Assembly: GCF_024227435.1 (NCBI RefSeq)
Contig: NZ_CP100446.1
Location: 620,001 to 684,000, forward strand
Direction: 5' to 3'
Length of the DNA stretch: 64,000 bases
Source of the DNA: Natrinema caseinilyticum
Lineage (GTDB): Archaea > Halobacteriota > Halobacteria > Halobacteriales > Natrialbaceae
The notes beneath the pieces were generated by a model. It saw only the letters and a list, made by a program, of their open reading frames with translations. It had not been told where the DNA came from and made no database searches. Within the stretch, counting starts at the first letter, position 1. Every line of letters begins with the position of its first letter. Below, piece by piece: positions 1 to 64,000 of the stretch. The position numbers and the translations under genes are program-made.

Positions 1-358
1 CGCGCAACCGTCGCAGCGGCCGCTCGAACGTTGCGCCGTGCCAGCTTTCGGTGAGCGGCGGCGAACTCGGGCCGAGTCCGAGACGAAATCTACCGTCGGA
101 GAGATCCTGCAGCGCGAGTGCGGTCTGGGCGAGCATCGCGGGAGATCGGCCGTACGGCGAGAAGACGTCATTCGAGATGCCGATTTCCTCGGTCTGATTG
201 CCGATGAGCGACAGTGCGGGAACGACGTTCCACCCCGTCGCCTCGCCCGTGGAGACGCGGCTGTAACCGAGCTCCTCTGCCCGGCGCGCTCGGTCGACCA
301 TCGTCGCGTGCGCGTCATGATCGGCCGACATGATAACGAGGTCGAGCGCTGCGTTCAT
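1..358 (-). CDS. LLM-class (F420-type) oxidoreductase, C-terminal part outside window
   Basis: Reading the minus strand from the ATG at 358 gives an open frame running off the window edge, so only about 119 N-terminal residues are visible. It begins MNAALDLVIMSADHD and contains RAEELGYSRV, SPAMLAQTALALQDLSDG, RFRLGLGPS and ESWHGATFERPLRRLR, the signature blocks of bacterial-luciferase-like TIM-barrel oxidoreductases. The same blocks recur in the LLM proteins at 4940-5920, 35647-36645 and 58625-59626, so these are paralogs. The family in haloarchaea is usually assigned coenzyme F420 (it resembles the NP1902A-type group), but the cofactor and substrate are not visible. The gene is divergent from the deacylase at 536, and the 177 bp between them must hold both promoters. 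Confidence 0.88.
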   Translation of the reverse strand, partial: MNAALDLVIMSADHDAHATMVDRARRAEELGYSRVSTGEATGWNVVPALSLIGNQTEEIGISNDVFSPYGRSPAMLAQTALALQDLSDGRFRLGLGPSSPPLTESWHGATFERPLRRLR

Positions 359-535
359 CGAACGTGACCCCCCGTTCGGCGGTGATAGCTTCGTTTCATC
401 GGTTTCACTACCCATCTAGAAGGTAATAAAAATACGTCTCGGTATCGACGACCGTAACTGTCGTTCGAAGCGTCCCAGCAATAGGCACCTGACCCTCAGC
501 GGAAGCTTTTCTTACTCACTGACGTATTGAGTCGC

Positions 536-2134
536 ATGACGGATCTCATCGTCATGAACGCACGCGTCATAGACGGGACCGGCGCACCGTGGTTTACGGG
601 CAGCGTCCTAGTCGACGAGGGACAGATTACCTCGGTGGTTCGAGAGGCGACGCCTGACGTCGACGCGGAAACGACGGTCGACGCCGACGGCCGCGTCGTC
701 TGTCCGGGCTTCATCGACACGCACTCCCACTCCGACATGCGACTGTTCGAAGAGCCGACGCTCGAGCCGAAAACGCGACAAGGGATCACCACCGAAATCC
801 TCGGCCAGGACGGGTTCTCGATGGCGCCCATGTATCGCGACGGCGGCGCGAGCGAGTGGAGCGCACAGCTGGGCGCCCTCGCGGGACGGACCGACATCGA
901 CTGGACCTGGGGGAGCGTCGCGGACTACCTCGACGCCGTAGAAGAGAACGGAATCGCGCCCAACGTCGGCCTGTTCGTCGGCCACGGGACCGTCCGGTAC
1001 AACCTGCTCGGTATGAACGACAGAGAGCCGACCGACGATGAGCTCGCGGAGATGAAGGAGCTGGTGACGGAAGGGCTCGAGGACGGAGCGCTCGGTCTTT
1101 CGACTGGCCTCATCTACACGCCGTGTACGTACGCAGATCGGCGCGAAGTACAGGAGCTTGCGTCGGCCCTCGAACCGTTCGGTCGCCCGTTCGTCGCCCA
1201 CGTGCGAAGCGAAGGGCGCTGGATCTGGGACGCACTCGATGAGTTCGTCGACGTCGGCGCGGAGGCGGACGTCCCGTTACACCTCTCGCACTTCAAGGTC
1301 GCCGGGCTCGCACAACAGGGGAAAGCGTCGCGAGCGACGGCGCTGATCGAGACCGCCAGAGATCGGAGTGTCGACCTCACTGTCGAGCAGTATCCGTACG
1401 CCGCAGCCAGCACGATGCTCTCCGTCGTCCTGCCGCCGTGGGTGCACGCGGAGGGGCCAGAGCAGACGCTCGAGTACCTCTCCGACGAGGAGACACGGGC
1501 GCGGATCCGACGCGACGTCGAGGAGTGGCGGCTCGAGGGATGGGAGAACATCGGCGTCCTCACCGGTTGGGATGACGTTGTGATCTCGAACGTGGGGACG
1601 GACGAAAACGCCGAATTGGAAGGGAAGAGCGTCGCAGCGATCGCCGGCGACCGTGGGGTCGATCCCATCGACGCGGTCTGTGATCTGCTGATAGCGGAGG
1701 AGCTCGCCGTGAGCGCGGTCTTTCACATGATGGATGAAGACGACGTCCGTGAAATTCTCGCGTACGAACGTACCTGTGTCGGTACTGACGGCCTGTTCGG
1801 AGGCAAACCCCATCCCCGAGTGTACGGGTCCTATCCGCGTGTTCTGGAAACGTACGTCCGCGAAGAGAACCTCCTGACGCTGGAGGAGGCCGTCCGGAAG
1901 ATGACGTCGCTTCCGGCCCGTGCGATGGGACTCCAGCAAAAGGGGCTCGTCCGCCCAGGAATGGACGCCGATCTCGTTGTGTTCGATCCGGGACGCGTCG
2001 CGAGTAACGCAACGTATGAAGACCCGCGCCGGTATCCGAACGGCATTGATCACGTCCTAGTCGGCGGTGAACCGATCGTTCGCGGGGGCCAGGTGACCGG
2101 CGCTACCCCTGGAGAGGTGCTCACGTGCGACTAG
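536..2134 (+). CDS. N-acyl-D-amino-acid deacylase-like amidohydrolase
   Basis: A 532-residue metal-dependent amidohydrolase of the D-aminoacylase type (Amidohydro_3). The N-terminal beta-sandwich residues lead into FIDTHSHSDM, the metal-binding H63-x-H65 pair. VAHVRSEG and LHLSHFKVAG supply the later histidines, and VGTDGLFGGKPHPRVYGSYP is the typical aspartate loop near the C-terminus. Family members cleave N-acyl groups from D-amino acids; related proteins are dihydroorotase- or hydantoinase-like, so the substrate remains inferred. I chose the ATG at 536; a TTG at 527 would add three residues. It lies about 100 bp upstream of dgcN and dgcA on the same strand. That context fits release or turnover of N-acyl-D-glutamate or other N-acyl-D-amino acids. 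Confidence 0.85.
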   Translation: MTDLIVMNARVIDGTGAPWFTGSVLVDEGQITSVVREATPDVDAETTVDADGRVVCPGFIDTHSHSDMRLFEEPTLEPKTRQGITTEILGQDGFSMAPMYRDGGASEWSAQLGALAGRTDIDWTWGSVADYLDAVEENGIAPNVGLFVGHGTVRYNLLGMNDREPTDDELAEMKELVTEGLEDGALGLSTGLIYTPCTYADRREVQELASALEPFGRPFVAHVRSEGRWIWDALDEFVDVGAEADVPLHLSHFKVAGLAQQGKASRATALIETARDRSVDLTVEQYPYAAASTMLSVVLPPWVHAEGPEQTLEYLSDEETRARIRRDVEEWRLEGWENIGVLTGWDDVVISNVGTDENAELEGKSVAAIAGDRGVDPIDAVCDLLIAEELAVSAVFHMMDEDDVREILAYERTCVGTDGLFGGKPHPRVYGSYPRVLETYVREENLLTLEEAVRKMTSLPARAMGLQQKGLVRPGMDADLVVFDPGRVASNATYEDPRRYPNGIDHVLVGGEPIVRGGQVTGATPGEVLTCD

Positions 2135-2192
2135 TCGATCGAGAGCACGCCATATGTCGGCGCCGACCGTGACGGAACGCCAGCCGACCCGT

Positions 2193-2202
2193 AAGTATAT
2201 TC
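2193..2202 (+). promoter_or_regulatory. Likely TATA box for dgcN
   Basis: The AT-rich hexamer-like stretch AAGTATATTC ends 29 nt before the dgcN ATG at 2231. It sits in an otherwise GC-rich gap, at the spacing expected for a nearly leaderless archaeal transcript. This suggests dgcN-dgcA has its own promoter and is not only read through from the deacylase. Confidence 0.5.
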
Positions 2203-2230
2203 GACGGGACCCAGACAGTACATTCCAGCC

Positions 2231-3292
2231 ATGAACCTCAGAGAAGCGTTCGATCCGCCGGTTCCGGCGATCGTCCTCGCCGAGGGGGAATTCGGCGAGG
2301 CAGGCGGAAAGACCGCCCACGGAGTAGTCATGCATAGCGATGTGTTCGACGTGGTCGCGGTGGTCGATTCGGAAACCGTAGGCGAAACACCGGCAGCGGT
2401 GCTTGACAGCCCGTCCGCGCCAGATGTCCCGATCGTCGCGTCCGTCGCGGAAGCGCTCGAGGCCGCACCGGCGGCCGACGTGCTTGTGATCGGCGTCGCC
2501 CCGGCCGGTGGACAACTGCCCGACGCGTGGGTTCGAGACATCGAAACCGGGATGGAGGCGGGGTGTGACATCGCATCGGGGCTACACACGTTTCTCAGCG
2601 ACGACGAGAAGTGGTCGTCGCTGGCTGAAGCCTGCGACGTGCGTCTCTTCGACGTACGCAAACCACCGGCGTCGGACTGGCTCAGGGTTGCCGACGGGTC
2701 GGTCGACGACGTCGACGCCGACGCCGACGTCGTCCTCGTGCTGGGAACGGACTGCGCCGTCGGGAAACGAACGACGACGTACGAACTCTTCGCGGCCGCA
2801 CGCGAGATGGGTCGGAACGCAGGCTGGGTCGCGACCGGACAAACTGGGATCATGATCGGCGCTCACGAGGGCGTCGTCGTCGACCGGGTACCGTCGGACT
2901 TCGCAGCCGGCGTCGTGGAAGACCTCGTCGCGAGCGTCGCAGAGGATCACGGTCTCGTCTTCGTGGAGGGACAGGCCTCGCTCACCCACCGGGCTTACTC
3001 CGGGGTGACTCTCTCCATCCTCCACGGCGCGTGGCCGGACGCGGTCGTTCTCGCAGACGATCCGGACCGGCACCACCGTGCGCACTTCGAGCAGTTCGAT
3101 GTAGACGGCGTCGAGACGGAGCGGCGACTGATCGAGGACCTGTCCGACGCCGCGGTCGCCGGCATCTCGACGTGGGGCGCCGCTACGGAACAGGCGCGCT
3201 ACGATCTCCCAGCGGCGAACGTGTACGACGACGGCGGTGCGGCAGAACTGCTCGCGGCGATCGACGACGTGCTGGCGGAGGAGCGAACGTGA
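2231..3292 (+). CDS. dgcN: DUF1611 family D-glutamate N-acetyltransferase-like protein (DgcN)
   Basis: A 353-residue DUF1611 protein. An N-terminal Rossmann-like half (VVAVVDSETVGETPAAV; DVLVIGVAPAGGQLPD) precedes a P-loop half with the family's characteristic VLGTDCAVGKRTTTYEL around residues 170-190. DUF1611 proteins of the DgcN type acetylate D-glutamate in a pathway known in marine Proteobacteria and halophilic archaea, where DgcA then epimerises N-acetyl-D-glutamate to N-acetyl-L-glutamate. The immediately following gene is exactly that epimerase family and overlaps by 4 nt, which supports the assignment. The acetyl donor site is not recognisable by eye. Length is normal and the frame is intact. 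Confidence 0.85.
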   Translation: MNLREAFDPPVPAIVLAEGEFGEAGGKTAHGVVMHSDVFDVVAVVDSETVGETPAAVLDSPSAPDVPIVASVAEALEAAPAADVLVIGVAPAGGQLPDAWVRDIETGMEAGCDIASGLHTFLSDDEKWSSLAEACDVRLFDVRKPPASDWLRVADGSVDDVDADADVVLVLGTDCAVGKRTTTYELFAAAREMGRNAGWVATGQTGIMIGAHEGVVVDRVPSDFAAGVVEDLVASVAEDHGLVFVEGQASLTHRAYSGVTLSILHGAWPDAVVLADDPDRHHRAHFEQFDVDGVETERRLIEDLSDAAVAGISTWGAATEQARYDLPAANVYDDGGAAELLAAIDDVLAEERT

Positions 3293-4344
3293 GCGAGATC
3301 GTCGCCGTCGACGCGGAGCCACTGGACCTCCCGCTTTCGGAACCGTTCGAAATCGCCCTCGGAACGCGGCGAGAGGCCAGCAACGTACTAGTCACGGTCG
3401 AGACCGCCGACGGGACACGAGGACACGGTGAGGGATCGCCGCTCCCGCCGGTCACGGGAGAGACAAGAACCGCCGCCCTCGAGACGGTACGCGCAGCGAC
3501 CGAGCTGCTGGAGGGCGAACCTGTCGAGGAGTACCGACGGCTCACCGCCCTCGTGCGGGACGCGTTTCCTGGGATGGTCTCGGCGACGTTCGCCCTCGAG
3601 ACGGCGGTGCTCGACACGTACTGTCGCGAACGGGAGATTCCCCTATCGGCGCTGTTCGGTGGACCGCCTACGACGGTCGAGACGGATCTGACCGTGCCGA
3701 TCCTCCCGCCGGCGGAAGCCGGCGAGCGGGCGGCGACGGCGGTCGAACGCGGCTATAATCGCCTCAAACTCAAGCTCGGAACCGACGTCTCGACGGACGT
3801 CGAGCGCGTCGCAGCCGTTCTCGACGCCGTGCCAAACGTCGGACTAAAAATCGACGCGAATCAGGGATGGACGCCCAAGGAAACGGTCCGGTTCGCAGAC
3901 CGACTCGCGGACGAAAACGTTCGCCTCGAACTGATCGAACAGCCCGTTCCGGCGTCCGACGTCACCGGACTCGCCGACGTGACGCGACGGGTCGACGTGC
4001 CGATCGCTGCCGACGAAGCGGTGTTCGCTCCGCAGGACGCCGTCAGGATCGTGCACGAAAACGCGGCCGATATCATCAACGTGAAACCATCGAAATCCGG
4101 GCTCCTCGGTGCCGCCGATATCGTTTCGATCGCACGCGGTGCGGATCTAGAACTCATGATCGGCTGCATGCTCGAGAGTGCCGTCGGAATTCACGCAAGC
4201 GCGCATCTCGTCGCCGGCAGCGGAGCATTCAGGTACGTCGACCTCGACGGAAACAGGCTACTGGCGTCAGACGTCGTTCCGACTGACGACGGTCCCGGCC
4301 ACGAGATCGGCGGGCCGGGACACGGCGTCACGCCCGACCGGTAA
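3289..4344 (+). CDS. dgcA: Enolase-superfamily dipeptide epimerase / N-acetyl-D-glutamate racemase (DgcA)
   Basis: A 351-residue enolase-superfamily enzyme starting at GTG 3289, overlapping the dgcN stop by 4 nt (GTGA). Visible catalytic features are the Lys-x-Lys base RLKLKLG, the metal ligands in KIDANQGW, LIEQP and AADEAVF, and the opposite lysine in NVKPSKSGLLGA, followed by GCMLESAVGIHAS. This is the muconate-lactonising/dipeptide epimerase subgroup. Next to DgcN the likely reaction is N-acetyl-D-glutamate to N-acetyl-L-glutamate, although L-Ala-D/L-Glu epimerase activity is an alternative from sequence alone. It ends 29 bp before the convergent cupin gene. Confidence 0.87.
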   Translation: MSEIVAVDAEPLDLPLSEPFEIALGTRREASNVLVTVETADGTRGHGEGSPLPPVTGETRTAALETVRAATELLEGEPVEEYRRLTALVRDAFPGMVSATFALETAVLDTYCREREIPLSALFGGPPTTVETDLTVPILPPAEAGERAATAVERGYNRLKLKLGTDVSTDVERVAAVLDAVPNVGLKIDANQGWTPKETVRFADRLADENVRLELIEQPVPASDVTGLADVTRRVDVPIAADEAVFAPQDAVRIVHENAADIINVKPSKSGLLGAADIVSIARGADLELMIGCMLESAVGIHASAHLVAGSGAFRYVDLDGNRLLASDVVPTDDGPGHEIGGPGHGVTPDR

Positions 4345-4372
4345 CCGGGTCGAAGCGGACCTTGATTCCGGA

Positions 4373-4867
4373 TCAGTCGTACCGTCCGGTCCGGTCTCCG
4401 CAGTTCAGACACACCGTCAGTTTCGCCTCGCGGTCGTCCGCCCACTCGATCGTGTGAGGCGTTCGCTCACCGCAGGTTTCGCAGTCGCGCAACAGGTCGA
4501 GTCCGCCCCCGTCCTGTGGAGCACCGAGGGCGAGCGCTTCGACTCGATTGTCCCCAGTGTTCGTTCCCTGTTGGTACTCTCCCGGTGCGAACCGGATCGC
4601 CTCTCCCGATTCGACAACGGTCTCCCCCTCCTCCGTTTCGAAAGTCACCGTCCCCGAAGTGACGATGAACACCTCCTCCTGTGCGTCGTGGGCGTGGTAT
4701 CCGTATGCGAAGCTATCGCCGGGCACGAGTTCGTAGTAGTTGATCGCGACGTTCGACGCGTTCAGTGCGCCGGTGAGTGGTCGGCAGACGGTCGCCGAGT
4801 CGATTCGCCGGTCGATGTCGGTGATCGTGACTATGTTCACGGTCGAAGGATCGGGAGCCATCGTCAT
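4373..4867 (-). CDS. Cupin protein with C-terminal zinc-ribbon-like segment
   Basis: A 164-residue protein with a single cupin barrel. GYHAHDAQEEVFIVTSGTV carries the His-x-His-x4-Glu metal motif, and RFAPGEYQQGTN is the second cupin block. The tail has two Cys pairs, CETCGERTPH and CLNCGDRTG, which could form a small zinc ribbon. Role unknown; haloarchaeal single-domain cupins are often small-molecule sensors or isomerases. The ATG at 4867 is used; a second ATG at 4861 is equally possible. The gene is convergent with dgcA and lies just downstream of the minus-strand LLM gene (72 bp gap), so it may be co-transcribed with the LLM enzyme. Confidence 0.85.
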   Translation of the reverse strand: MTMAPDPSTVNIVTITDIDRRIDSATVCRPLTGALNASNVAINYYELVPGDSFAYGYHAHDAQEEVFIVTSGTVTFETEEGETVVESGEAIRFAPGEYQQGTNTGDNRVEALALGAPQDGGGLDLLRDCETCGERTPHTIEWADDREAKLTVCLNCGDRTGRYD

Positions 4868-4939
4868 ATACTCGAAGGGCGGACCACAGCCGAGGATCGG
4901 CCGGAGCGCGAGACGCTCGTTGTCGCGTCGCTCCCGGTC

Positions 4940-5920
4940 TCAGTACCGCGACGGTGCCAACTCCCCGATGGTCCGTTCGACGATCCTATCGTCCGCGTTG
5001 CTCGGGATGGTCACCATAGGACGGCTGATGCAGTCGATCTGAGCGATGTCCTGAAACTGTTCGCGTGCTTGCTCGGGTGTTCCCGCGACACCCAGTGCGT
5101 CAACCATCTCGTGGGTAACGTTTCCGGCGGCAGCCGCACGGTCGCCGTCACGCCAGGCTTCGGCGACGGCCGTAGCGCCTTCGGGGAACCGCTGTGCGAC
5201 CGCCTGTTCGTACCCCCGTCCGTTGCCAACGTAATACGCGACGTGGCCCCGGACGGTGTCCCTAGCTTCGTCAGGGTCGTCGCTGACGGCTGCGGGAACA
5301 TATGGTGCGACGTCGATCGTCACGTCGCGTCCCGCTTCGTCCATCTGCTCAACGATATACTCGAACTCGTCGTCGAGATCGGGGAACGGAATGTTGTGGG
5401 GTATCCAGCCGTCGCACAGTCGGGCGACGACGCGCCGGTTTGCCTTCCCGAGCGCCGCGTGGTAGATCGGAACGTCGACGTTCAGCGACTGGAAGTCCCG
5501 GACGTCGAAGATTTCGCCCTCGTATTCGACGCGTCCATCGCCCTCGAGGAACGCCTTGGTGAGTTCAATGGTCTCGTGGGCTCGCCGGACCGGGTTCGGA
5601 TCGTTCCACTCCATTCCGTGCAGATCCTCGACGGCTTTTCGCGTCGACGTGCCGACGCCGAGCCGGAAGCGGCCGTCGGAGACGCGGGCCAAGGACGCGG
5701 CGGTCATCGCCAAGACGGCGGGCGTCCGCGAGAAGACGTTGACGATCGCCGTGCCGATGTCGACGGTGTCGGTGTGGTTCGCGATGTCGGTCAGTTCGAC
5801 GACGGAACTCGACCCCCAGAGTTCCCCGAGCCAGAGCCCGTCGTATCCGAGTTTCTCGGCACGAACTGCGAGGTCGGTGTTCGATTCCCTCGACTGCGGT
5901 AGCAGTAGATCTGTTTGCAT
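4940..5920 (-). CDS. LLM-class F420-type oxidoreductase
   Basis: A 326-residue TIM-barrel protein, MQTDLLLPQSRESNT at the N-terminus. Family blocks are AEKLGYDGLWLGELWG, VFSRTPAVLAMTAASLARV, SDGRFRLGVGTS, MEWNDPNPVRRAHETIEL, FLEGDGRVEYEGEIFDVRDF and AALGKANRRVVARLCDGWIP. It resembles the haloarchaeal F420-dependent oxidoreductase group (NP1902A-like). Such enzymes transfer hydride between F420H2 and an organic substrate; the substrate is unknown. The longer reading from 5932 adds MLRA and is less likely. It is divergent from the thioesterase at 6096 and is one of five LLM genes in this window. Confidence 0.87.
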   Translation of the reverse strand: MQTDLLLPQSRESNTDLAVRAEKLGYDGLWLGELWGSSSVVELTDIANHTDTVDIGTAIVNVFSRTPAVLAMTAASLARVSDGRFRLGVGTSTRKAVEDLHGMEWNDPNPVRRAHETIELTKAFLEGDGRVEYEGEIFDVRDFQSLNVDVPIYHAALGKANRRVVARLCDGWIPHNIPFPDLDDEFEYIVEQMDEAGRDVTIDVAPYVPAAVSDDPDEARDTVRGHVAYYVGNGRGYEQAVAQRFPEGATAVAEAWRDGDRAAAAGNVTHEMVDALGVAGTPEQAREQFQDIAQIDCISRPMVTIPSNADDRIVERTIGELAPSRY

Positions 5921-6095
5921 AGCGCGTAGCACACCGTCGAACGTGAAAAATCAGTCGGTCTAACGAACGGTTCAGTAACGGTACATGGCGCCGTACTCAC
6001 TGATAGCGAAGAGCGGTCTCGTTCGCTCGTATTTCGGGTCAGAGTCGGTGCTCGCGAACCGAACATTTTTTCCTTCGACGTGGAGGACGCGTCCG

Positions 6096-6524
6096 ATGGA
6101 TCCATCTACGCTCACAGACTCGAATCCGTTCGCCCAATACCTCGGCATCGAACTGGTTGAGGCGGAGGACGGTCGCGCCGAAGCGCAGCTACCGTTTCGC
6201 GATGCGCTCTCCTCGAGCGCGCACACTGAGATCGTACATGGCGACGCCACCTACGCGCTAGCGGATCATACAGGCGGCATGGCAATCATCTCTGCCGTCG
6301 AAAAGGTCTGTCCGACGGTCGACATGCGCATCGATTACCTCGCACCCGCCCAGAGTGATCTCCAGGCGACTGCGACCGTCGTCCGACGCGGCGGGCAGGT
6401 CGCGCCGGTCGATATCGAGGTCCGCGATGCGGACAGTACTCACGTCGCGACCGCCCGCGGTGTCTATAAGTCGGCCGCCCGTCATCCGGGGGAGAGAGCG
6501 AACCCGACGACAACCCCTGGCTGA
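6096..6524 (+). CDS. PaaI-type hotdog thioesterase
   Basis: A 142-residue single hotdog-fold protein. The blocks NPFAQYLGIELVEAEDGRAE, HTEIVHGDATYALADHTGG and VCPTVDMRIDYLAPAQSD are characteristic of the PaaI/YigI thioesterase family. The H-G-x6-A-D segment carries the usual active-site aspartate. These enzymes hydrolyse acyl- or aryl-CoA thioesters to free acids, releasing CoA when catabolic intermediates stall. I chose the ATG at 6096, preceded by GGAGGA at 6082-6087, over the upstream start at 5985. The N-terminal extension from 5985 is not family-like. It stands alone between a divergent LLM gene and a long non-coding gap. Confidence 0.86.
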   Translation: MDPSTLTDSNPFAQYLGIELVEAEDGRAEAQLPFRDALSSSAHTEIVHGDATYALADHTGGMAIISAVEKVCPTVDMRIDYLAPAQSDLQATATVVRRGGQVAPVDIEVRDADSTHVATARGVYKSAARHPGERANPTTTPG

Positions 6525-7260
6525 GCGGCCGCGGAAATGACAGCAACTGAGGCATTTCGAGGCCCTCATAGGCACCGATCGCGGCCATCACCGTTCTCCT
6601 TCCACGACCGCATGCAATCTCGAGACATATGGAACCAAATTAGAATTTAAACTATTATATTATCATGAAATCGACGATAGAATCAGACAACTACTCACGG
6701 TCAGACTCGCGGTATTTCATCCAATAAGTGCAGAACAGCGTCTCAGGCATGAAGAACATGTCAGGATTGTAACTCAAATATAAATACATGCACCGTTCAT
6801 TGTGAGTTTTATGTCTAACGACGTCCACGAAACCGTCTGAGACGTGCGGCGAGATTAAAGGCCGTTCTGTCGTCCGTCTGCGTCGACCGCTTATACTAAT
6901 GCAGTAGCAGTCTCCGACGTGGCGGTCCGCGATCTAATCCTGCACAAGCAGTACGAACAGTCCGTATCTGTCAGACCGTGATCATTCGAATAGAAGAGTT
7001 CGGACGGATGCCCGACCGGAAATCGATCGTCACGGCGTGGAGACAACTTTTCCGGTGCTTGATGAATCAGTGGGCTGCCGCAGCGTCCTCGAGCGAAAAT
7101 TCGCTGCCGACGGCCACCTCGAAGCCGCCGTTCGAAAACCCTTGGTCAGGTCGGAGACGGCAGTCGCGATCCAAGACGGATTGCACGCGACGGCCTGCCT
7201 CCTCGGCAGCGTGCTATCAGCGGGCGAAACTTCTATCACGGTATGTGTTGGTCACACCCA
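6525..7260. other. Gap without a supported gene; AT-rich centre
   Basis: About 6640-6830 is clearly A/T-rich, while 7030-7250 returns to high GC with short open frames that match nothing I recognise. On the minus strand near 6541-6590 a short frame starting MAAIGAYEGLE follows a GGAG motif. It faintly recalls the first residues of haloarchaeal HMG-CoA-synthase-like proteins but loses similarity at once. The segment is probably intergenic debris plus the promoter of the ligase at 7261. Confidence 0.4.
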
Positions 7261-8925
7261 ATGTCCATGAAACTATACGGTCTGGAGCAGACAGCACGGT
7301 ACGAGGAAGCAGGCGTCTGGAGCGACGAGACGCTACTCGAGCGGTTCGCGGACACCGTCGATCGGTATCCCGACCGAACGGCCGTCGTCGACCCGCCGAA
7401 CACGCCGGAGTTGGTCGACCGGGAACCCGAGCGATTGACGTACGCAGAGTTCGTCGAGGCCGTCGAGGCCGTCGCGACGTCGCTTCGCGAGCGCGGCATC
7501 GGGAAGGACGACTTCGTCGTGGCGCAGTTGCCGAACACGTGGGAGTTGGCCATGTTGTATCTGGCGGTCGCTCGAGCGGGCGCCGTCCTGTCGCCCATGC
7601 CGATCCAGTGGCGACGACACGAACTCGAACACGTGGTAGACGTGACGGAGGCCATCGCGTACGTCGGACCCCGGGAATTCAACGGATTCGACCACGTCGA
7701 GATGGCAACGGCGTTCGCCGACGAGTCGGCGATTCTCGACGACGTCATCTCGTTCGCGGACGTTCGCGAATTCACGACCGCCGACGCGGATACCGCGGCG
7801 CTCGTCGACGTCGAAGTCGGTGCCAACGAGGTGTTTAATCTCCAATGGACGTCGGGGACGACCGCCGATCCCAAGGCGTGCCCGATGACACACAACAACT
7901 GGCAGTCGAACCCGACGCCGCTACTGTGCGATATGAACGAGGGCGACGTGGTCCTCTGTGCGGCGCCGTTGGTCAACATGACCGCGCTCGGCGTCAATTA
8001 CGTGCCGTGGCTGCTGACTCGCGGCACGCTCGTGCTCCATCACCCCATCGACCTCGGGCTAATGGTCGAACAGATGCAGGACGAGGGCGTCACGTTCACT
8101 ATTCTGGTGCCGACGATGCTGAACCAGTTGCTCAAGCACCCCGACGTGGACGAGTTCGACCTGAGCGACGTCGAGACGATCACGACCGGTTCGGCCGCCC
8201 CGTCCGAGTGGGCGATGCAAGAGTTCAACGAGCAGTGGGGAATCGAGATCATCAACATCTGGGGCCAGAACGAGGGAACGTCCGCCATCAGCGGCCCGAA
8301 GACGACGCCCCTGGAGCGGCGCGCGACGGACTTTCCCCGGTTCGCCGAAGACGTCGACTGGGGCATCGACGACCCGCGAATCGATACCGTCGACATCCGT
8401 ATCGTCAACCCCGAGAACGGCGAGGAAGTGACCGTGCCGGGCGAGGTCGGTGAAGTCGCGTTCAAGGGCCCAGGGCTCATGGCCGGCTATTACAACCAGC
8501 CCGAGCTCACGGCGGACGCGTTCGACGACGACGGCTACTTCTACACCGGTGATCTGTTCCAAGTCGAGGAGGACGGTTACATGAGCTTCTTCGATCGCAA
8601 GAAAGACGTGATCATCCGAGGTGGGTTCACCATCAGTGCGAAGGAAGTCGAGAACATCGTCATCGAGCATCCGAAGGTCGCCGACGCCGCCGTCGTCGGC
8701 GAACCACACGAAGACCTGGGCGAGCGGGTAGCGGTCTTCGCAGCGCCGAAGCCGGGCGAGGACCTCCGACTCCAGGACATCACGGAGTATATGGGCGACG
8801 ACGTCGCCGTCTACAAGCGTCCCGAGCGACTGGAGATCGTCGAGGAGATCCCCCGGAATCCGGTCGGCAAAGTCGTCAAGACGGATCTCCGAGAACGAGT
8901 CCAGAGTCCCGACTCGAGAGACTGA
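7261..8925 (+). CDS. AMP-dependent acyl/aryl-CoA (or acyl-adenylate) ligase
   Basis: A 554-residue ANL-superfamily ligase. The phosphate-binding A3 motif is LQWTSGTTADPKACPMTH, in which the usual Gly before the acidic residue is Ala. The adenylate-binding block is NIWGQNEGTSA, followed by YFYTGDLFQV, DRKKDVIIRGGFTISAKEVE and, near the C-terminus, the catalytic lysine in NPVGKVVKTDLRER. The overall architecture is nearer to the cyclohexanecarboxylate/2,3-dihydroxybenzoate ligase group than to the acetyl-CoA-synthetase-like ligases further along. It would activate a carboxylic acid to an adenylate and then a thioester; the acid is unknown. Several in-frame ATGs exist (7243, 7261, 7267). It stands as a single gene before rdfA. 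Confidence 0.88.
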   Translation: MSMKLYGLEQTARYEEAGVWSDETLLERFADTVDRYPDRTAVVDPPNTPELVDREPERLTYAEFVEAVEAVATSLRERGIGKDDFVVAQLPNTWELAMLYLAVARAGAVLSPMPIQWRRHELEHVVDVTEAIAYVGPREFNGFDHVEMATAFADESAILDDVISFADVREFTTADADTAALVDVEVGANEVFNLQWTSGTTADPKACPMTHNNWQSNPTPLLCDMNEGDVVLCAAPLVNMTALGVNYVPWLLTRGTLVLHHPIDLGLMVEQMQDEGVTFTILVPTMLNQLLKHPDVDEFDLSDVETITTGSAAPSEWAMQEFNEQWGIEIINIWGQNEGTSAISGPKTTPLERRATDFPRFAEDVDWGIDDPRIDTVDIRIVNPENGEEVTVPGEVGEVAFKGPGLMAGYYNQPELTADAFDDDGYFYTGDLFQVEEDGYMSFFDRKKDVIIRGGFTISAKEVENIVIEHPKVADAAVVGEPHEDLGERVAVFAAPKPGEDLRLQDITEYMGDDVAVYKRPERLEIVEEIPRNPVGKVVKTDLRERVQSPDSRD

Positions 8926-8974
8926 AGACGCCAACCGCGATCAGTCGCGTTTCTACGTCTTGCTCGAATCGAGA

Positions 8975-8984
8975 TTTTTATTTG
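8975..8984 (+). promoter_or_regulatory. Likely TATA box for rdfA-SMC operon
   Basis: TTTTTATTTG lies 22-32 nt before the rdfA ATG at 9007, in a GC-rich spacer. This is the position expected for an archaeal TATA element giving a nearly leaderless transcript covering rdfA and the SMC-like gene. Confidence 0.45.
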
Positions 8985-9006
8985 TACCCGGGCGTAGCTA
9001 CGACTA

Positions 9007-9591
9007 ATGAGCGAATACGGGTGTAAAGTATGCCGAATATTAGACGAATATGGTATGAAGAGATATGAGGAGCAATTGCTCGAACAGTGGCAGGCGGACC
9101 CGCCCCAACGGAAGGGGTATCGACAACTCGCCGAGTGGTTCAACACGCTTATGCTGCGCCGCGAAATGGACCGCGCGGGCCTCTCGACGCTGGGAGACGA
9201 GGCCGAATCGAAGTACGAACGGCTCCGTGCGGACGAGACGATCGCAGAGGAAGTTGCGACGGAACTGGCCAACGCCGGAGTCCCGATCGATCGACTACGG
9301 AACGACTTCGTGTCCTATGGCGTGATCCGGACCCACCTGAAAGAGTGTCTGGACTCCGACGTCGAACTCTCGAGCGGCGAGTGGGAACAGGACGCGATCG
9401 AAATCGCCCGGGATCACGCCGGTTCGAAGATTTCGGAGGCCGTCCGATCGCTCACGAATAAAGGTCAATTGACCGCCAGCGGTGATATCGCCGTGTCCGT
9501 CACCGCGGAACTCGAATGCGAAAACTGTCACGCCCGCGTCCCCGCAGACCGAGCGATCCGTCGCGGCTACGTTTGTCGTTGTGAGGAATAA
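9007..9591 (+). CDS. rdfA: Rod-determining factor RdfA-like protein
   Basis: A 194-residue haloarchaeal protein beginning MSEYGCKVCRILDEYGM, containing GYRQLAEWFNTLMLRREMDR in the first third and ending in a Cys-rich segment (CENCHARVPADRAIRRGYVC). Proteins of this family include RdfA of Haloferax volcanii, which is needed for rod-shaped cells. The biochemical activity is unknown, but the N- and C-terminal CxxC/CxC groups could bind zinc. Its stop codon is followed after 2 nt by the SMC-like gene, so the two are translationally coupled partners. In this setting it may be one of several rdfA paralogs carried by accessory replicons. Confidence 0.85.
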   Translation: MSEYGCKVCRILDEYGMKRYEEQLLEQWQADPPQRKGYRQLAEWFNTLMLRREMDRAGLSTLGDEAESKYERLRADETIAEEVATELANAGVPIDRLRNDFVSYGVIRTHLKECLDSDVELSSGEWEQDAIEIARDHAGSKISEAVRSLTNKGQLTASGDIAVSVTAELECENCHARVPADRAIRRGYVCRCEE

Positions 9592-9593
9592 CA

Positions 9594-11447
9594 ATGTCTG
9601 ATCGAACGCTTCACCTCGAACTCGAAAACATCGGTGGCATCGAACGGGAAGAGATCTCGATTACCGAGGGGGCTACCTTCATCCAGGGGCCCAACGCGGC
9701 GAACAAGAGTTCGCTGCTCAAGGGCCTCCTCTTCGCCCTCGGCGCCAGGACGGTTCCGATCCGAAGCGGAGCCGACGAGGCGCGTGCAACGCTCTCAGTC
9801 GGCGACCGGCGCGTCGAACGCGTCGCCCGCCGGACCGACGCCGGCGTCGAGACGAGCGGCGAGGCCTGGATCAGCGATTCCGACGACGTCACCCTCCTCG
9901 AGCGGTTCGCGGCGTTACTGGAGACGAACTCCCTCAGAAGCGCCGTCGCACGCAACGAAGACGTCGAGACGTTACTGAAAGAACCGATGGACATCGAAGC
10001 GCTTGAGGAGAAACGCTCGGCGAAGATGCGCCGAAAACGAGAGTTCACCGCCGACGTGGAATCGGCCGGCGACGTCGACGAGCGCCTCGGAGACCGCGAA
10101 CGCGAACTCGCGGAAAAGCGCGACCGACTCGACGAACTCGAGACGACCCTCGAGGAACTCTACGACGAGCAGGACGCGAGTAGCACCGATGATGACGATG
10201 GCCTTCAGGAACTCCGCGACGAGCGAGCCGACCTCCGTTCGGACGAAACCGATCACGAGGCACAGATCGAGCAGTTGGAAAGCGCTATCGACCGGCTCGA
10301 GGAGCGGAAAACCGAGATCGAATCCGACATCGAATCGACGCGGGAGACCGTCGAATCGAACGACCTCGAGCGCCTTGAGCGCGAACGCGAGAGCGTCCGG
10401 TCCGAACTCGACGACGTAACGCGACGGCTCGACGTCTTGCAGTCGGTCCTGACCGCGAACCGGGAGATGCTCGATTCCGAGTTCACCGGCGCGCTCGGCC
10501 ACGACACCGGGCTGATGGGCGACGAGGTGACCTGCTGGGCCTGCGGTCGCTCCGCCCCCCTCGAGGAGTTCGACGAGACGGTCGACGAACTGACGGAGCT
10601 CGTCAAAGATGACAAACGACGAAAGCGGGAGCGCGAACCGGAGATCGAGGAACTCACCGAGCAAATCGAGGAGGTCAGGCGGTCGGAAACGGAACTACAG
10701 GAACTCGAATCGGAGATGCGAGACGTCGAGCAGAAGCTGGCGAGTCGGCGTGACTCGCTCGACGACCGGCAGAGCCAGCTCCGGACCGTTCGCGACCGAC
10801 TCGACGAACTCGACGACGGGATCGCCCAGCGGGCGGCCGATCAGCGCTCCGAGCAGTCGGCGCTCACCGAGGAGATCGAGGAGACGCGCGTCGAAATCCA
10901 GACGCTCCGGCGGGAGATCGAGCGGCTCGAAGGCACGTGTGAATCGCTTCGAGAGACGCAGGGGGAAATCGAACGAAAACGCGACGAGATCGAGGAGTTG
11001 ACGGACGAGATCACGGCGCTGACCGATCGGATCGAAAACCTCGAGAGCGAACTCCGAGAGGTGTTCAACGGGACGATGGACGAACTATTGGACGCGCTCG
11101 AGTTCGAGCGGATCGAGCGCGTGTGGCTCGACGGCGAGTTTGAGCTCGTGATCGCCCGGGAAGTCGACGGACGGACCCAGCAGGACTCCCTCGACCACCT
11201 CGCCGAGAGCGAGCGGGAGATGGTCGGGCTCGTGCTCGCGCTGGCCGGTTTCGTCACGTACGACGTCGCTGACATCACGCCGGTGCTGGTCCTGGACTCG
11301 CTGGGCGCGTTCGACGCGGAACGGACGCGGAGGTTGGTCGACCACTTCGCCGACGAAACCGACTATCTGGTTGCGACGGCTCATCCGGAATCCGCCGTCG
11401 ACGCGACGTTCGACACGATCACGTTCGAACCGCCCGTTCAGGGATAG
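9594..11447 (+). CDS. Archaea-specific SMC-related ATPase
   Basis: A 617-residue protein with the layout of a short SMC/Rad50 protein. There is an N-terminal Walker A region IQGPNAANKSSLLKG (residues 30-44), a long charged coiled coil with a mid-coil CWACGR (Cys314/Cys317, zinc-hook-like), and a second coil. The C-terminal ATPase half has LAESEREMVGLVLALAGF in the place of the ABC signature and VLVLDSLGAFD (Asp568) as Walker B. The P-loop is NKS rather than GKS/T, and the Walker B Asp is followed by Ser instead of the catalytic Glu. ATP may therefore be bound but hydrolysed poorly. It follows rdfA with 2 nt spacing and is the usual partner of that gene. The role is probably structural or DNA-organising; this is inference. 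Confidence 0.86.
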   Translation: MSDRTLHLELENIGGIEREEISITEGATFIQGPNAANKSSLLKGLLFALGARTVPIRSGADEARATLSVGDRRVERVARRTDAGVETSGEAWISDSDDVTLLERFAALLETNSLRSAVARNEDVETLLKEPMDIEALEEKRSAKMRRKREFTADVESAGDVDERLGDRERELAEKRDRLDELETTLEELYDEQDASSTDDDDGLQELRDERADLRSDETDHEAQIEQLESAIDRLEERKTEIESDIESTRETVESNDLERLERERESVRSELDDVTRRLDVLQSVLTANREMLDSEFTGALGHDTGLMGDEVTCWACGRSAPLEEFDETVDELTELVKDDKRRKREREPEIEELTEQIEEVRRSETELQELESEMRDVEQKLASRRDSLDDRQSQLRTVRDRLDELDDGIAQRAADQRSEQSALTEEIEETRVEIQTLRREIERLEGTCESLRETQGEIERKRDEIEELTDEITALTDRIENLESELREVFNGTMDELLDALEFERIERVWLDGEFELVIAREVDGRTQQDSLDHLAESEREMVGLVLALAGFVTYDVADITPVLVLDSLGAFDAERTRRLVDHFADETDYLVATAHPESAVDATFDTITFEPPVQG

Positions 11448-11539
11448 TCAGACACCACAACTATTTTAAGTTTAACTGACCAGAACATAGCTAGCGTTTT
11501 CCTCACTGAAACCGCTGAAAGCCGCGTTCATAGAACTAC

Positions 11540-12025
11540 TCAATAAACAGGGAGGTAATTTCTTATGTTTACGGCGCGGTCGGTTTCGATGAAGTGATCC
11601 ATCTCTGCCACCGGATCGATCCCCCTGACCTGAACGAGTAAGTCGTCTATTTCGACGTTCGATTTCGCGGTGGCGATCGCGTACAGATCGACGGTACCGA
11701 AGCCCTCCGCGACGAACCAGAAGTCCATGTCCGACATCGCGTCGAAGACGTCCTGTTTCGCCCCGGGTTCGTCGGCAGTTCGAACCGTCACGAGGATGAT
11801 CTCCCAGCTGTTTCGCTCCGGACGAGGCAGGAAGAAGCTCGTCATGTTTTCGAGCAGCGACGTCACCCGTCGGCGAACGCCCTCGCTGCTCATGTCGATG
11901 TCGTGTTCGGCGAGTTCGTCCGCGATATCCGCGTACGGGCTCCGCGGGTCGTTCGCCAGTATCTCGAGGATACGTCGATCGATTTCGTCCAGTTCGAGAA
12001 GGTCGTCGCAGGAGCCGTCTGACAT
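11540..12025 (-). CDS. Lrp/AsnC-like transcriptional regulator
   Basis: A 161-residue protein. The N-terminal helix-turn-helix reads LDEIDRRILEILANDPRSPY through ADELAEHDIDMSSEGVRRRV, the classical AsnC-type winged-helix pattern. The second half (EIILVTVRTADEPGAKQDVF, FVAEGFGTVDLYAIATAKS) resembles a RAM/ACT-like effector domain. Lrp-type proteins sense amino acids or other small metabolites. The target is unknown. It is flanked by the SMC-like gene (convergent) and an acyl-CoA dehydrogenase on the same strand, so control of local acyl-CoA genes is plausible but unproven. Confidence 0.82.
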   Translation of the reverse strand: MSDGSCDDLLELDEIDRRILEILANDPRSPYADIADELAEHDIDMSSEGVRRRVTSLLENMTSFFLPRPERNSWEIILVTVRTADEPGAKQDVFDAMSDMDFWFVAEGFGTVDLYAIATAKSNVEIDDLLVQVRGIDPVAEMDHFIETDRAVNIRNYLPVY

Positions 12026-12245
12026 GCCCGAGTGATTCGACTACAACCTCTTAAACTCTCGCGGTGGACCGGGGTCGGCGGACAGCGGTTCCCTCGTCGG
12101 GAAAGCCGTTCGAATACGGCCGAAGCAGTTTCATCGTTTCGGTAACACCGTCGACTCGGCCCTGCGCGAGAGCGAAACGACGATTGCGCCCCGGATATCG
12201 TTCTCGATTACGACAGGTACTCACTGAATCCCGTGATAGTCGACC

Positions 12246-13469
12246 TCACTTGAGGAGACCGTTCTGCTTGGCGATCGTATTGAGTTGGAGTTCGTCGGTC
12301 CCTTCGACGATGCGGAGGAGCCGCGCGTAGTTGAGGTGGTCCATGAAGCCGTACTCTTCGCTGAGTCCGTTTCCACCGTGGATCTGAACGGCAGCGTCCG
12401 CGGCGTTCCAGTACGTCTGCGTCGCGAGCCACTTGAAGATCGACGTGTCTTCGACGACCGAGCGGTCCCGATCCATCGCCCATGCACAGCGGAGTCCGGC
12501 TGAATCGGCCGCGTAGTGGTTCGCCTGACCGCGAGCGACTTTCGAGGAGATCTGCTGGAAGTTCCCGATGGGCTGGCCGAAGGCATCGCGCTCCTGCGCG
12601 TACTCGGCCGCTCGATCCAACACGTAGCCCGCGAGCCCGACGGCCTGTGCGCCGAGTTCTAGCCGGCCGAGCGAGAGGAAGTCCATCGCAGCGTAGAAGG
12701 CGTCGCCGACCTCGCCCAGAACGCGATCGTTCGGGAGACGGACGTCGTCGAAGCGGAGTTCCGCCTGCTGACCGAGCTGTGCCGGCGTGTTGTTGATCGA
12801 GCCGAGTTCCCACTCGTCTTCCTCGACGATGAAGCAGGTGATCCCGCCGTAGCGCCCGGCTTCGTCCGGCGGCGACGTCCGTGCGAAGACCTGTGCGAAG
12901 TCGGCGTACGGCGCGTTCGTGATCCACTGCTTCTGTCCGTTGAGTATCCACTCGTCGCCGTCCCGCTCGGCCGACGTCTGCATCGCGGGCGAATCCGAGC
13001 CCGCCGTCGGCTCCGTCTGTGCGAACGCCGTCGACTGCTCGCCGCGGACGACGGGTTCGACGTACTCGTCGCGCTGGTCCTCGTCCGCGAGCAGCAACAG
13101 CGGCTTCGGCCCTTCCGGACCCGCCAGCACGTGCTCGTTCAGTCCGCGACCCCTGGAGAAGACGTGCGTGATCGCGCGGTACCACGTCACCATCGACACG
13201 TCGGATCCGCCGACGTCTTCGGGCATGTTCATCGCGTAGAAGCCCGCGTCGGCCGACTTCTTCCGAACCGTCTCGATGAGATTGAGGTACTCGTCCGTGA
13301 GCCGTCCGTCGTTTTCGTGACCGAGCCTGGGATTCGTGAGGAGGGCTTCGTGTTCGTCCTCGAGCGGTTCGATCTCCTGTTCGGTGAACTGATCGAGGCT
13401 CTCGAGGATCAGTTCGGTTTCGTCGTCCATTTCGAAAGAGACGCTGCTCTCGGTGTGAGATGCACACAT
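12246..13469 (-). CDS. Acyl-CoA dehydrogenase
   Basis: About 407 residues from the ATG at 13469; an internal ATG at 13430 (MDDETELILESLDQF) gives 394 residues and may be the real start. The flavin/substrate blocks AFAQTEPTAGSDSPAM, WILNGQKQWITNAPYADFAQ, RDAFGQPIGNFQQI and AVQIHGGNGLSEEYGF are all present. The catalytic base lies in RIVEGTDELQLNTIA. This would introduce a 2,3-double bond into an acyl-CoA using FAD and pass electrons to an electron-transfer flavoprotein. The chain-length preference cannot be read. Monocistronic in appearance, downstream of nothing obvious on its strand. Confidence 0.9.
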   Translation of the reverse strand: MCASHTESSVSFEMDDETELILESLDQFTEQEIEPLEDEHEALLTNPRLGHENDGRLTDEYLNLIETVRKKSADAGFYAMNMPEDVGGSDVSMVTWYRAITHVFSRGRGLNEHVLAGPEGPKPLLLLADEDQRDEYVEPVVRGEQSTAFAQTEPTAGSDSPAMQTSAERDGDEWILNGQKQWITNAPYADFAQVFARTSPPDEAGRYGGITCFIVEEDEWELGSINNTPAQLGQQAELRFDDVRLPNDRVLGEVGDAFYAAMDFLSLGRLELGAQAVGLAGYVLDRAAEYAQERDAFGQPIGNFQQISSKVARGQANHYAADSAGLRCAWAMDRDRSVVEDTSIFKWLATQTYWNAADAAVQIHGGNGLSEEYGFMDHLNYARLLRIVEGTDELQLNTIAKQNGLLK

Positions 13470-14152
13470 TGTGGTATGTAACGAGCGTACTGTAGAAGTG
13501 AAATAGCTTCGGGTCACTAGTATTAGATTGAGGGACGGACGCAGACTCGACGAGAGAGAGAGCGATCACGACGATATGTTGAAGTGATAACGGCGCCGGA
13601 AAATCGGAAGTCCGTCCTCACCGCTGTAGTTTCAGACACGTGGGTTGGACAGTGAGAATTGATAGGAAAGAGGCGAAAACATGTCTAGCCGGTTCATCAA
13701 CGGAGCGAGCCGTGATAGCGAGGTCTATCCGTGGATTACGTGCTAGCCGGTCGCCACCGACGTGTTTCTGTTATCTTCTACGGCGTGCTTCCGGCGACTA
13801 TGGACCCTCTATCGTACGTGCATACTTCGCAACACGATGATCGGTGAATACCACCATACGGAAAATTTCTATAACACCCTTCGTTCGTTATTATATTCTG
13901 CTACCCAGATAGTGTTATATGTTACCAAATCAACGGCCTGAATACGGCGAAATGATCTGATTTGTAATGCAGAAGCAGGCGAAAAAGGCGGTCAGAAGGC
14001 GATTGGGGCCGATTCGACAGTGGATTCCGTCCATGACCACAACATACTTTACATTAAATCGATAGGTTCGAGACCATTGAGCTAGTCCCTGGTCGATTAA
14101 CGTACGCTGGGCGGCCAAAACACATATACGTTCCCTCGCCGACCGCTTCGGC
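13470..14152. other. Gap without a supported gene
   Basis: This 683-bp gap is AT-rich between about 13840 and 13970. A 32-codon frame (ATG 13967 to stop 14065, MQKQAKKAVRRRLGP) is very basic, unlike haloarchaeal proteins, and matches nothing I know. A TATA-like CACATATACG at 14121-14130 sits 22-32 nt before the MaoC start and probably drives that gene. No RNA gene or repeat was seen. Confidence 0.4.
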
Positions 14153-14623
14153 ATGGCTGTCGATGGAGCGAAATTCTTCGGCGATTTCGAGGAAGGCGAA
14201 TCAGTGACGACGGCGACGCGGACGATGACGGAAGCGGATCTCGTCAACTTTTGTTCGCTCACCGGAGACTGGAACCAGCTCCACTCGAGCGAACCATTCG
14301 CCCGCGAGTCCCACATGGAACGGCGCGTCTTCGCTGCGCCGCAGGTTTTCTCCTACGCGATCGGTCTCGTCGGCCGGACGAATATCTTCGAAGGGACGGT
14401 CAAGGCAATCCTCGGGTTTGACGGCTTTACCTTTCACGTACCCGTCCATCCGGGCGACACCATTCACGTCGTCGCGACCGTCGCAGAGAAGGCAGAATCG
14501 GGATCGCAGTTCGCGGACAACGCGGGGCGAATCACGATGACCTACGACATCCGGAATACGGACGACGAGACGGTCGGTATCGGCGACCTCGATCTACTGG
14601 TGTTCAAGAAACCGGACGAGTGA
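14153..14623 (+). CDS. MaoC-type (R)-hydratase
   Basis: A 156-residue single hotdog MaoC protein. FCSLTGDWNQLHSSEPFARE carries the hydratase Asp-x-Asn-x-x-His motif, and RVFAAPQVFSYAIGLV, FTFHVPVHPGDTIHVVATV complete the fold. Such enzymes hydrate trans-2-enoyl-CoA to (R)-3-hydroxyacyl-CoA in beta-oxidation variants or polyhydroxyalkanoate metabolism. The SDR 163 bp downstream could oxidise the product, so the two plausibly form successive steps. A TATA-like element at 14121-14130 implies a nearly leaderless mRNA. Confidence 0.88.
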   Translation: MAVDGAKFFGDFEEGESVTTATRTMTEADLVNFCSLTGDWNQLHSSEPFARESHMERRVFAAPQVFSYAIGLVGRTNIFEGTVKAILGFDGFTFHVPVHPGDTIHVVATVAEKAESGSQFADNAGRITMTYDIRNTDDETVGIGDLDLLVFKKPDE

Positions 14624-14786
14624 AAGCGAGTCGCAGAGGGGTGACGAGCGTAGCGGCGGACGGCGACCGTCCCGTGGTGTCGCCTGATCCGAGCGGCGTT
14701 CACCTGAAAATTTAAATATTATTTTCCAGTTCTATGGAGTGGATGAGCGTATTAGGACCAACAGTACGACCGGGGATACGTGATCT

Positions 14787-15566
14787 ATGACGACCGAACA
14801 GTTCAGCGTCGCTCGGAAGACTGTGATCGTAACGGGATCATCCCAGGGTATTGGCCGGACGATCGCACGCCAGTTCGCGGCCGACGGTGCGAACGTCGTC
14901 GTGACGTCGCGGGATGAATCGAAAGTCGAAACGATCGCCGCCGAGATCGCCGACGAGACGACCGACGGGGAGGCGATCGCCGTCGAGTGCGATGTGACCA
15001 ACCGTGATGAAGTGGACGCGCTAGTCGAGGCGACTGTCGAGGCGTTCGGAACCGTCGACGTCCTGATCAACAACGCGGGCGCGAGTTTCATGGCGGACTT
15101 CGACGAAATATCCGAAAACGGGTGGAGGACAATCGTCGACATCAACCTCCACGGAACGTTTCATTGCACCCAGGCGGTCGGACCGGTGATGCGGGAGAAC
15201 GGTGGCGGCGTCGTGATCAACGTTTCGAGCACCGCCGGCCAGAAGGGATCGCCCCGAATGACCCACTACAGCGCCGCGAAAGCGGGCGTGATAACGTTAA
15301 CGTCAACTCTAGCGTACGAGTGGGCGGAGGATGATATACGCGTCAACTGCATCGCCCCCGGGTTCGTAGCCACGCCCGGTGTCGCGTCCCAGATGGGCGT
15401 GGACGTCGACGACGTCGATCGGGACTCGGTCAGCAGGCGAATGGGGACACCCGAAGAGATAGCGGACCTCGCACAGTTCCTCGCGAGTCCGGCCTCCTCG
15501 TACCTCGTCGGGGAAACCGTCACGGCGAAGGGCGTCCCGAGGATCGAAGAGACCCATGAGGTTTAG
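14787..15566 (+). CDS. Short-chain dehydrogenase/reductase
   Basis: A 259-residue classical SDR. The NAD(P)-binding VIVTGSSQGIGRTIARQF is near residue 12, LINNAGASF is the NNAG motif, and the active site is formed by INVSSTAGQ and HYSAAKAG. It is related to the SDR at 46232-47020, which has the same core blocks (GASFxxxFxE, W+TIVDINL). Function is probably 3-hydroxyacyl-CoA or 3-oxoacyl-CoA oxidoreduction, consistent with MaoC upstream and acyl-CoA ligase remains downstream. A TTTAAATATT at 14711-14720 may be its TATA box, giving a leader of roughly 45 nt. Confidence 0.88.
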   Translation: MTTEQFSVARKTVIVTGSSQGIGRTIARQFAADGANVVVTSRDESKVETIAAEIADETTDGEAIAVECDVTNRDEVDALVEATVEAFGTVDVLINNAGASFMADFDEISENGWRTIVDINLHGTFHCTQAVGPVMRENGGGVVINVSSTAGQKGSPRMTHYSAAKAGVITLTSTLAYEWAEDDIRVNCIAPGFVATPGVASQMGVDVDDVDRDSVSRRMGTPEEIADLAQFLASPASSYLVGETVTAKGVPRIEETHEV

Positions 15567-15731
15567 CCGACCGTCTTGAGCGCGGGGTTGCGACCGCCGC
15601 GACCGGAGATCAATGGCGGAATCGTTCTTGTTTCCGCCGCCGGTCGTGGTCGACGGGATAGTTGTGGTACTCCTTCCGCATAGTGGTAGTTTTGCCAAAG
15701 GATAAGATAGCAATCGCCGTTAGGTAGGACT

Positions 15732-17320
15732 ATGATGGGCGTTCAGTTCACCTTCGATCGGCTACTCGGTCGGGCGATTGACCTCTTCCCGGATCGAAAT
15801 ATTGTCAGCAAAATGCCCAACGGTAGCGTCCACCGGTACACGTACGCGGATGCTGCAGCTCGGATCAGCCGGCTCGCACACGCCCTCAACGATCATCGGC
15901 GTCGAGTGGTGCGAACGGATCGCCGTCAGTGCCGTTAACCACTACCGACACTTCGAACTGAACTTCGCTCCGAGCTGTACCAGACGAAGTATCCACATGT
16001 GTAATATGCGGCTTCCCGACGAGCACTTCCAGTTCATCATCAACGACGCGGTGGACAAAGTCCTGTTCGTCGACCCGCGTCTCATCGAGAAGGTTGAGGC
16101 CATCGCGGATCAGCTGGGACCGTCGAACAGGTCGTCGTGTTGGACGACGAAGTCCCGGAGACGGACCTCGAAACGGTGCTCTTACCAGGAGTTGCTCGGC
16201 GGACAGCCCAAAACCTACGACTGGCTCAAGCTTAACGAGGAATGTGCTACACGTCCGGGACGACAGGTAAACCGAAAGGCATCGCCTACTCACATCGGGC
16301 GGTGTACCTCCACAGCATGATGGTCGGTCACACCGATGCCCACCAGTGTCGAGCGACAACGTGGTGATGCCGGTCGTCCCGATATTCCATGCGAACGGGT
16401 GGGGCTTCTCGTACGCGGCGACGTTTGTCGGCGCCAAACAGGTGTTCCCGAGCGTCCACACGGACCCGAAAGACATCGCGGAACCGATCATCGCCGAGGA
16501 CGTCACGACCTCGGCGGCCGTGCCGACGATCTGGCTCGAGATGGCGAACTACCTCAACGAGCATCCCGGGATGGACATCGCCAACATCGATCGCCTACTC
16601 GTCTGCGGCAGCGCGCCGCTGGAATCGTTGATCCGCAAGTACGACCAGGAGTGTGACGCGCCCATCCTCCAGGGCAGGGGTATGACGGAGACGACACCTG
16701 CTGGAACTATCAGTCAGCCCTGTGCGGAACTCGAAAATGCGATGCGAACGTTCGGTACGAGTATCAGGCGAAAGCTGGACTGCCAGTTCCCGGCATTCAA
16801 CCCCGAATTCGGAATGAAGAGAGTGAGAGAAAGTGCCGCGTGACGGCGAGTAGATGGGCGAAGTGGAAGTCTGCGGACCGTGGGTCCTCGACTAGTACCA
16901 CGACCGTCCCGAGGAGACCGCCGCCTCGTTCACCGACGATGGGTAGTTCAAGACCGGCGATATCGCCACGCAGGACGAGCTGGGATACGTTGACATCGTC
17001 AACCGGAAGAAAGACGTCATCAAGAGTAGCGGGAAGTGGATCTCATCGGTCGAACTTGAGAACGAGCTGATGAGCCACGAGGCGGTGATCGAGGCGACCG
17101 TGATCGCAGTCCCCACGAGAAATGGCAGGAACGACCCCTAGCTTGCGTCGTCACCGCCGACGAGTTCCGAGACCACCTCGGCGAGCGGTTCCCGAAGTGG
17201 TGGCTCCCGGACGCGATCGGGTTCGCCGGCGAAATTCCTCGTACGAGTACCGGCAAATTCGACAAGATGGAGCTTCGAGAGCGATTCGACGAGACCGTTC
17301 TCGAGGAAGCCCAGCGGTAG
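15732..17320 (+). pseudogene. Decayed long-chain-type acyl-CoA ligase (FadD-like)
   Basis: Collinear fragments of one ANL ligase run through all three frames. The order is FTFDRLLGRAIDLFPDRN at 15744, RLPDEHFQFIINDAVDKVLF near 16012, the A3 motif [18 protein letters not shown] near 16243, VPIFHANGWGFSYAATFVGA near 16380, LQGRGMTETTP near 16670, KTGDIATQDELGYVDIVNRK near 16950, and a C-terminal PRTSTGKFDKMELRERF ending with the stop at 17320. Several frameshifts and at least two in-frame TAG codons (about 16893 and 16945) separate them. The expected intact product would be about 530-545 residues. This is clear neutral decay rather than a single sequencing error. Confidence 0.9.
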
Positions 17321-17446
17321 CGCCACCGTGCCGCCCGTAGGTTACCGACCGCGGTCGGAATCGCTCCTCTCACCGGGTTCGTGACGGCCGCCCTGATTCG
17401 CCCGGCGGGTGGGTGGGTTTAAGCCGCTGGCCGTGAGACTCGGGGT

Positions 17447-18613
17447 ATGGAACTCGACGGCATCAGGATCGTCGATCTGACACGGTTACTTCCAGGCCCG
17501 TACGCCACCCAACTGCTCGCGGACATGGGGGCCGAGGTGATCAAAGTTGAGGACCCAAACGTCGGAGACTACGCGCGGTTCACCGAACCGATGGCACCCA
17601 ACGACGTCGGGGCTGTCTTCTCGGCCGTCAACCGCGGTAAGAAGAGCGTGACGATCGACCTCAAGGACGACGCCGGGCTTGAGGCCTTCTACGAACTGAT
17701 CGCGGACGCCGACGCCGTGATCGAGCAGTTCCGACCCGGCGTCGCCGAGCGACTCGAGGTGGGATACGAGTCCGTCCGCGAACACAACCCCGACGTCGTC
17801 TACTGTTCGCTCTCTGGGTACGGGCAGGACGGTCCCTACCGGAACCGAGTCGGCCACGACCTCAACTACGCGAGCGTAGCGGGGCTCGTCGACATGACCC
17901 GCGAGGACGAGGACGAGAAACCCGCGATCCCCGGCTACCCGATCGGCGACATGGCAGGCGGTACGTTCGCGGCCCTCAGCGTCGTGAGTTCTCTGCTGAG
18001 TCGGGCGCTGGGGAACGAGGCCGGGAACTACGTCGACGTCTCCATGACGGAGGCCGTACTCTCGTTCTCCCAAGCGGTTGCGCCGCTCGCCCTGTACGGC
18101 GGCGATCCACGCCCTGGCGAAACTGAACTGACCGGGACGTATCCCTGCTACGACGTCTACAGGACCGCGGATGATCGGTTCGTCTCGATCGCCGCGCTCG
18201 AGCCAAAATTCTGGGAGATCCTGTGTACCGAACTCGACCGGGAGGAGTTGATCGAAAATCACCGCGCGGAGGACGAAGCGACGCGGGCCGCGGTCCGGGA
18301 GACGCTCGCCGAGACCTTTCGCTCGAAGACCCAGTCGGAGTGGGAAGACGAACTCGGCGAGACAGACGCGATGTTCGCGCCGGTACGGACTCCACGCGAG
18401 GCCGTGAATGACCCCCAGATCCGGAGTCGGGAGATCGTAACGGACGCCGACGGACCGATGCCGCGGATTGGGTTCCCCGCCGCGTCGCGCCACGGACTCG
18501 CCGGGAGCGGGGACGACGTCCCGGAAATGGGCGAACACACCGCGGAGGTACTCGAGGCAGTCGGCGTCGACGAAGACGCGATCGACGAGTTGCGGGCGCG
18601 GGACGTCGTGTAA
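17447..18613 (+). CDS. CaiB/BaiF family CoA-transferase (class III)
   Basis: A 388-residue protein with MELDGIRIVDLTRLLPGPYA and ADMGAEVIKVEDPNVGDYAR at the N-terminus, and the active-site aspartate in YPIGDMAGG (Asp168). YRTADDRFVSIAALEPKFW and FAPVRTPREAVNDPQIRSR near the C-terminus are standard for family III CoA-transferases. These move CoA between carboxylates without ATP, or act as racemases (alpha-methylacyl-CoA racemase subgroup), which is an alternative here. A TATA-like GTTTAAGCCG at 17417-17426 lies 21-30 nt before the ATG. It follows the dead ligase and may have made it redundant. Confidence 0.88.
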   Translation: MELDGIRIVDLTRLLPGPYATQLLADMGAEVIKVEDPNVGDYARFTEPMAPNDVGAVFSAVNRGKKSVTIDLKDDAGLEAFYELIADADAVIEQFRPGVAERLEVGYESVREHNPDVVYCSLSGYGQDGPYRNRVGHDLNYASVAGLVDMTREDEDEKPAIPGYPIGDMAGGTFAALSVVSSLLSRALGNEAGNYVDVSMTEAVLSFSQAVAPLALYGGDPRPGETELTGTYPCYDVYRTADDRFVSIAALEPKFWEILCTELDREELIENHRAEDEATRAAVRETLAETFRSKTQSEWEDELGETDAMFAPVRTPREAVNDPQIRSREIVTDADGPMPRIGFPAASRHGLAGSGDDVPEMGEHTAEVLEAVGVDEDAIDELRARDVV

Positions 18614-18694
18614 GGACTGTTTTGGGACGAGAGAGCGAAACCCGATCACCCTTCCCATAGATTTAATGCCACTATCGGTATATGGTGCCGTGTC

Positions 18695-20809
18695 ATGTCT
18701 TACCAAATAGGTTGTGACGTCGGCGGGACGTTCACGGATGTCGTCGTCGCCGACGATCGGGGTAACGTGTGGAACGATAAGGCAGATACGACGCCGGGCG
18801 ACCTGAGCGAAGGCGTCGAACGGGCGATCGAGAACGTGTCCGGGAAGGTCGGCGTCCCCGCGACCGAGTTGCTGGAGCGGACGGATCGATTCGTCAACGG
18901 GACGACGGTCGTCACGAACAACGTTGTGGAACTCGACGGAGCGAAAACGGGACTGCTCGTCACGAAGGGAACGAAGGATACGCTCCGAATCGCTCGCTCG
19001 CCGCGCACGTCGGAGCTGGATCACACGAAACAATCGAACGTCCCGGATATCGTCCCCCGGGACTGCATCAGGGAGATCCCGGAACGGATCGACTACAACG
19101 GTGACGAAGTCGTCGAACTGGACGAGCAAGCGGTCAAGACGACCGTTGACGAACTGGTCGAAGAGGAGAACGTCGAGGCGATTGCGGTCTGTTATCTCTG
19201 GAGTTTCCGGAATCCAGACCACGAGGACCGAACGCGGGAGATCGTCAAAGAGGCGTATCCGGACCTGTATGTCACGACCTCCAACGAGGTGTACCCGGTG
19301 ATCCGGGAGTTCGAACGGATGGTAACGACACTGCTCAACTCGTACTCGGCGCCGGACGTATCAACGTATATCGACCGTTTGCAAGAGCGGTTATCGGGCA
19401 AGGGACTCGACCGCGACGCCATTACGTTCATGCAATCCGCCGGCGGCGGAACGACGCCGGAACGAGCGAAGGCGGAGCCGGTCCGACTGATCGACTCCGG
19501 TCCCGTCGGCGGCGTAATCGGGGTCCAGTCGCTCGGTCGGCAGCTCGGTGCCGACAACCTCATTTGTGCGGACATGGGCGGGACGAGTTTCGAGTGTTCG
19601 ATCATCGAGGACAGTGAGGTGAACGTCACCGAACGGACGGAAATACGGGAATTTCTGACGGGACTGACGAAAATCGAAACGAACACCATCGGCGCCGGGG
19701 GCGGTTCGATAACGTGGATCGACAACCGGGGAATCCCGCAGGTCGGTCCCGAGAGCGCCGGCGCGGACCCGGGGCCGGTCTGTTACGGCCGGGGCGGAAC
19801 CGATCCGACGCTGACCGACGCAGCGGTCGCTCTTGACCTCCTCGATCCGAACGCATTCCTCGGCGGTCGGCGAAGCCTGGAGGAAGGGGAGGCGAGGACG
19901 GAACTCGAGCGCACCGTCGCCGATCCACTCGGAACGACCGTCGAAGAGGCGGCGGCCGCGGTGTACGACCTGGCGGTCACGTCGATGAGCAACGCGATCA
20001 GGAACGTCACGGTCGAGGAGGGCCGTGATCCGGACGGTTTCACCCTCGTCGCGTACGGCGGGGCGCTTCCGATGTACGCGGCGGACATCTGCGATACGCT
20101 CGACATCGATCGCGTCGTCGTCCCGAACACGGCACCCGTGTTCTCCGCGTACGGGTTGCTCCAGGCGGACGACGTCCGGACGTATACGGAGACCCTTTCG
20201 TGGAACCCCGGTGATCCGGTCGACAAAATCAATGAGGCCCTCGAGGATCTGGAGTCACGAATCCGGACGGAGATGGAAACGGCGGGGTTCGACGACGAAG
20301 ACGTGACTATCCAGCGCGAAGGAATGTTCAAATTCAAGGGCCAACTTTTCGACTACAGCGTCGACCTTCCGGCGGACACCATCTCCCGCGACGATATCGA
20401 ACGGATTCAGGAGGAGTTTCCGGAGCGGTACGAGTCGGAGTACGGCCCGGGCACCGCGTGGGTCGAGTCACCGGTCATCATGCGTGCCGTGCGGGTCACT
20501 GGCACTGCGACGACGGAGAAACCGCCTCTGAAGGAGTTCGCCGACCAAGACGGCGACGCCGAACCAACGTCGACTCGCGAAGTCTACTTGCCGTCCCAGC
20601 GGATCCACGCGGAGGTCGCCATCTACGATCAGGACGCGGTGACCGTCGGTACCCGCGTCGACGGTCCGGCGGTCGTTGAAGAAGGGATCACGACGGTGTT
20701 CGTTCCGGACGATTTCAGCATGACCGTGGACGAATACGGCAACTACGTCCTCACGAAGGCGGACACCGAGACCGAACGGCGCGCGGAAACGACTCGAGCG
20801 GAGGACTAA
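18695..20809 (+). CDS. hyuA: HyuA-family ATP-dependent hydantoinase/ketone carboxylase subunit
   Basis: A 704-residue member of the HyuA/oxoprolinase-A family. The ATP-binding CDVGGTFTDVVV is at residues 7-18, and RFVNGTTVVTNNVVE and the second phosphate block CADMGGTSFECSI (Asp293) follow. The acetone carboxylase and acetophenone carboxylase subunits belong to the same family as hydantoinase and 5-oxoprolinase subunits, so the family alone does not decide the reaction. The partner HyuB begins 2 nt after the stop. A TATA-like GATTTAATGC at 18660-18669 lies 25-35 nt upstream of the ATG. The extra zinc domain on HyuB and the downstream synthetase favour a carboxylase-like role over hydantoin hydrolysis; this is inference. 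Confidence 0.88.
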   Translation: MSYQIGCDVGGTFTDVVVADDRGNVWNDKADTTPGDLSEGVERAIENVSGKVGVPATELLERTDRFVNGTTVVTNNVVELDGAKTGLLVTKGTKDTLRIARSPRTSELDHTKQSNVPDIVPRDCIREIPERIDYNGDEVVELDEQAVKTTVDELVEEENVEAIAVCYLWSFRNPDHEDRTREIVKEAYPDLYVTTSNEVYPVIREFERMVTTLLNSYSAPDVSTYIDRLQERLSGKGLDRDAITFMQSAGGGTTPERAKAEPVRLIDSGPVGGVIGVQSLGRQLGADNLICADMGGTSFECSIIEDSEVNVTERTEIREFLTGLTKIETNTIGAGGGSITWIDNRGIPQVGPESAGADPGPVCYGRGGTDPTLTDAAVALDLLDPNAFLGGRRSLEEGEARTELERTVADPLGTTVEEAAAAVYDLAVTSMSNAIRNVTVEEGRDPDGFTLVAYGGALPMYAADICDTLDIDRVVVPNTAPVFSAYGLLQADDVRTYTETLSWNPGDPVDKINEALEDLESRIRTEMETAGFDDEDVTIQREGMFKFKGQLFDYSVDLPADTISRDDIERIQEEFPERYESEYGPGTAWVESPVIMRAVRVTGTATTEKPPLKEFADQDGDAEPTSTREVYLPSQRIHAEVAIYDQDAVTVGTRVDGPAVVEEGITTVFVPDDFSMTVDEYGNYVLTKADTETERRAETTRAED

Positions 20810-20811
20810 CG

Positions 20812-23031
20812 ATGAGCGAACCATCTGAACCACAGACGGAGACGGACGCGAGCGGAATCGAATCAGACTACGACCCGGTCACGGCCGAAGTCATCCGACG
20901 ACGGCTGTACAACATCGCTGAGGAGATGGGGACGGCGATGATCCGCACCTCTGGGAACCCAATCATTTCGGAGGCGGTCGACTTCTCGACGTTCATCGCC
21001 GATGCGAACGGCGAGATTGCCTCTTGGTCGCCGTACCTTCCGATCCACTCGGCCCCGGCGCGGGAGGCCGTCGATCACATCCAGAACACGTTCTCGGAGG
21101 GTGATATCCGACCGGGCGATCAGTTCATTTGTAACGATCCCTTCAAGACGAAGGTGTGTCACCAGCCGGACGTCGGCGTCGTCAAGCCGATCTTCCACGA
21201 CGACGAACTCGTCGCGTGGTGCTGGGCTGAAGCGCACATGCTGGACGTTGGCGGGATGGCCCCCGGTGGATTCGCGCCCCACGCCGACGAATCCTACGCG
21301 GAAGCGCTCGTCTGGCCGGGGGTCAAGATCGTCGAGGAGGGGGAGATCAACGACACCGTCAAGCGTCTCATCGAGTCGAACGTCCGCATTCCGACGCGGG
21401 TGTTCAACGACCTCCGCGCCCTCGTCGCCGCGAACAACCGTTGTGACCGTCGTCTCCAGGACACGATCGAGGAGTTCGGACAGGACGCGTACGAGAAGTA
21501 CGTCGAGGTGAACAAGGACCTCACTGAGGCGGCGTTCAAAGAGCGAATCGAACAGCTCCCCGATGGGACGTACGCGACGACCGAAACCGTCGAACACGAC
21601 GGTCACGAGAACGCACTGTACACGGTCGCGGCGGAGATGACGATTGACGGGAGCGAACTCACGATGGACTTCACGGGGTCGTCGCCCCAGGCTCCGGGGT
21701 TCATCAACGCGAGCCTCGGCACGACCTATGGGTTCGTGATGAACCCCGCGATCATGCTGCTCGGCCCGGACATTCCGATCAACGAGGGGATGTACCGGGC
21801 GATCGATATCGTCGCACCGGACGGTACGATCGTAAACCCCGAGATGCCGGCACCGATGTCCTCGGGTCACATGGAAACCGGTATGGCAATCTCGGACTCG
21901 ACGATGGTCCTATTCAACCGCGCGATGGGACAGTCGAGAGACGAGTTCGTCCGCGAGCACGTGATGGGATCGTTCCAGAACGTGTTCGCGGTCTCGACCT
22001 TCTACGGGGAGAACCAGCACGGCGAACCCGACGTCTTCATGGACATGAACGGCGGCGGTGCGGGGGCCGGCGCGTGTACGATGCAGGACGGACTCGACGC
22101 CGCGTCACCAATCTCATCGCTCAACCCCGGACTGCCGGACCTCGAGATCAACGAGGACGAACACCCCATGCTGTATCTCTGGCGTCGCATCAATGCCGAT
22201 TCGGGCGGTCCCGGCGAGCACAGGGGCGGACAGGGAGTCGAGTTCGCCTGGACGCTCCACGACGTCGGGGGCGGAAGCGAGTCGGTCACCTCAGCCAGCA
22301 CCCAGGTACCGACGGAGGGCGCACACGGCGGGTATCCCGGTAGTACGACGATCTTCGAACTCGTGCGCGAGACCGACGTGACGGCGATCCTCGAGGGCGG
22401 CGACGTTCCCGAATCGGTCGACGACCTCTCGGGATCGTCCGAACAGCTGCCCGCAAAGGAGCCCGACATTCCGATCGATTCGGACGTGGTGTTCGTCAAC
22501 CGGCTCGGCGGCGGTAGCGGCGTCGGCGATCCGCTCTTGCGCGATCCGGAGGCGGTCCGATCGGATCTAGAAGACGGTTACATCACGCGGGAGATGGCCG
22601 AGGGGACGTACGGCGTCGTCGTCGCCGACGGATCGATCGACGAGGGGGCGACCGAGCAGCGCCGCGAGGAACTCCGTGCCGAGCGTACCGAATGGTCTAG
22701 CGAGAGTCGTCTCGAGAAGCCTGTAGAAACGGTGACCTGCGCGAAGCCGTTCCACAGATACGTCGCGGTCGTCACCGCGGACGGCGACGAGTACCTCCGG
22801 TGTACAGAGTGTGACTCGGTCTTCGCACCGTACTCCGGTGCAGACGACACCGAGTGGCTCGACTACACCGCGACGAACGAATCGCCCGTCCACGAGCGAT
22901 TCGAGGACCTCTCGCTGTTGATCCAGGAGCGCCATCGGGAGCCGGACGTCCTCCTCCGCGAACACGCCTGTCCCGACTGCGGGACGATGTTCCAGACTGC
23001 CGTCGAGACGGATGACGATAGTAGCAGCTGA
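20812..23031 (+). CDS. hyuB: HyuB-family subunit fused to a C-terminal acetone-carboxylase-gamma-like zinc domain
   Basis: A 739-residue protein. Residues up to about 620 are a standard HyuB domain: PVTAEVIRRRLYNIAEEMG, AMIRTSGNPIISEAVDFSTF, QFICNDPFKTKVCHQPDVG, MDFTGSSPQAPGFINASLGT, DSGGPGEHRGGQGVEF and the C-terminal RLGGGSGVGDPLLRDPE. A further ~100 residues carry two Cys pairs, RCTECDSVFAPYSG (C664/C667) and EHACPDCGTMFQ (C720/C723). This arrangement resembles the small gamma subunit of acetone carboxylase, which binds zinc. Hydantoinase B subunits normally end at about 520-600 residues without this. Its frame starts 2 nt after HyuA. Product probably an HyuA2-HyuB2-type complex in the cytosol; substrate unproven. 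Confidence 0.87.
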   Translation: MSEPSEPQTETDASGIESDYDPVTAEVIRRRLYNIAEEMGTAMIRTSGNPIISEAVDFSTFIADANGEIASWSPYLPIHSAPAREAVDHIQNTFSEGDIRPGDQFICNDPFKTKVCHQPDVGVVKPIFHDDELVAWCWAEAHMLDVGGMAPGGFAPHADESYAEALVWPGVKIVEEGEINDTVKRLIESNVRIPTRVFNDLRALVAANNRCDRRLQDTIEEFGQDAYEKYVEVNKDLTEAAFKERIEQLPDGTYATTETVEHDGHENALYTVAAEMTIDGSELTMDFTGSSPQAPGFINASLGTTYGFVMNPAIMLLGPDIPINEGMYRAIDIVAPDGTIVNPEMPAPMSSGHMETGMAISDSTMVLFNRAMGQSRDEFVREHVMGSFQNVFAVSTFYGENQHGEPDVFMDMNGGGAGAGACTMQDGLDAASPISSLNPGLPDLEINEDEHPMLYLWRRINADSGGPGEHRGGQGVEFAWTLHDVGGGSESVTSASTQVPTEGAHGGYPGSTTIFELVRETDVTAILEGGDVPESVDDLSGSSEQLPAKEPDIPIDSDVVFVNRLGGGSGVGDPLLRDPEAVRSDLEDGYITREMAEGTYGVVVADGSIDEGATEQRREELRAERTEWSSESRLEKPVETVTCAKPFHRYVAVVTADGDEYLRCTECDSVFAPYSGADDTEWLDYTATNESPVHERFEDLSLLIQERHREPDVLLREHACPDCGTMFQTAVETDDDSSS

Positions 23032-23140
23032 AACGTTTCACACACTGATCGCGACGCAGTCGTGCGATCAGGTGTGCAACGGCTTTCAGTTGCCACTGTA
23101 ACACGGGATCCGCGCCCGTCGCCCATGCCGTTTTCGACGG

Positions 23141-23150
23141 AAGCTATAAG
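23141..23150 (+). promoter_or_regulatory. Likely TATA box for acyl-CoA synthetase
   Basis: AAGCTATAAG ends 25 nt before the synthetase ATG at 23175. The synthetase thus seems to have its own start site even though it follows hyuAB on the same strand. Confidence 0.45.
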
Positions 23151-23174
23151 TGAGACTGTGCCAACTGCTATCAC

Positions 23175-24866
23175 ATGGCTGACAATGTGCCGTCGGTCGG
23201 CGAGCTGACCCCGTATCACTTCTACGACCATGAGTGGGAGAGCTACGAGGCGCTCCGTGACGAGTTCGAGTGGGAGATCCCCGACCGGATGAACATCGCC
23301 AGGTACGTCTGCGACCGGCACGCGTCGGACGGGGACGCCGTCGGCATGCGCTACGAGGACAGTCGCGGTCGAGAGGGAGCGTTCACGTTCGCCGAGATGA
23401 AAGCGACGACCGACCGACTCGCGAACTACCTGGCCGACGTCGGACTCACGCGCGGCGATCGAGCCGCGATCTGCGTCCCCCAGAAACCAGAGACGGTCCT
23501 CTCGCACATCGCAATCTGGAAGACGGGCAGCGTGTCCGTTCCCCTCTCGACGTTGTTCGGGCCCGATGCGCTTCGCTACCGCCTCGAGAACAGCGACGCG
23601 GACATCGCGATCGTCGACGAGACAAACCTCGAGAACCTGCGGGCGATCAAGGACGAACTCGACGGTCTCGGGGAGGTACTCGTCGTCGGCGACGCCGACC
23701 TCGAGGCGGACGAGACCGACTTCTGGACGGCGGTCAGAGCCAGCCCCGAGGGCTTCGAACCGGTCGAGACGGCGGCTGCGGACACCGCCGTGATCGTCTA
23801 CACGAGTGGGACGACTGGTGATCCGAAGGGGGTCGTTCACACTCACAGCATGTTGCTCGGACAACTTCCCGGGTTTGTCTGTATCTTCTGCAACGCGGCC
23901 CTCGAGGCAGACGACATCTTCTGGGTCGTCGCGGATTGGGCGTGGAAGGGATCCCTGTTCGACTTCGTGTTCCCGGCGCTGTTCTATGGGAAACCGGTGC
24001 TCGCCTACGAAGGGTACGGCTCGTTCGATCCGGAAACAGCGTTCGAACTCGTCGAGAGTTACAGTCTGACGAGTCTGTACATCCCGCCGACAGCGCTCCG
24101 GGGGATGATGAACGAGGTCGACAATCCGAACAGCCGGTACGATACCCGCTCGGTCCGCGTACTGGGCAGCGGCGGCGAAGCGCTGGGAAAGACGCTTCCA
24201 CGCTGGGTCGAGGATGTTTTCGACGCCACGGTACACGAGGGATACGGCCAGACGGAGGCATCGCCGCTGACCGGGAACTGCGTCAAGTACTTCCGTTACG
24301 AGCGCAACATCGGCAAGCCGGTCCCCGGCGTCGAACTCGATATCGTCGACCCCGATGATCAGACGCCGGTCTCACCGGGCGAGACCGGCGAGATCGCTGT
24401 GAAGGCTGATCACCCCAATATGTTCAAAGAATACTGGAAGAAACCGGAGGAGACCGATGTTAAGTTCCATAGCGGCTGGATGCTCACAGAGGATCTGGCG
24501 GTCGAGACTGAGGACGGCTTCCTCGACTTCGTCGGTCGGAAAGATGACGTCATCATCTCCTCAGGCTACCGTATCGGACCGGAGGAGGTCGAGGACGCCG
24601 TCGCGAACCACGAAGCAGTTGCCGACGCTGGCGTGATCGGCGTTCCTGATGAGAAACGGGGGAGCGCCGTCAAGGCATACGTCACCCTCACTGACGGCTT
24701 CGGCCCGTCGGCCGACCTCCGGGAATCGATCCAGTTATTCGTCAAGGAGCGGCTAGCGAAGTACGAGTACCCGCGGGAGATCGAGTTCATCGACGAACTC
24801 CCGAAGTCGACCACGGGGAAGATCCGCCGGGCGTCGCTTCAGGAGATGGAAGCGGACCGACGGTGA
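23175..24866 (+). CDS. Acyl-CoA synthetase (acetyl-CoA-synthetase-like/medium-chain type)
   Basis: A 563-residue ANL ligase. It begins with a short N-terminal segment around HFYDHEWESYEALRDEF, then IVYTSGTTGDPKGVVHTHS (A3), VHEGYGQTEASP (A5), DFVGRKDDVIISSGYRIGP (A8) and KSTTGKIRRASLQEM (catalytic Lys). The same N-terminal block and overall layout occur in the frameshifted gene at 37975, its closest paralog here. This type activates acetate- to medium-chain or aryl acids to CoA esters, releasing AMP and PPi. Downstream of HyuA/HyuB it could convert a carboxylation product such as a 3-oxoacid into its CoA ester. It ends 10 bp from the stop of the convergent alcohol dehydrogenase. Confidence 0.9.
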   Translation: MADNVPSVGELTPYHFYDHEWESYEALRDEFEWEIPDRMNIARYVCDRHASDGDAVGMRYEDSRGREGAFTFAEMKATTDRLANYLADVGLTRGDRAAICVPQKPETVLSHIAIWKTGSVSVPLSTLFGPDALRYRLENSDADIAIVDETNLENLRAIKDELDGLGEVLVVGDADLEADETDFWTAVRASPEGFEPVETAAADTAVIVYTSGTTGDPKGVVHTHSMLLGQLPGFVCIFCNAALEADDIFWVVADWAWKGSLFDFVFPALFYGKPVLAYEGYGSFDPETAFELVESYSLTSLYIPPTALRGMMNEVDNPNSRYDTRSVRVLGSGGEALGKTLPRWVEDVFDATVHEGYGQTEASPLTGNCVKYFRYERNIGKPVPGVELDIVDPDDQTPVSPGETGEIAVKADHPNMFKEYWKKPEETDVKFHSGWMLTEDLAVETEDGFLDFVGRKDDVIISSGYRIGPEEVEDAVANHEAVADAGVIGVPDEKRGSAVKAYVTLTDGFGPSADLRESIQLFVKERLAKYEYPREIEFIDELPKSTTGKIRRASLQEMEADRR

Positions 24867-24876
24867 CCCCTCGGGG

Positions 24877-25950
24877 TTACGGCTCGACGAGGATCTTGAC
24901 GTGTTCACTGTCCGGCTTGAGGAGGCGCTCGAACCCCTTCGGAACGATTTCCTCGAGTTCGATCCGGCCGGTGACCATCGGCTCGGCCTCGATCCGCCCG
25001 TCGTCGAGCAGTTCGATCGCTGTCTCGAATTCGCCGGTTCGCGACCGGGCCCCGCCCCGGTAGCCGTACGATCCCGTGACCGTTCGTTCCGCCATCATGA
25101 CGTAGTTCAGGTTCAGCGATACTGCCTCCTCGTAAACGCTCACGACGACGACATCCCCCGTCTTCCGCGTGCTCCTGATCGCTTCCGTAACCGTCGCTTC
25201 GACGCCCGCGACCTCGAACGCGACATCGGTCCCACCGTCCGTCGCCGCCGAGATGCGTCGAACCGGATCCGTGTCCGCCGGGTCGATCACCTCCGTCGCA
25301 CCCAGCCTCGCGGCGAGTTCGCGCCGCTCCGTCCGCGGCTCGCTGATGTACACGCGCTTGGCGCCGGCGGCGATCGCCACCTGCAGCACGCCTAGCCCGA
25401 TCGGCCCAGCGCCGAAGATTGAGACGGTGTCCCCCACCTCGAGGTCGGATCGGCGGACCGCGTGCAGGGCAACGCTCAGTGGTTCGACCAGCGCGCCGTA
25501 CTCCGTCAGGAACCCCTTGGGGAGACGGACGGCGTTCTCCGCCGGAACGACAAGATTGTCTGCGAACCCGCCGCCGTGGCCGTGGATGCCGACGTTCACG
25601 AGCGAGTCACAGAGATAATACCGCCCCGCTATACACATCGGACAGTCGCCACAGCCGATGATCGGGTTCACGACGACCGGATCGCCCTCCGCGAGCGACT
25701 CCACGTCCCGTCCCGTCTCCGTGACGTGGCCGGTCACCTCGTGGCCGAGCGGCAACGGGAGCGACTCCCCAGTCCCCGGATGCGGCTCGTCGGACGGGAT
25801 CGCAATCGGTCCCTGCGCATACTCGTGCAAGTCGGAGCCACAGATCCCGCAGGCGTCGACCCGGACGCGCACCGCGGTCGGCTCGAGCGGTTGTTCGTCG
25901 ATCTCCTCGACGCGAAGGTCCTCCCGCCCATGGTAGACGGCTGCTCTCAT
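24877..25950 (-). CDS. Zinc-dependent medium-chain alcohol/polyol dehydrogenase
   Basis: A 357-residue MDR protein. The catalytic zinc ligands lie in DACGICGSDLHEY and PLGHEVTGHV. The structural zinc Cys set is CGDCPMCIAGRYYLC, and FGAGPIGLGVLQVA is the NAD(P)-binding glycine motif. It belongs to the butanediol/threonine/sorbitol dehydrogenase group. A role oxidising a secondary alcohol to a ketone would suit the neighbouring candidate ketone carboxylase, but this rests on position only and the genes are convergent. The minus-strand TATA box is probably at 25976-25985 (AGCTATATAC on that strand), 26-35 nt from the ATG. Confidence 0.9.
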   Translation of the reverse strand: MRAAVYHGREDLRVEEIDEQPLEPTAVRVRVDACGICGSDLHEYAQGPIAIPSDEPHPGTGESLPLPLGHEVTGHVTETGRDVESLAEGDPVVVNPIIGCGDCPMCIAGRYYLCDSLVNVGIHGHGGGFADNLVVPAENAVRLPKGFLTEYGALVEPLSVALHAVRRSDLEVGDTVSIFGAGPIGLGVLQVAIAAGAKRVYISEPRTERRELAARLGATEVIDPADTDPVRRISAATDGGTDVAFEVAGVEATVTEAIRSTRKTGDVVVVSVYEEAVSLNLNYVMMAERTVTGSYGYRGGARSRTGEFETAIELLDDGRIEAEPMVTGRIELEEIVPKGFERLLKPDSEHVKILVEP

Positions 25951-26058
25951 ACGGCCGACTAGACGGCCCTCGGTAGTATATAGCTACTGCCGAGCATGAA
26001 CATCCGTCGTGGGTCCGACGTCGCAATACTGTCGGTTCACGACCGTGGTAGTCACAAA

Positions 26059-26066
26059 CATATATG
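26059..26066 (+). promoter_or_regulatory. Likely TATA box for acyl-CoA dehydrogenase
   Basis: The palindromic CATATATG lies 30-37 nt before the ATG at 26096, facing the alcohol dehydrogenase promoter at 25976-25985. The two divergent genes share this 145-bp spacer. Confidence 0.45.
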
Positions 26067-26095
26067 TGGGTGGTCCCAGAGGGTTGGAGTATCGT

Positions 26096-27328
26096 ATGGA
26101 GTTCAACGACTCTGAGCGAGCGACCGAAGTCGCCCGACGCATCCGCAAGTTCGTCGACGAAGTCGTACTGCCCGTCGAACGGGACCAGCCCGGGGGCCAG
26201 CCGGTATCCGAGGAACTGATCGACGAGTTGCGGGCGGAAGCGCGAGCCCACGACGTGTTTGCGCCCCAGGTCTCCGAGGAGTATGGCGGACTCGGCCTCG
26301 ACTTCCGCGACGCCCTGCCGGCCTACGAGGAGGGCGGGCGGAGTTTCCTCGCGATGCCGGCCATCCGGACGGACCCGCCGGACGAGGGGAACATCCACCT
26401 GCTAGAGCTGCTGGGGACAGACGACCAGAAGGAGAAGTGGTTACAGCCGCTCGTCGACGGGGACCTCACGTCGGCCTTCGCCATGACCGAGCCGATGCAG
26501 GGCGGCGGGGCCGATCCGACGATGATCAAGGCCAGCGCCGAGAAGGACGGCGACGAGTGGGTCCTCAACGGCCACAAGTGGTGGATCACGAACGGCAGCG
26601 ACGCCGACTTCCTTCTAGTGATGGCACGGACGGACCCCGACGTCCATCCCTACGAGGGGTGCTCGATGCTTCTCGTCCCGGCGGACACGCCCGGGATCGA
26701 CGTCGTCCGGGACATCCCTCATATGGGTGAGGATATGCTCTCACGGGTTCACACCGAACTGATCTTCAACGACGTTCGGATCCCCGAGGAGAACGTGCTC
26801 GGGGAGATCGACGCGGGGTTCCAACACGCCCAACAGCGGATGGTACCCGCACGGCTCGCCCGGTCGATGCAGTTCTCGGGAATGGCCGAGCGGGCGCTCG
26901 ACATCGCGAAGGCGTTCATGAGCGAACGGGAGGTGTTCGGGGGAACCGTCGCCGAAAAGCAGGGCCCCCGATTCGGTATCGCCGAGGCGGAGACCAAACT
27001 CCACGCGGCGAAGGCGACCACACGTCAGGCGGCGAGCGTCTACGCGGAAGGGAGCCAGGCCCGGACCGAGGCGGCAGTCGCAAAGTATTACACTACGAAC
27101 GTTGCCCAGGAGGTCATCGACACGGCGTTGCAGTTCTGCGGGTCGAACGGGATTGGGCAGGACCTCCCGCTCGCGGAGTTCTACCAGGACGTCCGCATCA
27201 TCCGGATCGCCGACGGGCCGGACGAGGTTCAGAAACGGGTCATCGCCCGAGATGCGTTTGAAGACGTCGACGAGCGCGAGGTTGAACACCTCTCGCGCTA
27301 CATGGATCCACGCACGCGCCGTAACTGA
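26096..27328 (+). CDS. Acyl-CoA dehydrogenase, ACAD10/11-like active site
   Basis: A 410-residue acyl-CoA dehydrogenase starting MEFNDSERATEVARRIRKF. Blocks include SEEYGGLGLDFRDALPAYEE, FAMTEPMQGGGADPTMIKAS, WVLNGHKWWITNGSDADFLL and LQFCGSNGIGQDLPLAEFYQ. The catalytic segment is IRIADGPDEVQKRVIARD, with Asp where short- and medium-chain enzymes have Glu. That form is typical of ACAD10/11-type and some long-chain enzymes. I chose 26096 over the longer frame from 26009, whose N-terminus is not family-like. It precedes the ABC importer operon by 61 bp on the same strand, and the importer has its own TATA box. Confidence 0.9.
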   Translation: MEFNDSERATEVARRIRKFVDEVVLPVERDQPGGQPVSEELIDELRAEARAHDVFAPQVSEEYGGLGLDFRDALPAYEEGGRSFLAMPAIRTDPPDEGNIHLLELLGTDDQKEKWLQPLVDGDLTSAFAMTEPMQGGGADPTMIKASAEKDGDEWVLNGHKWWITNGSDADFLLVMARTDPDVHPYEGCSMLLVPADTPGIDVVRDIPHMGEDMLSRVHTELIFNDVRIPEENVLGEIDAGFQHAQQRMVPARLARSMQFSGMAERALDIAKAFMSEREVFGGTVAEKQGPRFGIAEAETKLHAAKATTRQAASVYAEGSQARTEAAVAKYYTTNVAQEVIDTALQFCGSNGIGQDLPLAEFYQDVRIIRIADGPDEVQKRVIARDAFEDVDEREVEHLSRYMDPRTRRN

Positions 27329-27358
27329 GGCGACTCGCGTTTCCTGAAAGAAGGGAAA

Positions 27359-27368
27359 AGTATAAGAT
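27359..27368 (+). promoter_or_regulatory. Likely TATA box for the LIV-type ABC operon
   Basis: AAGTATAAGA lies 21-31 nt before the ATG of the solute-binding protein. It probably drives the whole five-gene transporter operon, whose genes are abutting or overlapping. Confidence 0.5.
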
Positions 27369-27389
27369 TGTGACTATAACACATGAGAT

Positions 27390-28691
27390 ATGGTCTACCA
27401 TGGCATAGAAGAGAGTGCAGGGTCCGAATTAACTGGTGGAAGCGGAGTCAATAGGCGAACGTTTCTGACGGCGGCCAGTACAGGAACGGTCGCGACGGTC
27501 GCGGGCTGTCTCGGTGGCAGTGGAAGTGACGGGCTGAAAGTGGGACTGCTGACGCCACAGGCGACCGACGTCGGGGTAGGCGCGGAGCGGATGGCCGAAC
27601 TCTACGTTGAACAACTCAACGCGGACGGTGGGATCATGGACGAGGAGATCGAACTGCTCGTGGCCGACACCGAACTGTCGCCGTCAACGGCCAACTCCGC
27701 CGTCCAGAACTTCCTGCAGGAAGGGGTCAACATGATTGCGGGCACATTCGCGAGCGAGACGGCCCTTGGGGTTATGGAACGGATCGGCCAATCCGACGCA
27801 ATGTTTTTCACCGGGGGACCGGCGTCCACAAAGATCGTCCAAGATTTTCCCGGGGAAGACTATGAGCAGTACAAGAACGTCTTCCAGATGTGTACGAACT
27901 CGATCGATCAGGCCGAGGGCTACGCCGATTACGCTGCGTTCCTAAGCGATACCCATGGATGGAACGAGTTCTCGGTAATGGTCGAGGACGCGGCCTGGAC
28001 TGAAGACATCACCGATAATACCGCCGCCCGAATGGAGGAGGAATACGGACTGACCGTCAACTCGAACTCCCGCGTCGCTCGCGATACGAGCGACTGGTCA
28101 CCACTGCTTGATAATGTCGAATCGGAGGGATCCGAGGTATTACTGAAGGCCCTCGCGCAGGTACCAGGAACCGGAATGCTGTCGGACTGGGCGGAAAACG
28201 AGTATCCGTTTGCCCAGGAGGGAACGAACGTCTCCTCGATGTCCTCGCGCTACTGGGAGTCGACAAACGGGAACTGCCTTTACGAGACGACCGGCGGCTG
28301 TACGACCGGCGGCTCGGCGATCATCAACGAACGCACCGAAGAGGCCGTGTCGATGTATCAGGACGAGTACGACGACCACCCGCAGCTCCCGATGTACGTG
28401 GGACTCGAGTTTATCGACTCACTGCGCGCGTACAAACTCGCCGCAGAGGAGGTCGGGTCGCTGGACGACACCGATGCCATCTCCGAGGAAGTCGCGGCGA
28501 TGGACGAGCCCGGGGCCGGCGGACGGATTCGATTCTACGATCAGGACAGTGACTTCCCGAACTCGCGGAACAAGGAGTATCGGGTCTTCCTTCCACAGTG
28601 GCAGCCAGGTGAGGGTGGCGGCGGCGAGAAAGTCCCAGTCTGGCCGGACCAGATCGCGGACGGCGAGCACATGATCCCGGACTGGTTGTAA
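27390..28691 (+). CDS. LIV-type ABC transporter substrate-binding lipoprotein
   Basis: A 433-residue periplasmic-binding-protein type 1 receptor. The N-terminus has a Tat motif (NRRTFLTAAS), a hydrophobic stretch and a lipobox VAGC followed by a Gly/Ser linker, so it should be exported folded and lipid-anchored outside the membrane. The mature part starts LKVGLLTPQATDVGVGAERM, typical for branched-chain amino acid, amide or aromatic-acid receptors. Ligand is not predictable from sequence. It is first in a five-gene operon with a 15-nt gap to the first permease. The surrounding acyl-CoA genes suggest an organic acid or amide ligand. Confidence 0.9.
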   Translation: MVYHGIEESAGSELTGGSGVNRRTFLTAASTGTVATVAGCLGGSGSDGLKVGLLTPQATDVGVGAERMAELYVEQLNADGGIMDEEIELLVADTELSPSTANSAVQNFLQEGVNMIAGTFASETALGVMERIGQSDAMFFTGGPASTKIVQDFPGEDYEQYKNVFQMCTNSIDQAEGYADYAAFLSDTHGWNEFSVMVEDAAWTEDITDNTAARMEEEYGLTVNSNSRVARDTSDWSPLLDNVESEGSEVLLKALAQVPGTGMLSDWAENEYPFAQEGTNVSSMSSRYWESTNGNCLYETTGGCTTGGSAIINERTEEAVSMYQDEYDDHPQLPMYVGLEFIDSLRAYKLAAEEVGSLDDTDAISEEVAAMDEPGAGGRIRFYDQDSDFPNSRNKEYRVFLPQWQPGEGGGGEKVPVWPDQIADGEHMIPDWL

Positions 28692-28706
28692 GAATCGAGC
28701 CCCATC

Positions 28707-29576
28707 ATGGCAGAAATAATCTCAATACTTATCGTCGGTGCACTAATAAGCGCGGTGTACGCGCTCATCGCGATTGGCTTCTCGCTGATCTTCGGCGTTG
28801 GTAGCGTATTGAACTTGGCACACGGCGCGCTCTTGATGGTCGGGGCCTACGTCTTCCTCTATACGTCAGAGGACGTCACTCCGGTCGGGGGATTGCTCCT
28901 CGCGATCCTCGCTACGGCCCTCGTCTCGTACCTGATCTACCGGGGTGCGGTTCGCTACATCGAGCACAACATGGTCACGACGTTCCTCGTGACGCTGACG
29001 ATCGCGTTGATCCTTGAGGAACTCGCCATCATCCAGTTCTCGAGCGAGCCAGCGTCTCTCGAGCCGATCGTCTCCGGAGCGACCGTCGTCCTTGGGAACC
29101 GGGTCACGTACAATCAAATCTTCGGGTTCGTCGTCTCGTGGGCCTCGCTCGGCGCAGTGTGGTACTACGTGACGAGGACCCAGCGAGGACGGGCGACGCT
29201 CGCGCTCGCTATGTCCGAGAAAGGAGCCAAGTATACTGGTGTGAACATCGGCCGCGTACGGGCGGAGACGTGGTTGCTCGCGGGCGGACTTGCCGGGCTC
29301 GGTGGCGTCTTCCTCGGTGCCACCATTGAGACGAGTCCGACGATGTGGCTAGACCCGTTGGTCATCGCCTTTATCATCGTCGTCGTCGGAGGTCTAGGAA
29401 GCATTAAGGGATCGATCGTCGGTGCCTATCTCATCGGGTACCTGGAAACAATCGCCGTCGAACTCGGCGGTCCGCAGTTCCGAAGTATTACCGCACTGAT
29501 CGTGCTGGTTGTCATCATGCTCTATCGTCCACAAGGACTGTTCGGTCGCGAACTGATCGAGGAATCGGGTGAGTGA
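28707..29576 (+). CDS. LIV-type ABC transporter permease (LivH-like)
   Basis: A 289-residue integral membrane protein with about eight hydrophobic segments. MAEIISILIVGALISAVYAL, GFSLIFGVGSVLNLAHGALL and GGLGSIKGSIVGAYLIGYLE are LivH hallmarks; GLGSIKGSIVGA is the cytoplasmic loop that contacts the ATPases. It follows the receptor by 15 nt and the second permease starts 3 nt after its stop. Together with LivM-like it forms the membrane channel. Confidence 0.92.
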   Translation: MAEIISILIVGALISAVYALIAIGFSLIFGVGSVLNLAHGALLMVGAYVFLYTSEDVTPVGGLLLAILATALVSYLIYRGAVRYIEHNMVTTFLVTLTIALILEELAIIQFSSEPASLEPIVSGATVVLGNRVTYNQIFGFVVSWASLGAVWYYVTRTQRGRATLALAMSEKGAKYTGVNIGRVRAETWLLAGGLAGLGGVFLGATIETSPTMWLDPLVIAFIIVVVGGLGSIKGSIVGAYLIGYLETIAVELGGPQFRSITALIVLVVIMLYRPQGLFGRELIEESGE

Positions 29577-29579
29577 ACA

Positions 29580-30590
29580 ATGGGAACCGAAACGCAGGAC
29601 ACGGCGGACGGGTTCGGACGGACCTACACCGACTGGCTGGACTGGCTGGGGGTCAACTCGCTTCAGGTGCTCGGAATCGGCGCGTCGCTGCTGGTGCTGG
29701 CGGCCGTCCCCTTCTGGGCCGGCCCGTACACGTACAGTCTCGCGCTGGCGTGCATCTGGGCGATCTTCGCGATGGGATGGGACATCCTCTCAGGATACAC
29801 CCGGTACATCAGCTTCGGTCACACGCTGCTCTCCGGCGTCGCCGCTTACACCACGGCGTTGCTGGTCACGTACGTGGATCCAGAGCTATCGATCGCGATT
29901 TCGCTCCCGCTCTCGGTCGCCGCCGCGCTCTTGGCGGGCTACCTGTTCGCGTTCCCCTCGCTTCGGCTGAGCGGCCCGTACTTCTCGCTGATCACCCTCG
30001 TCGGGGTCCTGATCGCTACGCGGGCGATCTTCATTTTCAGCGGGCACACCGGTGGCGAACTCGGGCTGAATATCGGCGCGATCACGTACGATTCGACCGA
30101 GATTTACTACTACACGTTCGTCCCGATGGTGCTGATCGCTGCGGGGCTCGTGGCCGTCAGCCGCTCCAACATCGGGGGCGTGTTCAGGGCGATCGGGCAG
30201 AACGAAACGGCCGTCGAGACCGCCGGGCTCGACACGACGAAGTTCAAGCTCTGGGCGTTCACCTACAGCGCGATCCCGATGGGGATCGGCGGTGCGCTGA
30301 TCGCCCACTTCTACGGCACCGTCGATCCGGGGACGGTGCTCGAAGTCGGACTCAACATCGAGATCATCGCAATGGCCGTTATTGGCGGTATGGGAACCGT
30401 CCTTGGCCCGGTCGGCGGGGCGTTCCTCTTCGTCCTGCTCCGCGACGAAATCCTGCTCGGTCCCCTCGGATCACACGTCCGGTACATCGTCCTCTGGGCA
30501 ATCATGCTGGTCATCTTCATGAAGTTCCCTGACGGACTCTTCAAGAAGGTCTGGGACCTGCTCGGCAGGTTCGGGGGTGGTGACTCGTGA
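29580..30590 (+). CDS. LIV-type ABC transporter permease (LivM-like)
   Basis: A 336-residue membrane protein. It has the LivM pattern SLALACIWAIFAMGWDILSG, SFGHTLLSGVAAYTTALLV and RAIGQNETAVETAGLDTTKF, then VIGGMGTVLGPVGGAFLF. A hydrophilic N-terminal tail of roughly 30 residues precedes the first membrane segment. Its stop overlaps the GTG start of the first ATPase by 4 nt. With the LivH-like protein it makes the heterodimeric permease. Confidence 0.92.
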   Translation: MGTETQDTADGFGRTYTDWLDWLGVNSLQVLGIGASLLVLAAVPFWAGPYTYSLALACIWAIFAMGWDILSGYTRYISFGHTLLSGVAAYTTALLVTYVDPELSIAISLPLSVAAALLAGYLFAFPSLRLSGPYFSLITLVGVLIATRAIFIFSGHTGGELGLNIGAITYDSTEIYYYTFVPMVLIAAGLVAVSRSNIGGVFRAIGQNETAVETAGLDTTKFKLWAFTYSAIPMGIGGALIAHFYGTVDPGTVLEVGLNIEIIAMAVIGGMGTVLGPVGGAFLFVLLRDEILLGPLGSHVRYIVLWAIMLVIFMKFPDGLFKKVWDLLGRFGGGDS

Positions 30591-31333
30591 GCACGACCGC
30601 CAGCCCGCTCAGGGTCGAGGATCTCACGAAGAAGTTCGGCGGCCTCGTGGCCGTCGACTCGCTGTCGTTCGAGGTCCAAGAAAACGAGATGCTCGGGTTC
30701 ATCGGTCCCAACGGGGCGGGCAAGACCACCGTTTTCAACTGCATCATGGGCGAATACGCGGTCACGAACGGGTCCGTCTACTTCCACGACGAGGACATCA
30801 CGGGCCGGAAGACACACGAGATCGTCAACGGTGGGCTCGCGCGGGTCTCCCAGGAATCGAACCCTATCGACTCCATGACGGCCAAGGAGAACATCCACAT
30901 CTTCACGCTCCCGAACAGCGGACTGGCGTTCAGGGGCGGCGCGTCGGACGCGGAGATCCGGGAGATCGCCGCCCGTGTCGGCCTCCAAGACGAACTCGAA
31001 ACGTATCCGACGTCGATGCCCCACGCCGACCGGAGGCGCCTTGAAATTGCGAAGGCGATCGCAACCGAGCCGGACGTATTGCTCTTGGATGAACCGTTCG
31101 CAGGGCTAAACCATGAGGAGGTCATGTCACTATCGGATCAGATACGGTCGCTCCGAGACGAGGGAACGACCATCGTCGTCGTCGACCACAACATGAAGGG
31201 ACTGATGACGCTCGTCGATAGGGTCATTGTACTGAACGAGGGCGCTCTCCTCGCCAAGGGAACGCCCGAAAAGATTGCAAATGATGAACGAGTCCAGAAC
31301 GCGTATCTTGCCGGCCAAACGGAGGCGATCTGA
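30587..31333 (+). CDS. LIV-type ABC transporter ATP-binding protein (LivG-like)
   Basis: A 248-residue ABC ATPase starting at GTG 30587, inside the permease stop. Walker A is IGPNGAGKTTVFNCI, Walker B is DVLLLDEPFAGLNHEEV and the H-loop lies in VVDHNMKGLM. The ABC signature position reads SMPHADRRRLEIAKAI, the LivG-type variant of LSGGQ. Five-gene context makes the role certain: it energises uptake with the LivF-like partner, which begins directly at the next base after its stop. Confidence 0.92.
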   Translation: MSTTASPLRVEDLTKKFGGLVAVDSLSFEVQENEMLGFIGPNGAGKTTVFNCIMGEYAVTNGSVYFHDEDITGRKTHEIVNGGLARVSQESNPIDSMTAKENIHIFTLPNSGLAFRGGASDAEIREIAARVGLQDELETYPTSMPHADRRRLEIAKAIATEPDVLLLDEPFAGLNHEEVMSLSDQIRSLRDEGTTIVVVDHNMKGLMTLVDRVIVLNEGALLAKGTPEKIANDERVQNAYLAGQTEAI

Positions 31334-32050
31334 ATGTCCAGACACGCATTCTTCGAGGTTAAGAACCTCGACGTCTACTACGATCGGGTACAGGCCCTCG
31401 ACGGAGTCTCCATTTCTGTCGACAGGGGAGAGATCGTCAGTATAATCGGACCCAACGGCGCAGGCAAAACGACAATGCTCAACGCAATCAGCGGCGACCT
31501 TGAGTACGCCGGAGACATAATTTTCGAGGAGACCGACCTCTCGACACTGAATGAAAAAGATATCGTTGAGCAAGGTGTGATCCACTGCACGGAGGATCGC
31601 GACTTGTTCCCCTTCTTTACTGTCCACGAGAATCTGCTCATGGGCGCGCACCTCCTGGACGACACAAAGACCCAGGAACAGCTCGGGTTCGTCTACGATC
31701 TTTTCCCGCGATTGGATGAGCGGCGGGATCAGGAGGCTCACACCATGAGTGGCGGCGAACAACAGATGCTCGCGATCGGCCGCGCACTGATGAGCGATCC
31801 GGAACTCCTGATGCTGGACGAGCCCACCCAAGGGCTCGCACCGATCATCATCGAAGACATCAGCGAGGCAATGATGGAACTGCGCGAGCAGGGGCTCTCG
31901 ATCCTGCTAGCCGAGCAGAATTCCTCATTCGCACTGCGACACGCCGAACGACTCTATCTGCTCGAGACGGGGACGATCGAACTCACTGGATCCAACGAGG
32001 AGTTCAAAGACAATGAGTACGTCCGCGACGCCTACATCGGGGTGACGTGA
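31334..32050 (+). CDS. LIV-type ABC transporter ATP-binding protein (LivF-like)
   Basis: A 238-residue ABC ATPase. Walker A is IGPNGAGKTTMLNAISG, the signature is HTMSGGEQQMLAIGRALM, Walker B is ELLMLDEPTQGLAP and the H/switch region is ILLAEQNSSFALRHAERLYL. It abuts the LivG-like gene without spacer. Immediately after its TGA the same reading frame stays open through a 3-hydroxyacyl-CoA dehydrogenase remnant up to 32818, a sign of a deletion that joined two genes. Confidence 0.92.
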   Translation: MSRHAFFEVKNLDVYYDRVQALDGVSISVDRGEIVSIIGPNGAGKTTMLNAISGDLEYAGDIIFEETDLSTLNEKDIVEQGVIHCTEDRDLFPFFTVHENLLMGAHLLDDTKTQEQLGFVYDLFPRLDERRDQEAHTMSGGEQQMLAIGRALMSDPELLMLDEPTQGLAPIIIEDISEAMMELREQGLSILLAEQNSSFALRHAERLYLLETGTIELTGSNEEFKDNEYVRDAYIGVT

Positions 32051-32071
32051 TCGCCGCGCGCGGCGACGACC

Positions 32072-32690
32072 ACACCGACCCGGGTCCGGAACGTTATTTC
32101 CGGATTCATCGTCAATCACGTTCTCGTCCCGATTCTCAACGAGGTCGCGTGTATCCGTCGATGCCGCGACGCCACCGTGACCGAAGTCGACAGCGCCGCC
32201 AAATACGGCTTCGACCTCCCGATCGGCTGTTTCGAACTCTGCGATCAGATCGGAGTCGACATCAAGATCGACGTCCTCGAGTACATGCACGAGACGCTCG
32301 GCGAGGGATACGCCCCGTGTTCGGTACTCGAACGAAAGGTCAACGAAGAGCAATTTGGGAAGAAAACCAAACAGGGGTTCTGCGGCTGGGAAAACAGTGG
32401 TGCGGACGTCCCAAGCGACATGGGACGCGAGAAGCTCGAGTCTCGGCTGGTCGCTGTCGCGATCAACGAAGCGGCAAAGCCCGTCGGGAACGAGGTTACC
32501 GATTCCGACGTGATCGACGAGGGATTTCGACTCGGGGCCGGCCTTCCGGATGGACCGACGCGCATGGCCGCCGGTTTTGGATACACTCGCCTTCGGGATG
32601 TCCTGATCGCACTGCACGACGAGGCGGGTGCGGCTCGGTACACTCCCGCAGACTACCTGGAAATGTGGCAGCTCCGGACGGATCAGAGTC
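32072..32690 (+). pseudogene. C-terminal remnant of a 3-hydroxyacyl-CoA dehydrogenase
   Basis: The frame shows VISGFIVNHVLVPILNEVA, TEVDSAAKYGFDLPIGCFEL, DVLEYMHETLGEGYAP, FGKKTKQGFCGWENSG and further VESRLVAVAINEAAK-like and EGFRLGAGLPDGPTRMA segments. This is the duplicated C-terminal 3HCDH domain found in haloarchaeal 3-hydroxyacyl-CoA dehydrogenase/enoyl-CoA hydratase fusions. The NAD-binding N-terminal domain and the hydratase part are absent. The first in-frame start would be the GTG at 32177. The open frame has no stop between 32051 and 32818, but family similarity ends near 32690. An expressed truncated protein is possible, but a gene fragment is more likely. An intact paralog of the complementary type follows at 32912. 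Confidence 0.8.
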
Positions 32691-32866
32691 GGACGACGGG
32701 AGCGAGGAGATCAATTAAAGCTGAGCGCCACGCCTCAGCCAAAGCCGCGATTCCCGGCGCTAACGTTCGGGCTCGAGTCGCGCGGTCAGAATCGAACCAG
32801 CGTTCCCAATGTTGGTGATCCGATGCCGAGGTAGCGGATTCGGAGAAGGGAGCCGCCGTACAGTAG

Positions 32867-32876
32867 TTATATTACG
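32867..32876 (+). promoter_or_regulatory. Likely TATA box for 3-hydroxyacyl-CoA dehydrogenase
   Basis: AGTTATATTA lies 36-45 nt before the ATG at 32912, in an AT-rich spacer after the pseudogene. This gives the dehydrogenase its own transcription start. Confidence 0.4.
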
Positions 32877-32911
32877 GTAGCTCAAAATAATAGTGGTGGG
32901 TTTGACATAGC

Positions 32912-33787
32912 ATGAAGATTGCAGTCCTGGGAGCGGGCTCTATGGGCAACGGTATCGCTCACGTCAGCGCTCTCGGCAGACACTCTGTTATCGTTCGCGA
33001 CGTCGAACAGGCACTCGTCAGAGATGGCCTCGAGCAGATCGGGGCGAACCTCGAGGAAGGGATCGAGCGAGAGAAGATCACACCGGCCGAGAAGGAAGAC
33101 GCCGTCGAACGAATCACCGGAACGGTCTCGCTCGAGGCCGCCGTCGAGGAGGCCGACCTCGTCATCGAGGCGGTGCCCGAACGGCTCGATGTTAAACAGA
33201 ACGTCTTCGAGGAGGTCGAGGAGTTCGCGCCCGACGACGCCGTCGTGGCGACGAACACCTCGTCGCTGTCGGTCACGGAGATCGCGAGCGTTCTCAATGA
33301 ACCGTCTCGCTGCATCGGGCTTCACTTCTTCAACCCGGCTCACATCATGCCGCTGGTGGAGATCGTCGTCGCGGAGCAGACGAGCGCGGACACGAAGGAG
33401 TTCGCCGACCACTACGTCGAGAGCATCGAGAAGACGCCGACGACCGTCAACGACGTTCCCGGGTTCGCGTCGTCTCGACTCGGCGCGATGTTCAGCCTCG
33501 AGGCGATCCGGATGGCTCAGGAGGGCGTAGCGAGTATCGAGGACATCGACGAAACGATGCGACTGGGATACAACCTCCCGATGGGGCCGATCGAACTCGT
33601 CGATCACACCGGCGTCGACGTCAACGTCGAAGTGATGGAGTATCTCCGAGAAGAGTTGGGCGAACGGTTCAAGCCACCCCAACTGCTGAAACGCAAACTC
33701 CGCGCCGGCAAACTCGGTCGAAAGACAGGAGAGGGGTTCTATGTCTGGGAGGACGGCGATATCGTGGGCGTGAGCGGCGAGGAGTAG
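32912..33787 (+). CDS. 3-hydroxyacyl-CoA dehydrogenase
   Basis: A 291-residue protein of classical 3HCDH layout. The NAD-binding MKIAVLGAGSMGNGIAHVSA is at the N-terminus, ADLVIEAVPERLDVKQNVF follows, and the catalytic region has ATNTSSLSVTEIA and the active-site His in IGLHFFNPAHIMPLVEIV. The C-terminal domain includes VNDVPGFASSRL and LGRKTGEGFYVWEDGD. It oxidises (S)-3-hydroxyacyl-CoA with NAD, the third step of beta-oxidation, or reduces in the hydroxybutyryl-CoA direction. It stands alone downstream of the ABC operon. Confidence 0.92.
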   Translation: MKIAVLGAGSMGNGIAHVSALGRHSVIVRDVEQALVRDGLEQIGANLEEGIEREKITPAEKEDAVERITGTVSLEAAVEEADLVIEAVPERLDVKQNVFEEVEEFAPDDAVVATNTSSLSVTEIASVLNEPSRCIGLHFFNPAHIMPLVEIVVAEQTSADTKEFADHYVESIEKTPTTVNDVPGFASSRLGAMFSLEAIRMAQEGVASIEDIDETMRLGYNLPMGPIELVDHTGVDVNVEVMEYLREELGERFKPPQLLKRKLRAGKLGRKTGEGFYVWEDGDIVGVSGEE

Positions 33788-34167
33788 TTCGACCGATCGG
33801 CGGCCGCCTTTCGTCTTCGGTTTCGATAGACTCCGGGTTCCCAGTCGACTGGCAGAATAGCGAGACGACCCGATCACGGTCGCTGTCCGCAGACCGCCGA
33901 AGGTGGATGATGTCTTAGTATTTTTCGCGCTCGGCGATCGCCGGCCGAGTTGAGTGAAGGCGTTTGAGATTCACCGCTCGCCTACGGTTAATAACGAGCT
34001 TAGGATGTTATAGACCCCTTGACGAAAGAGAGAGTAGTATGCAAAATCAAATCGGAGAGATGTGTGGTACAAAATAATATAGAAGACAGTGCTGACTCCG
34101 TGGCAACAGGAGTACCGAAGAACGAAGCTATCGATAGAGTCGTTCGAGACCGAGATCCGAGGAATCG
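33788..34167. other. Gap without a supported gene
   Basis: A 380-bp stretch between the 3HCDH stop and the small minus-strand gene. It is GC-rich to about 33960 and then AT-rich. Short frames here show no recognisable domain. It may contain the 3HCDH terminator region, but I see no clear hairpin with a T-tract. Confidence 0.4.
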
Positions 34168-34413
34168 TCAGCGAGGAGTCGATGCTGATAACGGTTCTTC
34201 GCGAACCGTGATCCGGTAGTAATCAGTGAACTTGACGAGATCGTACGGTTCGAGCGCAGCGACGACCTGTTGGGAACCGGCCAGTTCTGAAGTATCGGTC
34301 CGGATCAGACGTGGCAGATACTCTTTCACATTTTCGGGGAGTTCGTCGTAATGGTAAACCCTCACGTCCGACGGAACATGCTCTATCTGCGAAATTACGA
34401 CATTTCCTGTCAT
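34168..34413 (-). CDS. Small hypothetical haloarchaeal protein
   Basis: About 81 residues from the ATG at 34413; a GTG at 34428 would add five. The sequence has a compact acidic pattern: VYHYDELPENVKEYLPRLIR in the middle and YDLVKFTDYYRITVREE near the end. It resembles small haloarchaeal proteins in which a Leu-Pro-rich helix is followed by a YxRF/YYRI strand (DUF7979-like), but I cannot assign it firmly. An AT-rich AATATACAAAC on the minus strand at 34449-34459 is at TATA distance. No function can be given. Confidence 0.55.
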   Translation of the reverse strand: MTGNVVISQIEHVPSDVRVYHYDELPENVKEYLPRLIRTDTSELAGSQQVVAALEPYDLVKFTDYYRITVREEPLSASTPR

Positions 34414-34506
34414 GACATTCTGTGTCACAGTGTGTGCTCCGTCCGTTTGTATATTCCTTCAGCGGAAAACTACGTTCGAGACCGAAATCGGTCGATCGAA
34501 TCTGTC

Positions 34507-35307
34507 TCAGTGTCCCTCAAATTCCGGTTCGCGCTTCTCTACGAACGCCGCGACGCCTTCGGCGTGATCGTCGGTCTCTGCTCCCTTGGCGATCGCATCG
34601 GTCTCCGCGGCGAGTTGCTCCTCGAGGGATCGATCGAAGCTCCGGGTGAGGAGCTGTTTCGCGGCGCCGTACGCTCGCGTGGGACCGGACGCCAGTTCGT
34701 CGGCCAGTTCGTCGAGCCGTTCGTCTAATTCCTCGTCGGGAACTGCTTCGGTCGCTAGTCCCCATTCGACAGCCTCGTCCGGCGAGATCGGTCTGTCGAG
34801 CAGGGCGATATCCTTTGCCGTCCGAAGACCGACGAGCCGCGGGAGGTGGAATGTCGCACCGCCGTCACCCGGAAGTCCGAGGCGCGGGTAGCCGTATTCG
34901 AAGCGAGCATCCTCACTGACAAGAACGAGGTCTCCCAGAAGCGCGATTCCAAGTCCGGCACCGGTCGCGACGCCGTTGACGCCGGTGATCAGCGGCACGT
35001 CCGCCTGATGAAACTGGACGATCGCGTCGTGGAGGATCGATGCCCCACGTCGGACCGAATCGGGACCATGACCGTCTTCGGCGAAGCTCTCGACGTCGGC
35101 ACCGGCGCAAAACACGCCGTCGGAGCCCGTCATGACGGCACATCGCACACCGTCGTCGACGTCGAGGAACGCCGCTAATTCGAGTAGTTTGTCGCCCATC
35201 GTGTCGTTGAGCGAATTAAATTTCGTCGTGCTGTCGATCGTGATCGAGAGGGCATCGTCGTCTCTTTCGAGGACGAAGTTTTCACACTCCGGTAGTGATC
35301 GTGCCAT
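34507..35307 (-). CDS. Enoyl-CoA hydratase/isomerase family protein, PaaG-like
   Basis: A 266-residue crotonase-fold protein from the ATG at 35307 (an ATG at 35319 adds four residues). The oxyanion-hole blocks are DGVFCAGADVESFAE and GVATGAGLGIALLGDLVL. At the positions of the two catalytic glutamates of enoyl-CoA hydratase it has Gly and Tyr. The segment GYPRLGLPGDGGATFHLPRL carries an Asp as in PaaG-type ring-epoxide or double-bond isomerases. It is therefore more probably an isomerase than a hydratase. It is divergent from an LLM oxidoreductase at 35647, which suggests shared regulation. Confidence 0.85.
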   Translation of the reverse strand: MARSLPECENFVLERDDDALSITIDSTTKFNSLNDTMGDKLLELAAFLDVDDGVRCAVMTGSDGVFCAGADVESFAEDGHGPDSVRRGASILHDAIVQFHQADVPLITGVNGVATGAGLGIALLGDLVLVSEDARFEYGYPRLGLPGDGGATFHLPRLVGLRTAKDIALLDRPISPDEAVEWGLATEAVPDEELDERLDELADELASGPTRAYGAAKQLLTRSFDRSLEEQLAAETDAIAKGAETDDHAEGVAAFVEKREPEFEGH

Positions 35308-35610
35308 GCTATCATTCATACAATCGACCGTTATAATTCTCCTGTCCAGTCCGACCGTTCGAACCGACCGGTTCGGCGATGCCATCGTCGCCGACGTGTC
35401 CGTGATGGATATTGTGAACGCCGCTGGTGCGATCCGTTCCGCTGTGAGAACCGACGTCTCGCCGTCTGAGAAGGGAATCGCGGTGGGAAGCTGCCGGCGC
35501 CGGATCGGCTCGAGTACTCGCCCGGCGAGGGTTCGCCGACAGTCCGCAGTCACCCGCCGTGGATCGGTAGAGCCGATCGAGGAGTCGAAATCGTCGCTCG
35601 GTCGGGGATG

Positions 35611-35620
35611 TACATTTAAG
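35611..35620 (+). promoter_or_regulatory. Likely TATA box for LLM oxidoreductase
   Basis: TACATTTAAG ends 27 nt before the ATG at 35647 in a GC-rich spacer, the spacing of a nearly leaderless haloarchaeal transcript. Confidence 0.45.
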
Positions 35621-35646
35621 ACGACGGGAGCCAACGTGTGAGTCGT

Positions 35647-36645
35647 ATGACGAACCGAGACCTTTTTCTCCCGGTCGGTGCACAGCCCACCCTCGACGGC
35701 CTCGTCGATCAGGCAGTGACCGCGGAGGAGTTGGGATACGATCGCGCCTGGTTTCCCGAATCGTGGGGCCGAGACGTCGTGACGCCGATCGCAACGGCCG
35801 CCGAACGGACCGACGATATCGGTCTCGGAACCAGCATCGCCAACGTTTACTCCCGATCGCCGGCCCTGCTGGGTCAGACGGCCGCGACGCTCCAGGAAGC
35901 CAGCGACGGCCGGTTCCGCCTGGGCGTCGGTCCCAGCGGCCCGATCGTCGTCGAAAACTGGCACGGGATGGAGTTCGGAAACCCGCTCCGTCGCACTCGA
36001 GAGACGGTGGAGATCGTCAAGGAAGTCCTCTCAGGCGACCCGGTTGACTACGACGGCGAGTACTTCACCCTCGACGGCTTCCGACTCCGCTGTGAGGCGC
36101 CCAATCCCGAACCGCCGATCGACGCCGCCGGTCTCGGGCCGAAGGCCGTCGAACTCGCCGGCCGCTTCGCCGACGGCTGGCACGCCGTCAACTACACTCG
36201 GGAGGGAGTCGCGGAACGGCTCGAGGATCTTCGCCGAGGGGCCGAAATGGGCGATAAAGACCCCGACGACAGCCGCGTCACCCTCTCCGTGAGCTGCTGT
36301 GCCCTTGAGGACGGCGAGCGCGCTCGCGAACTCGTCGCTCAACACATCGCGTTCTACCTCGGCGGAATGGGAACGTTCTACCGCGACAACCTCGCGCGAC
36401 AGGGACGCGAGGAACTCGCCCACGAGATCTACGACGCCTGGCAACGGGAGGACCGCGAGCACGCCACGGAGCTGGTACGGTCGGAGCTCCGCGATCAGAT
36501 GGGCGCCGCCGGGACGCCCGAGGAGGCACGGGAGCAGCTAGAACAATTCGAGAATATCGACGGCGTTGATGCGATCTATATCTCGTTCCCGCGGGGGGCG
36601 GACCCCGAGGAGATACGCGAGACCATGGTAGCGATGGCGCCGTAG
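35647..36645 (+). CDS. LLM-class F420-type oxidoreductase
   Basis: A 332-residue luciferase-like TIM-barrel protein, MTNRDLFLPVGAQPTLDGL at the N-terminus. Family blocks are AEELGYDRAWFPESWGRDV, NVYSRSPALLGQTAATLQEA, SDGRFRLGVGPSGP, MEFGNPLRRTRETVEIVKEV and GLGPKAVELAGRFADGWHA, ending with DAIYISFPRGADPEEIRE. The terminal ISFPRGA block is shared with the LLM protein at 58625-59626, marking a subfamily. The ATG at 35647 is preferred over the GTG at 35638. It may act on a substrate made by the divergent PaaG-like enzyme; this is inferred from position only. Confidence 0.88.
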   Translation: MTNRDLFLPVGAQPTLDGLVDQAVTAEELGYDRAWFPESWGRDVVTPIATAAERTDDIGLGTSIANVYSRSPALLGQTAATLQEASDGRFRLGVGPSGPIVVENWHGMEFGNPLRRTRETVEIVKEVLSGDPVDYDGEYFTLDGFRLRCEAPNPEPPIDAAGLGPKAVELAGRFADGWHAVNYTREGVAERLEDLRRGAEMGDKDPDDSRVTLSVSCCALEDGERARELVAQHIAFYLGGMGTFYRDNLARQGREELAHEIYDAWQREDREHATELVRSELRDQMGAAGTPEEAREQLEQFENIDGVDAIYISFPRGADPEEIRETMVAMAP

Positions 36646-36808
36646 TTCGATCGACCAATCTCGATGAGGTGGGGATTCGGCCTTCGGCCGACCGCTACGT
36701 GCGCCACGATAGGATGACAGGCCTCCGCTCGCCGCGCGACGGCGCCGGTAGGGGACGGCTTTGCCGCTAATCGAAACTTATCGATCGTGGTTCACCACAG
36801 CTATCGCT

Positions 36809-37798
36809 ATGAGCGAGTCAGATCGGACGGCCGTCGGCGATCGCGATGCGATCGTCCACCGACTGGAGTTCTCCGTCGAGTGGCCGCCGGGTCACGCGGC
36901 GGCGTACGTGATACCGGGTGACGAGCCGATTCTCATCGACGCGGGGACGCCTGGTGAGCGCGGCTCCGAGGAATTATACGCGGAACTGGGCGATCAGGGG
37001 TATGATCCGTCGGACATCGAACACGTAGTGCTCACGCACGGCCACACGGATCACATCGGTCAGACGCCGACGTTACTTGAGGCCGGGTCGCCGACCGTCT
37101 ACGCGCCGAAACAATTACGAGATCGATTCGGACGAGACATGGAAACGGTCGCCGAGAGAACGCAAGCGAATCTGCTCGAAGCCGGCCTCGAACCCGAGTA
37201 CCTCGATTCTGCCAGCGACCGCTTGCTGTCTGCTCACCGCACGGTGCGCGAGTCGCTTCCCGCAGACGCGGTCGATGTCTGGATCGATGACGATCCGTTT
37301 ACCGTCGGGACGCACGAGATCGAACCGGTCTATTCACCCGGCCACCATATCAGCCACTACTGTTTTGGGACGACTCTCGATGGTGAGCGCGTGGTGTTTT
37401 CCGGCGACATGGCGATCGAACCGTTCCGCGCGCCGGCGCTACTCGTCAACTTCGACGACGGTGTCGAAGACAGCGTGCGAACGTTCTGTACGACGCTAGA
37501 GCACCTCAAGACGTATCAATTCGAGCGTGTCTTCCCGGGTCACGGGCCGATACACGAGCGGTATGAGGAGTGTCTCGACAGATCGATCGCGGATCTAGAG
37601 TCCAAACTCGAGCGGAGTCTCGATCGGATCGAATCGGGCCGAACGACGGCCTTTCAGATCGCGGCGGAGAGAGCGGGCACGAAACGCGGCATCAGTCGTA
37701 TCCTCGCGGAGACCGTCGGACTCGTCGAGTATCTCGAGGATCGAGGGGACGTCGGGAGCGTTCTCGAGGACGGCGTTCGGTTCTACGAGAGTAAGTGA
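36809..37798 (+). CDS. MBL-fold metallo-hydrolase
   Basis: A 329-residue metallo-beta-lactamase-fold protein. The zinc motif HxHxDH is in VVLTHGHTDHIGQTPTLL, IDAGTPGERGSEELY precedes it, and the later His/Asp ligands are in VYSPGHHISHYCF, VFSGDMAI and VFPGHGPIH. The C-terminal part from about residue 250 is helical. This resembles the LACTB2/glyoxalase-II-like group, in which some members hydrolyse thioesters. With acyl-CoA genes on both sides, CoA-thioester hydrolysis is plausible but not shown. Start at ATG 36809; the longer frame from 36761 adds a non-family N-terminus. Confidence 0.88.
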   Translation: MSESDRTAVGDRDAIVHRLEFSVEWPPGHAAAYVIPGDEPILIDAGTPGERGSEELYAELGDQGYDPSDIEHVVLTHGHTDHIGQTPTLLEAGSPTVYAPKQLRDRFGRDMETVAERTQANLLEAGLEPEYLDSASDRLLSAHRTVRESLPADAVDVWIDDDPFTVGTHEIEPVYSPGHHISHYCFGTTLDGERVVFSGDMAIEPFRAPALLVNFDDGVEDSVRTFCTTLEHLKTYQFERVFPGHGPIHERYEECLDRSIADLESKLERSLDRIESGRTTAFQIAAERAGTKRGISRILAETVGLVEYLEDRGDVGSVLEDGVRFYESK

Positions 37799-37940
37799 GC
37801 GGTGTGCGATGACTTCGAGCGTGAACTACCTCGGGACTTGACCCCGAGGCACCCGGCCTGCTCCGCCTGCAGAGCGAGTCCCCTCGTCCGGTCCAATTTG
37901 TAGAACGCTTGGTACCGAGCATAGCCGTTCGACAGACGGT

Positions 37941-37950
37941 AGTATTAATA
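37941..37950 (+). promoter_or_regulatory. Likely TATA box for frameshifted acyl-CoA synthetase
   Basis: AGTATTAATA ends 25 nt before the ATG at 37975. The promoter therefore looks intact although the gene it drives carries a frameshift. Confidence 0.4.
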
Positions 37951-37974
37951 CGAGCGCCGTGATCCCCATGCCAC

Positions 37975-39643
37975 ATGGTGTCATGGATTGACCAGTATCA
38001 CTTCTACGAACGAGAGTGGGACAACTACGAGCAGCTTCGCGAGTCCTTCGAGTGGGAAATCCCCGAGAAGCTCAACATGGCGGAGTACGTCTGCGACCGG
38101 TGGACTCGAGAGCGTGGTCGCGTCGCGTTCTTCGCCGAGGACGAGTCGGGCGACCGCCGAACGGTCACGTTTCGGGACGTCCAGCACGGCGCGAATCGCC
38201 TCGCGAACTATCTCTCGGCGGAAGGCGTCGCCGCGGGCGATCGGATCGGTATCTGTCTCGGTCAGCGACCGGAAGCAGCCGTCGCTCATATCGCGGCGTG
38301 GAAGCTCGGCACCGTCTCAGTGCCGCTCAGCACGCAGTTCGGAGACGACGCCCTCGGGTACCGACTCGACGACTGCCGCGCGACGGCCTGTATCGTCGGC
38401 GACTCGAGCGCGGAGACGCTCCGATCGATCCGCGACGACCTCGACGCACTGGAGACCGTGGTGACCGTCGATACCGAACCGACAGAAACGGAGACGTCGT
38501 GGGACGCACTCGAGACGCGGGCGTCACGACAATTCGACAAGACGGCGACGAACGCCGACGACGATGCGATTATCATCTATACGAGCGGGACCACCGGCGA
38601 CCCGAAGGGGGTACTGCACGCCCATCGGTTGCTCCTCGGTCACCTGCCGACGTTCGCCGAGGCCTTCATCGACAGGGGGACGACGGACGGGACCGTCTTC
38701 TGGACGCCCGTCGAGTGGTCGTGGATCGGCTCGCTGTTCACGCTCGTGATGCCGGCGCTGTACTACGGACGGCCCGTGGTCGCCCACGACGCCGACCGGT
38801 TCGAACGCCGAATCGGCGTTCGAACTCCTCGAGCGGTACGAGGTGACGGACTTCGGGGCGCCGCCGACGGCCCTGCGGATGATGATGCAACTCGACGCTC
38901 CGGCGGACCGGTACGATCTGGGGTCCGTCCGCCGCGTCGGTGCGGTCGGCGAAAGCGTCGTCGACTGGGTGGCAGATACGTTCGACGGGGCGCCAGTCGA
39001 AGAACTCTACGGGCAGACCGAAGCGAATCTCGTCATCGGCGACTGTAGCTCGCTGAAGCGACCTCGTCCGGGGAAGATGGGGCTCGCTGCGCCGGGTCAC
39101 GAGGTAGCGATCGTCGATCCGGAGACGGCCGAGCAGATAGACGAACCCGGCGAGATCGGCGAGATCGCGGTCCGGTACGAGGACGACCCGATCTGCTTCG
39201 AGGAGTATTGGAAGAAACCGAACCTGACCGATCAGAAGGTCCGGAACGGCTGGCTGCTGACCGAAGACCTCGGCTCGGTCGACGAAGACGGGTTCTTCTC
39301 GTTCGAGGGCCGCAAAGACGACGTGATCATCACGTCAGGATACCGCGTGAGCCCCGAGGAAATCGAGGAGACGATGGCGAGCCACGCGGCCGTCGCCAAC
39401 GTCGCAGTTGTCGGTATCCCCGACGATGAACGAGGAACGGTCCCGAAAGCGTTCGTCGTCACCGCGGACGACGGGCAACCGACGACCGAACTGAGGGAGA
39501 CGCTCGAGACGCGAGTCAAGGAGCGACTGGCACCCTACGAATACCCGCGGGAGATCGAGTTCATCGACGAACTCCCCAAGACATCCACCGGGAAGATCCG
39601 CCGAAAATCCCTCCGCGAGCGCGAGAGCGTCGCGAACTCTTGA
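37975..39643 (+). pseudogene. Acyl-CoA synthetase with one frameshift
   Basis: The gene reads as one ANL ligase of about 556 residues if a single shift is allowed near 38803-38811. Before it come YHFYEREWDNYEQLRESFEW, IIYTSGTTGDPKGVLHAHR and PALYYGRPVVAHDADRFE. After it, in the +1 frame, come SAFELLERYEVTDFGAPPTA, ELYGQTEANLVIGDC, DDVIITSGYRVSPEE and TSTGKIRRKSLRER. The paralog at 23175 has FDPETAFELVE at the corresponding place, which suggests one extra base here. Every catalytic motif is otherwise preserved, so inactivation is recent, or this is a sequencing error. It would activate the same class of acids as the 23175 enzyme. Confidence 0.88.
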
Positions 39644-40122
39644 GAGCGTGTCGACGCACGCGGACAGTCTCAAGCGACTCTCGTTCGATCGCGTTCGACG
39701 ATATCACCTCGAAGTAACACGCGAGCGAAACGAGTATAAACGCTCGGCAGCGCAATCTCTCGAGCGGTACGTTCAGAGCCGTTGCGAGCGAGCAGTGCCG
39801 AGCATCGTCGACTCGCTCCGTATCTCGCGTTCGCTTCTCCGCCGTCGATCGGACCCGCTCGCGACGGGTGCGCGAATCGCGCCTGGAGAATGCGTAACCG
39901 TCTCATTCGAAATACTACCGATGACCACTCCGATAACACACTTAGGTCGTTATCAGTAGCCGAAACGCGTCGATGCGAAACAGATAACCAAACTGGAACG
40001 CTGATTGTGACAAAGTGGCACGATTGAGTCGCGTTAATCGGTTTGTTCAGTCATATATTTTACACACAATAGATACTAAACAAAGCCTATTACGACTGCG
40101 GTTGTTAGCAACACTCGTACCT
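39644..40122. other. Gap without a supported gene
   Basis: A 479-bp gap. A TATA-like GAGTATAAAC near 39734 stands in GC-rich sequence with no gene behind it. TCATATATTT at 40051-40060 lies about 63-72 nt before the thiolase ATG and may be its promoter. Open frames in the middle are basic and not haloarchaeal-like. Confidence 0.4.
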
Positions 40123-41292
40123 ATGAGAGACGCCGTAATCGTCGATGCAGTGCGAACACCGTTCGGTAAGCGAGACGGATCGTTTCGCGACACACATCCG
40201 CAAGACCTCGCAGCGGAACCGTTATCCGCCTTGCGCGAGCGCAACGGGTTCGAGCCGGAAACGATCGAGGACGTCATCTACGGCTGTGTGACACCAGTCG
40301 ACGAACAGGGGCTCAACATCGGCAGACTCGCACCGATGGTCGCCGGCTGGGGCGATATCGTATCCGGTGTTCAGCTGAACCGGATGTGCGGTTCCGGCCA
40401 GCAGGCGACTAACTTCGCCGCGGCGAACGTCATGGCCGGTCAGCACGACGTCCTGATCGCGGGCGGTGTCGAGCACATGAGCCGCGTCCCGATGGGGTCG
40501 GACGGGGCTGATGGCGCAGACGGAGAAGGGTCCGTCACCGACACCTACTTCGAGCACTTCGACGAGTTGACCCACCAGGGCGAAGGCGCCGAGCGCATCG
40601 CCGAGGAGTACGGCTTCTCGCGATCGGGGCTCGACGAGCTCGCCGCCGACTCCCAGCGCCGTTGGAAGCGAGCCTGGGACGAGGGGCGGTACGACGATCA
40701 GATCACGCCCATCGAAACCGAACTCGACGGCGAGAAAATCGTTGTCGAGCAGGACGAACACCCGCGTCCCGGCACCGACGAGGAGACGCTGGCCGAACTC
40801 CCGCTATCGTTCCGCGAGGCGGGCGAGGGCTTCCACCACCCCGGCAACTCCTCGGGGATCGTCGATGGCTCGGCCGCGCTGTTGATCGCCAGCGAGGAGG
40901 CCGCCGAAGAACACGGGTGGGAGCCGATGGCTCGTATCGTCCAGACCGAAGTCGTCGGCGTCGATCCGATTACGATGCTAAAGGGGCCGATCCCGGCGAC
41001 CGAGAACGTCCTCGAGAAGGCCGACATGGACCTCACGGATATCGATCTGTTCGAGGTCAACGAGGCGTTCGCGTCTGTCGTCGCGGCCTGGCTCGAGGAG
41101 ACCGGCGCGTCCTGGGAGGACGTCAACGTCAACGGCGGCGCGATCGCCCACGGCCACCCGCTGGGCGCGACCGGCGCAATGCTGCTGACGAAACTGGCCC
41201 ACGAACTCGAGCGCACCGGCCAGGACACCGCGTTGTCGACGATGTGCATCGGCTTCGGCCAGGGCGTTGCGACTATCCTCGAGCGGGTCTAG
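40123..41292 (+). CDS. Thiolase (acetyl-CoA C-acyltransferase)
   Basis: A 389-residue thiolase starting MRDAVIVDAVRTPFGKRDGS. The nucleophilic Cys89 is in NRMCGSGQQATNFAAAN, the His base is in GGAIAHGHPLGATGAMLL and the second Cys is in TMCIGFGQGVA. VNEAFASVVAAWLEETG is the conserved NEAF block. It cleaves 3-oxoacyl-CoA to acetyl-CoA and a shortened acyl-CoA, or condenses two acetyl-CoA. The upstream extension to 40015 is not part of the gene. It has a close paralog at 62722-63888, with a near-identical DNA stretch. Confidence 0.93.
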   Translation: MRDAVIVDAVRTPFGKRDGSFRDTHPQDLAAEPLSALRERNGFEPETIEDVIYGCVTPVDEQGLNIGRLAPMVAGWGDIVSGVQLNRMCGSGQQATNFAAANVMAGQHDVLIAGGVEHMSRVPMGSDGADGADGEGSVTDTYFEHFDELTHQGEGAERIAEEYGFSRSGLDELAADSQRRWKRAWDEGRYDDQITPIETELDGEKIVVEQDEHPRPGTDEETLAELPLSFREAGEGFHHPGNSSGIVDGSAALLIASEEAAEEHGWEPMARIVQTEVVGVDPITMLKGPIPATENVLEKADMDLTDIDLFEVNEAFASVVAAWLEETGASWEDVNVNGGAIAHGHPLGATGAMLLTKLAHELERTGQDTALSTMCIGFGQGVATILERV

Positions 41293-41658
41293 CGGCGAAG
41301 GCTCGGCTCGATGACCGCTGGCGATTGCGGCGGTCAGATCCGGAGAATAGAGTTCCAGCTATCCTCGGTACCAGTTTCCAACGAGTAGCCCAGAACTCGT
41401 GTCATATAACGGTGACCGATGTCTCCCATACTAACGAAGGACTCATCGGCAGATGCTTATCCTCACAGGGAGCAGGCGCTAACGGATACGATATCTACTC
41501 CCTGCCGCAGGTGACTGTCTTACTGACTTGCTCTCTGACGCCCGTCAGAAGCTATTAATAGCAGTATGTTAACAACAACCAGATATGATGGTGCGTACAA
41601 CTGTCATGTCTCGGTTCGAAGTTGAACAGAAAAACCGGGGTCGAGATGGAGGGCGCCC
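41293..41658. other. Gap without a supported gene
   Basis: A 366-bp spacer, AT-rich from about 41400 to 41600. An SD-like GGAGGG at 41648-41653 lies 5 nt before the ATG of the broken amidohydrolase. Nothing else recognisable was seen. Confidence 0.4.
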
Positions 41659-42567
41659 ATGTTATATCTCGAAGAGACGTTCGTGTACGACGCCGTCACG
41701 CACTCGTACAACATGGCCCCAGCGAACTACCGTAACGAACAGCACGCCGAGGGAATCACCAAATGCTCTTCGGGAACGTGTCAGCCGTCGTTCCCGATGA
41801 GTACACCCTCACCCCGGAAGGCTTCGTGCGGGATTGGGGCGTCGAAGAGACGGCGACCATGCTGTTCGAAGAAAGCTATACGGACATGGCGACATTCCAT
41901 CCTGTCCCGATGTACGCATTTCATGACGGGTTGGTCGCCAACGACAAAGCGGGCGAAGTCGTGGACCGATGGCCCGATCGGTTCCGTTCCTACGCCTGCG
42001 TGGATCCGCTTCGAGACGGATGGGAGGGCGAACTCGAGGCACAGATCCAGGACTTCGATCCGCTCGGAATCAAACTGTATCCGTCCCACTGGAGCGAGGA
42101 TCATCACGAAGGCTGGAGTATGGGGGATCCAGAGGTCGCGTTCCCCGTCTTCGAGAAGGCCCACGATCTCGGTATCGAGCTCATCGACATCCACAAAGCG
42201 ATTCCGTTTGGGCCCGTCCCACGAGGGCCGTACCATCCCGGCGACGTCGACGAGGCGGCCGAGAGCTTCCCCGATCTCACGTTCAGTATCGTCCACGGCG
42301 GTTATTCGTTTACCGAGGAGACGGCCTGGCAGCTCGCTCGCTTCCCGAACGTCTACGTCAATCTCGAAGGGCTGCCGGCAATTTTTCTCGGTAACGAACG
42401 ACGGTTCGGGGAGTTACTCGCTGAACTGATTAGTTTCCTCGGAGAGGACGGAATGGACCGGCTGTTCTGGAGTTCAGGGGCGATGTCCGTCCACCCGCGG
42501 CCCCCAACTTGAGGCGTTCCGCGACTTCGAATTTTCCGAGGAAGTTCGCAAGAACAGGCTGTGTTGA
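41659..42567 (+). pseudogene. Broken Amidohydro_2 (ACMSD-like) hydrolase/decarboxylase
   Basis: Three collinear pieces are visible. MLYLEETFVYDAVTHSYNMA runs from 41659. From 41763 in another frame come MLFGNVSAVVPDEYTLTPEG, HPVPMYAFHDGLVANDKAGE, KLYPSHWSEDHHEG and LTFSIVHGGYSFTEETAWQL. After about 42505 a third frame gives QLEAFRDFEFSEEVR. The fold is a TIM-barrel amidohydrolase of the family that includes aminocarboxymuconate semialdehyde decarboxylase. Two frameshifts (near 41760 and 42505) and loss of the last residues at the left end of the IS5-type element inactivate it. Expected intact length is about 300 residues. Confidence 0.82.
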
Positions 42568-43258
42568 CTCGCCATACGGCGGTGAATTTCACTGTTTGAC
42601 GGCCCGTTTGATGTTATAGACGACACCCATCAAGGTGACTTCACGGAACACTCGATACCAGGCACGCGCTCGCTCGGCCACGCCGTGCGAGCGCTTGATT
42701 GTAGAGTTTACGGTTTTAGTCAATGACCACTGAACGTACCGGTCTTTGTCAATCCGAGCAATGTGAGCGTGATCGTATGGGGCGAAGATCCGATGTTTGA
42801 TCAGTAGGCGAATGTCAAGTTCACGGAGCTGTTCGCGGAGCGCTTGCTTATCGTAGCCCTTGTCAGCGGCAAGTGACCGCATATCGCCCGCGTTTCGGCG
42901 GGCGATCTGCTCACAGAGGTCTGAGTCACTTCCTTTTAACACCGTCGAACAGTGGAGATCAAGAACAGCTTGCGTTGCTGTATCGACGGTTTTTGTGACT
43001 TTGAGCGTTTGTACGCGATAATTCGTTCGGTGGCAGTAGTGGCGGCTCGCACGATTTCGTTCGTAGAATGTTGCGTCAATAGCAGCGTGTTCAGAGGGAT
43101 CGTGCTGCTGCGCCGACCGGCGCAGCAGCACTCGACAGACACTCATCTCGATCCGATCAAACGCCTTACACAGTCGTCATGAACAACCGAAGTCTTCCTG
43201 TTTCAACACCTTCGATTTACTGACATTCCTTGACGCCAACTAGTGATTCAACGCAGCC
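42557..43258. mobile_element. Internally deleted IS5-type insertion element
   Basis: The left end GGCTGTGTTGACTC (from 42557) and the reverse complement of the right end GGCTGCGTTGAATC (ending 43258) form imperfect terminal inverted repeats. Between them lies a single truncated transposase frame on the minus strand, with only about 110 bp between the right repeat and that frame. Full-length elements of this kind should be over 1 kb, so part of the transposase N-terminus has been deleted. No clear target-site duplication is visible. The left end cuts the amidohydrolase pseudogene; the right end lies 3 bp from the stop of the MBL gene. Confidence 0.75.
42589..43146 (-). pseudogene. Truncated IS5-family transposase
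   Basis: A 185-residue C-terminal part of a haloarchaeal IS5-type DDE transposase. SEHAAIDATFYERNRASRHY holds the first Asp, DLHCSTVLKGSDSD the segment after it, and SLAADKGYDKQALREQLREL the second Asp. In the usual TETVNSTIKR block the protein reads LTKTVNSTIKRSHG, so the catalytic Glu position is Lys. With the N-terminal domain also missing it cannot be active. Confidence 0.85.
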
Positions 43259-43261
43259 GTT

Positions 43262-44104
43262 TTAGCTCACATCTGGTTTAGTGATGACTTCGTTTCCGGC
43301 GATCCGATAGACACGACCCGGGGGTCGTTCGTCATTGGATCGATACGGCAACTCATCCGCGAGGATGGCTTGAAGCCCCTCGTGGTACTCATCTAGCAGC
43401 GAAAGTTCGTCGCCCGACATTGGCGGGTTGTGAGCCGTATACAGGGTATCGAAAACACCCTCATCGCGTAATTCCCGTAAACGAGCAAAGGTATCAACGT
43501 AGTCGTGGATGTCACAGCCTCCGAAGTGGATATACAGGTTTTGTTGTATGTGGATGACATCGCCACCATAGAGGTCGCCTCGTTCACGGTCCAGCGCACC
43601 GAGTTGGCCTGGAGCGTGTCCGGGTAAGTGGATGAATTCCAGCTCTCTATTCCCAATATCAACAACCTCGCCCTCCGCTACGTCTGTTATGTTGGACGCG
43701 GGCTGAATCTCATAATTCTCCGGATCGAAGCCGTCTGGGAATTGTCCTCCCTGATCACGCCATGAATCGATCCAACCCGAGAGGTCGACATGGAATTCCT
43801 CGGCGACGTAGTCCGAACGCACAGTGCCATCCGAGGGAAGTTCTGCGTTGTGAACCCGAACATCGTCGAACTGATGGGCAGCACCCATATGATCCCAGTG
43901 CGAGTGAGTGAGCACGACCGTCACGGGAACGTCAACAAGCGTCTCCACCATGGCTCGAAGATTGCCGATGCCGACGGAAGCGTCCAAGAGAAGCGCCCGT
44001 TCCTCTCCTGCGAAAAGGTAGTCGTTGAAGAAAGTGGCCTCTGAGATGCGCCAACTGTTATCGGAAATCTCTTCGATATCGAACCAGTCGTCCGTATCGT
44101 TCAT
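43262..44104 (-). CDS. MBL-fold metallo-hydrolase
   Basis: A 280-residue metallo-beta-lactamase-fold enzyme. LLLDASVGIGNLRAMVE is followed by the zinc motif VVLTHSHWDHMGAAHQF (HxHxDH), then FIHLPGHAPGQLGALD and DLYGGDVIHIQQ, with YTAHNPP near the end. It is typical of the glyoxalase-II/lactonase-like group. Codon use is more A/T-rich than in the first 40 kb. It is the last gene of a minus-strand run that includes an acyl-CoA synthetase 180 bp upstream. It could be a thioesterase or lactonase in the same pathway; the substrate is unknown. Confidence 0.88.
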   Translation of the reverse strand: MNDTDDWFDIEEISDNSWRISEATFFNDYLFAGEERALLLDASVGIGNLRAMVETLVDVPVTVVLTHSHWDHMGAAHQFDDVRVHNAELPSDGTVRSDYVAEEFHVDLSGWIDSWRDQGGQFPDGFDPENYEIQPASNITDVAEGEVVDIGNRELEFIHLPGHAPGQLGALDRERGDLYGGDVIHIQQNLYIHFGGCDIHDYVDTFARLRELRDEGVFDTLYTAHNPPMSGDELSLLDEYHEGLQAILADELPYRSNDERPPGRVYRIAGNEVITKPDVS

Positions 44105-44284
44105 ACTGACGCCAACTCCCCGAACCGAGTTATACGTTCCGGCAGCCGTCCGAATACGCTTCCAGAAGGTTCAGAGTTCATCAGCCGCGTTTGGCAGTCG
44201 TCAGTGAGCGATAAAACGCAATACAGGTGCAGCATGGGAACAGTATAGGGGTTTCAATTGCATTCAAACGGAAACCCTGTCTGA

Positions 44285-45907
44285 CTAGTCTGTGAGTGAA
44301 CTCCGTTTTATCTTTCCTGTCACCGAAGTTGGAAACTCCTCGACGAATTCTACCTCACGGGGATATTCGTATTTAGCGAGTTGGTCTTTCACCAGTGATT
44401 GAATCTCCAGTTTGAGATCATCTGAATGATTCTCTGGTGAGTGTGTTTTCACAAACGCCTTAACAATATTCCCACGAATATCGTCGGGTACGCCGGCCAC
44501 ACCGACTTCTGCCACTGACGGATGCTCTATAATCGTATTCTCGACTTCAACAGGGGAGATACGGTATCCCGACGAAATGATCACGTCGTCTGCTCGAGAT
44601 TTAAACCAAAAGTAGCCGTTCTCATCTTCCCGAGCGAGGTCTCCCGTCAAAAACCAATCTCCCTCAAAGTACTCTTCAGTTTCCACCTCGCCGACATATC
44701 GTTTTAGCTGAGCGGGATCTGGGCGCTTGAGGGCAATTTCACCGACTTCGCCCTGTTCAACCGGTTCCCCGTTCTTCCGAAGTTGGATTTCGTGACCTGG
44801 TACTGGACGACCCATACTTCCCTTCTTAACATCAAAAAAGTATTCACAGTTACATATCAATGGATTCGACTCGGTTTGTCCATATCCTTCTAAGATCGGA
44901 ATCTCTCGGGACCGCCAGTACGTCAATGTTTCTGGAGAAAGTGCTTCTCCTCCTGAGACAATCACTCTCAGTTGAATATCATATCCAGAATCATTACCTT
45001 CTCGAAGTATATTTAGTGCTGTTGGGGGGAAATTACCGTGCGTAACGCCATACCGTTCCAATATCGATAGCTGCTCATCAGCTTTGAAAGAGGTGTAGTT
45101 TGAGCCGACGATCGTCTGTCCTGTAAGTAACGCGGGCATGATCGTTGTTAGTGATCCCATCCAAGACCAGTCGACGGCTGTATAATAGACGCCGTCGGTA
45201 TTCACGTTGTACTTCATGTTAAATCCCGGTAACGTTCCGAGCATTACCCGGTGGGCATGCATCACCCCCTTCGGATCGCCTGTCGTACCGGATGTATAGA
45301 CTAATAATGCATCTTCTTCTGCTTTCGTTTCTGCAGGAGAAGCCTCTACAGGCTGTTTGTCGAGGAAATCGTCAAAGTGATACTCATTTTCATGTTCGGG
45401 GCTCTCATCACCGACAATGATGATATGTTCTAACTGATCGAGATCGTTATATAGGTCACGAACTTCGTCTAAAAGATTATCGTGGACGAGAACTGCCCGG
45501 GACTCCGAGTGAGCTAGTCGGTACTCAAGTCCCTCGTCTCCAAGAATTACGGGCAGAGGAAGGGAGACTGCACCGTACTTCCAAGTCCCAGTATGACTGA
45601 TGACGGTCTCTGGTCTCTCAGGAAGGCAAATACCAACAACATCGCCTCGTTCTATTCCGACCTCCGAGAGGGCATTGCAGAATTGATTAGTCCGCTGTCT
45701 TAACTGCCAGAACGTCCATATTTCATCCGCTCCCTTTTGATTGTCCCAAAAAAGCGCTACCCTTCCTCGTTTCTGTGCGTTTCGATCGATAATTGCCCTT
45801 CCTAAGTTGAATGTATTTGGTATTTTCCATTCAAACTCTTCTACTGCTTCTGAATAGGACTCATACTGCGCGAGATCATACGCCGAGAGATCCAGCTCGT
45901 CAACCAT
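44285..45907 (-). CDS. Acyl-CoA synthetase
   Basis: About 540 residues from the ATG at 45907 (MVDELDLSAYDLAQYESY); ATGs at 45934 and 45955 would lengthen it. A3 is LVYTSGTTGDPKGVMHAHR, A5 LEGYGQTESNPLI, A8 RADDVIISSGYRISPVEVE, and the catalytic Lys is in SVTGKIKRSSL. It is of the same group as the genes at 23175 and 37975 but clearly diverged, with A/T-rich third positions. It activates an unknown acid, probably one imported by the TRAP system further upstream in this module. Confidence 0.9.
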   Translation of the reverse strand: MVDELDLSAYDLAQYESYSEAVEEFEWKIPNTFNLGRAIIDRNAQKRGRVALFWDNQKGADEIWTFWQLRQRTNQFCNALSEVGIERGDVVGICLPERPETVISHTGTWKYGAVSLPLPVILGDEGLEYRLAHSESRAVLVHDNLLDEVRDLYNDLDQLEHIIIVGDESPEHENEYHFDDFLDKQPVEASPAETKAEEDALLVYTSGTTGDPKGVMHAHRVMLGTLPGFNMKYNVNTDGVYYTAVDWSWMGSLTTIMPALLTGQTIVGSNYTSFKADEQLSILERYGVTHGNFPPTALNILREGNDSGYDIQLRVIVSGGEALSPETLTYWRSREIPILEGYGQTESNPLICNCEYFFDVKKGSMGRPVPGHEIQLRKNGEPVEQGEVGEIALKRPDPAQLKRYVGEVETEEYFEGDWFLTGDLAREDENGYFWFKSRADDVIISSGYRISPVEVENTIIEHPSVAEVGVAGVPDDIRGNIVKAFVKTHSPENHSDDLKLEIQSLVKDQLAKYEYPREVEFVEEFPTSVTGKIKRSSLTD

Positions 45908-46231
45908 ACCTACCAGTGTGTGAGATCTCCCCATAACTGTTTGGGAACGATCCACTTAGTCGTAGTGAATGTGGCCCACCTTCCCGCCCCTAAGGCCCAC
46001 TACTTTCGATTCACTTCTCCTTTGGAATGTACGGATCAAAAATCTGAATCGTCTGTCCCAAAACGGAGGAGTCCCCTCCCAAGGGCATCCATTAGGTGAC
46101 GAACCATTATAGCAAATTCGTCCTCTTTACACTGCTATTATTCTCCTGAGATATCCATATGATGGTTAGATTTGAAACACCATATCGTTCTGTACGACTG
46201 TTCTGTTCCTCTGTCTGGCGTTCGGCAATTT

Positions 46232-47020
46232 CTACTCTACATCATGATGCTCAGTATGTGGAATTCGGGGGACCCCCTCGACGACGATCGTTTCACCTTG
46301 GATATAATTAGCGGCAGGACTAGTGAGAAACTGCGCTACTGACGCGATCTCTTCAGGCAACCCAATCTGTCTATTTACGGTGTCCGTATCGATATCTGAT
46401 GCTGAGATACCGCGTTGACTCTCTAAGCCTTCCGTAGCGACGAGGCCAGGCATGATTCCGTTAAGATTGATGTCATACTTCGCCCATTCGTAGCCAAGTG
46501 TACGAGTAAGTGAGTTTAAGCCAGACTTCGCCGCCGCATAGTGGGTCATCATCGGAGCACCATCCCTTGCTGCGACACTCGAGACGTTGATTATATGCCC
46601 TCCGTCGTTTTCGATCATCTTTTCGCCAACAATCCTAGAAAAGTTGAAGGTACCGTTCAGATTAATATCTACTATGGTCTTCCACGCATTTTGACTCAAT
46701 TCCTCGAACGGTGCCTCGAAACTCGCGCCCGCGTTATTGACGAGGATGTCAATCTGACCGAGTTCGGTTTCTGTCGCTTCGGCGAGTGTCTCGATAGCCT
46801 CCCAATCGCGGATATCGCATTCTATCGGAAGTGCCTTCCCAGGTCGGTTACTGTCGTTGATCGCGCTCGCTACGGCATCTACTCGCTCTTGGTCGCGAGA
46901 GGAGACTACTACGTCTACGCCAGTAGCAGTGAACCGTTCTACAATCGCACGGCCGATACCAGTGGAGGAACCGGTAACGATAGCAGTATCGCCTGAAATT
47001 TCAAACATTGAATCAGTCAT
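46232..47020 (-). CDS. Short-chain dehydrogenase/reductase
   Basis: A 262-residue classical SDR. Blocks are AIVTGSSTGIGRAIVERF, ILVNNAGASFEAPFEEL, INVSSVAARDG and THYAAAKSGLNSL with the Ser-Tyr-Lys triad. It resembles the SDR at 14787, with lower GC. Probably acts on a 3-hydroxyacyl-CoA or 3-oxoacid in the same pathway as the neighbouring CitE-like lyase and synthetase. The 275-bp gap to the synthetase holds no gene I can support. Confidence 0.88.
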   Translation of the reverse strand: MTDSMFEISGDTAIVTGSSTGIGRAIVERFTATGVDVVVSSRDQERVDAVASAINDSNRPGKALPIECDIRDWEAIETLAEATETELGQIDILVNNAGASFEAPFEELSQNAWKTIVDINLNGTFNFSRIVGEKMIENDGGHIINVSSVAARDGAPMMTHYAAAKSGLNSLTRTLGYEWAKYDINLNGIMPGLVATEGLESQRGISASDIDTDTVNRQIGLPEEIASVAQFLTSPAANYIQGETIVVEGVPRIPHTEHHDVE

Positions 47021-47121
47021 TTTTGCATCACCTCATATACAACGTCGATTTGATATAAATCTGTCTTCCTATTATTAGCCACATTCATTTCAAATTGAAA
47101 ATATTTAATGTAATGCCCTTG

Positions 47122-48006
47122 CTATTCTCCATCGTGCGTTTTGTCCTTTTTAGCACGTTTCAGCAGTGCCCGCTGTTCCCTGATGATTGGGATGTCCACC
47201 GTTGTGCCATCCACTGTGATAAGGCCAGTCTCGTCACCGGCCTTCTCAAACGCTTGGACGATTCGTTCAGCATAAGCGATTTCCTCTTCGGTGGGTGCGA
47301 ATGTCTCCTCAATTACTGGAACCTGCTCGACACTCGTTGCCAATTTCCCATCGAAGCCTATTGCACGTGCATTCTCCGCTTGTGACCGTAATCCATCAAG
47401 GTTGGATCTATGGAGATAGACGGTATCAATAGCGGGAACACCGGCAGCGCTAGCTGCCATCGAAGTAACATAGCGAGGCAGATCAATATCGGGATTTTGT
47501 TCCATCGTTGGCATGCCCATATATCTCCGAAAGTCCACACTCCCAAAGACGATCGCTTCGATTCGTTGTGAGGCATGAGCTATTTCGAATAGATTGAAAA
47601 TAGCGCTTGGTCGCTCAATTAACGGTATGATTCCCATCGGTTGATCGGTCGCTTGGAGATACTTCTCGATATATTGCAGGTCCGATGCACTCTGTATGTC
47701 AGGCACGAGAAGGGCTCGGGGTGATACTGACGCTGTTCGAATTGCTTCTAAGTCTTTGAACGAATGTGGAGTATTCAGTGCGTTGATCCGGATGACGATC
47801 TCCTTCTCCAAGTCACCCCATTCTTCGATCGCTTGGACGGTAGTATCACGTGCAACATCTTTTAGCGCTGGACCGACGCCATCTTCGAGATCGATGACAG
47901 TAACACTGGAGTTGGCTTTTGTTGCGTCTTCGATGGACTTAACTGGGTCATCCAGGGCAGATTCTCGAAGGCCGGGAACAATGTGGTAACTTCCTCTGAG
48001 TTCCAT
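47122..48006 (-). CDS. HpcH/HpaI-CitE family C-C lyase
   Basis: A 294-residue TIM-barrel lyase. VTVIDLEDGVGPALKDVAR carries the metal-site Asp/Glu, IVIRINALNTP the Arg, GIIPLIERPSAIFN the second Glu and AIVFGSVDFRRYMG the second metal Asp. CitE-like enzymes of this length cleave or form malyl-CoA, citramalyl-CoA, or 3-hydroxyacyl-CoA esters. Citrate lyase itself is unlikely because the alpha and gamma subunits are absent. With TRAP import, CoA ligation, acyl-CoA dehydrogenation and SDR genes nearby, it may split a hydroxylated acyl-CoA to acetyl-CoA (or propionyl-CoA) and a 2-oxoacid. Confidence 0.86.
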   Translation of the reverse strand: MELRGSYHIVPGLRESALDDPVKSIEDATKANSSVTVIDLEDGVGPALKDVARDTTVQAIEEWGDLEKEIVIRINALNTPHSFKDLEAIRTASVSPRALLVPDIQSASDLQYIEKYLQATDQPMGIIPLIERPSAIFNLFEIAHASQRIEAIVFGSVDFRRYMGMPTMEQNPDIDLPRYVTSMAASAAGVPAIDTVYLHRSNLDGLRSQAENARAIGFDGKLATSVEQVPVIEETFAPTEEEIAYAERIVQAFEKAGDETGLITVDGTTVDIPIIREQRALLKRAKKDKTHDGE

Positions 48007-48112
48007 GTTTCTACCTTGGGAAATGATATCATAAATCTACGGATAGATTCCTCATTGCGATATGTGTATATTTTATAACTTTGTCAGCTGCGACCGAAGT
48101 AGAGAGGTGCGC

Positions 48113-50113
48113 CTATTTGGTCCACTTGGGGATTGGGGAGATAGACGAAGGTCGCAACAACTGAACCAGATATAGGCAGAGGAGGAGCGAGACGATGACC
48201 TTCGCAGTGAATGGACCGAAGAAGATAACGAAAGCCATCGCTGCTCCGAAAATTCTGAAGGGCCATGTGAGGTTGCGGTTTCCATCATGGCCGATAGCAA
48301 CCGCCGCGATAGCAAAGACACCGATGAACGTCATCGAGGTCATATAGGCTGTCCGGGGGAACGCCCAGTAGATAAGACTCTGATTATACGCAAATACAAA
48401 GGGTAAGAGAAAGCCAATGATCCCAATTCGGAAGGCCTGGAACGCTGATTTCAGGAAACCAGCATCAGCGATACGGGAACCCACGGCTACAGCCACGGCC
48501 ACTGGTGGCGTAATTGCTGACAGCATCGCGAAGTAGAAGACGAACATATGTGCCGAGAGCGGCTTGATTCCTAGCTCTATGAGTGGAGGTGCAGTCAAGA
48601 TTACCACGAGGATGTACGCGGCTGGCGTCGGCATGCCCAGTCCAAACATAAGGCTCGTTATCATGGCGAGAATGAGGACTAGGATAAGCGTTCCTCCTGC
48701 GAGTCCGATCATCTGAACGCTAATCTTCTGCGAGAGTCCGGACTGGGTCACCATACTCACAATGATCCCGATTGCCCCAAGTAGGCCAACGAGAGGGGCC
48801 ATATCGATCATCCCCTGCCTTAGGCCAATGATAGTTTCTCTCGTCGTCTTCCGAAGCGCACTCAACGAAACGCCATCCGTGTACAGATTTGTTGCGAACT
48901 GTGTTATCATGGCTGTTATCAGAGTGTACAGTCCCGCAGTCAGCGGTGATAACTGCATTATCACGAGAGCATACAGTAGAACGCCGATCGCTGGAGCAAA
49001 GCGAAGTCCCTGTCGCAGGACAGCCAGTTTGAACTCTCCGTCAGCATCCGCCATCCACCCGGATTTGATCACAAGTAGATGGACGGCTATCGCAGTGCTA
49101 CCATAGAAGAGCAGAGCAGGAAGTATTCCGGCCCGAACGACCTCTAGGTACGGTATTCCCAGGATATCAGCCATAAGGAATGCTGCGACACCCATCACCG
49201 GTGGAAGAATTTGCCCTCCGCTGGAGGCTACGCTTTCTATCGCTGCTGCGACCTCACCTTTGATGCCCTGATTTTTCATCATCGGGATCGTGAAGCTACC
49301 GGTAGTTGCAGTGTTCGCTGCAGCGCTTCCTGTGATCGACCCCATGATCATACTGGAGATTATCGCAATATGCACTACGCCTGTTCGGAAGACGTTGCTG
49401 AATTCCTCTCCGAGGTCGAGCAGAAATCTGGTCAATCCATACTGTGTTGCTACTCCTGCAAAGATGATGAATATCGCTACCCACGTTGCACCGACACCTA
49501 AGATGAATCCAAAGACGCCACGAAGTTCGATCGAACCGAACTTAATCACCTGAGTGACGGACATCCCTCCGTGACTGAGGATCCCCGGAAAGAATGGGCC
49601 AAAGAGTCCGTAGACTACAGAGAGTGCTATCACCCCTGCAAGAACGTTCCCGTACTCGCGTCTCGTCACATCGATAGCTAGGATCATCATGACCCCGCCA
49701 ACAAGGAGGTCTATTTGCTTGTACCCTAGCGCTGGTGCATCCCATTGGAGATACTGCCAGTTAGCTAGCAAGTATGCTGTAGCAGCCACACTTGTTACAG
49801 CGAGAACGACACAAATTACGCTCTGTATGGGCGCACTGAATCGTCCGGCAGTGGGAAACCGGGATGACAGTTCGTTGATACGACCACCTCCCTCTTCCGT
49901 TAACTCCTCCTCGAACAGTTCATCGGGATTGATACTTCCCCAATATTGCTCGTGGATATCGACCAGATAGTACAACGCAATACTCCCACCGAAGAAGATG
50001 ACGCTGTGCTTGGTTCTTGAGAACGGATATTCTACCGCGTAGTAGACCAGATAAACCGCTAACCCGACTCCTACGACGGTAATTAACCATCGGAGCCAAC
50101 GAGATACGTTCAT
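48113..50113 (-). CDS. TRAP transporter fused 4TM/12TM permease (TAXI type)
   Basis: A 666-residue membrane protein with many hydrophobic segments. The N-terminal quarter is a small-subunit-like (DctQ-type) region, and the remainder is DctM-like, with GSITGSAAANTATTGSFTIP, MKNQGIKGEVAAAIESVASS, GGQILPPVMGVAAFLMADIL and SLMFGLGMPTPAAYILVVIL, all hallmark TRAP large-subunit motifs. Fused permeases of this kind pair with TAXI receptors, and such a receptor gene lies directly upstream (26 bp). It would import an organic acid driven by an ion gradient, presumably Na+ in a halophile. Confidence 0.92.
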   Translation of the reverse strand: MNVSRWLRWLITVVGVGLAVYLVYYAVEYPFSRTKHSVIFFGGSIALYYLVDIHEQYWGSINPDELFEEELTEEGGGRINELSSRFPTAGRFSAPIQSVICVVLAVTSVAATAYLLANWQYLQWDAPALGYKQIDLLVGGVMMILAIDVTRREYGNVLAGVIALSVVYGLFGPFFPGILSHGGMSVTQVIKFGSIELRGVFGFILGVGATWVAIFIIFAGVATQYGLTRFLLDLGEEFSNVFRTGVVHIAIISSMIMGSITGSAAANTATTGSFTIPMMKNQGIKGEVAAAIESVASSGGQILPPVMGVAAFLMADILGIPYLEVVRAGILPALLFYGSTAIAVHLLVIKSGWMADADGEFKLAVLRQGLRFAPAIGVLLYALVIMQLSPLTAGLYTLITAMITQFATNLYTDGVSLSALRKTTRETIIGLRQGMIDMAPLVGLLGAIGIIVSMVTQSGLSQKISVQMIGLAGGTLILVLILAMITSLMFGLGMPTPAAYILVVILTAPPLIELGIKPLSAHMFVFYFAMLSAITPPVAVAVAVGSRIADAGFLKSAFQAFRIGIIGFLLPFVFAYNQSLIYWAFPRTAYMTSMTFIGVFAIAAVAIGHDGNRNLTWPFRIFGAAMAFVIFFGPFTAKVIVSLLLCLYLVQLLRPSSISPIPKWTK

Positions 50114-50139
50114 TGGTGATCGTTCAATTTTATCAATTG

Positions 50140-51186
50140 TTATTCTTCTCCTCGAGTGAACTCGTCTCTCCAGACACCCTGCTCTTCGTAGAAGTCAGCG
50201 GCTGCTGGGTGGAAAGGCATATCGAAGGTGTTCTCTACCCACCAGTCAAGCTCTGTTGCAGCACCCCACATAGCGTGACTCTCTTTGATCGCATCGATGT
50301 TATCGTTTAGCTGTGTTAGGTACTCGTACACAGCATCGTAAGTATAGTCGTTTCGGACGAGGAAGCTGTATCCGTGTGTGACGACCGCAATGGGGTCATG
50401 GATATAACTCCAGTTCTCCCGACCGCTCGTTTCATATTCCGTAACTAGTGTATACGGGTCTTGGTTGAGTTGCTGCATAGCTGAGTTAGGGATACCGACT
50501 GTTCGCAAATTTGCTGAACTCTTCGTCTGTTGGAGCCACCCTGTTTCAGTCGTCCCATTTACCGTTGCTCCGATTCCAACATCGAGACGGTCAGACTTCA
50601 TGGCACTTGCTTGTTGCGTGAACTCAATACTCCGACGTTGATAATCGATATCCAAGACGCTGAGCGCGTGGTCTAGGGCCTCTCCAGAACCAGACCCTTG
50701 GGGTCCGGGAGAAACAGAATGATTGGATTCGATATCGTTTATTGTTTTGATATCTTCGTTGTTGGTGATGAAGAACCAATTCACGTCGTAAAGATGGAAG
50801 ACCTGATTCGGTGTGAAAGAAAGATCGCTGAAGGGGTCATCTCCCTCGTTTATGAGACCTGCCGTGTAGGTTTGCGTGTATCCCATGTCAGCCTCCTCAT
50901 TTTTAAGGCGATTGATGTTTGCTCGCGAGCCCCCTGGTCGAGCATCCACCTCGATATCATCACTCGCTTCATTAATTTCGGCGGCAGCACCCTGCATCAT
51001 GGCGTGACCTGCCGAATCCGATGGGCCAGATACGACCACCATCGAGTCGCTTCCACTGCTGTTTGAACTATTCGCACACCCGGCTAAGGGGGAGGCCAAG
51101 AGTCCAGCAGCGGTTGTTTTCAAGAAGTCTTTTCGGCTGATATTACCCACCCTGAAATCTGAGGTCTCTTTCGGCTTGTTAGCCAT
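50140..51186 (-). CDS. TAXI family TRAP solute receptor
   Basis: A 348-residue receptor. The N-terminus MANKPKETSDFRVG leads to a Tat-like SRKDFLKTTAAG and a lipobox LAGC with Ser/Asn-rich linker, so it is likely an exported lipoprotein; the twin position is Arg-Lys rather than Arg-Arg. The mature part has VVSGPSDSAGHAMMQGAAAE, a TAXI-type opening, and ends with a short acidic tail. It precedes the fused permease in the same transcription direction. TAXI receptors bind carboxylates such as glutamate or 2-oxoglutarate; the ligand here is unknown. Confidence 0.9.
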   Translation of the reverse strand: MANKPKETSDFRVGNISRKDFLKTTAAGLLASPLAGCANSSNSSGSDSMVVVSGPSDSAGHAMMQGAAAEINEASDDIEVDARPGGSRANINRLKNEEADMGYTQTYTAGLINEGDDPFSDLSFTPNQVFHLYDVNWFFITNNEDIKTINDIESNHSVSPGPQGSGSGEALDHALSVLDIDYQRRSIEFTQQASAMKSDRLDVGIGATVNGTTETGWLQQTKSSANLRTVGIPNSAMQQLNQDPYTLVTEYETSGRENWSYIHDPIAVVTHGYSFLVRNDYTYDAVYEYLTQLNDNIDAIKESHAMWGAATELDWWVENTFDMPFHPAAADFYEEQGVWRDEFTRGEE

Positions 51187-51321
51187 AACCACAGTGTTAG
51201 CACCAATCCATTTAAACGTTTCTATACATTATAATTCATGGATGGATATATATTACCATGGCCTCCTATTCCAAAATAGTCAGTTTCAACGATTCAGGGG
51301 CTAGACTGGCCGAAACCGCAT

Positions 51322-52485
51322 TTATTCGTATAGATCGCGGGCAATGACTGTGCGGTTTACTTCATTCGTCCCTTCGTATATCTGCGTTCCTTTTGCTTCG
51401 CGCATGTACCGTTCTACGGGATAATCTGTTGAATATCCACGCGACCCATGGATCTGCACCGCTTCAGTAGCGGCGTCCATTGCCACGTCCGTGGCGAACG
51501 TTTTTGCCATCGAAGCTTCTTGAGTTACTGAATCTGCACCGCCGTCTAGCCGTGCCGCAGTCTGATATGTAAGTAACCGTGAGGCCTCTAGATTCATTTT
51601 CATGTCCGCCAATTTGAACGACACTCCCTGAAAGTCACGAATCGGTTGACCGAACTGTTCACGCTCATCGGCGTACTCGGTGCTGGCGTCAAGACATCCC
51701 TGTGTTATCCCTACAGCCTGTGCAGCAACGCCGATACGCCCAATATCCAGCGCCTGCATTATGTACTGGAATCCCTTTCCTTCTTCACCGACAAGGAACT
51801 CCGCTGGCAGGCGGACATCGTCATAGATTACTTCGCTTTCCACGGCCGCATCGCCCTCCATACAAGGAATATTTCTAATGAATTTCAGCCCGTCGTATTC
51901 CTGTGGATCCGGAATCGCAAACATACTCACGTCGTTATGATTTCCGGTATCATCCGTCCGCGCGACTACTAAGATGAGATCTGCAATTTCACCGTGCGTC
52001 GTCCACACTTTGTGGCCGTTTAGGATATACTCGTCACCGTCTCGTTCTGCAGTGGTCTCAAGTGCATTAGCGTCGCTTCCAGCCTGCGGTTCTGTGAGCG
52101 ACACCGCAGTGATTTGATTTTCTGTGAAGATATCTCGAAGCCACTCCTTTTGACGCTCCGTACCCACGTTCTGAAGTGTATGTCCTATGAGACCGCAGGA
52201 TAGGGAGAGGACGCCAGCCGGGAGCTTGTAGACACGGCTGATCTCCTCTACAGCGATAACGAACGAGCGAGTGTCGAGACCCTCTCCTCCAAATTCTTCG
52301 GGGACGTTAATACCATATAGTCCTGCATCACCGAGTACATCTATGAGCTCCGTGGGAAATTCGCCGCGTTCCTCGTACTTTTCGATAGCCGGTTCAATTT
52401 CCGTCTCGGAAAAGGACCGGACTCGTTCACGAAAGTCATGGTGGCGCGGTTCGAGGCCAATAGTGTCGTGCATTGTTAACTCCAT
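51322..52485 (-). CDS. Acyl-CoA dehydrogenase
   Basis: A 387-residue enzyme. Blocks are PEEFGGEGLDTRSFVIAVEE, AVSLTEPQAGSDANALETTA, YILNGHKVWTTHGEIADLIL, EQFGQPIRDFQGVSFKLADM, AVQIHGSRGYSTDYPVERYM, and the catalytic Glu in QIYEGTNEVNRTVIAR. It fits the short/branched-chain or butyryl-CoA dehydrogenase type. It is first in the minus-strand TRAP/synthetase run and is divergent from the IclR regulator, with 152 bp between. It probably oxidises the CoA ester of the imported acid. Confidence 0.92.
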   Translation of the reverse strand: MELTMHDTIGLEPRHHDFRERVRSFSETEIEPAIEKYEERGEFPTELIDVLGDAGLYGINVPEEFGGEGLDTRSFVIAVEEISRVYKLPAGVLSLSCGLIGHTLQNVGTERQKEWLRDIFTENQITAVSLTEPQAGSDANALETTAERDGDEYILNGHKVWTTHGEIADLILVVARTDDTGNHNDVSMFAIPDPQEYDGLKFIRNIPCMEGDAAVESEVIYDDVRLPAEFLVGEEGKGFQYIMQALDIGRIGVAAQAVGITQGCLDASTEYADEREQFGQPIRDFQGVSFKLADMKMNLEASRLLTYQTAARLDGGADSVTQEASMAKTFATDVAMDAATEAVQIHGSRGYSTDYPVERYMREAKGTQIYEGTNEVNRTVIARDLYE

Positions 52486-52637
52486 TCTATGAGAGACACT
52501 ATCTCCGATTTATATCTTGGGGGTGAACGTAGCAATCGCCCTCTTTCCAAGAACACCGTCTCCACTTCTGGCAGATGATCGTGAATCGGTATCATCGGAC
52601 AAGATTGATACCGTTGGATTTCATACTATGGAACAGA

Positions 52638-53393
52638 ATGGACCCCGAACCACCGATCAAAGCCACAAAAACCACGTTCACCATCATCGAAACGCTCATA
52701 GATCTCGATGGAGCCGGTATCTCAGAATTAGCAGACAACGTTGGAATTCCAAAGAGTACTGTTCATAATCATTTGAATACTCTTAATCAATTGGGATATG
52801 TGTGCAAAGATGGTAGCACTTACCAAGTTGGTACGCAATTTATCCGCCTGGGATCGCAACTCCGACGCAACCACGACATATACGGCGTTTCAAAGCAGGA
52901 AATAAAGAAGCTGGCCGAAAGTACTGGCGAACACACGAGCCTCATGATAGAGGAGAATGGACGTGGGGTTTATTTTCACACGGTGGAGGGATCTACTCCG
53001 CTCAAGGTTGTTACTATCAACGGTATGGCCACGAAACTCCATACTACTGCGCCAGGAAAGGCCATTTTAGCACATCTTCCGGAGGAAGAGCGAGAGTCGA
53101 TATATGACACACACGGACTTGCAGCTACAACATCAAACACGATCGTCGATCGATCAGAGTTAGAATCACACCTCGAACAGATTCGGGAACAAGGATATGC
53201 GCTCGATACAGGGGAGACACTAGAAGCAATGCGTGGGGTAGCGGCGCCTATTGTCCACAACAACGGTAGTGTACAAGGTGCGATAAGCGTTTACGGCCCC
53301 CGTCGACGAACAGACATTGATGAATTCGAAAGCTCTATTTTAGATGATATTCTCCACAGTAAAAATGTGATTGAAGTTAATTTAAGCTATTAA
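52638..53393 (+). CDS. IclR family transcriptional regulator
   Basis: A 251-residue IclR protein starting MDPEPPIKATKTTF. The winged helix spans roughly residues 10-65 (ISELADNVGIPKSTVHNHLN), and the effector domain includes KLHTTAPGKAILAHLPEEER, GYALDTGETLEAMRGVAAPI and GAISVYGPRRR. It is divergent from the acyl-CoA dehydrogenase of the TRAP module, the usual arrangement for a local substrate-responsive regulator. Operators in 52486-52637 could not be defined by eye. A/T-rich codons match the module, which suggests they arrived together. Confidence 0.9.
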   Translation: MDPEPPIKATKTTFTIIETLIDLDGAGISELADNVGIPKSTVHNHLNTLNQLGYVCKDGSTYQVGTQFIRLGSQLRRNHDIYGVSKQEIKKLAESTGEHTSLMIEENGRGVYFHTVEGSTPLKVVTINGMATKLHTTAPGKAILAHLPEEERESIYDTHGLAATTSNTIVDRSELESHLEQIREQGYALDTGETLEAMRGVAAPIVHNNGSVQGAISVYGPRRRTDIDEFESSILDDILHSKNVIEVNLSY

Positions 53394-53807
53394 GTCACAC
53401 TGCCTCTGATATTTAACATTCGATGATGGTGAACGGAACTGGTACGAGATTCTGCTTTACTTCTCTCTCGTTTGTACTCCAAAATGCTTCTATTACAGTA
53501 GTACGGATGTAAAAGCCGGACGGCAAAAGACGATGAACTTGTTCAAGATGAAAATTTTATTCATTTACATAGATAAGATTTTCTGATATTCCATCATTGA
53601 ACGACTAGGATGGCGTTTGGATAATATCGAATGTTAGCCAAGTCGATCTGGGGGAAGCAAAAAATAAATCCGTCACTGGATACAGCGTCTTTCGGTCAAT
53701 CTCAAGTGAATGTCGCTTATCGGTCGTTCACGAGCAACAGATTCAAAACATTATATAATAATACATACTTGTAGAAATTTACCATACTCATAGATCATGC
53801 ACACTAC
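53394..53807. other. AT-rich gap; likely orphan promoter at its end
   Basis: This 414-bp stretch is A/T-rich and holds no supported gene. Near 53750-53765 a strong TATA-like ATTATATAATAATAC precedes the enoyl-CoA hydratase remnant by roughly 40-60 nt. This looks like the preserved promoter of a gene that has been gutted. Confidence 0.4.
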
Positions 53808-53993
53808 GATTGTACTGATGGCTACGCAACGATCACACTCAACCGACCTGACGTCTACAACGCCTTCAACGAGGAAATAATCCTCGGACTGAACGGCGCG
53901 CTCCAACGTGCACGCGACGACGAACACAAGGAAGCGACCCAAGCGTTCAGCAAGGGGCGCGACCCCGACTACGACCGAGAGTTCTCCTCTTGA
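53808..53993 (+). pseudogene. Enoyl-CoA hydratase remnant with internal deletion
   Basis: One open frame of about 61 codons joins the N-terminal crotonase segment (GYATITLNRPDVYNAFNEEI, then LGLNGALQRARDDEH) directly to a C-terminal tail (EATQAFSKGRDPDYDREFSS) and a stop at 53991-53993. About 190-200 central residues, including the oxyanion hole and catalytic region, are missing. The join preserves the frame. No start codon is obvious, so expression is unlikely. It lies upstream of other decayed acyl-CoA genes. Confidence 0.75.
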
Positions 53994-54030
53994 TCCTAAA
54001 TTCGCTCTCCAGTGATCAAACGCCGCGGGT

Positions 54031-55019
54031 TTAAGCGAGGGAGGAAAGGCCGTTGCGTTTGAGGGCCGCCACGATATGATTTTCCTGGATTTCGTCAGTA
54101 CCGGCAGCGAGTCGGCGGTTGCGAGCGAGTCGGTAGAGGTATTCGAAGGGATGATCCTGCTGGTAGTCGTTAGCACCGTTAATCTGCAGCGACTCACTAA
54201 TCACGTGCCTGACCATCACCCCGGACGTAAGCTTCGCCAGCGAGGCATCCATACGATCGGGAATCCGGCACTGATCGCCGCGGCGGTAGGTCACGCGCGC
54301 GAGGCCTCGAGTTTCTTGGCTATGTCGACGAGTTTCCACTCATACCCTGAAAATCGGCGATCGGCTGGTCGAACTGGTCGCGCTGCTGGCCGTACTCGAG
54401 TGCCTTCTCAAGGGCACAGCAGTTGCTGTTTGAACCCCTCCTTGCCGCGCGGGTCAAGGCGTGCGTTTCGGGCACCACGATTCGTGCATACGGAACTGAG
54501 TCTGGGTGTGTTCGGCCATGTTCGTATAGTGTTGTTCGATCTTGACGTTGTCAGCGGTATCCTCAAGATTGACGACGTCCGAGCCCATGCCGTCAGGGAA
54601 TTTCGCCCAGACGACAATGGCCGACGCGTGGGGGATATTGCTCACCCAGACTTTCTCACCGTTCAGGATTAGGTCATCACCATCCTCTTCGACGCGAGTA
54701 ATCATCGCGCCAACATCGGAACCGGCTTCGGGTTCGGAAATCGCGATCGCGATGCTCTCGTCGCCGGCGGTGACGCCTGGTAGGTAGCGCTCTTTGACAG
54801 TCTCCCTACCCAACATTTCGATCGTCCGCGGGGCAACCACCTGTTGGTTGTAGAGGTATTCGGCAGTGGCAGGACAGATTCGGCCAACGGCTTCGATACT
54901 GAGCATAGCTTCGAACTCTCCCATACCGCCACCGCCGTACTCTTCAGCGATATTCAATCCGAGATACCCGCGATCGGCGAGCAGTTCGACGTTCTCGTGG
55001 GAAGGTTTAGTTACGGTCG
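54031..55019 (-). pseudogene. Acyl-CoA dehydrogenase pseudogene
   Basis: Minus-strand pieces of one gene appear in order. NVELLADRGYLGLNIAEEY is near 54990-54935, SIAIAISEPEAGSDVGAMIT and LILNGEKVWVSNIPHASAIV follow, and there is a break near 54454. EKALEYGQQRDQFDQPIADF near 54400 lies in another frame, and after further shifts come LQINGANDYQQDHPFEYLYR and AAGTDEIQENHIVAALKRNG, ending at 54031. At least three frame changes are present. About 40 N-terminal residues are missing where the sequence meets the IS630-type element at 55020. Decay is advanced. Confidence 0.85.
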
Positions 55020-55021
55020 TA

Positions 55022-56118
55022 ACTTTTGCAGTCTCTCAGCACTGAGAAACCGCTCAGTCTAGGCATCTGCAAAGCTGATCTGCTCTGCGTACGATTCGTA
55101 CACAGAGCGGACGAGATGCCGAAATGCGTCAGTATCTTTGACGTCTCTCGGTGAAAGGTCGCGGTGAACGCAGTTCCAGATTTGTTGGCTCGGCTTAAGA
55201 CGGGGATAATAGCGTGGGAGTGGGAGACGCGTAATATCTAGCGATTCAATCACGTGATCAACGAGGGTAGCGAAATGTGAGGAGAAATTGTCGCAGACGA
55301 GCAGAATCCGGCCGGCCGGATTCTGCTCTCGGATTCGCAAGAAAAATCCGCGAAGGACTCTTTTGTTACGTCTGGCTTACACTGAACGACGCTCTCACTG
55401 TTTAACGCGTAGAATCCAAGCACTGCAACCTCGAAATTCTCAGTTGGCGTTTCTTTTTCAATCGTCGGTGTCCCGAAAGCCCACAGCCGACGGACAACCG
55501 CCGTCGGCTGTAGCCATGCTTCGCCGAGGAATCCAACCAGAATACCGCCATGAGTCACGAGGTCGCCGTCCTCATCCCCGGTCAACTCGTCGAGCGCCTC
55601 CTAGAGGCGATTGTCAAGTATGTTATCGGCATTTTCTGGTCGATCAGGGCTTGTTGACTGTGGAATCGAGTAATTCAGGCCGTATTGTTGAAACAACCGA
55701 GAGACGTGACGCTTCGAGTATGAAACACCAAACGCACTCTCGATTAATAGCTGTACTTCGGAGGCCATCCACGGCTGATGGGTTTCGAGAACGGATTTCA
55801 ACCGCTGTTGTTGCTGTGCAGGAAGTTTCAGCGGCTTGCCGCCGAAACTCGGCCGCAATCCATCGACACCAAATTCATTCCACTGATCGACCTACCGACC
55901 AACAGTAGTTAAATCAGTGCCCATGCGTAGGGCTGCCTCCTCTAAGGTATCGCCGATATAGAGCGACTTCAGACACATAAGTCGGCGAACGAGGCCTGCC
56001 TCGTTCGCCTGCTGAGACTTATCTATCGCATCGTTTAACTCTCTGGGGAGAGATGGCGCTTGACCTCTTTCTACCGACCAGTCATGACGACATCTTCACG
56101 CTGAAACAATGCAAAAGT
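55022..56118. mobile_element. IS630-type insertion element, degenerate
   Basis: Short terminal inverted repeats ACTTTTGCA (55022-55030) and TGCAAAAGT (56110-56118) are flanked by TA dinucleotides, as expected for IS630/Tc1-type elements that insert at TA. The 1.1-kb length is normal for the family. Between them lies a broken transposase on the minus strand. The left end abuts an acyl-CoA dehydrogenase pseudogene. Ends are given to within a base or two. Confidence 0.75.
55059..56090 (-). pseudogene. IS630-family transposase, broken
   Basis: The N-terminal helix-turn-helix region reads SLYIGDTLEEAALRMGTDLT, then an in-frame TAG near 55893 and VDQWNEFGVDGLRPSFGGK. ASEVQLLIESAFGVSYSKRH follows at 55760-55700. 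The catalytic half has RRLWAFGTPTIEKETPTENF in another frame, and a final frame with ILLVCDNFSSHFATLVDHV (second Asp) and LPRYYPRLKPSQQIWN. In that last block the expected IE is SQ, so the catalytic Glu appears replaced by Gln. Several frameshifts separate the parts. Confidence 0.85.
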
Positions 56119-56119
56119 A

Positions 56120-56472
56120 GCGGCGTTCCATATTCTTTCCCACGAGAACGTAGTATCGGAGAACTCCTTTCGGGCGAGGTCCTCCAGCGACGATACAGCC
56201 ATCTCTTGTTCGGTATATAGGGATAACCTCACGACCACCATCACAGCCTCCAGAGTAAAGTCTTCCGTTGATTCGAGTATAGCTCATGTCGACAATAACA
56301 TAGGGACTGAGAGATGCTGTGGAGATCGATATCACCAGTATAGTCGTTCACTCAGAAACGCTCTTCGCGAATGTGGTATCTGTCGACAGGCCGACTTTGC
56401 GATCGGGAATTTTTGCTGGTTGTCCGGGTGGCTCGATTTGAAAGCAAAAAGACGGAAGACGGGTAATTTATT
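56120..56472. other. Gap with possible CoA-transferase remnant on minus strand
   Basis: A minus-strand frame between about 56335 and 56120 contains LSPYVIVDMSYTRINGRLY and PIYRTRDGCIVAGGPRPKG. The second block recalls the YRTADGYV motif of CaiB-type CoA-transferases (compare YRTADDRFVSIA in the intact gene at 17447). It runs straight into the right end of the IS630-type element. If real, it is a small internal fragment. The rest of the gap is AT-rich, with TATA-like sequences near 56465-56490 before the next gene. Confidence 0.3.
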
Positions 56473-57666
56473 ATGAACGGATATAAATGCTATCATGTGA
56501 CAGTACATCTAACACGGCAGGAGCAGGACCTTCGAGCAACCGCGAGAGCATTCGGGGATGAGCATATCACATCCGTCGCGATGGAATACGTCAAGTCGGG
56601 AGAGTGGCCATGGGATGTATTCGCCAAGGCAGCGGACGCGGACCTAATTGGTCGATCATTCGACCAAGACATCGGCGGAAACCAGGCATCACTGGTCGAA
56701 GAGTGTCTCGTCGCCCAGGAGTTCTGTCGCGCCGACTCCTCGGTCGGCATTGCCATCAACGGCGCGACCGTCGGCTGTTTCGCCGTTTCGTCGTTTGGTA
56801 GCGACGAACAGCGACGTCGCTGGTTGCCGTCGGTGGCCGACGGCGAGGCGACGAGCAGCATCGCGCTGACCGAACCCGACACCGGCTCCGCGCTCTCAAA
56901 AGTCACCACTACTGCCAAAATCGACGGTGACGAGTACGTGATCAACGGAGAGAAAGACTGGATCGCCAACGGCGTGAGTAGTGACTGGGTTGCGACGCTC
57001 TGTCGTACGAATCCAGACTCGAAGGGGCCCCACCATGGACTGAGTCTGATTGTGGTCCCAACAGACGCCGACGGCTACGAAGCGCAGGCACGCAACCGAC
57101 TCGGACTGGACGCGGCAGAACACGCAACGGTACACTACGACGACGTACGGGTTCCCCGGGAGAACTTGCTTGGCGAGGAGGAGGGTCAGGGCTTCTCCCA
57201 AATCCTCGAGTGGCTTGAGCACGGTCGTATCGAGATCGCAGCTGCACACCTAGGCATGGCTGAAGGCGCGTTCGATCGCGCGCTCGCGTATGCGAAGAAA
57301 CGCGAACAGGGCGGCCAGCCGATCGGTGACTATCAGGGCATGCGCTGGAAACTGGCCGACATGCATAAGCAACTCGAAGTCGCCAATGCGCAAGTCTACC
57401 GCGCAGCGCGGTTGGTCGACCAGGCTGAGGCCGGTGAAGATGTCGTCGAGAGTACGACTGACCAGGCCAGCATCGCAAAGCTGTACGCGACCGAAATCGC
57501 CTGCGATGTCGCCGAGGAAGCCGTCCAAGTGTTCGGGGGTAACGGCTTCGCCCGTGAAAACGAAGTTGAACACTTCTACCGGGACGTCAAAGCTGGAACC
57601 ATTTACGAGGGTACCAGCGAAGTACAGCGGAACACAATCGGTAAGGTGCTGTTCGATGAACTCTGA
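56473..57666 (+). CDS. Acyl-CoA dehydrogenase
   Basis: A 397-residue acyl-CoA dehydrogenase. Blocks are HLTRQEQDLRATARAFGDEH, SSIALTEPDTGSALSKVTTT, YVINGEKDWIANGVSSDWVA, REQGGQPIGDYQGMRWKLAD, AVQVFGGNGFARENEVEHFY and the catalytic Glu in TIYEGTSEVQRNTIGK. The true start may be the GTG at 56497, because the first eight residues from ATG 56473 are not family-like and ATATAAATGC at 56480-56489 could be a TATA box within them. It is followed after 1 nt by an LLM gene, so dehydrogenase and LLM form one transcription unit. High-GC coding resumes here. Confidence 0.9.
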   Translation: MNGYKCYHVTVHLTRQEQDLRATARAFGDEHITSVAMEYVKSGEWPWDVFAKAADADLIGRSFDQDIGGNQASLVEECLVAQEFCRADSSVGIAINGATVGCFAVSSFGSDEQRRRWLPSVADGEATSSIALTEPDTGSALSKVTTTAKIDGDEYVINGEKDWIANGVSSDWVATLCRTNPDSKGPHHGLSLIVVPTDADGYEAQARNRLGLDAAEHATVHYDDVRVPRENLLGEEEGQGFSQILEWLEHGRIEIAAAHLGMAEGAFDRALAYAKKREQGGQPIGDYQGMRWKLADMHKQLEVANAQVYRAARLVDQAEAGEDVVESTTDQASIAKLYATEIACDVAEEAVQVFGGNGFARENEVEHFYRDVKAGTIYEGTSEVQRNTIGKVLFDEL

Positions 57667-57667
57667 C

Positions 57668-58581
57668 ATGGAGTTCGGCGTGCTCCTGCCGACGCTCGGT
57701 CACCATGCGTCGCGAGAGGCAATTCAACAGTTGGCGACGACAGCGGAAGATTACAGCTTCGATGCGGTCTGGGCTGGTGACCACATTACATTCCCGCCGA
57801 AATCCCGGACAAGTACCCCTTTTCACCGACGGGTGAGTCGCCGTTTCACATCTCACAGAACGCCTATGACCTGTTCGGAGTGTTGAACTACCTTGCGGGG
57901 GTCACTGACAATATCGATATCGGGTCAAGCACCTGTATCGTTCCTTACCGGCACCCAGTCGTGCTGGCGCGCAACGCTCTCACTGTGGAAGCGCTCTCGG
58001 ACGGCCAGTTCGACTTCGGCATCGGAACCGGATGGATGAAAACCGAGTTTGAGGTGCTTGACGTACCATACGACGAACGCGGCGGTCGAACCGACGAGTT
58101 TCTCGCCCTCTTTGAGCGGATCTGCGAAGAAGGAGAACTCGACTTTGACGGCTTGCATCACAGCTTTCAGGAGACGAGCTTCCACCCTGTTCCTGGCGAC
58201 GATCGGCCGAAAACATGGATCGGCGGCCGGTCCGGCGCTGCGTTCCGCCGCATCGGACAGTATGGCGACGGCTGGACCATCTTCTGGGACCGGCCGGACG
58301 ACATCGCATCTGCCCGCGAGCGTATCATGCGAGCATGGCGGGATTTCGACCGTGACAGTGAACCAGAGATTGCGCTAACTAGACCGATACGGCTGGGATC
58401 AGGCCCCGGCCTCGACGACTCTCGACCGCTGGTCGGCGATCCGACGTCCGTCATGGGCGACATCGACGCATACGCCGAGGTCGGCGTCACGCGCATCGTG
58501 CTCGACTTCTTCACGACCGACATCGAGGTTCAACTCGATCAGGTCCGGCGGTTCGGTGACGAAATCATCGCCGCCCGATGA
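57668..58581 (+). pseudogene. LLM-class F420-type oxidoreductase with one frameshift
   Basis: The gene starts MEFGVLLPTLGHHASREAIQ, 1 nt after the dehydrogenase stop. It reads normally to AVWAGDHITFPP, then shifts near 57798, where one G appears to be missing. The other frame continues EIPDKYPFSPTGESPFHISQ, NIDIGSSTCIVPYRHPVVLA, LSDGQFDFGIGTGWMKTEFE and FGDEIIAAR to the stop at 58581. The intact protein would be about 304 residues. This belongs to a different LLM group (Rv2161c-like, with WAGDHITFP) from the other four here. A single shift may be recent or a sequencing error. Confidence 0.85.
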
Positions 58582-58624
58582 AAGCAGGCAACGAGAACGA
58601 GACGCGTCGCGAGGTAACCAGTGA

Positions 58625-59626
58625 TCAACGCGTTGCCGGCGGCAATGCTTCGACGACGGCCCGGTGAACGTCACTCGTCGCACCGCGTGGAAAGCTAATG
58701 AGCGCGGTGTCGACTGTCTCGAGGATTTCCAAGAGTCGTTCGCGTCCGTACCTGGGCCTTCCAGCAATACCGATGGCATCGAGGAGAGGGCGCGTGACCG
58801 CCGAGACGGCGACCGAACGCTGCCCGTCTTGCCATGCGTCGTGGATTTCGTGTGCTTCCTCGTGGAATCCATGCTCGGCAATGACGTCCCGATAGAACGC
58901 TGTAGAGCCGACGTACGTCGCGACGTGTTCGGCGAGGAGTTGCCGAGCCTCAGTCGGATCCTCGCTGATGGCAGTCGGGATTGACGGACAAATACGGGGT
59001 GAGCCGTCGGTTGACGCCCGTTTCCGGGCGTCTGCCAGTGCCGATTCCAAGGTCGGTAACGGGAGCAGGTGTGAGATCCACCCATCGGCGTGATCGATGG
59101 TCATCGCAAGGTTCGTTCGTCCGAGCGCCCCGTTGAACACCGGGATAGCCGCTCCGTCAGCACGGTCGAGTGTAAACCCATTCAGCTGGAACACCTCGCC
59201 GTCGTAGTCGATGGTATCACCGGAAAGCGCCAAGTTAAGAATTTCAATCGTCTCCCGGAGGCGTCGAAGCGGCCGGTCGAACAGCTGGCCGTGGAACCCT
59301 TCCACGACCGCCGGCGTGCTGGCGCCAATACCGAGAACGAACCGGCCGTCGGTCGCCTCGTGTAATGCGAGTGATCCGGCTGCGAGCGCCGACGGCGTTC
59401 GGGAGAAGCCGTTGACAACGCAAGTTCCGAGTGCGCAGTCGACCCGTTCAGCGACGCGGGCGAGCAGGACGAGTGGATCGTATCCCCACCCGCCAGCCGT
59501 CCAAACGGAGTCGAAGCCGGATTCCACTGCGTTGACGGCGAGGTTGAGCAGGTCCGTTCCCGGCCGATCGGAAGGAAGAACGAACCCGGTCCGGGGGTAC
59601 TCGAATGGTCGGTTCTCCCCAGTCAT
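58625..59626 (-). CDS. LLM-class F420-type oxidoreductase
   Basis: A 333-residue protein from the ATG at 59626 (MTGENRPFEYPRTGF); the longer frame to 59674 is less likely. Blocks are VNGFSRTPSALAAGSLALHE, TDGRFVLGIGASTPAVVEGF, LFDRPLRRLRETIEILNLAL, YDGEVFQLNGFTLD and GALGRTNLAMTIDHADGWIS, ending ALISFPRGATSDVHRAV. It is closest in pattern to the LLM protein at 4940-5920, including the (A/G)ALGx(A/T)N block. It is convergent with the frameshifted LLM gene, with 43 bp between stops. Cofactor F420 or FMN is assumed from the family. Confidence 0.88.
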   Translation of the reverse strand: MTGENRPFEYPRTGFVLPSDRPGTDLLNLAVNAVESGFDSVWTAGGWGYDPLVLLARVAERVDCALGTCVVNGFSRTPSALAAGSLALHEATDGRFVLGIGASTPAVVEGFHGQLFDRPLRRLRETIEILNLALSGDTIDYDGEVFQLNGFTLDRADGAAIPVFNGALGRTNLAMTIDHADGWISHLLPLPTLESALADARKRASTDGSPRICPSIPTAISEDPTEARQLLAEHVATYVGSTAFYRDVIAEHGFHEEAHEIHDAWQDGQRSVAVSAVTRPLLDAIGIAGRPRYGRERLLEILETVDTALISFPRGATSDVHRAVVEALPPATR

Positions 59627-59835
59627 TGATTGGCCACTACTGCCATCGACACCTCTCGTTGAGTTCCTTGACACCCGATGTGCGTTCCGACAGAGAGCAG
59701 TTGGCGATGCGACGGTCGGTTACGTCTGCATACGTACATAAAGGTGAGTCGTAGACAGACGACTTATGTGTTTCTCCTAAGTGGCACCGCTAGCGAGCGG
59801 TTGGTGTGTCCGCAAGTGACGGATATCAAGGCCCC

Positions 59836-59845
59836 AAAATTATAA
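59836..59845 (+). promoter_or_regulatory. Likely TATA box for acyl-CoA ligase
   Basis: AAAATTATAA ends 25 nt before the ATG at 59870, the best TATA match in the 59627-59869 spacer. Confidence 0.5.
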
Positions 59846-59869
59846 TGCCAGCCATACAATCTTGGTAAC

Positions 59870-61507
59870 ATGGGTCGCTATCAAGAGATACGCAAGTCCT
59901 TCAAATGGGATCAGGTGTGGGACACCTACAGAGGCGATAAAGAGTGTTGGTTCAATATCGGATACGAGGCCGTCGGAAAACACGCCGACAGCAATCGGCG
60001 TGACAAAATCGCGGTCAGGGTCGTCGACTTTGCCGACGGAGGGGCCGAGGAGATGACCTACGGAGAACTTGACCAGGCCGCCGGGCGTATGATCAACTTT
60101 CTCCATGACCTCGGACTCTCAGAGGGGGATCGAATCGCCACAATGCTTGAACCGTGTTCAGAGCTGTACACTACAACCGTCGCGGCCTGGCTCGGCGGGT
60201 TCGAACTCGTGCCCTTATCGCCACTGTTCGGTCCCGATGCAGCGAACTACCGAATCCGTGAGGCGGGTGTCGAGGCAGTCGTCACCTCTCCGAAACGCCG
60301 GGAGAAAATCGATGTCGAGTCAATCAAGCACCTTAACCACATGTTGACCGCTGGCGATCCCACCGATTTGACCGCCAACGACGATTGTCCGTTCAGTGAG
60401 TACGCGGCGTACGATCCAGAGTACCAAGTGGTCAAAACTGACCCCGACGATACCTGTACGATTCAATACACCAGCGGCACGACCGGCCCGCCAAAAGGTG
60501 TTATGGCAAAACACGCGATCATCGTTTCGATGTATCCCGGGTTCACTTGGGCCGCCGACCATCGGCCGGAACACGAGTATTTCGGCGCCGGGCCGCCGGC
60601 ATGGTCCTACGGCTTGTTCGGTTGTACGGCCTTTGCGCTGTCAAAAGGCATGGGAACCATCGCGTATCGCGGAAAGTTCGAGCCCCAACCGTTCGTCGAC
60701 GTACTCGAAACGTACGGTATCACCAATGTGTTCGCCCCACCGACCCTCCTACGACAGCTCTCGCAGTCCGACGTCGATTTCGACGCGCTTGATCTGGACG
60801 TCGAACTCGTCGCGACTGCGGGAGAACCTCTCGACTCGAATACGATTGAGTGGGCACAAGGAACCCTCGACGCGACGATTGTCGACCACTACGGGTTTAC
60901 GGAAGGCGCAATGGCGATTAACAACTACTCATTCGACGATTGGGAAATTAAGCCCGGCAGTATGGGAAAGCCCGCACCTGGCTTCGACGTGCGGGTTCTT
61001 GACCGGGACGAGGACATTGAGGTTGAACGGAACGAAGTCGGCGAGATAGCTATCCGGACGGAAGACGCTTGTCTCAACGCGACCGGCTACCTCGACATGC
61101 CCGAGAAGACCGAGGAAACATGGGGTGGCAAGTGGATCCGCACCGACGACCTGGGTCGCGTTGACGAGGACGGTTACTTCTGGTTCGAGGGCCGGGCCGA
61201 CGATGTCATCCTCAGCGCCGGCCACCGAATTGGGCCAACGGAGGTGGAGAACACGCTGTTGACCCACGACGCCATCTCGGAGGCCGGTGTTGTCGGTCTC
61301 CCCGACCAGGAACGCGGGGAGATTGTCGCCGCGTTCATTGTCCTGACCGACAACTACGAGGCGTCCAACGAATTGAAAGAAGAGGTTCAGAAATTTGTCC
61401 GCGAGGAACTGGCAAAGACCAAATATCCGCGAAAGATCACTTTTATGGACGATCTCCCAAAAACAAACTCCGGGAAGATTCGGCGCAAGGAACTCCGCGA
61501 ACGTTAA
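59870..61507 (+). CDS. Acyl-CoA/acetyl-CoA-synthetase-like ligase
   Basis: A 545-residue ANL ligase. The N-terminus MGRYQEIRKSFKWDQVWDTY is followed by ECWFNIGYEAVGKHADSNRR, which resembles the ACAS N-terminal domain. A3 is IQYTSGTTGPPKGVMAKHA, A5 VDHYGFTEGAMAIN, A8 RADDVILSAGHRIGPTEVE, and the catalytic Lys is in TNSGKIRRKELRER. It is of the acetyl/propionyl-CoA-synthetase-like type, differing from the 23175/37975/44285 group in the A5 block. Upstream DNA holds a good TATA box. It lies between LLM genes and a convergent SDR. Confidence 0.9.
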   Translation: MGRYQEIRKSFKWDQVWDTYRGDKECWFNIGYEAVGKHADSNRRDKIAVRVVDFADGGAEEMTYGELDQAAGRMINFLHDLGLSEGDRIATMLEPCSELYTTTVAAWLGGFELVPLSPLFGPDAANYRIREAGVEAVVTSPKRREKIDVESIKHLNHMLTAGDPTDLTANDDCPFSEYAAYDPEYQVVKTDPDDTCTIQYTSGTTGPPKGVMAKHAIIVSMYPGFTWAADHRPEHEYFGAGPPAWSYGLFGCTAFALSKGMGTIAYRGKFEPQPFVDVLETYGITNVFAPPTLLRQLSQSDVDFDALDLDVELVATAGEPLDSNTIEWAQGTLDATIVDHYGFTEGAMAINNYSFDDWEIKPGSMGKPAPGFDVRVLDRDEDIEVERNEVGEIAIRTEDACLNATGYLDMPEKTEETWGGKWIRTDDLGRVDEDGYFWFEGRADDVILSAGHRIGPTEVENTLLTHDAISEAGVVGLPDQERGEIVAAFIVLTDNYEASNELKEEVQKFVREELAKTKYPRKITFMDDLPKTNSGKIRRKELRER

Positions 61508-61737
61508 GTGAGTCTCGGCGAGTCGGTACCAGCCGGGTGTGAACCCGACGAACCGACCATTGTTTATCTTCCGAGGATGACAAACAGCAGTCAGAGTTCG
61601 ATTAAGAATTCGAACTGCACAAGAGCTATCTACGGGAGAGAAAGACTGTAGCCCTAATTTCCAGTAAGATTCGAACGAACTCGATCCAATCAAAAAATAG
61701 AGTTGTTTCAAAGACAGATACTGTCTCAACGAGTGGA

Positions 61738-62514
61738 CTACCCTCGAATGTAGCCGCCGTTGACGCTGACCACTTCCGCGGTAATCCAGTCCGCAGCATC
61801 GCTTGCCAAGAAGGCGACTGTATCGGCGATATCTTGCGGTTGCCCCAGGCGATTAAGCGCATACGAGTCGAGGACTTGGTCGCGGTATTCGGCGAGCCAG
61901 TCTTCGGTCGCAGGCGTTTCGGTCGTGCCAGGGGAGACGACGTTCATCCGGATACCGTGTTCGCCGACTTCCTTGGCGACGTTCATCGTAAACGCGACGT
62001 TCCCGGCCTTCGCGCCACCATAGACGGCGAGCGAGGGATCGTTGCCCTTGTACGAGTCGCTGGCGTAGTTGATGATACAGCCGCTTTCCTGCTCGACCAT
62101 GTGCGACAGCGCGGCGTGGGTACAATTCATCGTCCCGAAGTAGGTGACACCGACTGATTGGTCCCAGTCTTCGGGCTTCGACTCGAGGAACGAGGAGGTA
62201 CGTGTGCTCATTCCGGCGTTGTTCACGAGCACGTCGATCGAGCCGAACTCGTCGACCGTCGTCTCGATCATCTCAGTGGCGTCTTCGTACGAAGAGACGT
62301 CTGTCTCGATCGCAATGGCCTGGGTGTCGTACTCTTCCTCGATCACAGCTACAGTTTCCTCCGCAGCGTCGACATCGATGTCCGCGATGGTGATGTCTGC
62401 GCCTAAGGAGGCGAAGGTCTCGCAGACTGCTCGGCCGATACCGCTTGCGCCGCCGGTAACCGCGACGGCGTCGCCTGTGAAGTCGAACTTATCGGTAAGT
62501 AATTGTTCAGGCAC
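61738..62514 (-). CDS. Short-chain dehydrogenase/reductase
   Basis: A 258-residue SDR. The nucleotide site is AVAVTGGASGIGRAVCETF, followed by ITIADIDVDAAEETV, which favours NAD through the Asp after the second strand. NNAGMSTRTSSFLESKPEDW, IINYASDSYKGNDPSL and VYGGAKAGNVAFTM complete the active site. It differs from the SDRs at 14787 and 46232 and looks more like the 3-hydroxyacyl-CoA/2,3-butanediol dehydrogenase-type SDRs. It is divergent from the thiolase at 62722 and convergent with the ligase. A role in oxidising a 3-hydroxyacyl-CoA for the thiolase is plausible. Confidence 0.88.
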   Translation of the reverse strand: MPEQLLTDKFDFTGDAVAVTGGASGIGRAVCETFASLGADITIADIDVDAAEETVAVIEEEYDTQAIAIETDVSSYEDATEMIETTVDEFGSIDVLVNNAGMSTRTSSFLESKPEDWDQSVGVTYFGTMNCTHAALSHMVEQESGCIINYASDSYKGNDPSLAVYGGAKAGNVAFTMNVAKEVGEHGIRMNVVSPGTTETPATEDWLAEYRDQVLDSYALNRLGQPQDIADTVAFLASDAADWITAEVVSVNGGYIRG

Positions 62515-62721
62515 GCTTCTCTGTTTCGAGCCTTCTCATATAATAGTACTGTATCGGGGAGAATTAGTCCATTAAAGGATCTAAAACATTGAGCGGGGAT
62601 ATCTACGAAAGACATTGACCGGACGTCAGATCTCGTCCTCGGCGGCACCTGAATTCCTGGTGGCCTATCGAAAGTCTCATCGTAACTCCTAATACGGTAT
62701 GTGTTGTCATTGCGAACGACG

Positions 62722-63888
62722 ATGACTGAGGCTCTAATTGTCGATGCCGTCAGAACACCGTTTGGAAAACGCAAAGGCTTGTTTCGCGATACTCACCCCC
62801 AAGACCTCGCAGCCGCTCCGCTTGCGGCACTCGAGGAGCGCAATGGGTTCGATCCGGCGATCATCGAGGACGTCATGTACGGCTGTGTCAAGCCCGTGTT
62901 CGAACAAGGATCGAACATTGGTCGGATCGCCCCACTGGTAGCCGGTTGGGGTGACTCCGTCCCGGGCCTTCAACTCGATCGGATGTGCGGATCTGGCCAG
63001 CAAACGGTGAACTTAGCCGCGGCCAACGTCCGTGCCGACTTCCACGACGTTGTCGTCGCCGGTGGCGTCGAACACATGACCCGCGTCCCGATGACCAGCA
63101 ATCGAAGCGGGAAGACGGCCGAACCCGATACGACCGACACCTACTTCGAACACTACGACGAGCTCGTCCACCAGGGCGAAAGCGCCGAGCGCGTCGCCGC
63201 TGAATGGGACTTCTCCCGGCGTGAACTCGACGAAATCGCTGTCGATTCTCACCGACGCTGGAAGCAAGCTAACGACGAGGGACGCTTCGACAGCCAACTC
63301 GTTCCCGTTGAGACCGAACTTGACGGCGAGTCGATCACCGTCGAACAGGACGAACACCCCCGTCCCGGTACCGACCTCGCGACGCTCGCCGACCTACCGC
63401 TGGCGTTCCGCGACGAGGGCGAGGGTGTCATCCACGCGGGCAACTCTTCGGGGATCGTTGACGGCTCCTCTGCGCTGCTTATCGCCAGCGAGGAGGCCGC
63501 CGAAGAGCACGGGTGGGAGCCGATGGCTCGTATCGTCCAGACCGAAGTCGTCGGCGTCGATCCCGTCATGATGCTCACTGGGCCTATCCCGGCGACCGAA
63601 CAGGTCCTCAAGAAGGCGGAGATGGAACCATCTGATATCGATCTGTTCGAGGTCAACGAAGCGTTTGCGTCGGTCGTCGCCGCCTGGCTCGAAGAGACGG
63701 GAATCTCGTGGGAAGACACGAACGTCAACGGCGGCGCGATCGCCCACGGCCATCCGTTGGGCGCGACCGGAAGCGCGCTCCTGACAAAACTGGCTCACGA
63801 ACTTGAGCGCACCGGGCAGGACACCGCGCTGACGACCATGTGTATCGGCTTCGGCCAGGCCGTCGCCACCATCATTGAACGGGTATGA
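62722..63888 (+). CDS. Thiolase (acetyl-CoA C-acyltransferase)
   Basis: A 388-residue thiolase starting MTEALIVDAVRTPFGKRKGL. Nucleophile Cys89 is in DRMCGSGQQTVNLAAANV, the His base in GGAIAHGHPLGATGSALL and the second Cys in TMCIGFGQAVA. It is a close paralog of the thiolase at 40123-41292, and the DNA from 63481 to 63563 is identical to 40885-40967 except for one base. Thiolytic cleavage of 3-oxoacyl-CoA is the expected role. The GTG at 62701 would add seven non-family residues, so the ATG is preferred. Confidence 0.93.
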   Translation: MTEALIVDAVRTPFGKRKGLFRDTHPQDLAAAPLAALEERNGFDPAIIEDVMYGCVKPVFEQGSNIGRIAPLVAGWGDSVPGLQLDRMCGSGQQTVNLAAANVRADFHDVVVAGGVEHMTRVPMTSNRSGKTAEPDTTDTYFEHYDELVHQGESAERVAAEWDFSRRELDEIAVDSHRRWKQANDEGRFDSQLVPVETELDGESITVEQDEHPRPGTDLATLADLPLAFRDEGEGVIHAGNSSGIVDGSSALLIASEEAAEEHGWEPMARIVQTEVVGVDPVMMLTGPIPATEQVLKKAEMEPSDIDLFEVNEAFASVVAAWLEETGISWEDTNVNGGAIAHGHPLGATGSALLTKLAHELERTGQDTALTTMCIGFGQAVATIIERV

Positions 63889-63963
63889 GAACTCCAGCAA
63901 TTTGAGGTGGCATATATCGCCCAGTTAACTACCGTCGTGGACATTATTGACGACTGGAGAGAA

Positions 63964-63974
63964 CTTTTATAGAT
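63964..63974 (+). promoter_or_regulatory. Likely TATA box of a gene beyond the window
   Basis: CTTTTATAGAT lies near the right edge, in a spacer with no gene. It faces out of the window, so a plus-strand gene probably starts at or just after position 64000. Confidence 0.4.
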
Positions 63975-64000
63975 AGGGAGAGATCGAGTGTATCACGTGA

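Follow-up and report, generated by a model that had tools for sequence, protein, structure and literature searches.

A conserved non-canonical ATPase core in an archaea-specific SMC-related protein encoded next to RdfA

Proteins of the SMC superfamily are usually regarded as ATP-driven machines. In the 64,000-nucleotide stretch of haloarchaeal DNA that we have analysed (the window), a gene for an RdfA family protein is followed by one for an archaea-specific SMC-related protein (ASRP, also Sph) whose ATPase core departs from the canonical motifs. The locus thus raises the question of whether such a core marks a decaying copy or a feature of the whole family, and what a protein of this kind could do with RdfA as its partner.

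The gene pair and its ATPase-core motifs

The window belongs to a contig of at least 699 kb (C2) in a genome of 4.77 Mb. As a second contig (C1) accounts for 3.94 Mb, C2 represents a secondary replicon of at most 829 kb. The genome search identified six ASRPs and seven RdfAs. The features of the locus are collected in Table 1. The rdfA stop codon and the ASRP start codon are 2 nt apart (TAA CA ATG in the open reading frames), and the reading frames, this gap and the motifs GPNAANKSS, CWAC, LAESER and VLVLDS, which an earlier note on this DNA had described, were all confirmed in place.

Table 1. Features of the rdfA-ASRP locus (positions in the window)
Feature	Position	Strand	Evidence or remark
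Acyl-CoA ligase (class I adenylate-forming enzyme), directly upstream of rdfA	7243..8925	+	NCBIfam fatty-acid-CoA ligase models
rdfA, RdfA family protein, 194 aa	9007..9591	+	PF21811, 177 bits
ASRP/Sph, archaea-specific SMC-related protein, 617 aa, head/coiled coil/zinc hook/coiled coil/head	9594..11447	+	NF045487, 483 bits
Walker A variant GPNAANKSS, aa 32-40	9687..9713	+	Direct reading; all 17 window-clade proteins have N37 and K38
Zinc hook CWAC, aa 314-317, coiled-coil apex	10533..10544	+	Direct reading; almost every aligned ASRP has a CxxC
Signature-motif variant LAESER, aa 536-541	11199..11216	+	E538, S539 and E540 invariant in the window clade; A537 in 15/17
Walker B variant VLVLDS, aa 564-569, Ser replacing the catalytic Glu	11283..11300	+	Glu absent in 119/120 halobacterial ASRPs
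Switch (H-loop) TAHPES, aa 595-600, His retained	11376..11393	+	Window clade: His in 15/17; NRTS/HRSS type: Leu in 79/79
AsnC/Lrp-type regulator, convergent with the rdfA-ASRP pair	11540..12025	-	Commonest neighbour of the window clade

The window ASRP scored 483 bits against NF045487 (cut-off 300), with residues 12-599 aligned to profile positions 1-593, and grouped with all sampled halobacterial ASRPs in the tree (support 98). Its named close relatives come from Natrinema, Haloterrigena, Natronolimnohabitans and Natronococcus. An identity as Arcadin-4 (Rkd4, NF053563) was ruled out, since the score was 16 bits against a cut-off of 860. The RdfA protein exceeded the gathering cut-off of PF21811 (27 bits) by a wide margin. 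It carries a CKVC near the N-terminus (aa 6-9) and a C-terminal CENC...CRC that is likely a zinc ribbon (aa 171-192), in which C171, C174 and C190 are kept in 93-95% of 114 RdfAs. Comparing the RdfA profile with PDB and Pfam returned RdfA itself and weak zinc-ribbon matches, nothing else, and the structure model, built from five sequences, was unusable (mean pLDDT 44.5).

Measured against the canonical GxxGxGK[ST], the Walker A variant of the window ASRP retains the lysine and serine and is missing both later glycines, including the P-loop glycine before the lysine. LAESER departs from the canonical LSGG[QE] signature, and VLVLDS is without the catalytic glutamate; the Walker A lysine and Ser/Thr, the Walker B aspartate and the switch histidine are kept. 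The register of the Walker B reading was supported by VIVLDELTYLD in an RdfA-linked relative (L064) and by the D-loop FDAER. The Rad50 of the same genome, taken as control, was canonical (GVNGSGKST, LSGGER and LILDEPT). Among the 17 proteins of the window clade (relatives 47-81% identical to the window copy), D568 was found in 17/17 and serine or threonine at position 569 also in 17/17. Such invariance indicates that the motifs did not arise by chance.

The AlphaFold model of the ASRP comprised two long antiparallel helices (134-294 and 323-502) joined at the hook, the CWAC falling in the loop between them, and a partial head (mean pLDDT 73.9, pTM 0.36, Walker-B half of the head below 50). The best Foldseek matches of this model were chains of Rad50 and SMC5/6, mostly over the coiled coil and mostly with TM-scores below 0.3, and the predicted fold points to the SMC/Rad50 superfamily. 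With Rad50 (own-genome L191; 3qf7) the window protein shares the hooked coiled coil and an N-terminal head half that is still recognisable (phmmer E 0.002). It has, however, none of the three Rad50 motifs (GxNGSGKST, LSGGER and LDEPT), and its partner is RdfA; Mre11 was not seen among the identified genes neighbouring the pair.

Three P-loop types across the family

Genome searches and more than 100 fetched regions yielded 129 proteins that are ASRPs or resemble them. Three of these (L070-L072), whose core is canonical and Rad50-like, were excluded as outliers, which left 126 proteins in the tree, 120 of them halobacterial; the tree was computed without the motif columns. The residue following the Walker B aspartate was serine in 94 of the 120 halobacterial ASRPs, the others having glycine (13), arginine (6), alanine (3), threonine (2), glutamine (1) or glutamate (1). 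The sole glutamate belonged to a protein nested in the GK clade (L188, 1501 onwards; VMLLDELGG), where it is perhaps a reversion. The absence of the glutamate from 119 of the 120 proteins, together with an ASRP dN/dS of 0.07-0.21, identified the degenerate core as a conserved family feature and not the mark of a decayed copy, in line with the earlier note. The family alignment that the note had proposed as a check was run, and canonical motifs in most members, which would have spoken for decay, were not found.

Three P-loop types were distinguished in the halobacterial ASRPs: NRTS/HRSS/GRTS (79 proteins), GKSS, mostly as NWQGKSS (21), and NK[ST]S (20). In the tree, 17 of the 20 NK-type proteins, including that of the window, formed one group (support 100) and the GK type formed another (support 100). 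The remaining three NK proteins were nested in the large group formed by the arginine type. Two divergent proteins of the latter type (L157 and L159) branched separately. The question raised in the earlier note, whether N-K-S and D-S are family traits, has a divided answer: the Walker B glutamate is widely absent, whereas N-K-S is restricted to a sub-family, most relatives having N-R-T-S and one clade G-K-S.

A different subset of motifs has been lost in each type. In the window clade the lysine of Walker A has survived, as has the switch histidine in most members, with LAESE as signature; the GK clade retains Gly-Lys and LSEGE, with tyrosine in place of the switch histidine; and the arginine type retains the signature serine, with arginine for the Walker A lysine and leucine for the switch histidine. 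Within the signature segment, two glutamates (E538 and E540 of the window protein) were invariant in all three sets counted. Owing to its lysine and its usually conserved histidine, the window clade is less degenerate than the main ASRP type.

Outside Halobacteria, an RdfA homologue (36-53 bits, cut-off 27) adjoined an ASRP in two genomes, which represent two genera of another family of the same phylum (L064:1976-4651 and L196:3008-5668). Both ASRPs carry APNASGKTS, LSTSE and DEL, with the Walker A lysine and the Walker B glutamate intact. The L064 protein was sister to all halobacterial ASRPs (support 96), though on a long branch. Taken together, the intact residues and the sister position suggest that the pairing with RdfA is probably older than the loss of the glutamate. 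The other sampled non-halobacterial ASRPs had glutamate (L066 and L069), asparagine (L067 and L068) or aspartate (L065) at this position, so across the wider family it has changed at least twice. In a third archaeal family, RdfA homologues were seen with no recognisable ASRP alongside (L195:1526-3876 and L197:3073-4188). Both have a small opposite-strand gene nearby that starts with MxERE, and in L195 an AMP-binding acyl-CoA ligase adjoins the RdfA homologue, as in the window.

The RdfA-ASRP pairing has been published (PMC10869688), as have the ASRP family and its zinc hook (PMC9389158). The present analysis adds that the catalytic residue is lost in a conserved manner, that the P-loop comes in three types, that the residues are intact in RdfA-linked non-halobacterial relatives and that the window clade is linked to catabolic genes. 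The article defining ASRPs (Yoshinaga 2022, PMC9389158) describes a zinc hook in almost every member; the window protein has such a hook, together with head halves at the N- and C-termini. The article reports Walker A and B as present, without mention of a missing catalytic glutamate in the passages covered. The division into three P-loop types comes from the present work. No mention of this missing glutamate was found in the open-access passages and searches that our survey covered, a scope that does not establish priority.

Two other SMC-related proteins offer a comparison. SMCL-1 of Caenorhabditis elegans (PMC5373644) belongs, like the window ASRP, to the SMC superfamily and has kept Walker A while being devoid of the Walker B glutamate and a canonical signature. 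SMCL-1, however, has no hinge or coils and binds condensin, whereas the ASRP comes with coils, a hook and a partner of its own, and in its case the loss is class-wide. Coalescin ClsN of Sulfolobus is an ASRP with a zinc hook like the window protein and is chromosome-organising, but it belongs to a distant clade.

Co-inheritance with RdfA and genomic context

An ASRP was found in the flanks (about 2.6 kb a side) of 55 of 81 sampled halobacterial RdfA genes, in all four relative orientations. The RdfA tree reproduced the ASRP sub-types (114 pairs), and the path-length matrices of ASRP and RdfA were correlated at r = 0.88, a value reached in 0/2000 shuffles. When shuffling was restricted to within sub-types (mean 0.67), again 0/2000 were as high. 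The significance obtained from these shuffles is overstated because related genomes are not independent; yet several paralogues per genome keep their own partner, which shows the two families to be co-inherited as cognate pairs. Purifying selection acts on the window pair, with dN/dS of 0.07-0.21 for the ASRP and 0.04-0.09 for RdfA, several of the RdfA synonymous estimates being saturated.

The partners are not always present in equal number. One ASRP is flanked by RdfA genes on both sides (L100:2632-6491), and two RdfA genes in tandem occur at G080:C4:33706-35030 and G072:C26:9963-11991, so the RdfA to ASRP ratio is not always one to one. For the seventh RdfA of the window's own genome (G000:C1:2787008-2787580), no ASRP was present within the 5.9 kb fetched around it (L135).

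The genomic context of the window clade was also conserved. Of 12 close orthologous loci, 10 have a convergent gene for an AsnC-type regulator (72-85% identical) downstream of the pair, and the upstream acyl-CoA ligase is a neighbour (82-91% identical) in 4. Recurrent neighbours of the clade include acyl-CoA ligase, thioesterase, F420-dependent oxidoreductase, acyl-CoA dehydrogenase and related genes. The carriage with catabolic genes noticed earlier is thus real and conserved. Megaplasmids are frequent carriers of the clade: three of the orthologous loci reside on named plasmids of 285-891 kb, but at least two orthologues on contigs of 3.4 and 4.1 Mb, showing that the module is not strictly plasmid-borne. 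The window sub-type probably functions in the context of an acyl-CoA-catabolism replicon or of the corresponding physiology.

In one orthologous locus (L164:12001-13853, a plasmid of Natrinema sp. SYSU A 869, NZ_CP082247), the ASRP is represented by two overlapping ORFs of 453 and 1422 nt next to a whole rdfA, which points to a frameshift or a sequencing error.

Possible modes of action

In Haloferax volcanii, HVO_2174 (RdfA) and HVO_2175 (Sph3) are both required for rods and motility, deletion of sph3 or rdfA leaving disk-only, non-motile cells, and rdfA adjoins 42 of 50 SMC-like genes (Schiller 2024, PMC10869688). Gene conversion in H. volcanii is impaired whichever of its four sph genes is deleted, and the shape effects of sph2 and sph3 run in opposite directions (PMC11276520, 2024). 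A further article (PMC13286277, 2026) presents Sph3 as a disk (plate) factor, whereas the disk-only cells obtained by sph3 deletion (PMC10869688, PMC11276520) make it a rod factor.

We have taken the Sph3 motifs from an orthologue locus in another Haloferax-genus genome (L190) and not from H. volcanii itself; the genus assignment of this genome rests on other genomes with the same genus code, which match a Haloferax alexandrinus plasmid protein at 86-91%. The order rdfA, ASRP, HalOD1 ORF and ThiS/SAMP3-like ORF in this locus matches HVO_2174 to HVO_2177, the last being SAMP3 (PMC4500146). The ASRP, a Sph3 orthologue by its neighbours, carries GRNATNRTS and DS, and Sph2 of H. salinarum (pNRC200) carries GRNATGRTS and DS. 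Given that sph3 is needed for rods, this would mean a rod function exerted with neither the Walker A lysine nor the catalytic glutamate, and Sph3 probably needs no canonical core for it. The ddfA (HalOD1) orthologue of the same locus (L190:6036-6404) is an open frame without any ATG, which fits the published puzzle of the DdfA start codon (PMC10869688).

The RdfA-Sph3 and window pairs consist of the same two families, adjacent in both cases. They differ in that the Sph3 orthologue is of the NRTS type, with leucine for the switch histidine, whereas the window protein belongs to a separate NKSS clade and is about 30% identical to own-genome paralogues of other types; moreover, the window pair is linked to acyl-CoA catabolism genes and RdfA-Sph3 to ddfA. 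As the H. volcanii paralogues have opposite or different shape phenotypes (PMC11276520), shape control, which the earlier note had envisaged for the replicon, should not be assumed for the window clade. Among RdfA proteins, a requirement for rods has been shown only for HVO_2174 (PMC10869688).

An ATP-binding or very slow ATPase scaffold, as suggested in the earlier note, is the most natural reading of the motifs. The CWAC zinc hook would join two ASRP subunits into a dimer with two Rad50/SMC-like heads. Since the lysine and Ser/Thr of Walker A are in place, as is the aspartate of Walker B, these heads are predicted to bind ATP, with hydrolysis expected to be poor or absent. With the catalytic glutamate missing and the signature helix altered, the heads would close as a switch that is driven by binding or very slow, instead of running through rapid ATPase cycles. 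RdfA, small, probably helical and with a putative zinc ribbon, is probably the dedicated partner of the ASRP, directing it to a target or regulating its state. The most likely site of action is the nucleoid, where the module would serve as a clamp or tether; any changes in shape and motility would be downstream effects. A nucleoid role is favoured by the Sph functions in gene conversion (PMC11276520) and by the chromosome organisation due to the ASRP relative ClsN (PMC12284271). We give this hook-dimerised, non-hydrolysing nucleoid clamp about an even chance of being correct.

The significance of such a mechanism lies in an SMC-like family, retained by Halobacteria, in which 119 of 120 sampled proteins have no catalytic glutamate and most no Walker A lysine, and of which members are yet needed for rods, motility and gene conversion in Haloferax. 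If the activity is indeed non-hydrolysing, this would be a SMC-like scaffold functioning without an ATPase cycle. A broader scenario, which we put forward tentatively and consider unlikely as a whole, is that Halobacteria turned a complete ancestral RdfA-linked SMC-like ATPase into class-wide non-hydrolysing ATP-binding switches in three variants, one of them devoted to acyl-CoA-catabolism accessory replicons and tuning nucleoid organisation or cell form to that metabolism.

The main rival is a cytoskeletal scaffold, in which hook and coiled coil would assemble into an intermediate-filament-like or cortical structure promoting rod shape, the head being a non-enzymatic assembly domain. The coiled-coil build and the shape phenotypes, among them the disk-only, non-motile deletion strains, also fit this reading; a cytoskeletal-like role was proposed by analogy with Arcadin-4 and coiled-coil-rich proteins (PMC10869688), and a non-enzymatic head would agree with the missing catalytic glutamate and with the Walker A lysine that most members have lost. 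However, Arcadin-4 was ruled out as the identity of the window protein, gene conversion depends on all four H. volcanii Sphs and paralogues act oppositely on shape (PMC11276520), and the observed conservation of P-loop residues would be unexpected in a pure scaffold. We regard the scaffold as a serious possibility, though a rather unlikely one.

Absence of the Walker B glutamate is no proof against hydrolysis, as a substitute residue could take over. The module might thus be an ordinary SMC/Rad50-like motor that hydrolyses ATP through another acidic or a partner-supplied residue. The window clade, with Walker A lysine, Walker B aspartate and switch histidine intact, would be suited to this, most NRTS-type proteins carry a glutamate two residues past the serine (DSLEAI), and the GK-type member L188 has DE. 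Against this, the window clade has DSLGAF, with no acidic residue directly after S569, alanine replaces the signature serine in 15 of its 17 members, and the change is fixed in three clades, all of which makes an active ATPase improbable.

Less probable still is a role in replicon maintenance or defence, with a plasmid-borne, Lamassu/Wadjet-like module acting on incoming or competing DNA. Many copies do reside on plasmids and secondary replicons, PADLOC detected weak similarity to LmuB and JetC (at most 58 bits), and Lamassu and Jet chains were among the Foldseek matches. The PADLOC similarity lay mostly in the coiled coil, however, and RdfA had no PADLOC match; the annotated genes adjoining the pair in three plasmid loci included no effector nuclease, no copy was found in phages or, with the ASRP alignment as query, in viral contigs, and the known paralogues act on shape and gene conversion. 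Identity with Lamassu itself was ruled out, the LmuB match being confined mostly to the coiled coil and the partner being RdfA instead of the LmuA effector. Finally, a decaying paralogue, with odd motifs due to erosion of an unused copy, finds a parallel in the one of 12 close orthologues that is split by an apparent frameshift (L164) but is contradicted, and made negligible, by the low dN/dS, the invariance of the motifs in the window clade and the match between the ASRP and RdfA trees.
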